Source of the DNA: an uncultured Sphingomonas sp.
GTDB lineage: Bacteria; Pseudomonadota; Alphaproteobacteria; Sphingomonadales; Sphingomonadaceae
DNA: 35,998 bases
NCBI GenBank assembly: GCA_902806275.1
Contig: CADCVY010000104.1
Location: 1 to 35,998, forward strand
Direction of reading: 5' to 3'
Below are positions 1 through 35,998 of this stretch, in pieces. Made by a program: the position numbers and the translations under genes. Under the pieces are notes generated by a model, which saw only the letters and a program-made list of their open reading frames with translations, was not told the DNA's origin and did not search any database. Numbering within the stretch: position 1 is the first letter of the stretch; each line of letters starts with the position of its first letter.

Positions 1-435
1 GAGGAACGGGAAGTGGCCGAGATGATCAGGGTGATGATCGCCAATGGTCACGTCAGCGCAGTCCACGATATTTCCGACGGCGGCTTGCTAGTTGCCCTTG
101 CCGAAATGGCGCTCGCCGGAGGCATCGGCGCGACGCTGAATCCGTTCGGCGAGCTCGACGACCCCGGCGAAGGCCAGCGCGGCCGCCTGCGCAGTCGGAT
201 GAGCGCGGCCGCCTTCTACTTCGGCGAGGAGCAGGCCCGCTACCTTGTCAGCACGTTCAAACCGGGCACCATTGCCCGCACGGTCGGATGGATGTCGAGC
301 GGCTGCCGGGAACTCGGAGTGACCGGGGGCGAAGCTCTGGTCGTTGAAGGCCGGCAACTCTCCCTCGCCGACCTCCGCGCGGCGCACGAGGGCTTCTTCC
401 CCAAGCTGATGAGCGCCGACGCCGCGCTGGCGTAA
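1..435 (+). CDS. purL: Phosphoribosylformylglycinamidine synthase subunit PurL, C-terminal part (5' truncated by the window)
   Basis: The reading frame is open from base 1, so the gene begins before the window; about 144 C-terminal residues are visible. PurL (FGAM synthase) converts FGAR, glutamine-derived ammonia and ATP to FGAM in de novo purine synthesis in the cytoplasm. The visible part carries the AIRS-C-type signature HDISDGGLLVALAEMA near window residues 19-32 and a glycine-rich ending typical of the small alphaproteobacterial PurL. The stop overlaps the start of the next gene (TAATG), so the nitroreductase is probably translated by coupling. Two other purine genes, guaA and purA, lie further along the window but are not linked to it. 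The family is clear; the N-terminal domains cannot be judged. Confidence 0.9.
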   Translation, partial: EEREVAEMIRVMIANGHVSAVHDISDGGLLVALAEMALAGGIGATLNPFGELDDPGEGQRGRLRSRMSAAAFYFGEEQARYLVSTFKPGTIARTVGWMSSGCRELGVTGGEALVVEGRQLSLADLRAAHEGFFPKLMSADAALA

Positions 436-1109
436 TGAAAACCGTCCTTTCGCTCCCCTACACTCAGCTTCCGGACCTCGCCGACGGCGATCGCATTGCC
501 CGCGCCCGCGCCTTCCGCGAGGATATGGCCAGCCGGCGAACTTGCCGTATGTTCTCGGACGCGCCGGTGCCCCGCGACGTGATCGAAGAGGCAATCCTCG
601 CCGCCGGCACCGCGCCTTCGGGCGCCAACCACCAGCCGTGGCATTTCGCCGCCGTCTCCTCGCCCAAGCTCAAGCACCGGATCCGCCTAGCTGCCGAGGA
701 GGAGGAGCGTGCCTTCTACGCCGGCAAGGCCGGGCAGGAGTGGCTCAAGGCGCTGGCGCCGCTCGGAACCGACGCGGACAAGTCCTATCTAGACATCGCC
801 CCCTGGCACATCGTCGTGTTCGGCCAGCGCCGCGGCGGCATCGAGCCGGGCGACAACCGGACCAACTATTACGTTACCGAGAGCGTCGGGATTGCGTGCG
901 GTTTTCTGCTTGCCGCGCTGCACCGCGCCGGCCTTGCGACGCTGACCCACACGCCGTCGCCGATGGGGTTTCTGCGGGAGATTTGCGGGCGCCCAAGCAA
1001 TGAGAAGCCGGTGATGGTGATCGTCGCCGGCTTGCCGGCCCAGGATGCGGTCGTGCCCGTCCATGCGACGAAGAAAAAGCCGCTGGAGCAGATCAGCAGT
1101 TGGCTGTAG
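435..1109 (+). CDS. Nitroreductase-family FMN oxidoreductase (iodotyrosine deiodinase-like subgroup)
   Basis: A 224-residue flavoprotein of the nitroreductase fold, probably dimeric and cytoplasmic, using FMN to reduce an unknown substrate. The N-terminal FMN-phosphate motif SRRTCRMFSD (about residues 33-42) and the segment GTAPSGANHQPWH (58-70) match the subgroup that includes bacterial homologues of iodotyrosine deiodinase. A second conserved stretch, ESVGIACGFLLAALH, lies around residue 155. The start ATG overlaps the purL stop by one base, which points to cotranslation with purL, though no metabolic link to purines is obvious. bfd follows about 45 bases downstream. The substrate cannot be inferred from sequence; the family call is firm. 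Confidence 0.88.
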   Translation: MKTVLSLPYTQLPDLADGDRIARARAFREDMASRRTCRMFSDAPVPRDVIEEAILAAGTAPSGANHQPWHFAAVSSPKLKHRIRLAAEEEERAFYAGKAGQEWLKALAPLGTDADKSYLDIAPWHIVVFGQRRGGIEPGDNRTNYYVTESVGIACGFLLAALHRAGLATLTHTPSPMGFLREICGRPSNEKPVMVIVAGLPAQDAVVPVHATKKKPLEQISSWL

Positions 1110-1119
1110 CCGAAACAGT

Positions 1120-1134
1120 TGCGAACGCCTCGCA
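1120..1134. promoter_or_regulatory. Fur-like short palindrome upstream of bfd
   Basis: TGCGA and TCGCA arms separated by 5 bases form a 15-bp palindrome 21 bases before the bfd start. The arms match the outer arms of the larger palindrome at 1357-1379, which suggests that one iron-responsive regulator (Fur/Mur family) sees both. No binding data; short palindromes arise by chance in GC-rich DNA. Confidence 0.3.
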
Positions 1135-1155
1135 TTAGCGGTACATGATTCGGCG

Positions 1156-1350
1156 ATGATCGTTTGCATCTGCAACGCGCTGAGCGAAGACGAAGTCCGC
1201 ACTGCGGCCCGTGCCGGAGCGCCTTGCGCCAAAAGCGCCTACGCCCACCTCGGCTGCGAAGCGCAGTGCGGCAGCTGCCTGTGCTTCGCGCAGGAGATAG
1301 TAGACGAAGAACGCGCACAACTGCTGCAGGTCGACGCCGTCGCTGCCTGA
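1156..1350 (+). CDS. bfd: Bacterioferritin-associated ferredoxin Bfd
   Basis: A 64-residue [2Fe-2S] protein that donates electrons to bacterioferritin so that stored ferric iron can be released. Cysteines 4, 6, 38 and 41 (pattern CxC ... CxxC, here CIC and CGSC) sit exactly where E. coli Bfd places its cluster ligands, and the length is typical. Extra cysteines at 24, 34 and 43 are also present. The reading frame is open upstream, but the ATG at 1156 gives the canonical N terminus MIVCIC; a longer start would add about 37 unrelated residues. bfr follows 112 bases downstream, and Fur-like palindromes flank the gene on both sides, consistent with iron-dependent expression. The residue pattern makes the call secure. 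Confidence 0.93.
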   Translation: MIVCICNALSEDEVRTAARAGAPCAKSAYAHLGCEAQCGSCLCFAQEIVDEERAQLLQVDAVAA

Positions 1351-1356
1351 CGCCAT

Positions 1357-1379
1357 TTGCGACTGACAATCACTCGCAA
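1357..1379. promoter_or_regulatory. Fur-like 23-bp palindrome between bfd and bfr
   Basis: Arms TTGCGACTGA and TCACTCGCAA surround a CAA centre. They are inverted copies with a single mismatched pair. The outline (TTGCGA ... TCGCAA around a TGA...TCA core) resembles Fur-family boxes of alphaproteobacteria. It lies just after the bfd stop and about 83 bases before bfr, above a T-rich stretch that could hold the bfr promoter. The palindrome is seen directly; the regulator is inferred. Confidence 0.5.
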
Positions 1380-1462
1380 GTTTTTCCTAGTTTTCCGCCA
1401 TTTGTTCGCTTCCATGTCCACGCCGCCCGGCGTAGAGCGGTTCCGCATCAGGAGTGTGTAGC

Positions 1463-1942
1463 ATGAAGGGCGATCCGCAGGTCATCCAGCTGTTGAACCA
1501 GGCGCTCAAGAACGAGCTGACCGCGATCAACCAATATTGGCTGCACTACCGCATGCTCGACAATTGGGGCGTGACCAAGCTCGCCGATTACGAGCGCCAC
1601 GAGTCGATCGACGAGATGAAGCACGCCGACCGGATCACCGAGCGGGTGCTATTCCTCGATGGGCTACCCAATCTACAGGCGCTCGGTCGCCTGCGCATCG
1701 GCGAGAATGTCGAAGAAGTGCTGCGCGCCGACTTGGAGGCGGAGCTCGAAGGGGCGATGGTCTACCGCGAGCTGATCGCCCACGCCGAAACCGTCCGCGA
1801 CTATGTGACCCGCGACCTTGCCCGCGAAATCCTCGCCGACGAGGAACAGCACATCGATTTCATCGAGACCCAATTCGAGCTCATCCGCCAGATCGGCATC
1901 CAGAACTACGTCCAGCTGCAGAGCGGGCTGGCCGAGGACTAG
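1463..1942 (+). CDS. bfr: Bacterioferritin
   Basis: A 159-residue subunit of the 24-mer haem-containing iron storage cage. All expected residues are present at E. coli numbering: ferroxidase ligands E18, E51, H54, E94, E127 and H130, plus the inter-subunit haem ligand M52. The ATG at 1463 was chosen because an AGGAG at 1450-1454 lies 8 bases before it; a GTG three codons upstream would overlap that site. bfd lies directly upstream and supplies the electrons for iron release. The gap between them contains the Fur-like palindrome at 1357-1379, so bfr may have its own iron-controlled promoter. Its 3' end overlaps the convergent Hpt gene by 4 bases. Function is certain. Confidence 0.97.
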
Positions 1943-2379
1943 ATTCGGCCGAAGCCCTGGTTGGCGACCTTGCGGCCGAACCCGCCCGGTGCGGCGGGTG
2001 CGCGGCTGACCAGCGGGTTGGTGGCCTTTTCGAACAGTTCTACGGTCTGGCCGAACAGGCGCCGCAGCTCGACCACCTTCGGCACCAGCTCGTCCGGGAA
2101 GCGGTGGGTCTCGACGCAGATGCGCGCCGTCGATTCGATCAGCTCCGCGACTTTCGCCAGCGGCTCCGCGCCAAGCTGCCGCGACTCCCCCTTGATGGTA
2201 TGCGCCGGAAGCACCAGCGCGGTTGTATTTTGCTGCCGCATCGCCAGTTCGATTTGCTCGATCGACTTGGCGCCGTCCTCTCGGAAATAGCTCAGGATGC
2301 GGATGAAGCCCGGACCGAGTTCCGCCCGGCTCTTTTCGAAGTGCGCCCACTCGACGATGTCGGGAAGCTCGTTGCTCAA
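1939..2379 (-). CDS. Hpt-domain histidine phosphotransfer protein
   Basis: A small four-helix phosphotransfer protein that would relay a phosphoryl group between a hybrid histidine kinase and a response regulator. The phosphoacceptor motif [12 protein letters not shown] places the histidine at about residue 60 of 146. The C-terminal 30 residues are Pro/Gly-rich and probably unstructured. The preferred start is a TTG at 2379, preceded by an AGGACAGGG stretch a few bases upstream; a GTG at 2433 would add 18 residues but has no visible ribosome site. It lies downstream of der on the same strand, about 80 bases apart, and converges on bfr with a 4-base overlap. No kinase or regulator lies nearby, so its partners are unknown. 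Confidence 0.82.
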
Positions 2380-2458
2380 ATGCCCTGTCCTGTTCCCGAT
2401 CGCCCGCAGGCCGGAGACCCACTGCCCGGTCACTAGCGGGCAAAGAGTAAAATTAGGC

Positions 2459-3811
2459 TTAGCGGCCCTTGTCCGGGTCGAACGGATTGGCGCGGCCGCG
2501 GAAGGTCAGGCGGACCGGGACCGGCCCGATCTTCAGATCGCGCTGCATCGCGTTGAGCAGGTACCGCCGATAGCTATCGGGCAGTTCGTCGACGCGGTTG
2601 CCGAACACCACGAAGCTCGGCGGCCGGTTGTTCACCTGCGTGATGTAGCGCAGCTTGATCCGCTTGCCCCGCGGTGCCGGAGGTGGGTTAGCCTCGACCG
2701 CTCGCTCGAACCAGCGGTTGAGTTCGCCGGTGGATACGCGCTTGCTCCACGCCTCGCGCAGCTCGAAGGCGACCTCGAGAATGGTGTCGATACCCTTGCC
2801 GGTTTTCGCCGAAACGGTGAGCAACGGCACGTCCTTGAGCTGTGACAGTCCTTCGACCAGCGCCGCCTTGACCCCGTTGAACAGGGAAGAGCCATGTTCC
2901 GCCACGTCCCACTTGTTCAGCGCGATGATCAGCGCCCGCCCCTCCTCGACCACCTGGTCGGCGATGCGCAGGTCCTGCGCCTCGAGCCCGCGGGTCGCGT
3001 CCAGCAGCAGGACGACGACTTCGGCATAGTCGATCGAGCGGCGGGTATCCTGCGCCGACAGCCATTCTAGCTTGTCGTCGACCTTGGCCCGCTTGCGCAG
3101 GCCGGCGGTGTCCACCAGCCGCACGGGACGGCCCTTCCATTCCCATTGCAGGCTGATCGAATCACGGGTGATCCCCGCCTCCGGGCCCGTGATCATCCGC
3201 TCTTCGCCAAGCATCCGGTTGACCAGGGTCGACTTGCCGGCGTTGGGCCGCCCGACAATCGCCAGGCTTAGTGGCGCGCTTTCGCTCGGCTCGTCATCGA
3301 CCTCGCCTTCTTCGCGCTCGACGTGCGGGCGAAGCGCTTCGAACAAGTCGGCAACGCCCTCGCCATGCTCGGCGCTAATCGCGAGCGGGTCGCCCAACCC
3401 GAGCCGGTAGGCGTCGAGCACACCGGCCTCGCCAGAGCGGCCTTCCGCCTTGTTAGCGACCACCACCACCGGCGTTTTCTCCACCCGCAGCCAGCGGGCG
3501 ATCTCCTCGTCGAGCGGGGTCAGCCCCTCGCGCGCGTCGATCATGAACAAAGCGGCGTCGGCCTCGCGCACCGCGGCCTCGGTCTGCTTGCGCATGCTCC
3601 CGGGCAGGCTTTGCGCGTCCTCATCCTCGAAGCCGGCGGTGTCGATTACTCGAAACTCGAGTCCGAGCAGGGTCGCGTCGCCCTCCCGGCGGTCGCGGGT
3701 CACGCCCGGGCGATCGTCGACCAGCGCCAGACGCTTGCCGACGAGCCGGTTGAACAGGGTCGATTTTCCGACATTCGGTCGGCCGACGATGGCGACGGTA
3801 GGCAGCGGCAT
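2459..3811 (-). CDS. der: Ribosome biogenesis GTPase Der (EngA)
   Basis: A 450-residue essential GTPase with two tandem G domains followed by a KH-like domain, acting in maturation of the 50S subunit. Domain 1 shows GRPNVGKS (10-17), DTAG (57-60) and NKAE (120-123); domain 2 shows GRPNAGKS (187-194), DTAG (234-237) and NKWD (299-302). The KH-like part covers roughly 350-440. An acidic linker (EREEGEVDDEPSES) joins the two G domains. The gene follows bamB by 43 bases in the same direction; yfgM-bamB-der is a widely conserved neighbourhood in proteobacteria. Length and motifs are fully typical. Confidence 0.97.
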   Translation of the reverse strand: MPLPTVAIVGRPNVGKSTLFNRLVGKRLALVDDRPGVTRDRREGDATLLGLEFRVIDTAGFEDEDAQSLPGSMRKQTEAAVREADAALFMIDAREGLTPLDEEIARWLRVEKTPVVVVANKAEGRSGEAGVLDAYRLGLGDPLAISAEHGEGVADLFEALRPHVEREEGEVDDEPSESAPLSLAIVGRPNAGKSTLVNRMLGEERMITGPEAGITRDSISLQWEWKGRPVRLVDTAGLRKRAKVDDKLEWLSAQDTRRSIDYAEVVVLLLDATRGLEAQDLRIADQVVEEGRALIIALNKWDVAEHGSSLFNGVKAALVEGLSQLKDVPLLTVSAKTGKGIDTILEVAFELREAWSKRVSTGELNRWFERAVEANPPPAPRGKRIKLRYITQVNNRPPSFVVFGNRVDELPDSYRRYLLNAMQRDLKIGPVPVRLTFRGRANPFDPDKGR

Positions 3812-3854
3812 GGCGGCGCCCTAGCAGCGCTCGCCCGCCACGGGGAGTGTTCGC

Positions 3855-5189
3855 CTAGCGGAAAGCGTACAAAGTGGCGTTGTCGTCCAGCACGTAAAGC
3901 GTCGAACCGGCGACCACCGGCGGCAAGCTAATGCCGGAGCGCACGCGCGTCTGGCTCTGGAAGCTGCCCGTGGCCGGATCGACATTGACGATGACGCCGT
4001 TTGAGCCGGCGACGATCAAACGGTTGCCGGCGAGCACCGGGCCGGAATAATCGATCTGGCCCTTCTTGGACTTCGCGCGCTCGAACTGCGGAAGCTGGTT
4101 GATCCAGCGGATCTTGCCAGTCTGCCGCGCGATGCACACCATTTTGCCGTCGTCCGTGACGACGAACACCCAGTCGCCGGCCACCCAAGGGGTGGAAATG
4201 CCGGCGATGTTCAGCTCCCACATGCGCTGCCCGGTCGTCAGCTCCAGCGCAACCATGCGGCCGCCCTGTCCCAGCGCGATCACCTGGCCGCTATCGATCA
4301 CCGGATCGGCGTCAATATCGGTCAGGGAGGATACGCTGGTGCGGATGCTGGTGCGCTGCAGTGTGTCCTGCCAGACCTGCCGCCCGTTCTCATACCGGTA
4401 GGCGTTGAGCTCGCCCGAGGAGAACCCCGCAACCACCGTGCCCTGCGCGATGGCCGGAGCGGCCGAGCCGAAAACGCCGGCAATCTCGAGCGAAGCCGGC
4501 TGCGACCAGTTGGTCTTGCCGTCGGCTTCCTTGAGCGAGAAGATCTGGTTGTCCTGGCTCATCACGTAGATGGCGCCGTTGGCAACGCTGGGGGCGCCAC
4601 GTAGCGGTCCGCCCGGACGCACCTGCCAAACGATCCCGCCGGTGCGCGGATCGAGCGCCGCGACGTAGCCCAACCCGTTGGTGGCATAGATGCGACCGTT
4701 CTCGTGCGCGATGCCACCGCCATAGAGCGAGGCCTCGTTGCCGCGGTCGCTGGGCGTCTGGCTGGCCCACTGCAGCGCGCCGTTCTGAGTGCTGAACGCC
4801 CGCACGGTGCCCAACGTGTCGATGGTGTAGACCCGGTCGCCGACCACGATCGGCTCGCTCGCCAGCCGCGCGGTCAAGCTGCTCCCGCGTCCGGCCTGGA
4901 CAGTGAACGCCGTGCCGAGCACATTGCCGAGCGCAAGGTGACCCATCGACTTGCCGGCATTGCCGCCCGACTGCGCCCACTCGGTGTTTGCAGCCGCGGC
5001 AGGCAAGGTCATCGGCAGCGCGAGAGTCGCGGGGTCCACCTGGATGTCACCTTCGCTGGTCAGCACCGAAATGCGCTGGCCGACCACCGGCGTCTTGGGC
5101 GTCCCCTTCTTGAACGGATTGCAGCCGCTAGTCGCGATCGTCGCCGCGATCAGCAGGGATACGCGAAGGTGCTTCGTGGTGATCATCAT
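3855..5189 (-). CDS. bamB: Outer membrane protein assembly factor BamB (PQQ-like beta-propeller lipoprotein)
   Basis: A 444-residue lipoprotein that supports folding of beta-barrel proteins by the Bam complex at the periplasmic face of the outer membrane. The N terminus is a lipoprotein signal with lipobox TSGC (cysteine at about residue 23). The rest is built from repeated PQQ-type blades, visible as recurring motifs such as GRIYATNGLGYVAALDPRTG and GAIYVMSQDNQIFSL. It lies 5 bases downstream of the YfgM-like gene and upstream of der, the same order as in E. coli. The start at 5189 gives a normal signal peptide. No defects are seen. The BamB assignment rests on fold and context together, since other PQQ-propeller proteins share the fold. 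Confidence 0.93.
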   Translation of the reverse strand: MMITTKHLRVSLLIAATIATSGCNPFKKGTPKTPVVGQRISVLTSEGDIQVDPATLALPMTLPAAAANTEWAQSGGNAGKSMGHLALGNVLGTAFTVQAGRGSSLTARLASEPIVVGDRVYTIDTLGTVRAFSTQNGALQWASQTPSDRGNEASLYGGGIAHENGRIYATNGLGYVAALDPRTGGIVWQVRPGGPLRGAPSVANGAIYVMSQDNQIFSLKEADGKTNWSQPASLEIAGVFGSAAPAIAQGTVVAGFSSGELNAYRYENGRQVWQDTLQRTSIRTSVSSLTDIDADPVIDSGQVIALGQGGRMVALELTTGQRMWELNIAGISTPWVAGDWVFVVTDDGKMVCIARQTGKIRWINQLPQFERAKSKKGQIDYSGPVLAGNRLIVAGSNGVIVNVDPATGSFQSQTRVRSGISLPPVVAGSTLYVLDDNATLYAFR

Positions 5190-5194
5190 CTATC

Positions 5195-5893
5195 CTATTG
5201 AGCCAGGCCCGGCAGTGCCGAGCTTGCATCCACGCCGAGGCTGGACGCGATCTGAACGGAGCGCGCGCGGATTGAATCCGGAACGGTGCGGTCTTTGGCG
5301 ATGGCGCCGTACAACCGGCCGGCTTCCGCCTTCTTGCCCTGCTTGAACAGCGCCGCCGCAGTCATGTCCCCGGCGCTTCCGAACCATGGGCTGCCCGGCT
5401 TGGCGAGCGGGTCCAGCCGAGCGATCACCTCTCCGGGCTTGAGGCTGTCGAACTCCAGCGCGGTCTGCCGGATCAGCGCGATGTCGCGGTACGGCTTGGG
5501 CAAGTCCTCGTCCGTGGCGATCTCGCGGAACCTGGCGGTTGCCGCCTTGACGTCGTTCTGCTCGAGCGCAATCGCCGCCAAGGTGATCAACGCCGACGCC
5601 CGCAGCGCGGGGCCGCCGTCTTCAGCCAACTGGTTCAACTTCTGCGGCGCGCCTGCCATCTTGCCGGTACCGATGTTGCGGTAAACGCTCGCCAATTGCT
5701 CCACCCGGCGTTCGGCGTCCAGCTGCTGGCGGTGTTTCCAATAGATGTATCCGCCGCTTGCCAGCAGAAACAGGACCAGGGCGCCAATCAGCCAGCTGCC
5801 GTACTGCTTCGCAAAGTCGCGCGCGCGGTCCCGCCGCAGGTTCTCGTCAACCTCGCGGAGGAATGTGTCATTGGTATCGGGAGGAAGCGCCAA
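5195..5893 (-). CDS. YfgM-like tetratricopeptide membrane protein (ancillary Sec translocon subunit family)
   Basis: A 232-residue protein with a short cytoplasmic N terminus, one transmembrane helix (about 34-52, rich in Leu/Ala/Gly) and a helical periplasmic TPR-like domain. E. coli YfgM binds SecYEG and periplasmic chaperones; that role is assumed here from family and context. The start is taken as TTG at 5893 because AGAAGG lies 7 bases upstream and the resulting N terminus MALPPDTNDTFLREVDE looks like homologues. A GTG at 5953 would add 20 residues but has no properly spaced ribosome site. It is followed by bamB after 5 bases, and by der. panB lies upstream in the same direction, so a longer transcript is possible. 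Confidence 0.85.
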   Translation of the reverse strand: MALPPDTNDTFLREVDENLRRDRARDFAKQYGSWLIGALVLFLLASGGYIYWKHRQQLDAERRVEQLASVYRNIGTGKMAGAPQKLNQLAEDGGPALRASALITLAAIALEQNDVKAATARFREIATDEDLPKPYRDIALIRQTALEFDSLKPGEVIARLDPLAKPGSPWFGSAGDMTAAALFKQGKKAEAGRLYGAIAKDRTVPDSIRARSVQIASSLGVDASSALPGLAQ

Positions 5894-6016
5894 AGACGAG
5901 CCTTCTGATGCGGTCGGGCCGAAACTCGGGTTTGCCCGCGGTTCCTTCCCCACCCTTGATGAACGGAAGCTGGCACGCGCCGTCTAGCGGCTGCCTCAGC
6001 CAAAGGCAAAGTGCGT

Positions 6017-6898
6017 TTAAGGCTTGGGGCGGTAGGTCTGGTCCGCGGTCGGGAAGGTGCGCGAACGCACTTCCCCGGCATAAGTGGCGGCCGCTTCGCC
6101 GATCCGCGCGGCAAGGTCGTCGTAGCGTTTGACGAAGCGCGGCGTGCGCTCGAACAGCCCAAGCATGTCGTCGGTCACCAAGACCTGCCCGTCACACTCG
6201 GTTGACGCACCAATCCCGATGATCGGGGGAGCGACGCAGGCCGCGACCTCGGTGGCGATCTGCTCAAGCACCCCTTCGACAACGATGCAGAAGGCGCCGG
6301 CATCGGCGACAGCGCGCGCGTCCGCGACGATCTTCTGCGCCTCGCTCGCTTCTCTGCCACGAGCGCCGTAACCGCCAAGAATGTTCACCGCTTGCGGGGT
6401 CAGGCCGACGTGGCCGATGACCGGGACGCCGCGATGGGTGAGGAAAGCAATGGTCTCGGCCATCGCCTCGCCGCCTTCCAGCTTTACCGCGGCGCAGCCC
6501 GTTTCCTTCATGATCCGTGCGGCGCCGGCAAACGCCTGCTCGGGTGAGCCTTCGTAGCTTCCGAACGGCATGTCGACCGCGACCAGCGCGTGCCAGCTGC
6601 CGCGCACGACAGCGGCACCGTGCGCGCACATCATCTCCATTGTCACCGGGATCGTCGACGGCAGGCCGTAGATCACCTGGCCCAGGCTGTCGCCGACCAG
6701 CAGCATGTCGCAGTGCGGATCGAGCAGCTGGGCCATGCGCATGGTGTAGGCGGTCAGCATCACGATCGGCTGCTCGGTACGATAACCATCGCCGGCCGGG
6801 ATCTTGCGGGCACGAAGCCCCGGCACGGTGATGCGCTTGCCGGGCACCGGCGACGGCGTCGCCCGGCTCGTCGCCGTGTCGATGGTGAAGGTCGACAT
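6017..6898 (-). CDS. panB: 3-methyl-2-oxobutanoate hydroxymethyltransferase (ketopantoate hydroxymethyltransferase)
   Basis: A 293-residue TIM-barrel enzyme that transfers a hydroxymethyl group from methylene-tetrahydrofolate to ketoisovalerate, the first step of pantothenate and coenzyme A synthesis. Recognisable family segments are [42 protein letters not shown] and the catalytic-glutamate region IVVEGV, in that order. The start at 6898 (MSTFTID) has AGAAG at a good distance; an ATG at 6922 in the same frame is directly abutted by GAGGAG, which is too close. panC is not adjacent. The N-terminal 40 residues before the barrel are somewhat longer than in E. coli. Function is clear. Confidence 0.96.
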
Positions 6899-7035
6899 GA
6901 ATGCGGCTTCTAGCTGCGCCATCTCCTCACCGCCAGTGTTCGTCGTTACGTGTTCGCAACGTGAGCATCAGGATTTCCGTTCACGCGGCGCGCGGCCGTA
7001 TCGCTTGGCTTGCCGACGGCGGGGGGCGGCTAAGT

Positions 7036-7467
7036 TCAGCGCAGCCAGGCGCGCTGGCGGGAGTGGCGCCCAAACCAGAAGATCGTCCAGGCCAGAGCCG
7101 CGACGACGATGGCGACCGCCAGGTCGTTGGCCGACATCGCCTCGCGCAGCGGAGTGACGAGCAGCAAGCCGGCGAGCCAGATCAGGACCGCGACCAACGA
7201 AACCAGCAGCGCTGGCTCGGCCAGCTTGCGCTTCATCACCAGCAGGATCGCTCCGGCCAGGCCGGCCCAAACCGCCGTCGCATAAGCGCCCGTGACCCAC
7301 ATCGGCTCCGCCTGCAGCGCGGCTCGCCGGTCGATCGGCACGGCGGCCGGGTCGGTGGAGACGTGCATCAAGTAGCTGGCACAACCCACCGCCATGAACA
7401 GCAGCGAAGCCACTGCCGCCGGCATGAACCATCGCGCGATCGGCCGCGGCGCATATTGGTCGTCCAT
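7036..7467 (-). CDS. Uncharacterised four-helix inner membrane protein
   Basis: A 143-residue protein whose family I do not recognise by name. Hydrophobic segments at about 13-33, 57-78, 84-104 and 114-133 predict four transmembrane helices with both ends in the cytoplasm; the C terminus is basic (RHSRQRAWLR). The linker between helices 1 and 2 (about 36-55) would be periplasmic. The ATG at 7467 gives the start MDDQYAPRP; the frame extends upstream but without support. It begins 17 bases after the Rrf2-type regulator ends, on the same strand, so the two are probably cotranscribed and the regulator may control it. panB follows after about 137 bases. Confidence 0.75.
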   Translation of the reverse strand: MDDQYAPRPIARWFMPAAVASLLFMAVGCASYLMHVSTDPAAVPIDRRAALQAEPMWVTGAYATAVWAGLAGAILLVMKRKLAEPALLVSLVAVLIWLAGLLLVTPLREAMSANDLAVAIVVAALAWTIFWFGRHSRQRAWLR

Positions 7468-7484
7468 GTTCCCCTGTCCCCCGA

Positions 7485-7922
7485 CTATTGCCCGTTGCCG
7501 AGCCGCTCCTCCCATTCCGCCCCTTGCGCGAGCGAGATCGAGTCCAGCACGGCGGTGCTCTGGTCACGCAGCACTGCAAAGGCCCGGCGGATAGCGCAGG
7601 TCGCCTCGTCGTGGCAGTCGCCGCACGGCGCGTAGAAGTTGACGCTGGCGCACGACACCAGCGCGATCGGCCCTTCCATCGAGCGCACGATCTCACCGAA
7701 CGAAATCTGATCGGGCGTGCGGGCGAGGACATAGCCGCCCTTGGGCCCGCGATTGCTTTTCACCAGCCCGGCTTTCTTGAGGTCCAGCATGATCAGTTCG
7801 AGATATTTGGGCGGCACCCGCTGCGTTTCCGCGATCCGGCTGAGCTGGACGGGCCGACCGGCCTGCTCCTCGGCAAGGAACAGCAAGGAACGGAGAGCAT
7901 AGCGGGTTTTCTGAGCGATCAT
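7485..7922 (-). CDS. Rrf2-family transcriptional regulator with a C-terminal cysteine cluster
   Basis: A 145-residue winged-helix regulator. The N terminus MIAQKTRYALRSLLFLAEE and the recognition region (RVPPKYLELIMLDLKKAGLVKSNRGPKGGY, about 36-64 in pieces) are typical Rrf2. Cysteines lie at 91, 100, 103 and 109. Rrf2 sensors such as IscR, RirA and NsrR hold an Fe-S cluster with three cysteines in this region, so this protein may sense iron, cluster status or NO. The spacing (8, 2 and 5 residues between) differs from IscR, so I do not give a gene name. The ATG at 7922 is the only start giving a family-like N terminus. The small membrane protein follows after 17 bases and is a likely target. 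Confidence 0.88.
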   Translation of the reverse strand: MIAQKTRYALRSLLFLAEEQAGRPVQLSRIAETQRVPPKYLELIMLDLKKAGLVKSNRGPKGGYVLARTPDQISFGEIVRSMEGPIALVSCASVNFYAPCGDCHDEATCAIRRAFAVLRDQSTAVLDSISLAQGAEWEERLGNGQ

Positions 7923-8079
7923 GGTCGCGCGCGAAGGTAGCCGCCCGCGGCTTCGGAGGCAAAGGCCGCGTGCGGGGCGCACGGCATTGCGGCGGGCGAC
8001 GCTTGGCCAGCGACGACGAGCGCACCCGGTTCGCCCCCTTGATCGTTAACCCCTGCGCAATTCAACAAGGAGACCAATC

Positions 8080-8994
8080 ATGGCGCGACATGGCTATCTG
8101 GGCGACGACTACGGCTCGGAATATGATCCCAACTATGACGCGGATGAGGGCAGCGGCAGCGACCGCCAGCGCGGTTGGGGCGGCGGCGACCGCCAGCAGG
8201 AGCGTGGTTGGAGCGGCGGCAGCGACCGAGACCGCTGGGGCAACCAGGATCGCGGCGGCGGCGGGCGCAACTTTATGTTCGATGACCAGGACCGCGGCCG
8301 CTCGTCGGGCGGACAAGCCGGCTCGCGCAACCGAGGGCATCAGGGCGGCGGCTTCTTTTCGCGCATGGGCGAGCAAGCCGGGTCACGGTTCGGCGACGAT
8401 GATGACCAGGGCGGCCAAGGCCGCGGCCAGCGGCCGCATGACTCGGATTCGAACGAATGGTTCGGCGGTCGCGGCCAGAGCCAGCGCGGTCAGCAAGGCG
8501 GAATGAGCCGCTACGGCCGTGAGCATGGCCAAGGCGGGTTCCAGGGCGACTTCGGCGGCGGACGTCAGCAGGGCGGCTTCGGAGGGCGCGGCGACTGGGA
8601 CCTGCACGGCGACCGCGAACGCTTCAGCAACCATCCGGACGCGCATTACCGTAGCTGGCGGGACAAGCAGATGCAGTCCCTCGACCGCGACTACCAGGAC
8701 TATTGCCGCGAGCGCGAGCAGCAGTTCCACCAGGATTTCGACAGCTGGCGGCAGGGCCGCCAAGGCCAGTCGAGCCAGCAGGGCGGCGGTCAATCGAACC
8801 AGGGGCAGGGATCGACAACGCCGACCGGCAGCACTGGATTGTCAGCCGAGTCGGGCACCGGCGGCGGTAACGACGAGCTCCTGCTTTCGCGCAAGAGCAC
8901 GGACGCATCGAACGAGCCGATGTCGGCGACCGTCAGCGGCGATGGCGGTGCGACAATGGGCCAGACGCCGGAGACCACGCGGCGGGGTGCTTAA
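8080..8994 (+). CDS. Gly/Arg/Gln/Asp-rich low-complexity protein with a short helical C-terminal block
   Basis: A 304-residue protein of unknown function. Residues 1-185 are dominated by G, R, Q, D and S with RG, GG and QQGG runs, and look intrinsically disordered. Around 187-224 lies an ordered, probably helical block (HYRSWRDKQMQSLDRDYQDY and on to FDSWR) rich in aromatic and charged residues. The tail (225-304) is again Gly/Ser/Thr-rich and ends in RRGA. There is no signal peptide or membrane segment, so it should be cytoplasmic. AGGAG at 8068-8072 fixes the ATG. Arg-Gly-rich disorder is known from RNA-binding and condensate-forming proteins, but that is only an analogy. It stands alone, with a strong hairpin after it. 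Confidence 0.82.
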   Translation: MARHGYLGDDYGSEYDPNYDADEGSGSDRQRGWGGGDRQQERGWSGGSDRDRWGNQDRGGGGRNFMFDDQDRGRSSGGQAGSRNRGHQGGGFFSRMGEQAGSRFGDDDDQGGQGRGQRPHDSDSNEWFGGRGQSQRGQQGGMSRYGREHGQGGFQGDFGGGRQQGGFGGRGDWDLHGDRERFSNHPDAHYRSWRDKQMQSLDRDYQDYCREREQQFHQDFDSWRQGRQGQSSQQGGGQSNQGQGSTTPTGSTGLSAESGTGGGNDELLLSRKSTDASNEPMSATVSGDGGATMGQTPETTRRGA

Positions 8995-9015
8995 TTCTGG
9001 TCAAGGCTTGGATGG

Positions 9016-9038
9016 GCGGGGCCGCAATGCGGCCCCGC
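9016..9038. terminator. Bidirectional hairpin between convergent genes
   Basis: A perfect 10-bp GC stem (GCGGGGCCGC paired with GCGGCCCCGC) with an AAT loop lies between the stop of the low-complexity protein gene and the stop of the L,D-transpeptidase gene. Neither side has a clear T-run, so it may only stall polymerase or protect 3' ends. Confidence 0.6.
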
Positions 9039-9045
9039 TCTAGCG

Positions 9046-9630
9046 TCAGCCCTCAATCACCACTTTCGACCCGATCTTGGTCAGACCGTAGAGCTTCTCG
9101 GCGAACTTCATCGGCAGGCGGACGCAGCCGTGGCTCGCCGGGTAGCCAGGATTGGCGCCACCGTGCAGCGCGATCCCATATTCATCGAGCCGCTGCATGA
9201 ACGGCATCGGCGCATTGTTGTATTTGCGCGAGCGGTGGAACGGCTTCTTCTGCAGCACCGACCAGAAGCCGAGCGGGGTCACCATCCCGCGCTTGGCGCT
9301 CGAAATCGTCGTCGCGCCGACCAGCGTGTCGCCGCGGTAGGCGTAGGCCATCTGGGTCAGCAGATCGATGACGACGCGCGTCTCGCCCTCCTTGGGGACC
9401 GAAGATGCCCAGACATATTCTCCTGGCTTCATGCCCCGAGTGCCGAAGGTCGCAACCATGTCCTTGTAAGCAGCGGGCGCGTTGCCCTGCGTCCACCGGT
9501 ACGGCAGCTCGCGCGCCACCGGAGCCGCCGGTGCCGCAGGGGCCCTGGCGACCTGCGTCGGCGCGGTTGCGCAGCCGGCAAGCAACGCGGCGCCAGCCAC
9601 CGCAACCAACCGTTTCAAGCCTCTGCGCAC
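9046..9630 (-). CDS. L,D-transpeptidase (YkuD domain) lipoprotein
   Basis: A 194-residue envelope enzyme that cross-links peptidoglycan 3-3 or attaches proteins to it, or does related transpeptidation. The N terminus has a lipoprotein signal with lipobox LAGC (cysteine 20), followed by an Ala/Pro linker. The YkuD active site is intact: H156, H167 and the nucleophile C169 in the SHGCVRLP motif. The start is GTG at 9630 with GGGGGAG 7 bases upstream. The gene lies downstream of guaA on the same strand, but about 107 bases with nested inverted repeats separate them, so it probably has its own promoter. The exact substrate is unknown. Confidence 0.93.
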   Translation of the reverse strand: MRRGLKRLVAVAGAALLAGCATAPTQVARAPAAPAAPVARELPYRWTQGNAPAAYKDMVATFGTRGMKPGEYVWASSVPKEGETRVVIDLLTQMAYAYRGDTLVGATTISSAKRGMVTPLGFWSVLQKKPFHRSRKYNNAPMPFMQRLDEYGIALHGGANPGYPASHGCVRLPMKFAEKLYGLTKIGSKVVIEG

Positions 9631-9689
9631 TCCAACGCTCCCCCACGATTCGATTTTAACTGGACACAGCGCACAGCGGCTTTGCCGTC

Positions 9690-9723
9690 AATCAGCAGGT
9701 TAACGCCAAGTTGCTGATTAACC
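9690..9723. repeat. Nested inverted repeats between guaA and the L,D-transpeptidase gene
   Basis: Two overlapping dyads are visible: AATCAGCA (9690-9697) with TGCTGATT (9712-9719), and GGTTAA (9698-9703) with TTAACC (9718-9723). They cannot both form at once. One could be a hairpin behind guaA, the other an operator for the L,D-transpeptidase gene. No T-run is present. Confidence 0.4.
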
Positions 9724-9737
9724 GCCAGGATTGCCGC

Positions 9738-11297
9738 TCATTCCCATTCGATCGTGCCTGGCGGCTTGGACGTATAATCGTACACGACCCGGTTGATGCC
9801 GGGGACTTCGTTGACGATGCGGGTGGCGACGCGACTGAGAAAGGCAGCGTCGAACGGGTAGATGTCCGCAGTCATGCCGTCGACGCTGGTGACCGCGCGC
9901 AGGCCGCAGACGCTGTCGTAGGTGCGGAAGTCGCCCATCACGCCGACGGTGCGGACCGGCAGCAGCACCGCGAACGCCTGCCAGATTGCGTCGTACAGCC
10001 CGGCGTTGCGGATTTCCTCGAGGTAGATGGCATCGGCCTTGCGCAGGATGTCGCACCGCTCCCGGGTGACTTCGCCGGGAATACGGATGGCGAGGCCGGG
10101 CCCGGGGAACGGATGGCGGCCGACGAAGGCTTCGGGCAGGCCAAGCTCGCGGCCGAGCTCGCGCACCTCGTCCTTGAACAATTCGCGCAAGGGCTCGACC
10201 AGCTTCATGTTCATGCGTTCGGGCAGGCCGCCGACATTGTGGTGGCTCTTGATGGTGACGCTCGGCCCTCCTGTGAAGCTGACGCTCTCGATCACGTCCG
10301 GATAAAGCGTGCCCTGGGCGAGGAAGTCGGCACCTCCGACCTTGCCCGCCTCCTCGTCGAAAACCTCGATGAAGGTCTTGCCGATGAACTTGCGCTTGGC
10401 CTCCGGGTCGGTGACGCCGGCCAGGCCACCGAGGAACAGCTCCTCGGCATCCACATGCACGAGCGGAATATTATAGCTGTTGCGGAACAGAGAGACGACC
10501 TGCTCCGCCTCGCCCTGGCGCATCAGGCCATGGTCGACGAAGACGCAGGTCAGCTGCTCGCCGATCGCTTCGTGAATCAGGACCGCCGCCACAGCGCTGT
10601 CAACGCCGCCGGACAAGCCGCAGATTACGCGGCCGGAGCCGACAGCCTCCCGGATCTCGTCGATCTTGGCATCGCGGAATCCGGCCATGGTCCAGTCCCC
10701 GGCGCAGCCGCAGATATGGCGCGCGAAGTTGGCGAGCAGCTTGCCGCCGTCGGGGGTGTGCACCACCTCCGGGTGGAACATCAGGCTGTAGCGTTTCGCC
10801 GCTTCGTTGGTGGCGATGGCGAACGGCGCTCCTTCGGAGCGGGCGACCACCTGAAAGTCGGGCGCCAGGCTCTCTACGCGGTCGCCATGGCTCATCCATA
10901 CCTGATGCTTTTCGCCGACCGACCATAGCCCGTCGAACAGAGCGCTTTCCCCAATCACGTCGATGTACGCGCGGCCGAACTCCTTTTGGTCGGAGGTGAC
11001 GACCTTACCGCCCAGCTGCTGGTGCAAGGTTTGCTGGCCGTAGCAGATGCCCAGCAGCGGCAGCCCGCTGTCGAAGATCGCCCGCGGTGCGCGCGGGCTG
11101 TCCTCCAGCGTAACCGACGCTGGTCCGCCCGAGAAGATCACGCCCTTGGGCCGCATCCGCTCAAAGGCAGCGCCGGCGGCGTTGAAGGGCACGATCTCCG
11201 AATAGACGCCCGCTTCCCGGATGCGGCGCGCGATCAGCTGGGTGACCTGGCTGCCAAAGTCGACGATGAGGATGGATTCTGCGGGTTGGACCGTCAT
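9738..11297 (-). CDS. guaA: GMP synthase (glutamine-hydrolysing)
   Basis: A 519-residue enzyme that aminates XMP to GMP. It has an N-terminal class I glutamine amidotransferase domain (nucleophile C85 in LGICYGQQ, with H175 and E177 in FHPEVVHT), then an ATP pyrophosphatase domain with the P-loop SGGVDS (229-234), and a C-terminal dimerisation domain ending in [13 protein letters not shown], the usual GuaA C terminus. The start at 11297 ([17 protein letters not shown]) is preferred; in-frame ATGs at 11315 and further upstream would add residues not seen in the family. It is divergent from the M48 protease gene, 92 bases apart. guaB is not adjacent. The assignment is certain. Confidence 0.97.
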
Positions 11298-11389
11298 GGC
11301 CGAGCCGATAGCCATTCCTGTCGTGGTGTAAAGTTCGCCGGGGTTGGCATTGCGGCGGAACCGCTCGGTCGCCATCTCGTCTGCCGACC

Positions 11390-12832
11390 ATGCGCTCCAG
11401 AGCCTTTTTCATTGCAGCTTCAGCGCTGCTGCTAGCCGCTTGCGGGTTTGGGGGCGGTCCGACCATTTCCGCCGAAGATCGTGCCGCTGGGGCTGAAGCG
11501 CATCCGCAATTGCTAGCCGAGTTCGGCGGTGAGTATCGCGGCGAGGAAGCCGCCTATCTGCGGCGGCTCGGCAGCCAGTTCGCCAAGGCGGCGGACCTCG
11601 ACGGACAATGCACGTTCACCCTCGTCAACAGCGATGTCGTCAACGCCTTCGCGGTGCCCGGCTGCTACATCTACGTCACCCGCGGTCTGATGGGGATCGT
11701 CAACAGCGAGGCCGAGCTTGGCGCCGTGCTCGCCCATGAGGTTGGCCATATCGTCGGCAAGCATTCGCAGCGCCAACAGCGGCGCTCACTGTGGCGAACG
11801 CTCGGCGTGATCGCGGTTCAAGTGCTGACAGGTTCGGAGCGCCTGAGCCAGATCGCGGGCGCCGCCGCGGGTTATTTCACGCTGCGCTACTCGCGCGGGC
11901 AGGAATATCAGGCCGATGACCTCGGGCTGAAGTTCCTGCGCGCCGCCGGCTATGATCCTTACGCCTCGGTCGACATGCTCGAGGCACTCGGGCGGCAGGA
12001 GCAATATATGGTGCGCACGCGCGGTCGCGACCAGGCACGCAGCATCCCCGAATGGGCGCGCACCCACCCGCTGACCGAGAACCGCATGCAGCGCGCGCGC
12101 GAAGGCGCTGCGGCCACGGGGGTTCAGCCTGACCGGCTGCCCGAGCACGAGCTGCGCTACATCGCCGAGGTCGACGGCCTGCTCTACGGCGACGATCCCG
12201 AGCAGGGCTTCGTCATCGGCCGCGCTTTTGCTCACCCGGTGATGCGGATCGCTTTCGAGGCCCCGGCGGGCTTTACGCTCACCAACAGCCCGCAGGCGAT
12301 CCTGATCGAAGGGCCCGACGGCATGCGCGGCGAGTTCGGCGGCGGGGCGATGCCGCCGGGCGGGCTGGAGGCCTACACGGCCACGGCGCTGCGCCAGCTT
12401 CTCGGCGACGCGCCCGTGGAGCAGGGGGTGGTCGAAGCCGTGCGGGTCAACGGACTGCCGGCGCTGATCACCCAGGCGACCGTTGCGGCGCAGCAGGGGA
12501 GCGTCGCCCTTTCCATTGCGGCTTACGGCGCCGGGCCCGATGCCTACCACTTCATCATGCTGTCGAGCCCCGAGGCGGCGGCGCCCCCGGCCCTGGCGCA
12601 ATTGTTCGCCTCGTTCCGGCTGATCGACGAAGCGGAGGCGCGCAGCCTGCGCCCGCGCGTCATCGATTCCCTGCGCGCCGCTCCCGGCGACACCGTCCAG
12701 ACGCTGGCGGCACGAATGGCTGGCGACAACAAGCTCGAGCATTTCCTGATGCTGAACGGCCGCCGCGCCGACCAGCCGATCCGCCCTGGCGAGCCGGTCA
12801 AGCTCGTCACCTGGGCCGCGGGCCGGACATAA
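11390..12832 (+). CDS. M48-family metalloprotease lipoprotein with a C-terminal LysM-like region
   Basis: A 480-residue periplasmic zinc protease, likely anchored to the outer membrane. The N terminus is a lipoprotein signal with lipobox LAAC (cysteine 18). The zinc site is HEVGH (116-120) with the third ligand in EYQADDLG (glutamate at about 172). This is the M48 arrangement found in LoiP and BepA, which degrade misfolded outer-membrane proteins. After residue 260 comes a non-catalytic region, and the last 50 residues ([13 protein letters not shown] ... [10 protein letters not shown]) read like a LysM-type fold that could bind peptidoglycan. No TPR block as in BepA is obvious. The gene is divergent from guaA and ends before a strong hairpin. 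Confidence 0.9.
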
Positions 12833-12836
12833 AGAA

Positions 12837-12866
12837 ATGCGCCGGGCTCTCGCGAACCCGGCGCAT
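12837..12866. terminator. Hairpin terminator between convergent genes
   Basis: ATGCGCCGGG (12837-12846) and CCCGGCGCAT (12857-12866) form a perfect 10-bp stem with a 10-base loop, starting 5 bases after the M48 protease stop and before the convergent Gly/Tyr-rich protein gene. Only a short T-rich stretch follows; it may serve both directions. Confidence 0.65.
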
Positions 12867-12890
12867 CGCTGTTCCCTAAACTAGAACCGC

Positions 12891-13499
12891 TTAGTAGCGG
12901 CGATAGCCATAGGCGGCATACGGATCGTTCGGCACGTAGCCGTTCGAATAGCCGTTGTTGTAATTGTACCCGTAGTTCTGTTGTGCCCGGTCGACATCGA
13001 TGTCGGTGATGAAACCGCGATAGTCGGTGCTGCACTTGAACGTCAGGTCGATGTTGTTGTTGGCATAGCCGTAGCCCGCGCTGCGGCCGCTGTTGGCGAC
13101 ACCGCGGACGGTGATTCCGCCACGCGAACGGGGCTCGACCCGGCTGATTCCGAGCACTCGAGCGCCGCCGCCCGCATATCCGTTATACCCGCCGTAGCCA
13201 CCATAGCCGCCACCGTAGCCGTAGTTGCTTTGCAGGCGCGCCTGGACCGCGTTGACGCACTGGCCGACCACCGCCTGCTGATTGACGCCATATCCACCGC
13301 CGTAGCCGCCGGCATATCCACCGCCGTAGCCGCCGGCATATCCACCGCCGTAGCCACCGCCGAGCACCTGGTTGATCACCTGTCCGACAACGTTGCCGCC
13401 ATAGCCGTAGCCCGGATAATATTGCGCGGCAGCGGGCGCCGCACTGACCAGCGCGGCGGCAGCAACACCACCCGCAGCAATCTTCATCAAAGCCATCAT
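12891..13499 (-). CDS. Secreted Gly/Tyr-rich repeat protein
   Basis: A 202-residue exported protein of unknown function. The signal peptide (MMALMKIAAGGVAAAALVSA, cleavage after AAPAAAQ) is clear. The mature part begins with GYGGGYAG-type repeats (about 45-72), then a short segment with one cysteine (VVGQCVNAVQARLQ), a second Gly/Tyr tract, and a conserved-looking region (VLGISRVEPRSRGGITVRG ... DLTFKCSTDYRGFITDIDVDR) with a second cysteine that could pair with the first. It ends in a Tyr/Asn-rich tail. AGGAGA lies 6 bases before the ATG at 13499; a TTG two codons earlier overlaps the ribosome site. It is probably periplasmic or surface-exposed. It lies downstream of rplQ on the same strand with a hairpin between. 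Confidence 0.85.
   Translation of the reverse strand: MMALMKIAAGGVAAAALVSAAPAAAQYYPGYGYGGNVVGQVINQVLGGGYGGGYAGGYGGGYAGGYGGGYGVNQQAVVGQCVNAVQARLQSNYGYGGGYGGYGGYNGYAGGGARVLGISRVEPRSRGGITVRGVANSGRSAGYGYANNNIDLTFKCSTDYRGFITDIDVDRAQQNYGYNYNNGYSNGYVPNDPYAAYGYRRY
13291..13362. repeat. 24-bp tandem repeat, about 3 units, inside the Gly/Tyr-rich protein gene
   Basis: Units 13291-13314 and 13315-13338 are identical; the third (13339-13362) differs near its end. Each encodes 8 residues of the GYGGGYAG type, so unit gain or loss keeps the frame and would change protein length by 8 residues. Confidence 0.9.
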
Positions 13500-13593
13500 G
13501 GCCAATCTCCTAAAAACGCAAACTCCCGGTTCGCACGACTCAACGCACGGGGAGATGTTTCAGGTACCTATGGCAATACAACTGCAGCGGTAC

Positions 13594-13618
13594 TGAACCG
13601 CGCGTTTGCTGCGGTTCA
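13594..13618. repeat. Inverted repeat between rplQ and the Gly/Tyr-rich protein gene
   Basis: TGAACCGC (13594-13601) and GCGGTTCA (13611-13618) form a perfect 8-bp dyad with a 9-base centre, 38 bases beyond the rplQ stop and about 95 bases before the start of the Gly/Tyr-rich gene. No T-run follows, so it could be a weak terminator for rplQ or an operator for the next gene. Confidence 0.45.
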
Positions 13619-13656
13619 CATAGCTGCCAGCTTGCATGGGCGTTTGCGATCGCGCC

Positions 13657-14076
13657 TCAGGCGTCTTCGAACGCTTCGTCGGTCATCACCGGACCGGAGT
13701 CCTGGCCCTTGGCCGTGACGTCGCGGTCGACGAACTCGATGATCGCGATCGGCGCCGCATCCGACATGCGGATACCCGCCTTGACGATGCGGGTGTAGCC
13801 GCCGTCCCGGCCAGCATATCGCGACGCGAGGACGTCGAACAGTTTGACCAGCTGGGCATCGTCCATCAGCCGCGACTGCGCCAGGCGGCGGTTGGACAGC
13901 CCGCCGTGCTTGGCCAGGGTAACCAGCTTCTCGACGTAGGGGCGCAGCTCCTTCGCTTTGGCGAGGGTGGTGGTGATCTGCTCGTGCTTGATCAACGCCG
14001 CCGCCATGTTGCGAAACAGGGCCGCACGGTGGCTAGAGGTACGCTGAAGCTTACGATGGCCAACGCGGTGGCGCAT
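13657..14076 (-). CDS. rplQ: 50S ribosomal protein L17
   Basis: A 139-residue large-subunit ribosomal protein. The N terminus [29 protein letters not shown] is the classic L17 signature, with the conserved [17 protein letters not shown] segment after it; the acidic C-terminal tail after about residue 120 is common in alphaproteobacteria. In most bacteria rplQ directly follows rpoA at the end of the alpha operon. Here the upstream neighbour is a fatty acid desaturase on the same strand, and rpoA is not within the window, so the gene must be read from its own promoter or from the desaturase side. The identity is certain. Confidence 0.97.
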
Positions 14077-14125
14077 GGGTTAGTCCTTTCGTTCGTCGGG
14101 AGCCCGTTCTAGGTAGCTCCGGCCA

Positions 14126-14147
14126 GGCGGTTCTTGGGGGGACCGCC
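14126..14147. repeat. Short inverted repeat upstream of rplQ
   Basis: GGCGGT (14126-14131) and ACCGCC (14142-14147) flank a G-rich 10-base loop in the 123-base gap between the desaturase stop and the rplQ start. It could terminate the desaturase transcript or sit in the rplQ leader. The stem is short and support is weak. Confidence 0.3.
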
Positions 14148-14199
14148 CTTACCCCGCAAAGCAATCAGCGAGCGCAAGGCCCCGCCGGACGCGGTGGCC

Positions 14200-15330
14200 T
14201 CAAGCGGAAATCCGCTCTCCAGTCAAGGTTTCCCGCCGCCGCCAGCTGCTTACGGCAAGGCGCGCGACCAGCGGCGCCAGCGCCGGATGGCTCGACCTGT
14301 GATAGATCGAATTCGCTTCCAGCTCCCGGCCCAATCTGCGATGCGCTTCGCCAAGCGAGTGGTACGGCAGGCCTGGGAGCAGGTGGTGCAGCGCGTGGTA
14401 GCGCAGTCCAACCGGCGCCCACAGCACCGGCAGCGTCGCCGGCGGGGGCACGTTGACGCTGTCGAGATACTGGGCCGTGACGCTCATCGCCTCGCCCTCA
14501 TTTTCCCACAGGTGCGCGACCAGGGTGCGCACCTGGTTGAGGAACATGACGCCGGAAGCCACCGCAAGGAACGTAAGGAAGGCGCCAAGCGGGACAACGC
14601 CTGTTGCGACCAGGGTCAGCAGGGTAATGGACCACAGGCTGCAGGCCGTCTCCAGCACCGCCCAATCGCGCGCGAACTTGCCTTCGGGGGCCGGACGGCG
14701 GAACTGTGGATTGATCTGCAGCCCGGAATAACGGGCGACCACGACAACGCGCAGCCGGCGCGAGAGCAGCGACAAGGGCGCCAGTACGGCAAAGCGGAAC
14801 AGCAAGCCAAGGGGCGCAAGCGCCGCGGCGACCAGAAAGACGGGCAGCGTCCACGGCCTCATCAGCGCCAGCGGGAGGTATTCGGGGTCGTTGGCCGTTC
14901 CATAATAGCGCTTCGCGTGATGCTGGTTGTGGACGCCCTCGTAGAGGAACGACGGCACCAGCAAGGGCACGCCAATGAGCATGTTCCAGGCGAGGCGGAA
15001 ACCGCGGACCGCACCGCTCTTGATGTGCGTCAGCTCGTGGATGAACGATCCCGCGCGGTAGAGTGCAAGCACGGCAACGATGCCCGCCGTGACTGCTGGA
15101 ACAGTCGAGTTGGCCGCCATTGCCGCGAACAGCGCCAGGTAGCCGATCAGTGCCGACGCGCCGAGGTCGGCCCAGTAGATGCGGGCATGGGGAACGTTGA
15201 GGTCGCGCGTGACATTGGCGGCTACACGGAGCATCGCCGCATCGTCGTTGATGGGCGTCACTACCGCCGGGCCATGCGGCTGCGGAATGGCGGTCGCGCT
15301 TTCGCGCTTCAGGATTGCGGTATGCTTCAT
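14200..15330 (-). CDS. Membrane fatty acid desaturase
   Basis: A 376-residue diiron membrane enzyme of the fatty acid desaturase/hydroxylase superfamily. The three histidine boxes are complete: HELTH (98-102), HNQHH (134-138) and HALHH (312-316, in YHALHHLLPGLPYH). Hydrophobic helices lie around 53-90, 114-130, 160-190 and 230-270. The ATG at 15330 starts MKHTAILKRE; an in-frame ATG at 15375 would add 15 residues, and neither has a strong ribosome site. The desaturated or hydroxylated substrate (acyl lipid, sterol-like or carotenoid) cannot be told from sequence. It is divergent from the GNAT-like gene at 15441 and lies directly upstream of rplQ. Confidence 0.88.
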   Translation of the reverse strand: MKHTAILKRESATAIPQPHGPAVVTPINDDAAMLRVAANVTRDLNVPHARIYWADLGASALIGYLALFAAMAANSTVPAVTAGIVAVLALYRAGSFIHELTHIKSGAVRGFRLAWNMLIGVPLLVPSFLYEGVHNQHHAKRYYGTANDPEYLPLALMRPWTLPVFLVAAALAPLGLLFRFAVLAPLSLLSRRLRVVVVARYSGLQINPQFRRPAPEGKFARDWAVLETACSLWSITLLTLVATGVVPLGAFLTFLAVASGVMFLNQVRTLVAHLWENEGEAMSVTAQYLDSVNVPPPATLPVLWAPVGLRYHALHHLLPGLPYHSLGEAHRRLGRELEANSIYHRSSHPALAPLVARLAVSSWRRRETLTGERISA

Positions 15331-15440
15331 GGGTTCTGCCGAAATCGGGGGGTTGCACGGAGATAGTGGCGTCATCGTGGCGACACAATGAACGGGGTGG
15401 CCAACTGGCGCCCCTTCGGCAGACCGGCTAGCCAACAGCC

Positions 15441-16586
15441 ATGAACGCCGCCGCCGTGACCGTCCGTCCCGTCCAGACTAAAGCGGACCGGAAGGCGTTC
15501 GTCGACTTGGCATGGCAGGTCTACCAGGACGACCCCGCCTGGGTGCCGCCGCTCAAGGATGAAGTGCATGGGCTGATCACGCCGGGCAGGAACCCGTGGT
15601 TCGAGCATGCCCGCGCGCAATTGTGGCTGGCGGAGCGCGACGGCCAGCCCGTGGGCCGGATCAGCGCGCAAGTTGATGACTTGGTACTCACGCACATGGG
15701 CGCGGGCACCGGCCAGTGGGGCATGTTCGAAGCCCTGGACGCCGACGCGGCGGCGGCGCTGATCGGGACCGCCGAGCAATGGCTGGGCGATCAGGGCATG
15801 GCACGTGCGCTCGGGCCGTTCAGCCTCTCGATCTGGGACGAACCGGGCCTCGAGATCGAAGGCTTTGCGGAAGCGCCGACGGTGATGATGGCCCACCATC
15901 GGCCGGAGTACCGGCGTTGGATCGAGGCGGCCGGGCACGCCAAGGCCAGGGACCTGCTGACCTACGAAGTTGACATCGCCCACTGGTCCGACCTGATGAT
16001 CGACCGCCTGGTCAAGGCCGGCGAGCGCAGCGCCCGCATTCGCATCCGCAAGGTCGACAAGTCGCGCTTCACTCAGGAAGCGGAGATCATCCTCAACCTG
16101 CTCAACGACGCCTGGTCTGGCAATTGGGGCTTCGTGCCGCTGACCGAGAGCGAGATCGCCTACGCCGGCAAGAAGCTAAAGCCGATCATCTACGAGGATC
16201 TGGTGCGGGTCGCGGAATATGATGGGGAGCCCGTCGCGTTCATGATCACCCTACCAGACATCAACGAGCTGATCCGCGACCTCGATGGCCGGCTGGTCCC
16301 GTTCGGCTGGGCCAAGCTGCTGTGGCGGTTGCGCAAGCCCAGGGTGCGGCGCGCGCGCGTCCCGCTGATGGGCGTCGCGAGCAAGCTGCACGGCACCCGT
16401 ATCGCCTCCCAACTCGCCTTCATGCTGATCGAGCACACCCGCCGCGCCTGCGTCGCCAAGTTCGGCATCGAAACGGGCGAGTTCGGCTGGATCCTCGAGG
16501 ACAACAAGGGAATGCTGTCGATCGCCGAGCTGCCCAGCGCGCGGGTCAATCACCGTTACCTGGTGTACGAAAAAGCGCTGAGCTAG
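15441..16586 (+). CDS. GNAT-fold acyltransferase-like protein
   Basis: A 381-residue cytoplasmic protein. The N-terminal part (VTVRPVQTKADRKAFVDLAW ... AQLWLAERDGQPVGRISAQVD) shows the beta-strand and helix pattern of a GNAT fold, and a second GNAT-like region follows about 215-380, ending in NHRYLVYEKAL. I know proteins of this size and pattern as conserved in sphingomonads and relatives, annotated only as N-acetyltransferases; no substrate is established. Its stop and that of the convergent exonuclease III gene overlap by 4 bases in a shared CTAG. The upstream gap to the divergent desaturase is about 110 bases. Enzymatic activity is not proven by the sequence. Confidence 0.7.
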   Translation: MNAAAVTVRPVQTKADRKAFVDLAWQVYQDDPAWVPPLKDEVHGLITPGRNPWFEHARAQLWLAERDGQPVGRISAQVDDLVLTHMGAGTGQWGMFEALDADAAAALIGTAEQWLGDQGMARALGPFSLSIWDEPGLEIEGFAEAPTVMMAHHRPEYRRWIEAAGHAKARDLLTYEVDIAHWSDLMIDRLVKAGERSARIRIRKVDKSRFTQEAEIILNLLNDAWSGNWGFVPLTESEIAYAGKKLKPIIYEDLVRVAEYDGEPVAFMITLPDINELIRDLDGRLVPFGWAKLLWRLRKPRVRRARVPLMGVASKLHGTRIASQLAFMLIEHTRRACVAKFGIETGEFGWILEDNKGMLSIAELPSARVNHRYLVYEKALS

Positions 16587-17356
16587 TTCAGTTCCACCCA
16601 GGTCGGCGCGTGATCCGACGCTTTCTCCTCGCCCCGTGCCCAGCGGTCGACGCCGGCGTCGCGCAGGCGGTCGGCGGCTTCTGGGGACAGCAGCAGGTGG
16701 TCGAGGCGGAAGCCGAGATCGCGCTGCCAGCAGCCCGCAGTGTAGTCCCAGAAGGTGTAGAGCTTGGGCTCGTCCGGGTGCAGCGCCCGGAGGGCGTCGG
16801 TCCAGCCCTGGTGGAGTATCCGCCGCCACACGGCCCGCGTTTCCGGCTGCATCACCGCGTCGTGCGCCGTGCCAGCCGGTGAAAAGACGTCGCGGTCCTC
16901 AGGCACTGCGTTCCAATCGCCGGCCAGCACGACCGGTCGCTCCAACTCCAGCAGCTCGGCAGCGTGTGCGCACAGCCGCTCCATCCAGCGAATCTTGTAG
17001 CTGAACTTTTCGGTGCCGACCGGATTGCCGTTGGGCAGGTAGATAGAGCCAACCACCAGGCCCGCCACCTCCGCCTCGATGTAGCGGCTGTGGATGTCGT
17101 CAGGATCGCCCGGTAGGCCGACGCGGCACAACTCCGGCGTATCCCCCCGCGCCAGAACCGCGACGCCGTTGAAGCCCTTCTGCCCGTGCCAGACGGCGCC
17201 GTAGCCCGCCGCCTCGATGTCGGCGATCGGCAGCGATTCATCGGCGCACTTGAGTTCCTGCAGGCAGACGACGTCCGGCTTTTCGCGCTCGAGCCATTCG
17301 AGCAAGCGCGGCAGGCGCGCGCGGATGCCGTTAAGGTTGTATGTCGCGAGTTTCAT
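16583..17356 (-). CDS. xthA: Exodeoxyribonuclease III (AP endonuclease)
   Basis: A 257-residue Mg-dependent nuclease that cuts DNA 5' of abasic sites and degrades double-stranded DNA from 3' ends in base excision repair. The family motifs appear in order: MKLATYNLNGIRAR at the N terminus, CLQELKC with the metal-binding glutamate (about residue 34), GSIYLPNGNP, AGDWNAVPEDRD (with the catalytic Asp-Asn pair), LGFRLDHLLLS and the C-terminal SDHAPTWVEL. The start ATG at 17356 gives the standard N terminus. It converges on the GNAT-like gene with stop codons overlapping in CTAG. The A-type Fe-S carrier gene lies 43 bases upstream on the same strand, so cotranscription is possible. Confidence 0.95.
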   Translation of the reverse strand: MKLATYNLNGIRARLPRLLEWLEREKPDVVCLQELKCADESLPIADIEAAGYGAVWHGQKGFNGVAVLARGDTPELCRVGLPGDPDDIHSRYIEAEVAGLVVGSIYLPNGNPVGTEKFSYKIRWMERLCAHAAELLELERPVVLAGDWNAVPEDRDVFSPAGTAHDAVMQPETRAVWRRILHQGWTDALRALHPDEPKLYTFWDYTAGCWQRDLGFRLDHLLLSPEAADRLRDAGVDRWARGEEKASDHAPTWVELN

Positions 17357-17399
17357 GGCCTCGCCCTAACCATTCGTCCCGAGCGAAGTCGAGGGGCGG

Positions 17400-17732
17400 C
17401 TAGACCGAGAAGCTGGACCCGCAGCCGCAGCCTGATTGGGCGTTGGGATTGGTCACCTTGAACGCAGCGCCGCCGAGATCCTCGACGAAATCGACGGCCG
17501 AGCCCTTTACCAGTTCCAGGCTCATTGGATCGACCACCAGTTGCACGCCGTCGGTCTCGGCAATTGCGTCCTCGCCAGCCGCCTGGTCGGCAAGCTCGAA
17601 CTTGTAGGTGAAGCCGGCGCAACCGCCGCCGTCGACGGCGAGCCTGAGGATCGCGGGCTTGTCCTGCCGCGCGGCGATCCAGGCGACGCGTTTGGCCGCG
17701 CTACTCGTCAGGCTGATCTGGGGCTCGCTCAC
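17400..17732 (-). CDS. erpA: A-type iron-sulfur carrier (HesB/IscA/ErpA family)
   Basis: A 110-residue protein that binds Fe-S clusters or iron and hands clusters to target enzymes. The three conserved cysteines are C38 (GGGCAGF), C102 and C104 (SGCGCGSSFSV), with the family spacing C-x63-CGC. The N terminus MSEPQISLTSSAAKRV is typical. ErpA is the most likely member because the gene is not within an isc or suf operon, but IscA/SufA-type proteins cannot be excluded. It lies between the M23 peptidase gene (upstream, 37 bases) and xthA (downstream) on the same strand. Bfd, bfr and the Rrf2 regulator elsewhere in the window also concern iron, but without physical linkage. Confidence 0.9.
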   Translation of the reverse strand: MSEPQISLTSSAAKRVAWIAARQDKPAILRLAVDGGGCAGFTYKFELADQAAGEDAIAETDGVQLVVDPMSLELVKGSAVDFVEDLGGAAFKVTNPNAQSGCGCGSSFSV

Positions 17733-17769
17733 CCGAGCGAGATAGGGTCGCGTAAGCTAGGCGGCAAGC

Positions 17770-18747
<978 letters not shown>

Positions 18748-19117
18748 AGAACCCCTCGCTCCAAACCTCGACGCCGCGCATCGATCTGCGCGGTCGCATG
18801 AACATCATCGTTGCAGGAGCTCCCCAGCCCCCTGTCTTCCCGGCGGTTGCCCGCCCCCGGTGACAGAAGGAGAGACTGACCCCGGTTGGTTAACAAACTC
18901 AACAGCAGGTTCCGCCCGGCGGGACGAACCGCCGAACTTGCGCGGTGAAGCGTTCAAAATCGGCGGATCACGAGACAGATTCGAGCAAATTCAAGCCGTT
19001 GTGCACTGCAGCACGCGATTCTTTCGCGGGCCGGTTGCGCATGGGCGAACAGCCGTTAAACCCCGCCGCGGGCCACGCCGTCCCAACGCGGCGCGAGCTC
19101 TCTGCGAGGAGAGTGTT
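18748..19117. other. Divergent intergenic region between the M23 peptidase gene and serC (370 bases)
   Basis: No gene is visible here. The left part should hold the promoter of the M23 gene on the minus strand; I see no clear -35/-10 pair. The right end contains the two-hairpin serC leader (19064-19113). A short dyad-like patch, GGTTAACAAACTC, occurs near 18890 without a clear partner. Confidence 0.6.
19064..19113 (+). ncRNA. serC leader with two hairpins (likely serC RNA motif)
   Basis: Hairpin 1 pairs CGCCGCG (19064-19070) with CGCGGCG (19087-19093) across a 16-base loop. Hairpin 2 pairs CTCTC (19098-19102) with GAGAG (19109-19113) across TGCGAG and takes up most of the serC Shine-Dalgarno sequence just before the ATG at 19118. 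A conserved two-hairpin 'serC motif' is known upstream of serC in alphaproteobacteria; position, number of hairpins and taxon fit, but I matched it from memory without a covariance model. It could act by hiding the ribosome site. Confidence 0.65.
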
Positions 19118-20254
19118 ATGGTTGAACGTCCCGTGGTGCGTCCGGCGCGCCCGTATTTTTCGTCCGGTCCGTGCGCGAAGCCGCCCGGCTGGAGCCCCCA
19201 AGCCCTCGATACAGCGGCGCTCGGCCGCTCACACCGCGGAGCGATCGGTAAGGCCAAGCTGCAGGACGCGATCTCGCGAACCCACGCGCTGCTCCGTCTG
19301 CCTGCCGACTACAAGCTCGGGATCGTTCCCGCATCCGACACCGGAGCGGTCGAGCTGGCCTTGTGGTCGCTGCTCGGGCCGCGCCCGGTGACGATGCTAG
19401 CGTGGGAGAGCTTCGGCGCCACCTGGGTCAGCGACGTCGCCAAGCAGCTCAAGCTCGATGCCGAGGTGCGCACCGCGGCTTATGGCGCCCTGCCCGAACT
19501 CGGCGGCACCGACCCGGCGAGCGACGTCGTGTTCACCTGGAACGGAACCACCAGCGGCGTCCGGGTGCCGAATGCCGACTGGATCGCCTCGGACCGGACC
19601 GGCCTCACCATTTGCGACGCCACTTCGGCCGCCTTCGCGCAGGACATCGACTGGCGAAAGATCGATGTTGGCACCTTCAGCTGGCAGAAGGCGCTTGGCG
19701 GCGAGGCCGCGCATGGCATTCTGGTGCTCAGCCCACGTGCCGTGGAGCGCCTCCAGCGCGAGCCGGCCCCCCGCCCGCTGCCCAAGATCTTCCGCTTGAC
19801 CAAGGACGGCAGGCTGATCGACGGCATCTTCAAGGGCGAGACGATCAACACGCCATCGATGCTGTGCGTCGAGGACTGGCTGTTTGCGCTGGACTGGGCC
19901 GAGGGCGTGGGCGGCCTCGACGCGCTCATCGCCCGCGCTGACGCCAATGCCGCCGCGCTCGACGGATGGGTCCGGGGCACCGGCTGGATCGAGCACCTTG
20001 CCACCGATCCAGCGATCCGATCCAATACTTCGGTCTGCCTGCAATTCGCCGACCGCTCCAACATCGAGGCGAACGGGGCCAGGCAGAAGGCGCTGGTGAA
20101 GCTGCTCGAAGCCGAGGACGCGGCCTACGACGTCGGTGCCTACCGAGACGCCCCGCCCGGCCTTCGCGTTTGGTGCGGAGCGACAGTCGACACCGCCGAT
20201 ATCGAAGCTCTCGGGCCGTGGCTGGACTGGGCCTGGGCGGAGACTAGCTCCTGA
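19118..20254 (+). CDS. serC: Phosphoserine aminotransferase
   Basis: A 378-residue PLP enzyme that transaminates 3-phosphohydroxypyruvate to O-phosphoserine, the second step of serine synthesis. The N terminus [16 protein letters not shown] and the PLP-lysine region [18 protein letters not shown] (K191) match the alphaproteobacterial/archaeal-type SerC; the phosphate-binding SHRG (38-41) and DATSAAF segments are also present. The frame is open for another 147 codons upstream, but the ATG at 19118 has GAGGAG at the right distance and gives the family N terminus. serA follows 30 bases downstream, so serC-serA form an operon with the leader hairpins in front. The call is secure. Confidence 0.96.
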
Positions 20255-20284
20255 TCACCGCTGAGTCCTGCTTAAGGCAATCAT

Positions 20285-21868
20285 ATGAACCAACTCAAAG
20301 TGCTCATTTCCGACAAGATGGATGCCAAGGCGGCGGCGATTTTCCGCGAGCGCGGGATCGCCGTCGACGAGAAGGCGGGCCTAACCCCGGACGAGCTCAA
20401 GGCCATCGTCGGCGACTACGATGGGCTGGCGATCCGCTCCGCGACCAAGGTCACTGCGGCAGTTCTCGACGCCGCTTCTCGGCTCAAGGTCGTCGGACGC
20501 GCCGGGATAGGGGTCGACAACATAGAAATCCCCGCAGCGACCGCTCGCGGCGTCGTCGTCATGAATACGCCGTTCGGCAATTCCATCACCACTGCCGAGC
20601 ATGCCATCGCGCTGATGTTCGCCCTCGCCCGCCAATTGCCGGAGGCCGACGCGTCGACCCAGGCCGGCAAGTGGGAAAAGAACCGCTTCATGGGGGTCGA
20701 GGTCACCGGCAAGAGCCTCGGCCTGATCGGCGCCGGCAACATCGGCTCGATCGTTGCCAGCCGCGCACTGGGCCTGCGCATGAAAGTCGTCGCCTACGAC
20801 CCATTCCTGACGCCCGAGCGCGCGCTTGAACTCGGGATTGAAAAGGCCGAGCTGGACGAGCTGCTCGCCCGCGCCGATTTCATCACACTCCACACGCCGC
20901 TCACCGACCAGACCCGCAACATCCTCTCGCGCGAGAACCTCGCCAAAACGAAGCCCGGAGTGAGGATCGTTAACTGCGCCCGCGGCGGGCTGATCGACGA
21001 AGCGGCGCTGAAGGACGGGCTCGACAGCGGTCACATCGGCGGCGCCGCGCTCGACGTGTTCGCCAAGGAGCCCGCGCAGGATTCGCGGCTGTTCGGGACG
21101 CCCGGCTTCATCTCGACGCCGCATCTTGGCGCCTCCACTAGCGAGGCCCAGGTCAACGTTGCCATCCAGGTCGCCGAGCAGATGAGCGACTTCCTGCTGC
21201 TGGGCGGCGTCAGCAATGCTATCAACGTGCCGTCGCTGTCGGCCGAAGAAGCGCCGCGGCTGCGCCCGTACATGGCGCTGGCCGAGAAGCTCGGGCGGCT
21301 GGTCGGGCAGATCGTCGGCGAGGAGGTGCGCTCGGTCGATGTCGAGGTGGAAGGCGCCGCTGCCGAGCTCAACATGAAGCCCATCACCGGCGCCGTGCTG
21401 GCGGGGCTGATGGGCACCTATTCGCAAAGCGTGAACATGGTGAACGCGCCATTCCTTGCGAAAGAGCGCGGGCTCGACGTCCGCGAAATCCGCCACGATC
21501 GCGAGGGCGACTACCATACGCTTGTCGCGGTGAACGTCGGCACGCCTCAGGGGGTGCGACGGGTGGAGGGCACGCTCTTCGGCAATCGCGCGCCGCGGCT
21601 GGTGAAGATCTTCGACATCCCGGTCGAGGCGGAGCTTGCCGGGCAGATGATCTACATCGTCAACACCGACGAGCCGGGGTTTATCGGCGCGCTGGGCACC
21701 AGCCTGGGTGAGAACGGGATCAACATCGCGACCTTCAACCTGGGTCGCCGCATGGGGGCGGGCGAAGCGGTGGCGCTGGTGGCGGTGGACGACCCGATCA
21801 CGCCGGAATTGGCGGGTCAGCTGCGGGAGCTGCCCGGCGTCCGCGAAGTCGTGCCGCTAAGCTTTTAG
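20285..21868 (+). CDS. serA: D-3-phosphoglycerate dehydrogenase
   Basis: A 527-residue NAD-dependent dehydrogenase that opens serine synthesis by oxidising 3-phosphoglycerate. It is the long type: substrate-binding domain, nucleotide-binding domain with GAGNIG (149-154), catalytic R233, E262 and H280, then an intervening (allosteric substrate-binding) domain about 320-450, and a C-terminal ACT domain (about 452-527, VNTDEPGFIGALGTSLGENGINIATF) that usually binds serine for feedback inhibition. It follows serC by 30 bases and is likely cotranscribed; the ribosome site before the ATG is weak (TAAGG), which would fit coupling to serC translation. All features are standard. Confidence 0.97.
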   Translation: MNQLKVLISDKMDAKAAAIFRERGIAVDEKAGLTPDELKAIVGDYDGLAIRSATKVTAAVLDAASRLKVVGRAGIGVDNIEIPAATARGVVVMNTPFGNSITTAEHAIALMFALARQLPEADASTQAGKWEKNRFMGVEVTGKSLGLIGAGNIGSIVASRALGLRMKVVAYDPFLTPERALELGIEKAELDELLARADFITLHTPLTDQTRNILSRENLAKTKPGVRIVNCARGGLIDEAALKDGLDSGHIGGAALDVFAKEPAQDSRLFGTPGFISTPHLGASTSEAQVNVAIQVAEQMSDFLLLGGVSNAINVPSLSAEEAPRLRPYMALAEKLGRLVGQIVGEEVRSVDVEVEGAAAELNMKPITGAVLAGLMGTYSQSVNMVNAPFLAKERGLDVREIRHDREGDYHTLVAVNVGTPQGVRRVEGTLFGNRAPRLVKIFDIPVEAELAGQMIYIVNTDEPGFIGALGTSLGENGINIATFNLGRRMGAGEAVALVAVDDPITPELAGQLRELPGVREVVPLSF

Positions 21869-21872
21869 CTGC

Positions 21873-22715
21873 TCAACGGCAGTAACGCGCAAGGAACCTT
21901 TCTACAGCTGGCGTGGCGCGATCACCAGACAGGCCCAGATAAGTGCGCTCGTCGCTCGAGCTGAAACGGGGCAGCGTCTCGTGCTCGATCGTCCGGCCTG
22001 CCCCGCGGACGGCCAGGATAAAGGGATTAGCCCGGACCTGCTGCTGGCGATCGCTAGCATCGGTGATCACCAGGGTCTGCTGCATCGACGCTGCTCTGGC
22101 GAGTGGCGACAACGTCGAGCCCGCTTCAGTGTCGCGAGCAAACAGGCTACGGGCGATGTAAGTGTCCGGTCTGGCCGGATCGAGGTTCATCGGCCCCAAC
22201 AAGAGCGTCCCGCATACGGTCGGCGGTGCCGCACCGTTCGCAGCAAGCCTCTGCCGGTCTGCCGACAGCAGCGCAGCGAGCAATGCGCCCTCGCCGCTTC
22301 CAAAGAGCACTACACGGTTAGGATCAAACGCGCCCCGTCCGCCGATCGCCCGCAACTGCGCGAACTGCTCCCCGACTTGCATGGCGGAGACAGTTGGGGG
22401 TTGTTTGCGCGCGCGGTCACCGCGCCATTCGATAACGCCGAGGGCGTATCCCTGATCGTAGAGAAAGCGCGCGAAGTGCCCGCTGAAACCCGAACCACCG
22501 GTACCTGGTGCAGCGGGGACTGCTAGGATCATCGGGCGGCCGGGTTTCTCGACCCAGTGAAGATAGGCATTGTCCGGCAGGCGCTTCCACTTCCACTGCA
22601 GCGGGGTCGCCGGAGCTGGTCCGTATTGGTCGGCCGTGTCGGGTGCAAATTGCGCGACAGCGGGATGAGTGTGGGCAAAACCCAGCATCAGTAACACGAA
22701 CATACGGAAACGCAT
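21873..22715 (-). CDS. Exported alpha/beta hydrolase-like protein with an altered nucleophile elbow
   Basis: A 280-residue protein with a signal peptide (MRFRMFVLLMLGFAHTHPAVA) and an alpha/beta-hydrolase layout: LAVPAAPGTGGSGFSGHFARFL, the strand and elbow region VVLFGSGEGALLAALLS (about 138-154), and LVITDASDRQQQV for the acid region. In active members the elbow reads GxSxG; here the same place reads GSGEG, so the normal serine position is a glycine and the serine is shifted by one. It may be inactive or use another residue. The start ATG at 22715 has a G-rich stretch upstream; a GTG two codons earlier is possible. It converges on serA with 4 bases between stops. Function unknown. Confidence 0.65.
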   Translation of the reverse strand: MRFRMFVLLMLGFAHTHPAVAQFAPDTADQYGPAPATPLQWKWKRLPDNAYLHWVEKPGRPMILAVPAAPGTGGSGFSGHFARFLYDQGYALGVIEWRGDRARKQPPTVSAMQVGEQFAQLRAIGGRGAFDPNRVVLFGSGEGALLAALLSADRQRLAANGAAPPTVCGTLLLGPMNLDPARPDTYIARSLFARDTEAGSTLSPLARAASMQQTLVITDASDRQQQVRANPFILAVRGAGRTIEHETLPRFSSSDERTYLGLSGDRATPAVERFLARYCR

Positions 22716-22805
22716 GGGCACCCCAACTCGGCAGCGACTCGCCAGCCGATCCGGAGCCTATCCCGAACTCGCGCCGCCGGGCGACGTGCATCTGACCCGT
22801 TGGTG

Positions 22806-22979
22806 TTAGGGCTTTTTCTCGCTGCGCATCTGCTCGGTGCGCGCGGCGCGTTCGGCCATCCGGCTCCACGCGTCTTCTGCCCGGAGGCAGCGATCGCGAA
22901 CATTGTCGAGCACCGCCGAATCCGCGTCCGCCCGGGCCTGGGCGGCGCGATCGAGATAGAATTGCAATTGCGTGCTCAT
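22806..22979 (-). CDS. Small conserved-looking helical protein downstream of the cold shock gene
   Basis: A 57-residue protein, MSTQLQFYLDRAAQARADAD and on to MAERAARTEQMRSEKKP, rich in Ala, Arg, Glu and Asp with a heptad-like pattern, likely one or two helices. GGAG lies 5 bases before the ATG at 22979, directly behind the strong hairpin that follows the cold shock gene. I recall similar short proteins next to cold shock genes in sphingomonads, but no function is known to me. There is one cysteine (about residue 31) and no membrane segment. It would be cotranscribed with the cold shock gene only if the hairpin is read through. Confidence 0.65.
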   Translation of the reverse strand: MSTQLQFYLDRAAQARADADSAVLDNVRDRCLRAEDAWSRMAERAARTEQMRSEKKP

Positions 22980-22994
22980 GAAGCTCCGGGGAAG

Positions 22995-23021
22995 CGCCGG
23001 GCGGGTTCCTCCCGCCCGGCG
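22995..23021. terminator. Strong GC hairpin between the cold shock gene and the 57-residue ORF
   Basis: CGCCGGGCGGG (22995-23005) and CCCGCCCGGCG (23011-23021) form a perfect 11-bp stem with a 5-base loop, 10 bases beyond the cold shock stop on the minus strand. No T-run follows. It could stop transcription, or protect the 3' end of the short cold shock mRNA. Confidence 0.65.
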
Positions 23022-23031
23022 TGAGGAAGGC

Positions 23032-23244
23032 TTAAGCGTCGACGGCCTGCAGGTTGACGGCCTTGGTCTTGCCGCGCTGGTCCTCTTCCAGGTCGTAGTT
23101 GACGCGCTGGTTCTGTTGCAGAGTCCGCAGGCCGGCGCGTTCCACCGCGGTGATGTGGACGAACGCGTCCGTTCCGCCGTCATCGGGGCTGATGAAGCCG
23201 TAGCCTTTGGAGTCGTTGAAAAATTTTACGGTGCCGACTGGCAT
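23032..23244 (-). CDS. Cold shock protein (CspA family)
   Basis: A 70-residue single OB-fold RNA chaperone that melts mRNA secondary structure. RNP1 is KGYGFIS (13-19) and RNP2 is DAFVHI (26-31). The start MPVGTVKFFNDSKGYGFI is typical, and an AGAAGGAAT ribosome site lies 6 bases before the ATG. Its leader contains a 9-base perfect complement of that site (23307-23315), a possible temperature switch. A strong hairpin follows the stop, then the 57-residue ORF. Whether it is cold-induced or constitutive cannot be read from the coding region. Confidence 0.95.
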   Translation of the reverse strand: MPVGTVKFFNDSKGYGFISPDDGGTDAFVHITAVERAGLRTLQQNQRVNYDLEEDQRGKTKAVNLQAVDA

Positions 23245-23315
23245 GCTTGTATTCCTTCTTGCTTCGGCGCCCCGACAACCGGTTCGCCGCGCTGCGAGAG
23301 GCCAAGAGAAGGAAT
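23245..23315 (-). promoter_or_regulatory. Cold shock gene leader with an anti-Shine-Dalgarno segment
   Basis: On the minus strand, ATTCCTTCT (complement of 23307-23315) can pair perfectly with AGAAGGAAT (complement of 23251-23259), the ribosome site of the cold shock gene, leaving a loop of about 47 bases. With a two-base bulge the pairing extends to CTTG/CAAG next to it. This would hide the ribosome site. The complementarity is seen directly; regulation and transcript start are inferred. Confidence 0.45.
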
Positions 23316-23472
23316 GAGGAGCCGCAAAGCGCCCTTAGGGTCCGTCCGTTTGCGACTAGTAGCCTCGCTTACATAGCCGTGGCGGAGCAGGAATGTAAGT
23401 GCATGCCGCAGCCTAGACGCATTGGCGCTTGACCCGTAGGAGCGCGTGGGGCGCGTTCAGCAGGGAAACAAA

Positions 23473-24762
23473 GTGGCAAATGTGACGGTCATCGGCGCCC
23501 AATGGGGCGACGAAGGCAAGGGCAAGATCGTCGACTGGCTGGCCAGCCGCGCCGACATGGTGGTGCGCTTCCAGGGCGGCCACAATGCCGGTCACACGCT
23601 GGTGGTCGGCGAACAGACCTACAAACTATCCCTGTTGCCGAGCGGGATCGTGCGCGGCACGCCGTCTGTCATCGGCAACGGCGTCGTGCTCGACCCTTGG
23701 GCGCTCAAGGCCGAGATCGAGACGTTGTCGGGCCAGGGCGTGAAGGTCAGCCCCGAAGTGCTGATGATCGCCGAAACCTGCCCGCTGATCCTGCCGATCC
23801 ATCGCGACCTCGACGGCCTGCGCGAGGACGCGTCGGGCGCCGGGAAGATCGGCACCACGCGGCGCGGCATCGGCCCCGCATACGAGGACAAGGCCGGCCG
23901 CCGCGCCATCCGCGTCTGCGACCTAGAGCATCTCGACGAGCTTGATCCGCTGCTCGACCGTTTGTGCGCGCACCATGATGCCCTGCGGGCGGGCTTCGGC
24001 GAGCCGCCGGTCGACCGCGAGCGGCTGCGCCGCGACCTGGCGGAGATCGCCGACTTCGTCCTTCCCTTCGCCAGGCCCGTGTGGCGCGACCTCGACGTTG
24101 CGCTGCGCGGCGGCAAGCGCATCCTGTTCGAAGGCGCGCAGGGCGTGCTGCTCGACGTCGATCACGGCACCTACCCGTTCGTGACCTCGTCCAACACGGT
24201 TGCGGGCACCACCGGCAGCGGCAGCGGCATCGGCCCGTCGGGCGCCGGCTTCGTGCTCGGCATCGTCAAGGCGTATACAACCCGCGTTGGCTCCGGCCCC
24301 TTCCCGACCGAGCTCGAGGACGAGACCGGCCAGCGCCTGGGCGAGCGCGGACATGAATTCGGCACCGTCACCGGCCGCCGCCGCCGCTGCGGCTGGTTCG
24401 ACGCCGTGCTGGTGCGGCAGGCGCTCGCGGTGTCCGGCGTCACCGGCGTCGCCCTGACCAAGCTCGATGTACTCGACGGCTTCGGGACGGTGAAAATCTG
24501 CACCGGCTACCGCATCGGCGGCCGCGAGTTCGACTACCTGCCGCCGCACGCTGCCGACCAGGCTCGGGTGGAGCCGGTCTACCAGGAGGTCAAAGGCTGG
24601 GCCGGGTCGACCCGAGGTGCCCGCAGCTGGGCCGACCTCCCCGCCCGCGCGATCAAATACGTCCGCCGGGTCGAAGAATTGATCCGCTGCCCGGTCGCGC
24701 TGGTGAGTACCAGTCCGGAACGAGAGGATACGATCTTGGTGAGGGATCCGTTCGCCGGGTGA
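23473..24762 (+). CDS. purA: Adenylosuccinate synthetase
   Basis: A 429-residue GTP-dependent enzyme joining IMP and aspartate to adenylosuccinate, the first committed AMP step. The N terminus [18 protein letters not shown] contains the P-loop-like motif with the catalytic aspartate (D13), and GGHNAGHT supplies the catalytic histidine (H41). Further family blocks are [37 protein letters not shown] and [14 protein letters not shown]. The start is GTG at 23473 with AGGGA about 6 bases upstream; the longer frame from 23446 adds nine unrelated residues. The stop lies 2 bases before the palindromic repeat at 24765, which may double as its terminator. The call is certain. Confidence 0.97.
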
Positions 24763-24764
24763 CC

Positions 24765-24796
24765 GTCACTCCCGCGAAGGCGGGAGCCCATCTCCC
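24765..24796. repeat. Left copy of a palindromic repeat bounding the GIY-YIG gene
   Basis: A 32-base element, inverted relative to the one at 25137-25168, with 27 of 32 positions identical. In the minus-strand sense it begins GGGAGATGGG and contains the hairpin CTCCCGC-CTTC-GCGGGAG. It encodes the last codons and the stop of the GIY-YIG gene, and starts 2 bases after the purA stop. It resembles the dispersed REP-like sequences of many proteobacteria, whose translation reads as PAQAGTH-type peptides. Confidence 0.8.
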
Positions 24797-25125
24797 AACG
24801 TCTTCAACCGCATGGATGGCTGCATTTCGAACCCAAAATCGACTCTTAGAGCCCTCCAGTCTGCGTTCGATTCCTCAATCAACCGCACTTTCCAAGCGCG
24901 ATTCCATTTCTTGATTCGCTTCTCCCGAACGATCGCGGACTCCATCATTTCGTGCGCTTCGAACCAGACCAGCCGCTTAACGCCGTACTTGCTCGTGTAG
25001 CCGCAATGGAATTCTTCCCGATGCTTCCAGAGGCGACCCGGCAGGTCGCTCGTCACCCCTGTGTACAGCGTGCCGTTGCGGTGACTGGCGAGGATATAGA
25101 CGGCAGGTTCGCGACTTCGACGCAA
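24766..25125 (-). CDS. GIY-YIG domain endonuclease-like protein (UPF0213 type), bounded by inverted repeats
   Basis: A 119-residue protein with a single GIY-YIG nuclease domain. The GIY equivalent is VYI (9-11), the YIG equivalent YTG (21-23), followed by R31 in GRLWKH and the block EKRIKKW (68-74) that marks the UPF0213 group. The start is TTG at 25125, since no ATG or GTG lies before the domain. The C terminus (GDGLPPSRE and stop) is encoded by the left palindromic repeat, and the right copy begins 11 bases before the start, so repeat, gene and repeat form one compact unit of about 400 bases. It lies between purA and fabI. A role in moving or cutting such repeats is only a hypothesis. Confidence 0.8.
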   Translation of the reverse strand: MRRSREPAVYILASHRNGTLYTGVTSDLPGRLWKHREEFHCGYTSKYGVKRLVWFEAHEMMESAIVREKRIKKWNRAWKVRLIEESNADWRALRVDFGFEMQPSMRLKTLGDGLPPSRE

Positions 25126-25136
25126 TTCGAGGCCTC

Positions 25137-25168
25137 GGGAGATGGGTGCCCGCCTGCGCGGGCATGAC
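25137..25168. repeat. Right copy of the palindromic repeat bounding the GIY-YIG gene
   Basis: Inverted copy of 24765-24796. It begins GGGAGATGGG on the plus strand and holds the hairpin TGCCCGC-CTGC-GCGGGCA. Compared with the left copy, four of the five differing bases are paired with each other in the stem (CT/AG against TG/CA), so pairing is kept. It ends 10 bases before the fabI stop and may also terminate fabI. Confidence 0.8.
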
Positions 25169-25178
25169 GAGAGAAACC

Positions 25179-25982
25179 CTAAACCGTCGCAATATCCGGG
25201 GCGTCTTCGGCTTTCATGCCGACAACATTGTATCCCGCATCGACGTGGTGGATCTCGCCCGTGACACCGCTGGCGAGGTTTGACAGCAGGTAAAGTGCCG
25301 CCCCGCCGACATCCTCGATCGTGACATTCCGCCGCAGCGGCGAGTTATATTCGTTCCACTTCAGGATGTAGCGGAAATCGCCGATGCCGCTGGCCGCCAG
25401 CGTCTTAATCGGTCCCGCGGAGATGCCGTTGACGCGGATGCCCTCGGGCCCGAGGTCCATAGCGAGATATTTGACGCTGCTTTCGAGCGCTGCCTTGGCA
25501 ACGCCCATCACGTTGTAGTGCGGGATCACCTTTTCCGCGCCGTAGTAGGTCAGCGTCACGATCGAGCCACCCGGCTTCATCATCGCCCGTGCCCGCTGGG
25601 TAACCGCGACGAAGCTGTAGACCGAGATGTTCATGGTCATCAGGAAATTGTCGACGCTGGTGTCGACGAACTTGCCGCGCAGTTCGTTCTTGTCGGAATA
25701 GCCGATCGCGTGGACCAGGAAGTCCAGCTGCCCCCAGCGGTCGCGGAGCTGGGCAAAGGCCGAGTCCAGCGCGTCCAAGCTGCTGACGTCGCAATCGATC
25801 AGGAAGTCCGAACCAACCTGTTGGGCGAGCGGGCGGACGCGCTTCTCGAGCGACTCTCCCTGGTACGAGAAAGCGAGCTCCGCGCCCTGGTCGGCGAGTG
25901 CCCTGGCAATTCCCCACGCGAGCGAGCGATCGTTGGCGAGGCCCATGATCAGCCCCCGCTTGCCGTGCATCAATCCCGTCAA
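25179..25982 (-). CDS. fabI: Enoyl-[acyl-carrier-protein] reductase (NADH)
   Basis: A 267-residue short-chain dehydrogenase-type enzyme that reduces the enoyl-ACP double bond in the last step of each fatty acid elongation round. The N-terminal nucleotide motif GLANDRSLAWGIA (14-26) and the catalytic Tyr156 and Lys163 with spacing Y-x6-K (YNVMGVAK), preceded by TYYGAEK, define FabI. The start is TTG at 25982: it overlaps the stop of the YihY/BrkB gene in TTGA, and gives the N terminus MTGLM known from sphingomonad FabI. An ATG four codons later is the alternative. It is thus probably coupled to the upstream gene. It is the expected target of FabI inhibitors such as triclosan; no resistance change was judged. 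Confidence 0.95.
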   Translation of the reverse strand: MTGLMHGKRGLIMGLANDRSLAWGIARALADQGAELAFSYQGESLEKRVRPLAQQVGSDFLIDCDVSSLDALDSAFAQLRDRWGQLDFLVHAIGYSDKNELRGKFVDTSVDNFLMTMNISVYSFVAVTQRARAMMKPGGSIVTLTYYGAEKVIPHYNVMGVAKAALESSVKYLAMDLGPEGIRVNGISAGPIKTLAASGIGDFRYILKWNEYNSPLRRNVTIEDVGGAALYLLSNLASGVTGEIHHVDAGYNVVGMKAEDAPDIATV

Positions 25983-27013
25983 AGTTGCGGTCCCCCTGAT
26001 TCCAGCGCCGGCTCGACATCCTCGCCGGGCTGCGGCTCCTCGACCTCCAACTCGTCGGTGTAGGGGCCGGTATAGACTTCACCCTTTAGCGCGGTGGCGC
26101 CGCTCTCCGCCAGCGCGGCGTTCAATTCCGCACCCATCACCACGCCAAGCCCGACCACGAAGAAGAACAGCAGCGCGATCATGATGCCGGCCAGACTGCC
26201 GTAGGTCAGGCTGTATCCACCCACCCAGCCGATCGCGAGCGGCAGCAGCTCGACCGTGCCCAGCCACCATCCGGTGATCAGCAGCGCTCCCGGCCATTTG
26301 CGGCAGCCGGACCGCCGGTAGCGCGATGGCGTCAGCGCGTAGAACAAGGTGTAGACGGTCAGAAACAGGGCCGCGGCGGGGATTACGCGGAAGAACTCGA
26401 ACGTGCCGATCACTTCGTCCGAGATCGGGAACCAGCGCTCGACCGCCGCCTGTACCGAGCTCAGCGCGACGCTGGCAGCAAAGGCGAACATCAGCAGCAC
26501 GACCGAGCCCATGATCATGGCAATGGACGCCAGCCGATATTCCCAGAACGGCGCGCTGTATTTCACGCCGTAAGCCCGCCGTAGGATATCGCGGACGGTC
26601 TCGACGAAGCTCGCTGCCGTCCACAGCCCCACCAGCGCGCCAAACCACAACAAAGGTCCGGTGCGGGCGGTCAGCACTTCCTCGATCGGCGCCCGCAAGG
26701 TCATGGCGACATCGGCCGGCAGTTCGGCCAGGATCGTGGCGACTGTCTTCTGCCCGTCCTCGCCGCGGCCGAACAGCTGCGCCACGGCTGCGGCCAGGAT
26801 GAAAAACGGGAACAGCGCCAGGATCGAGAGGTACGCGAGGTTGCCAGCGTGAATAAAGCCGTCGTTGTAAACGCCCACGGCGATCCGCTTGGTCACCTCC
26901 CAAGGCGTTTGGCGCGGCTTAAGCCGTTCTTCCACGATGGTGCCGAACGCCGCCCGCATCCTGGCGAGGCGCTTGCGTCTGGCTTCCGGTGACTGGGGGG
27001 AAACGTCTCTCAT
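25979..27013 (-). CDS. YihY/BrkB-family inner membrane protein
   Basis: A 344-residue protein of the YihY (BrkB, UPF0761) family, whose molecular role is unsettled; old names as RNase BN were mistaken. After a basic N terminus there are about six transmembrane helices, with family motifs HAGNLAYLSILALFPFFI (about 56-73), LVGLWTAASFVETVRDILRRAYG, TPSRYRR and GSLAGIMIALLFFFVVGLGVVMGAELNA. The C-terminal tail (after 300) is acidic (DELEVEEPQPGEDVEPALE) and cytoplasmic. Its stop overlaps the fabI start (TTGA), and the dnaJ-like gene lies 12 bases upstream, so dnaJ, yihY and fabI look like one operon. Confidence 0.9.
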   Translation of the reverse strand: MRDVSPQSPEARRKRLARMRAAFGTIVEERLKPRQTPWEVTKRIAVGVYNDGFIHAGNLAYLSILALFPFFILAAAVAQLFGRGEDGQKTVATILAELPADVAMTLRAPIEEVLTARTGPLLWFGALVGLWTAASFVETVRDILRRAYGVKYSAPFWEYRLASIAMIMGSVVLLMFAFAASVALSSVQAAVERWFPISDEVIGTFEFFRVIPAAALFLTVYTLFYALTPSRYRRSGCRKWPGALLITGWWLGTVELLPLAIGWVGGYSLTYGSLAGIMIALLFFFVVGLGVVMGAELNAALAESGATALKGEVYTGPYTDELEVEEPQPGEDVEPALESGGPQL

Positions 27014-27025
27014 TCAGCAGCAGGG

Positions 27026-28000
27026 CTAAACCCCGAGGGAAGCTCGAGGGTTGCCGCCGCCGGTCCACGTTTCGGCGAATCGCTGCAAGGCCGCGTCATC
27101 GGACGGCAGATCGATCTCCAGCGTCACTAGCTGGTCACCGCGCTTGCCGTCCTTGCCCGTAAAGCCTCGCCCTTTCAGGCGAAGTATCTTGCCGGACGTC
27201 GTACCCTTGGGAACGGTCAGCATCACCGGACCCTCGGGCGTGGGCACCCGGACCTTGGCGCCGAGCACGGCTTCGTTGAGCGTCACCGGCAGCGCCAGCC
27301 GGATGTCGGCACCCTCGCGGGTAAAATAGCGATGCGGCACGATCTCGACGCTGACGATGGCATCGCCGCGCCCACCGAGCCCCTCCTCGCCCTTGCCGGC
27401 AAGGCGAATCTTGGTCCCATCCTCCAGTCCTTGGGGAAGCTTGAGGTCAATCGACTTGCCGTCCGCCAGCATGATCCGCTGCGGTTTGAGCGCCACTGCA
27501 TCCTCGAACGGCACCTTTAGCCGGTACGCGATGTCAGCGCCCTTCTGCGATGCGCGCGAGCGCTGTCGAAAACCGCCAAAGCCGCCGCCGGCATTGGGCC
27601 GTGCCCGCGAGCCGCCGGCCGCGCCGAACAGCCCTTCGAACAGGTCGCTGAGGTCGGCCGTGTCCCCGCCGACGTTGAAGTTCTCGAACCCTGGCGGCGG
27701 CCCGCCGCTTCCGCCCGGCCGCGCGCCGTTACCCGGCGAATAGCCGCCGAAACCGGCGCCGAACGGCATCTTGGGATTGCCCTCCTCGTCGATCTCGCCA
27801 CGGTCGTAGCGCGCGCGCTTGTCCTTGTCGGACAATAAGTCGTACGCGTTGGTCACCTGCGAGAAGCGCTCGGCAGCCTTGGGATTGTCCGTGTTGCGGT
27901 CGGGGTGCAGCTGCTTGGCCAGGCTACGGTAAGCCTTCTTGATTTCTTCGTCGCTCGCTCCGCGCTTCACGCCGAGGCGTTGATACAAGTCGAGTGCCAT
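27026..28000 (-). CDS. CbpA-type DnaJ co-chaperone
   Basis: A 324-residue Hsp40 of class B. The J domain at the N terminus has the HPD motif (32-34) needed to stimulate DnaK; a Gly/Phe-rich region follows (about 80-150, including [17 protein letters not shown] and GGGFGGF), then two beta-rich C-terminal substrate-binding domains (170-320, with [20 protein letters not shown] and [18 protein letters not shown]). The CxxCxGxG zinc repeats of DnaJ proper are absent, so this is not the main DnaJ. It is divergent from pdxH, 80 bases apart, and leads the probable dnaJ-yihY-fabI operon. Confidence 0.93.
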
Positions 28001-28080
28001 CCATCATCCATGCAGCAACAGGATGTGCCTGACCAGATGGGTTGCGGGCCGCCTCCCTCCAAGCCTAATCGCAGGCCCCG

Positions 28081-28656
28081 ATGAGCGACCCATTTCCCCT
28101 GTTCGACGCGTGGTTCGCCGAGGCGCAAGCAAGCGAAATCAACGACCCCGAGGCGATGGCGCTGGCCACTGCGGTTGCATCCGGCCAGCCCTCGGTGCGG
28201 ATGGTGCTGCTGAAGGGGCACGGGCCCTACGGGTTCGTTTTCTACACCAATGGAGAAAGCGCCAAGGGCGAGCAGCTGCGGGCGAATGCTCAGGCGGCGC
28301 TGCTGTTCCACTGGAAATCGCTCCGCCGCCAGGTGCGAATCGAAGGGCCGGTCGAGCGGGTGTCGGATGGAGCCGCCGACGCCTATTTCGCGTCACGGGG
28401 ACGGGACTCGCGGCTTGGCGCCTGGGCCTCCGACCAGTCGCGCCCGCTCGACAGCCGCGACAGGTTCGAGCAGCGCTTTGCCGAGATGGAGCAGCGCTTT
28501 GCCGGACAGGACGTCGCGCGACCGCCGCACTGGGGCGGGTTTCGCGTCGTGCCGAAGCGGATGGAGTTCTGGATGGACCGCCCGCACCGGCTGCACGAAC
28601 GGCGCCTGTTCACGCGGTCGGGGGATGGTTGGACCGAAAGCTTGCTCTACCCGTGA
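28081..28656 (+). CDS. pdxH: Pyridoxine/pyridoxamine 5'-phosphate oxidase
   Basis: A 191-residue FMN enzyme that makes pyridoxal 5'-phosphate by oxidising PNP or PMP. The blocks SVRMVLLKGHGPYGFVFYTN (FMN phosphate binding), LLFHWKSLRRQVRIEG and the C-terminal RPPHWGGFRVVPKRMEFW ... LHERRLF ... LLYP are all PdxH signatures, and the length is at the short end of the family. The last four bases overlap the start of the CDF gene (GTGA). It heads a run of four tightly overlapping genes. Since serC and several other enzymes need PLP, its product is of general use; the transporters behind it have no clear link. Confidence 0.96.
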   Translation: MSDPFPLFDAWFAEAQASEINDPEAMALATAVASGQPSVRMVLLKGHGPYGFVFYTNGESAKGEQLRANAQAALLFHWKSLRRQVRIEGPVERVSDGAADAYFASRGRDSRLGAWASDQSRPLDSRDRFEQRFAEMEQRFAGQDVARPPHWGGFRVVPKRMEFWMDRPHRLHERRLFTRSGDGWTESLLYP

Positions 28657-29588
28657 CCACCGCCGCCGTCGCCGCCAGCCACTCGCGCCACGCAACCCGG
28701 GCGGCGATCGCCAGCGTCGCCCTCGCGTTGCTGCTGCTGGTCGGCAAAGCCTGGGCAGCGTGGGAGACGGACTCAACGGCGATGCTCGCATCCCTGGCGG
28801 ACACGGCCCTCGACGTGATCGCCAGCCTTACGACGCTGGCGGGCATCCGCATTGCCGCCATTCCCGCCGACCACGATCATCGCTTCGGCCACGGCAAGGC
28901 GGAAGCCCTTGTTGCGCTGGCGCAGGTGGCGCTGATCGTGGTCTCCGCCGCCGCCATCGCGTGGCACGCGGCCGACCAGCTCCGCACTGGGGAACAGACC
29001 CAGGCACTGGACCTCGGCGTTGCCGTGTCGCTGCTGGCAATCGCCGCCACCTTGGCCCTGCTGTGGTACCAGCGGGGCGTGATTGCCCGCACCGGCTCCG
29101 TCGCGATCAAGACCGACAACGTCCATTATACTTCGGATCTGCTCCTGAACGCCGCAGTGATCGTCGCGCTGGTGCTCGACCAGGTTGTCGAGATCCGGGG
29201 CGCCGACGCCGTGCTCGGCATCGCCATCGCCCTTTGGCTGCTGCTGAGCGCCTATCGTGCCTCGGCCGAGGCCGTGAACCAGTTGATGGACAAGGAATGG
29301 CCGGAGCATGAGCTGCGGGAGTTCCTGGCAGCCGCCTGTGCCTTTCCGGAGCTCAAAGGGCTGCACGATCTGCGCACTCGCAAAAGCGGCACCTTGCGCT
29401 TCGTCCAGTTCCACGTCTGGGTTCCGGCGGACTGGACGGTTCGGCAGGCCCACGACCGCCTCGACCCCATCGAGGAGCAGCTTCAGCACCGCTTCCCGGG
29501 CACCGAGATCCTGATGCACGTCGACCCGGAAGGTCAGGTGGACCGGGAAACCCTGCTCCCCTCCCAGCTGACGGAAAGCCCCCGATGA
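28653..29588 (+). CDS. Cation diffusion facilitator (FieF/ZitB-type metal efflux transporter)
   Basis: A 311-residue inner membrane exporter of Zn, Fe or similar divalent cations in exchange for protons. Six transmembrane helices are followed by a cytoplasmic domain (about 215-300). The transport site is intact: D50 and D54 in helix 2 (ADTALD) and H158 and D162 in helix 5 (HYTSD), the FieF pattern. DHDHRFGHGKAEAL (73-86) is the loop that binds the interface metal. The start is GTG at 28653, overlapping the pdxH stop as GTGA; the frame extends far upstream but only as a shadow of pdxH. The stop overlaps the next gene by ATGA. Metal specificity is not determined by the sequence. Confidence 0.94.
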   Translation: MTTAAVAASHSRHATRAAIASVALALLLLVGKAWAAWETDSTAMLASLADTALDVIASLTTLAGIRIAAIPADHDHRFGHGKAEALVALAQVALIVVSAAAIAWHAADQLRTGEQTQALDLGVAVSLLAIAATLALLWYQRGVIARTGSVAIKTDNVHYTSDLLLNAAVIVALVLDQVVEIRGADAVLGIAIALWLLLSAYRASAEAVNQLMDKEWPEHELREFLAAACAFPELKGLHDLRTRKSGTLRFVQFHVWVPADWTVRQAHDRLDPIEEQLQHRFPGTEILMHVDPEGQVDRETLLPSQLTESPR

Positions 29589-30364
29589 GTTCCATCCCCT
29601 TCTTCCAGGTCGACGCTTTTGCCGAACGTCCGCTGACCGGCAATCCGGCCGCCGTGATGCCGCTCGACCGCTGGCTAGACGACGAGCTCATGCAGGCCAT
29701 CGCGGCCGAGAATAATCTCAGCGAAACCGCCTTCACTGTCCCCAGCGAGCGCGACGATGCCGATTTCGACCTGCGCTGGTTCACCCCGACCACCGAAGTG
29801 GAGATGTGCGGCCATGCGACGCTTGCGTCCGGGCACGTTCTTCTGACCGGGCAGCCGGTGCGCTTTTCGACCTGCTCCGGCATCCTGACCGTCAGCCGCA
29901 AGGACGACCTGCTCGAGCTCGATCTTCCGGCGCACCAGGTGGACACTGGCATCGAGCCCGGGCTGGTGGAAGCGCTCGGGGTCAAAGGCGAAAGCTTCCT
30001 CGGTCGCTCCGGCAACGGCTCCGCGATCGTCGTTCTGCCGGACGAGGCCGCCGTTCGAGCCGTCACGCCGGACTTCGCGCGCCTGCGGACGATAAACCGG
30101 CTGGTGATCGTTACCGCTCCGGGCGACCGTGAGGATATCGCCAGCCGGGTCTTCGCCGCCTATCATGGCATCGACGAGGATCCGGTGACCGGCTCCGCCC
30201 ATGCCGCGTTGGTGCCGTTCTGGGCCGATCGCCTCGGCCGCGACGCGTTCACCGCGCTGCAGGCGAGCAGGCGCACGGGCCTGCTCCATTGCCGGCTGGA
30301 AGGCGACCGCGTCGTGCTCGGCGGGCCATGCCGCACGGTGATCGTCGGCAATTTCCAGCTTTGA
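29585..30364 (+). CDS. PhzF-family epimerase/isomerase-like protein
   Basis: A 259-residue protein with the diaminopimelate-epimerase-like double fold of the PhzF family. The N terminus MSSIPFFQVDAFAERPLTGNPAAV, the catalytic glutamate E47 in NNLSETAF, and the motifs TEVEMCGHATLASGHVL and IDEDPVTGSAHAAL are all typical. The family includes the phenazine enzyme PhzF, but no other phenazine gene is present, so that role is unlikely; most members have unknown substrates. Both ends overlap neighbours: ATGA with the CDF gene and TTGA with the APC permease gene. It is slightly shorter than E. coli YddE-type members. The fold is certain, the reaction unknown. Confidence 0.92.
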   Translation: MSSIPFFQVDAFAERPLTGNPAAVMPLDRWLDDELMQAIAAENNLSETAFTVPSERDDADFDLRWFTPTTEVEMCGHATLASGHVLLTGQPVRFSTCSGILTVSRKDDLLELDLPAHQVDTGIEPGLVEALGVKGESFLGRSGNGSAIVVLPDEAAVRAVTPDFARLRTINRLVIVTAPGDREDIASRVFAAYHGIDEDPVTGSAHAALVPFWADRLGRDAFTALQASRRTGLLHCRLEGDRVVLGGPCRTVIVGNFQL

Positions 30365-31623
30365 CCGGCCCGCCCGCTCCCCAGCTCGAGCGCCGGATCG
30401 GCCTGTGGGGCGCCGTGCTGCTGTCGTTCAACGGCGCGGTGGGGGCGGCCATATTCGCCTTGCCGGCGACGCTCGCCGCCGATTTCGGTGCATTCTCGCC
30501 CTGGCTGTTTCCCCTGATCGCCCTGGGCGCGCTGTTTGTCATCGTTCCCTTCTCGCGCAGCGTCGCCGCCTTTCCAGAGAGCGGCGGGCCGGCGGCCTAC
30601 GGCCGCGCGTTTGGCCGCCTTGCGGGGTTTCAGCTTGGCTGGATCTACTACGCGTCGCGCGCCGCCGCCTTTGCCGCGAATGCCAATGTTCTGATCGCCT
30701 ATCTCGGCCGCTGGATGCCCGCGCTCGAAGAAGGCGTTGCCCGGGCGCTTACCCTCATCCTGCTGTGCGCCGCGCTTGCCGTCGCCAACATCGTCGGCGT
30801 CGAGCGTGCAATGCGCCTGCTGGCGGGCTTCACCCTCCTCAAGGCGCTGCCCCTCGCCGTCGCCGCGATCGCAGCGCTGCTGCTGTTCGGGCCGATCCCC
30901 GCGGCGGGTGCAGCGCCGCCACTATCGGAGTTCGAAGCCGGCGCGCTGCTGGTCTTCTACGCCTTTGTCGGCTTCGAGAATTTAGTCGTGCCCGCCGGCG
31001 AGACCCGGCGGCCCGCGTCTACGCTGCCCCGAGCGATCTTCCTGACGATCGGCGCCACCACCCTGCTCTATTTCCTGGTCCAGCTCGCGTTTGTCACCGT
31101 CTTTCCGGACGGCGGGCCCAAGTCGGAAGCTCCGCTGATCGATCTCGGCGTACGGCTGGCTGGCCCGACCGGAGCCGTGCTGCTCACCATGGCGGCGATC
31201 GCGTCGCTCGGCGGCAATCTGCACGGGATCATGACAGCCGTTCCGCGCCTCACCTGGGCGATGGGCGAACGGCGCGACCTTCCGCGCTGGTTCGCCGCGG
31301 TTAGCGCAACCTACCGCACGCCGGCCAATTCGATCGTCTTCCTTGCGGTCGTGGCCGGACTGCTGGCGGTTAGCGGCAGCTTCGTCTGGCTGGCCGTGGT
31401 CAGCACGCTGGCCCGGATGATCATCTATTCGGTCACCATTGCCGCTTTGCCCCGCGCGCCCGAGCGGCCGCGACTCAACCTGCTGCATTGGCTGAGTGGT
31501 GCCGTGGGCATCGCCATTTGCATCTGGGCCGCCGCGCAAGCCGACGCCAAAGCGTGGCTGACCCTTGGCGCCCTGGCGCTCGCCGGCCTACTGCTGTTCG
31601 CCGCCGTCAACCGGCGCCGCTGA
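30361..31623 (+). CDS. APC-family amino acid/polyamine permease
   Basis: A 420-residue membrane transporter with about 12 helices. The first helix region (IGLWGAVLLSFNGAVGAAIFALPATL, given in part) carries the G-x-G-like unwound segment of the APC fold; helix 6 region is LVFYAFVGFENLVVPAGETRRP, and SLGGNLHGIMTAVPRLTWAMGERRDLPRWF follows helix 8, all standard for the superfamily. The TTG at 30361 overlaps the PhzF stop (TTGA); an ATG further upstream in the same frame lies inside the PhzF gene. The 3' end overlaps the convergent Nudix gene by 17 bases. The substrate is unknown. A lone TTG as start is supported mainly by the coupling pattern of the operon. Confidence 0.9.
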   Translation: MTGPPAPQLERRIGLWGAVLLSFNGAVGAAIFALPATLAADFGAFSPWLFPLIALGALFVIVPFSRSVAAFPESGGPAAYGRAFGRLAGFQLGWIYYASRAAAFAANANVLIAYLGRWMPALEEGVARALTLILLCAALAVANIVGVERAMRLLAGFTLLKALPLAVAAIAALLLFGPIPAAGAAPPLSEFEAGALLVFYAFVGFENLVVPAGETRRPASTLPRAIFLTIGATTLLYFLVQLAFVTVFPDGGPKSEAPLIDLGVRLAGPTGAVLLTMAAIASLGGNLHGIMTAVPRLTWAMGERRDLPRWFAAVSATYRTPANSIVFLAVVAGLLAVSGSFVWLAVVSTLARMIIYSVTIAALPRAPERPRLNLLHWLSGAVGIAICIWAAAQADAKAWLTLGALALAGLLLFAAVNRRR

Positions 31624-32077
31624 TCTTCGCCTCTAGCGCATCGAGCAGCGGCAATTGGCTTGGCAGCATCATCGCGCGAGCCTCGTCCATGGCCATCCAC
31701 CGCACTTCGGCAATTTCCGGAAAGCGTTGCCGGTGACCGCTGCGGGGCGGCCATTCGACTTCGAAGTCGTTGCTACGTGCCGTCTTCGGGTCGAGATCCC
31801 CTTCGAGCGCGAATGCCTCCACCACCTTGCCGCCGGTCTGCCGAATGGTGGCGAGCGGAAACGGCCCTTTGGTCAGCCGGGTCCCGGTTTCCTCCTCGAA
31901 CTCGCGTAGCGCAGCCTCAGCTGGGGTCTCGCCGGGCTCGATGCCGCCTTTCGCGATCATCCACGCGCCAACGTCCTTGTTCCGCCAGAACGGCCCGCCC
32001 GGTTTGACCAGCAGCACCTCCAGCTGCCCGCGGGCCATGCGGAACAGCAGGATGCCCGCGCTAAGCGGCCGCGGCAT
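31607..32077 (-). CDS. Nudix hydrolase
   Basis: A 156-residue pyrophosphohydrolase. The Nudix box is complete, G44-x5-E50-x7-R58-E59-x-x-E62-E63-x-G65 ([20 protein letters not shown]), which binds the catalytic Mg ions. The N-terminal [23 protein letters not shown] is common in members that handle dinucleoside polyphosphates or nucleotides in general. The ATG at 32077 lies inside the 3' end of mnmA (17-base overlap), so translation is probably coupled; the frame is open further upstream only as a shadow of mnmA. The 3' end overlaps the APC permease gene on the other strand by 17 bases. The substrate is not known. Confidence 0.9.
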
Positions 32078-33179
32078 CCACGGTCGCCGCGCTGTCGAGC
32101 GCAGTCTCGGCGATCCAGCCGCCGCCAAGCAGGCGCGTGCCTTCGTAAGTGACCGCCGCCTGACCGGGCGCAACGCCATATTCGGGCTCGGCAAACCGGA
32201 GCCAATCGCCGTCGCGCACCGCGGCGACCGGCGGCGCCAGCGAGCGCACCTTGACCGCTAGCTGCCGCTGCTCCTCGCCGATCCAGTTCCAGTCGGTGAC
32301 TCGCATCGCCTCGACCGCCAGCGCCCGCCGCGGTCCGACCACCAGCCGCCGCTGCTCCGGCTCGATCCGCACGACATAGAGCGGCTCGCGCTGGCCGCCG
32401 ACTTCGATCCCGCGCCGCTGTCCGACCGTGAAGTGGACGACGCCGCGATGGCTGCCAAGCACCCGCCCGGCGACATCGACGATCTCGCCCGGGGCTTCCG
32501 TCTCCGGCCGGATGCGCTTCACCAGCCCAGCATAATCGCCGTCCGGAACGAAGCAGATGTCCTGGCTGTCGGGCTTGGCCGCGACCGACAAACCGATCTC
32601 GGCAGCGATCGCCCGCACGTCGCTCTTCGGCAGATCGCCGATCGGGAAACGCAAAAAGTCGAGCTGCTCGCCCGTGGTGCCGTAAAGGAAATAGCTTTGG
32701 TCCCGCCGGAGGTCGGCACCTGCGTGCAGCTCGACCCGTCCACTGGTCACCAGGCGCCGCACGTAATGACCCGTCGCCAGGCAGTCGGCGCCCAGCTCTC
32801 TCGCGAAAGCGATCAGGTCAATGAATTTCACGCCTTGGTTGCACAAGGCGCAGGGAATCGGCGTGCGGCCGTGCGCATATTCGTCGACGAACTTGTCGAT
32901 CACCCCTAACCGGAAGCGGCTTTCGTAATCCAGCACGTAGTGAGCGATGCCGAGCCGGTCGGCGACCTGCTTGGCGTCGTAGATGTCCTGCCCGGCGCAG
33001 CACGATCCGGAGCGCCTGACCGCTTCGCCGTGATCGTACAGCTGCAACGTGACGCCGATCACTTCCGCGCCGGTGCGCGCGGCGAGCGCGGCCGTTACCG
33101 AGCTGTCGACGCCGCCGGACATGGCAACGACGATGCGGGTCTCGCCTGATGGGCGATCAAGGTCGAAATCGATCTGCAA
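32061..33179 (-). CDS. mnmA: tRNA-specific 2-thiouridylase MnmA
   Basis: A 372-residue enzyme that thiolates U34 at the wobble position of tRNA Lys, Glu and Gln. The ATP-binding PP-loop is SGGVDSS (21-27). The catalytic cysteines are C113 (ALCNQGVKF) and C209 (SQDICFVP), the usual pair. The tRNA-contact segment ATGHYVRR (136-142) and [11 protein letters not shown] are also in place. The start at 33179 gives a 14-residue lead before IVVAMSGG, a little longer than in E. coli. The Nudix gene overlaps its 3' end. The upstream 302-base gap separates it from the divergent sciP gene. Confidence 0.96.
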
Positions 33180-33481
33180 TGGAGAAGTATCGTGGGGCTC
33201 TTTACTCGAATTTCACTCCTGCCGCCTAGGGCTTGGTCCAGATGAGGCCGCACGGGAGCTGGTTTGGCGGGTCACGAGCGAAGATTGCAGGCCGATGCGG
33301 CGAGCCGCTCAGCGTCGAAGAGTGGGCCAGCAACTTCACGACGCGCTTGACCTCGATGGAGCAGGGTTAAAGTGCGCGTAAGCCCGACTAACCGGAGGAT
33401 TAACCAGCGCGTTTCAGAATATCTTCAACGCCCGACACTTAAGAGGGTCGCATTGGCAATGATTAAGCAGGTGTAACGGCA
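33180..33481. other. Divergent intergenic region between mnmA and sciP (302 bases)
   Basis: No supported gene. The half nearer sciP is more AT-rich and contains a CtrA-like site (33367-33381), a TTAACC motif at 33400-33405 and a GGAGG-like stretch at 33394. The half nearer mnmA should hold its promoter, but I see no convincing pair of boxes. Confidence 0.6.
33367..33381 (+). promoter_or_regulatory. CtrA-like binding site upstream of sciP
   Basis: TTAA-N7-GTAA matches the CtrA consensus TTAA-N7-TTAA at 7 of 8 fixed bases, about 100 bases before the sciP start; a further TTAACC half-site lies at 33400. In Caulobacter sciP is itself controlled by CtrA, so the position makes sense. Chance matches of this quality are not rare. 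Confidence 0.35.
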
Positions 33482-33781
33482 ATGCTCGAGAACCAGAAGA
33501 TTCGTCCGGCCCAGGTCATCGGACCGCTTGGCGAGCCGCTGACGATCGACAGCCTGCCGCCGGTCGGCACAACCCGCTGGGTCGTTCGCCGCAAGGCGGA
33601 GGTCGTCGCTGCCGTCTCCGGTGGGCTTCTCAGCGTTGACGACGCCTGCAAGCGCTACACGCTGAGCCTTGAAGAGTTCACCAGCTGGCAGCGCGCCGTC
33701 GACCGCAGCGGCATGCCCGGCCTGCGCGTCACCCGCATCAAGCACTATCGCGACCAGTACGAGCGTCAGCAGCGCTTCTAA
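33482..33781 (+). CDS. sciP: SciP-like CtrA inhibitor (DUF1153)
   Basis: A 99-residue helical DNA-binding protein. In Caulobacter SciP binds CtrA and DNA to keep CtrA-dependent genes silent in swarmer cells. The whole length matches the DUF1153 pattern: IGPLGEPLTIDSLPP near the N terminus, TTRWVVRRKAEVVAAVSGGLLS, then a helix-turn-helix-like region with DDACKRYTLSLEEFTSWQRAVDRSG (given in part), and a basic C-terminal helix. The ATG at 33482 gives the standard start MLENQKIRPAQ. A CtrA-like site lies upstream. It stands alone between mnmA (divergent) and the GlsB-like gene. The name follows from family and length; the cell-cycle role in this organism is inferred. Confidence 0.92.
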   Translation: MLENQKIRPAQVIGPLGEPLTIDSLPPVGTTRWVVRRKAEVVAAVSGGLLSVDDACKRYTLSLEEFTSWQRAVDRSGMPGLRVTRIKHYRDQYERQQRF

Positions 33782-33899
33782 ACCGAAAAAGCTGCCGGCG
33801 CCCATTACAACTTTGTTACTGGGCAGCATCTACCGAGCTTTGCCGCGGCTTACTGCCTATTGCTGTTAACCACGAAACCCGACAGACCCTTCCTTATCC

Positions 33900-33925
33900 G
33901 GAACAATCGGGGCGCATTACGCGTC
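33900..33925 (+). promoter_or_regulatory. EcfG-like general stress promoter upstream of the first GlsB gene
   Basis: GGAAC at 33900-33904, then 17 bases, then CGTC, resembles the alphaproteobacterial EcfG promoter (GGAAC-N16/17-CGTT) with one mismatch in the -10 box. It lies about 65 bases before the GlsB-type gene, a family often in the general stress regulon. Seen as a pattern; function inferred. Confidence 0.45.
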
Positions 33926-33987
33926 TGTGATGCCGGAAACGGCGCCGCATTGCCCCTCAGGCGGCGCAACAACAGGGAGGTAAGCTC

Positions 33988-34239
33988 ATGGGTATTCTTA
34001 TTTGGCTGGTCGTTGGCGGTATTTGCGGCTGGCTCGCAAGCCTGATCATGCGCACGGACGCGCAGCAGGGGATCATCCTCAACGTGATCGTCGGCATTGT
34101 CGGCGCAGTCATTGCCGGCCTGCTGTTCGGCGGCGGCCTCAACGACGCGATCACGATCGAGACGTTCCTCTATTCGCTGCTGGGTGCAATCATCCTGCTG
34201 GCGATCGTGAACCTGATCCGCAGGGGCTCGGTCCGCTAA
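33988..34239 (+). CDS. GlsB/YeaQ/YmgE-family stress membrane protein, copy 1
   Basis: An 83-residue inner membrane protein with three hydrophobic segments (about 2-20, 28-50 and 60-77), rich in Gly, Ile and Leu, and the family motif GGICGWLASLIM. The family was once called transglycosylase-associated, but its function is unproven; members are induced by stress. GGAGG lies about 8 bases before the ATG, and an EcfG-like promoter lies upstream. A strong T-tailed terminator follows the stop. A second member of the same family lies at 35105-35380 on the other strand, beyond the SIMPL gene. Confidence 0.92.
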   Translation: MGILIWLVVGGICGWLASLIMRTDAQQGIILNVIVGIVGAVIAGLLFGGGLNDAITIETFLYSLLGAIILLAIVNLIRRGSVR

Positions 34240-34265
34240 ACAACGCCACTCGAACGAAGCGTTGG

Positions 34266-34306
34266 AAAGGCCGCGGCGGCAGTCGCCCCGCGGCCTTTTC
34301 TTTTTG
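34266..34306. terminator. Intrinsic terminator after the first GlsB gene
   Basis: AAAGGCCGCGG (34266-34276) and CCGCGGCCTTT (34288-34298) form an 11-bp stem with an 11-base loop, followed on the plus strand by TTTTCTTTTT. The A-rich 5' side lets it also serve the SIMPL gene coming from the other strand. The best terminator in the window. Confidence 0.9.
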
Positions 34307-34307
34307 C

Positions 34308-35030
34308 CTATTGCAGCTCGAACGTGATCGCGAGCGTCACTTCAAGCTTCTGCTCGCCGGGATCGATCTTGGTGTCGGCCGAAGCTGCCATGCCCCGTTC
34401 CATCATCACCATTGGCCGCGGCCCGCCATATTCGCGCCCGGTTTCGCTGACCGAAAGCAGCCGCACGACCCGCATCCCCAGCGACCGTCCGTAGAGCTCG
34501 GCGCGCGCCCGGCCTACTGCCAGCGCCTTGGTCCGGGCTTCGTCCAGCGCCGCCTCCGGCTTGTCGATGCTGAGCGTCGGGCCGTTGATCTGGTTCGCCC
34601 CCTGCGCAACCAGCGCATCGAGGATGTCGCCCGTAGACGCGATGTCGCGGAAGCGGACGTTGAGCTGGTTCGAGGCCGAATAGCCGGTCAGCCCCGGCGG
34701 CTGGTTCTCGACATAGCGGTATTCGGGGTTGAGGTTAATGTTGGCCGTCTGGATGTCGCGGTCGGCGATGCCGGCCCGCTTCAAAGCGGCCCGCACCCGC
34801 TCCATCTGCGCTGCATTCTGTGCCAGCGCCGCTTTGGCGGTCGCTGCACGGGTGATCACTCCGGCGGAGATGATGGCGATGTCTGGAACCCGCGTGGCGT
34901 CGCCGGTCGCGCTGATCTCCAGCCGGGTTCCCGAGATCGGCTGCGTGAACGCGACCGCCTGCTGCGCCTGGGCGGCTGCAGGAAGCGGGACGGCGCCGGC
35001 AAGCAGCGCCGCAAGCAAAGCATGTTTCAT
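34308..35030 (-). CDS. SIMPL-domain (DUF541) periplasmic protein
   Basis: A 240-residue exported protein. The signal peptide is MKHALLAALLAGAVPLPAAA, cleaved before QAQQ. The mature part is one SIMPL domain: LEISATGDATRVPDIAIISAGV near the start, ANINLNPEYRYVENQPPGLTGYSASN in the middle (given in part), and KALAVGRARAELYGRSLGMRV before the end. E. coli YggE of this family lowers oxidative stress, but the mechanism is unknown. AAGGA about 9 bases before the ATG at 35030 fixes the start; the frame stays open far upstream through the next gene only by base composition. It lies 74 bases behind the second GlsB gene on the same strand. Confidence 0.93.
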   Translation of the reverse strand: MKHALLAALLAGAVPLPAAAQAQQAVAFTQPISGTRLEISATGDATRVPDIAIISAGVITRAATAKAALAQNAAQMERVRAALKRAGIADRDIQTANINLNPEYRYVENQPPGLTGYSASNQLNVRFRDIASTGDILDALVAQGANQINGPTLSIDKPEAALDEARTKALAVGRARAELYGRSLGMRVVRLLSVSETGREYGGPRPMVMMERGMAASADTKIDPGEQKLEVTLAITFELQ

Positions 35031-35104
35031 CGGTCGTCGTCCTTCGTTGCGCATCCCAATGCGCAACGCTCGCCCTCCGGCAATGGCTGTTTGCTGAACG
35101 GCCG

Positions 35105-35380
35105 TTAGCGCTTGGTGCCGCGGTTCCGCCGGCCGGCGATCAGCCGGTAGATGCCGAGCAGGATGAAGGCGCCGACGATGGCGGCGACGAAGCCGGCACC
35201 TTCGTTGGTGTCGTACCAGCCGACGGCTTTGCCGATCCAGCCGGCCAGCAGCGCGCCGGCAATACCGAGCAATATGGTGATAAAGCAGCCGCCCGGGTCC
35301 TTGCCCGGCATCAGGAACTTCGCGATTGCCCCGGCGATGCCGCCGATGATGATCCAGCCGATGATCCCATACTGTTCCAC
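35105..35380 (-). CDS. GlsB/YeaQ/YmgE-family stress membrane protein, copy 2
   Basis: A 91-residue protein with three hydrophobic segments (about 5-22, 34-50 and 62-80) and the family start GIIGWIIIGGIAGAIAKFLMPGKDPGG, here given in part; the PGKDPGG loop after helix 1 is typical of the longer YeaQ-like branch and is missing from copy 1. The tail is basic (RRNRGTKR). The two copies are thus different branches rather than a recent duplication. Its leader contains a GTATCGG/CCGATAC dyad. The SIMPL gene follows on the same strand, and an RND adaptor gene is divergent, with an operator-like palindrome in the shared gap. Confidence 0.93.
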   Translation of the reverse strand: MEQYGIIGWIIIGGIAGAIAKFLMPGKDPGGCFITILLGIAGALLAGWIGKAVGWYDTNEGAGFVAAIVGAFILLGIYRLIAGRRNRGTKR

Positions 35381-35402
35381 GGTGCGTCCCCTTTTTCTTG
35401 CA

Positions 35403-35424
35403 GTATCGGTTCAAACCCCGATAC
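35403..35424. repeat. Inverted repeat in the leader of the second GlsB gene
   Basis: GTATCGG (35403-35409) and CCGATAC (35418-35424) form a perfect 7-bp dyad with an 8-base centre, starting 22 bases upstream of the GlsB start codon on the minus strand. It could be an operator or a leader hairpin. Confidence 0.45.
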
Positions 35425-35458
35425 CCCGTCACCAAGTTGCCGTAACGCGCACTTACCA

Positions 35459-35479
35459 GACAAGTGCCAGCCACTTGTC
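35459..35479. promoter_or_regulatory. Operator-like palindrome between the GlsB copy 2 and RND adaptor genes
   Basis: GACAAGTG (35459-35466) and CACTTGTC (35472-35479) are perfect inverted copies around CCAGC, 106 bases before the adaptor start. TetR- and MarR-type repressors of efflux operons bind dyads of this size, but no such regulator gene lies in the window. Confidence 0.5.
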
Positions 35480-35585
35480 GAAAACCAGATGCAATTGCCG
35501 TGGCTCGGTCGTCTGTTGCTTGTGGTGAGTTATAGGAGTAACACAGTCGCCACTTGCAGCTGAGACTCACGGAATTGGGCAGGGA

Positions 35586-35998
35586 ATGATGAACCGGGAA
35601 ACGACACTCCGCTCCTCCGATACGCTGGTCGTGGTCGACCGTTCGCGCCGCCGGCGCGTGCTGATGATCGCTGCGGCGGCAGTGGTTGCGGCGCTTGCGT
35701 TGCTGTTCTTCCTGACACGAGGCGGCGACGAGGCGGCGGCCGCGGCCGGCGCCGCTGCTGCCGGCGGGGCCGGCCAGGTGCCGACCGTCACAGTGGTCGT
35801 GCCCGGCCGCAGCCAAGTCGGCCGCACCATCACCGCCAGCGGCCCGCTCGCGGCACGGCGTGACCAGCCGGTCGGCATCGCCGGCCAGGGCGGCCGGGTC
35901 GAGCGCGTCCTCATCGACGCCGGCAGCTGGGTCCGTCCCGGCCAGGTGCTCGCTGTCATCGACCGCTCGGTCCAGGCGCAGCAAGCATCGCAGCTTGC
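35586..35998 (+). CDS. RND efflux periplasmic adaptor (HlyD-like), N-terminal part (3' truncated by the window)
   Basis: The first 137 residues are visible; the frame runs off the end. A basic cytoplasmic N terminus with SRRRR precedes a transmembrane helix (about 25-44), a long Ala/Gly linker (48-63), and the start of the adaptor domain (VPTVTVVVPGRSQVGRTITASG ..., in part) with the lipoyl-like half-motif GGRVERVLIDAGSWVRPGQVLAVID. This is the usual layout of membrane fusion proteins of RND pumps; the pump gene should follow outside the window. Two ATGs at 35586 and 35589 compete; AGGGA directly precedes the first and lies 3 bases before the second. The palindrome at 35459-35479 is a candidate operator. 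Confidence 0.88.
   Translation, partial: MMNRETTLRSSDTLVVVDRSRRRRVLMIAAAAVVAALALLFFLTRGGDEAAAAAGAAAAGGAGQVPTVTVVVPGRSQVGRTITASGPLAARRDQPVGIAGQGGRVERVLIDAGSWVRPGQVLAVIDRSVQAQQASQL

Follow-up and report, generated by a model that had tools for sequence, protein, structure and literature searches.

The window analysed here is a stretch of 35,998 nucleotides from an uncultured Sphingomonas sp., and it carries a small GIY-YIG nuclease gene bounded by two inverted REP-like repeats. This unit fills the gap between the convergent genes purA (adenylosuccinate synthase, positions 23446 to 24762, plus strand; NCBIfam equivalog, 620 bits) and fabI (enoyl-ACP reductase, 25179 to 25982, minus strand; NCBIfam equivalog, 487 bits). 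The nuclease gene (24766 to 25125, minus strand) has 119 codons and a TTG start, and was placed in clade A of the family by aligned relatives and its match to Pfam GIY-YIG (PF01541; 48.9 bits against a cut-off of 22.6, the sole Pfam match). One base separates the purA stop codon from the left REP (24764 to 24796, plus strand), which has a CGTC tag at its outer, left end, a stem CTCCCGC/GCGGGAG, the loop GAAG and a CCCA tail. The right REP (25137 to 25169, minus strand) has the CGTC tag at its outer, right end, the stem TGCCCGC/GCGGGCA, the loop GCAG and again a CCCA tail, and TCTCCC follows the tail in both. The two are thus oriented head to head with their tags pointing outward.

The original prediction, made from the letters of this DNA, was that two inverted repeats agreeing at 27 of 32 bases enclose the gene so tightly that one supplies its stop codon and the other ends 11 bases before its start. 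Direct reading and a repeat search, which returned a single inverted pair with arms at 24764-24816 and 25117-25169, confirm this arrangement, the identity being 28/33 when the first C is included. The TGA stop of the nuclease is the TGA within the TGACG end of the downstream, left REP, which also encodes the last nine residues of the protein, and 11 bases lie between the end of the upstream, right REP and the TTG start. Five differences distinguish the REPs, one in the loop (GAAG/GCAG) and four at the stem foot, and the latter are, as had been predicted, two compensated pairs (C-G to T-A and T-A to G-C). Both REPs fold into hairpins of 7 bp around a 4-base loop, with folding energies as DNA of −9.1 and −9.8 kcal/mol (z −2.76 and −3.01). 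A degenerate pattern of the repeat, with up to 3 mismatches, matches the 1.62 Mb draft genome (72% complete) at two places, both flanking the nuclease, and the reversed pattern gave 0 matches; the pair is therefore beyond chance. No amplification of the window REP past these two flanking copies was seen in this 72%-complete genome. A known RNA family or CRISPR was rejected as an explanation, since no Rfam model matched between 24600 and 25400 at its gathering score (best CRISPR-DR28, 22.2 bits against 35), and phage cargo was likewise rejected, with no match among 50,697 phage records.

The GIY-YIG superfamily is recognised by a PF01541 domain with conserved Tyr, Tyr, Arg, Glu and Asn, and domain and residues are all present in the window nuclease. 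Across 46 aligned proteins Y10, Y21, R31, H35, E68 and N87 are invariant. In a fold search with the predicted model (mean pLDDT 83.8) no solved structure passed E 0.001, the nearest being the UPF0213 protein 1zg2 (best, E 1.6e-3), the N-terminal nuclease domain of UvrC, and Slx1; a sequence search of solved chains gave two matches, both UPF0213 (1zg2 and 1ywl). The predicted fold is that of the small UPF0213 or YhbQ-YazA proteins, with Slx1 as a further neighbour. Slx1 and the related case of ANKLE1, both structure-selective GIY-YIG nucleases, are, to our knowledge, larger or partner-dependent eukaryotic enzymes of recombination and repair without such repeats.

The genome of the window (G000) holds two more GIY-YIG genes. 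On contig C59 (locus L001, around 1444-1810) lies a clade-B paralogue reading FWVYIL..DGSYYVGHTDDL, with the palindrome TTCGTCCTGAGCTTGTCGAAGGAC on both sides in inverted orientation; this palindrome differs from the window REP and lacks the CGTC...CCA form. The other gene, on contig C31, is truncated by the contig end, and a further stem-loop comes after it.

The association between nuclease and repeats was measured by a flank score, the best local match between the 300 bases preceding a gene and the 300 bases following it, the latter taken as their reverse complement, with a threshold of 18. Loci were taken best match first among the matches listed, a non-random sample, and duplicates (L055, L069, L183, L187, L190, L277 and L251) and loci with fewer than 100 bases on a side were left out before counting. 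Among the first 30 testable Sphingomonadales loci 25 scored at least 18, as against 1/115 control positions shifted by 900-1150 bases, and among the next 105 testable loci (among the matches listed) the figures were 77 and 11/395. In the merged set, treated by one method and comprising 204 unique loci after removal of the 7 duplicates, 141/180 testable unique clade-A loci were flanked by inverted repeats at a score of at least 18 compared with 14/520 offset controls, and 133/180 compared with 2/520 at a score of at least 22 (both among the matches listed). These counts support the suggestion of a layout like that of REPs with their RAYT transposases, with a GIY-YIG nuclease in the transposase's place, and they show that the repeats are not scattered randomly with respect to genes of this clade.

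In the same merged set, among the matches listed, flanking at this threshold was found for 7/8 clade-B loci, 7/9 unclassified loci and 0/1 YhbQ-like loci, while 41/189 testable clade-A or unclassified loci fell below it. Of 177 loci (among the matches listed), 90 had a hairpin tagged GTC on both flanks, 48 had one on a single flank and 39 had none, although other kinds of palindrome are present at some of these 39. Judged by their record titles, the flanked members of the matches listed came from alpha-, beta-, gamma- and deltaproteobacteria, with a single Nitrospira (L111) and a single Anaerolineae (L089), and those below the threshold included Planctomycetota (L038, L060), Myxococcota (L085) and the second Anaerolineae (L110). 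Of ten plasmid loci two had no flanking pair (L252, Rhizobium; L255, Photobacterium).

A separate control set of 30 YhbQ-like loci had only two flanked members, one a clade-B protein with its own palindromes (L238) and the other without palindromes (L230). A UPF0213/YhbQ housekeeping gene with chance repeats is rejected by this control. The UPF0213 label first given to the window gene also appears not to hold: YhbQ-like genes lack REP boundaries and differ from the REP-bounded clade A in sequence, as judged by reading, and the window protein had no match among NCBIfam models at E 0.01.

Repeat classes tend to be specific to individual nucleases. By motif, 111/179 loci had the same class on both sides (among the matches listed); the strand was guessed wrongly for a few loci (e.g. 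L083, L090), which merely swaps the two sides. With 24/179 loci left out of the class tests for want of a motif label, the nearest protein from another genome had the same class in 85/155 loci, compared with 35 on average and at most 53 when the labels were shuffled 2000 times, a comparison in which shared descent of related genomes partly remains. The comparison within genomes is free of that influence, and here labelled paralogue pairs had different repeat classes in 40/43 cases (among the matches listed). On the nuclease tree the raw count of class changes was 53 over 153 labelled rows.

CGTC-tagged REPs were defined by Di Nocera, De Gregorio and Rocco in 2013 (PMC3733652, cited throughout from those of its sections drawn on here) and include dRS3 of Neisseria and RPE-4 and RPE-6 of Rickettsia. 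The window REPs agree with this superfamily in the CGTC tag outside the stem at one end, in the loop of 4-5 bases (GAAG, GCAG) and the CCA tail (CCCA), and in the head-to-head pairing with tags outward that predominates there. They depart from its consensus, which has a stem of 8-9 bp with A-T nearly always at positions 1 and 2, in having 7 paired bases and A/C as the first pair. Since other REPs of the genus likewise end in ACCCA or GCCCA, we read the window copies as a stem-foot variant that falls short of full membership by the PMC3733652 consensus. In the sections drawn on, the survey describes a dedicated transposase as "apparently" absent for these REPs and reports no associated enzyme, and the string "giy" is absent from its main text. 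Transposase genes were examined there, and hypothetical proteins of fewer than 120 residues were omitted from the list of intragenic REPs (PMC3733652). Filters of this kind may have concealed a gene of about 100 residues. Two of the species named there carry this GIY-YIG gene between CGTC REPs, on plasmids of Novosphingobium aromaticivorans and Azospirillum lipoferum. Among the matches listed in the open-access literature, no earlier report linking GIY-YIG genes with REPs was found. In two records of Neisseria gonorrhoeae (L057 and L251) a clade-A gene lies between dRS3-type CGTC REPs, with no annotated feature at that place in the plasmid-collection record; such a partner enzyme may therefore exist for dRS3 as well.

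REP copy number follows the nuclease, with exceptions. In the phylum sample of 299 genomes, 25/38 of those with at least 5 class-1 REPs and 55/261 of the others had a strong match to the nuclease (E up to 1e-20; odds ratio 7.2, P = 6e-8). Within the genus, class-1 counts ranged from 0 to 52 in the 16 genomes with clade A and from 0 to 3 in 20/21 genomes without it (P = 4e-4), the exception being G009 with 57. Many copies per genome are usual for the CGTC superfamily; the counts reached 57 in the genus sample and, by a wider pattern, 712 in the phylum sample, in relatives of a genome that itself has two copies of the 32-base repeat. For the CTGAAC class, 19, 20, 8 and 2 copies were counted in the four genomes with a nuclease of that class, while among 33 others there were none in 21 and at most 9 (P = 0.001); nuclease class per genome was here judged from the fetched loci of 37 of 61 genomes. 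The window genome itself has nine CTGAAC-class REPs, and no nuclease of that class was seen in its 72%-complete assembly. G009 has no clade-A match and a clade-B nuclease only, and its class-1 REPs are possibly an orphan population. The 13/38 REP-rich genomes without a strong match, including G097 with 157 copies, imply that REPs outlive or dispense with the enzyme, or that drafts miss it.

The gap between purA and fabI had been thought to look like an insertion site. The NCBIfam equivalogs confirm the two flanking genes, and in some relatives these neighbours meet directly. In a search of 41 genomes from which 30 fabI loci were fetched, the nuclease adjoins fabI in the window genome and in 0/29 others, so it is not a gene fixed at this place around which repeats come and go. 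In 18/29 of the other loci purA is within reach of fabI, and empty sites are found there: the two stop codons overlap in G012 and G021, and gaps of 12 and 25 bases separate the genes in G007 and G003. In G030 a gap of 79 bases is occupied by a gene-less repeat dimer of the CCCCGGC class, the class that also surrounds that genome's own nuclease elsewhere (L012), and in G036 a dimer abutting fabI has the same class as the repeats around the nuclease of that genome (L203). Repeats of the G030 and G036 class begin GTTCCCC or GTCCCCC and are without the full CGTC tag. The remaining purA-fabI gaps hold other sequence.

Presence and absence at orthologous sites were seen at three further places. In Azospirillum lipoferum 4B the nuclease gene, flanked by a dimer to the left and another to the right, separates sufB from sufC, and it is absent from the five relatives fetched. 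Seven records of Sphingobium plasmids carry the gene between fnrL and a regulator; TomTYG64 and TomTYG74 (L263 and L264, near 950-990) have nothing at that junction but a fused palindrome tagged CGTC at each end, and TomTYG72 and TomTYG65 have neither the unit nor the palindrome. These fused palindromes look like scars of deletion between the two stems. At an amidohydrolase locus of Shinella the unit is present in three records and absent from one relative fetched. No target-site duplication was readable at purA-fabI, sufB-sufC or fnrL-regulator, the filled and empty spacers being too diverged. The idea of a small mobile element is supported by these patterns of presence and absence, and the unit has probably moved between sites, as judged from comparison of sequences.

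The stems covary throughout the family. For 73 unique class-1 repeats near nuclease genes, collected with a pattern that leaves three stem pairs free, Watson-Crick pairing was kept at 71, 68 and 70 of 73, compared with shuffle maxima of 65, 44 and 40, and at the inner pair, kept in 70/73, all four pair types occur. Among all 57 counted copies in G009 the two stem-foot pairs were kept in 52/57 and 49/57 (shuffle maxima 39 and 40). Of these copies 36 form 18 gene-less head-to-head dimers with a start-to-start spacing of 61-64 bases, and the partners share the same two stem-foot letters in 1/18 (expected 4.1, P = 0.06, not significant alone). In G369, where the 28 of 41 counted copies that stand in adjacent pairs were used, the same single stem-foot letter was shared in 2/14 dimers (expected 6.9, P = 0.013). 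Partners of gene-less dimers thus tend to differ at the stem foot, a heterodimer habit, and heterodimers have also been described for CGTC REPs (PMC3733652). The original prediction had taken the compensated changes in the window as evidence for selection on the hairpin. Covariation is seen throughout the family; the special status of the window's one REP pair is replaced by the heterodimer habit.

The layout recalls the REPtron, in which one enzyme gene is bounded by REPs, there GTAG REPs with a RAYT, or TnpA-REP, tyrosine transposase (PMC3733652, PMC6006769). In the sections of PMC6006769 drawn on here enzyme subclasses match REP types, and likewise the GIY-YIG unit has inverted REPs of its own class. 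The two systems differ in the tag, which is CGTC here and GTAG there, and in the enzyme, since the REPtron encodes an HUH/Y1 tyrosine transposase and the window an unrelated GIY-YIG nuclease with no HUH/Y1 match. We therefore consider it probable that the window holds a REPtron-like unit, in which a single-domain GIY-YIG clade is the dedicated, class-specific partner enzyme of the CGTC REP superfamily and acts on its hairpin.

The binding of the REP, the site of cleavage and the step of transposition or gene conversion are what we infer beyond these observations. Each nuclease would work on its own REP class. As TnpA-REP does with GTAG REPs, it would most likely recognise the hairpin in its folded form, either as a single strand or extruded from the duplex. 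A precedent for recognition of structure is offered by ANKLE1, which is reported to cut a cruciform junction (PMC10287932, in the part of that paper used here). The loop and the conserved stem core might be read as sequence and the stem foot as pairing only, the latter being a fit because the stem-foot pairs covary. The nuclease may nick at or near the CGTC tag, and a cut near the tag on both copies would free or mark the segment between the outward tags, which replication or recombination could then move or copy. With the nuclease gene inside, such a segment would be an autonomous unit; with a short gene-less spacer it would be a REP dimer mobilised in trans by a nuclease elsewhere, a dependence suggested by the G030 junction dimer, since this is class-matched. 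On balance it seems likely that a dedicated class-specific GIY-YIG nuclease renders CGTC REPs, dRS3 of Neisseria among them, mobile or self-maintaining, which would be a second chemistry of REP mobilisation, independent of RAYT, working on folded hairpins and on gene-less dimers in trans.

The 2013 survey that named the CGTC REPs, which are widespread in bacteria, left their mover open in the sections drawn on (PMC3733652), and a matched GIY-YIG partner would fill this role. One small enzyme and a hairpin of 27 bases would then allow the movement of CGTC REPs to be tested directly, and single genomes would offer natural pairs of enzyme and hairpin that differ in specificity. If true, REP-type repeats have gained dedicated enzymes twice, with unrelated folds converging on one layout.

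GIY-YIG enzymes include homing endonucleases, and the unit is polymorphic at the fixed junctions purA-fabI, sufB-sufC and, in Sphingobium, fnrL-regulator, both points in favour of a homing-like gene conversion. The nuclease would then make breaks at or near REP-less alleles or at REP hairpins and host recombination would copy the REP-bounded segment in, so that no transposition chemistry is called for and the gene is a free-standing homing endonuclease with the REP as its mark. REPs of the same classes are found scattered through a genome, frequently in gene-less dimers, which makes a single conserved target unlikely, and REP class tracks the nuclease and not the genome. We regard homing as a doubtful explanation of the unit.

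Gene-less dimers, one of them at the very purA-fabI junction of a relative, and REP-rich genomes without a strong nuclease match (the 13/38 noted above) could instead mean that some other host enzyme mobilises CGTC REPs and that the GIY-YIG gene is a frequent passenger, as in a composite transposon. A passenger should not be limited to particular GIY-YIG clades, as flanking is here, with the YhbQ-like relative unflanked; nor would a general mobiliser of REPs be expected to leave paralogues between different classes (40/43 pairs). Shifted positions in the same stretches, too, are rarely so bounded (14/520). We judge this account improbable. Least credible, and very improbable in our judgement, is that the hairpins serve to terminate transcription, to stabilise mRNA or to autoregulate a nuclease spread horizontally for defence or repair, with REP amplification incidental: mRNA can be affected by REPs at its 3' end (PMC3733652) and the nuclease stop codon lies inside the downstream REP in 16/101 loci that have both an open frame and such a REP, but a second REP stands upstream in inverted orientation, and the class recurs as the evenly spaced gene-less dimers (61-64 bases, 18 of them in G009), for which terminators have no need.

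Relatives of the nuclease may be overlooked by name. In a Sphingobium plasmid (L253, 1561-1800) a small nuclease is annotated "excinuclease ABC subunit C", which is misleading and may mask the family in surveys of REP-bearing genes. A cyanobacterial relative was seen on a plasmid of Planktothrix agardhii (L254, 1186-1470), with a type IIL restriction enzyme gene on one side and DISARM drmA on the other, and long inverted repeats without the CGTC form lie around the gene.
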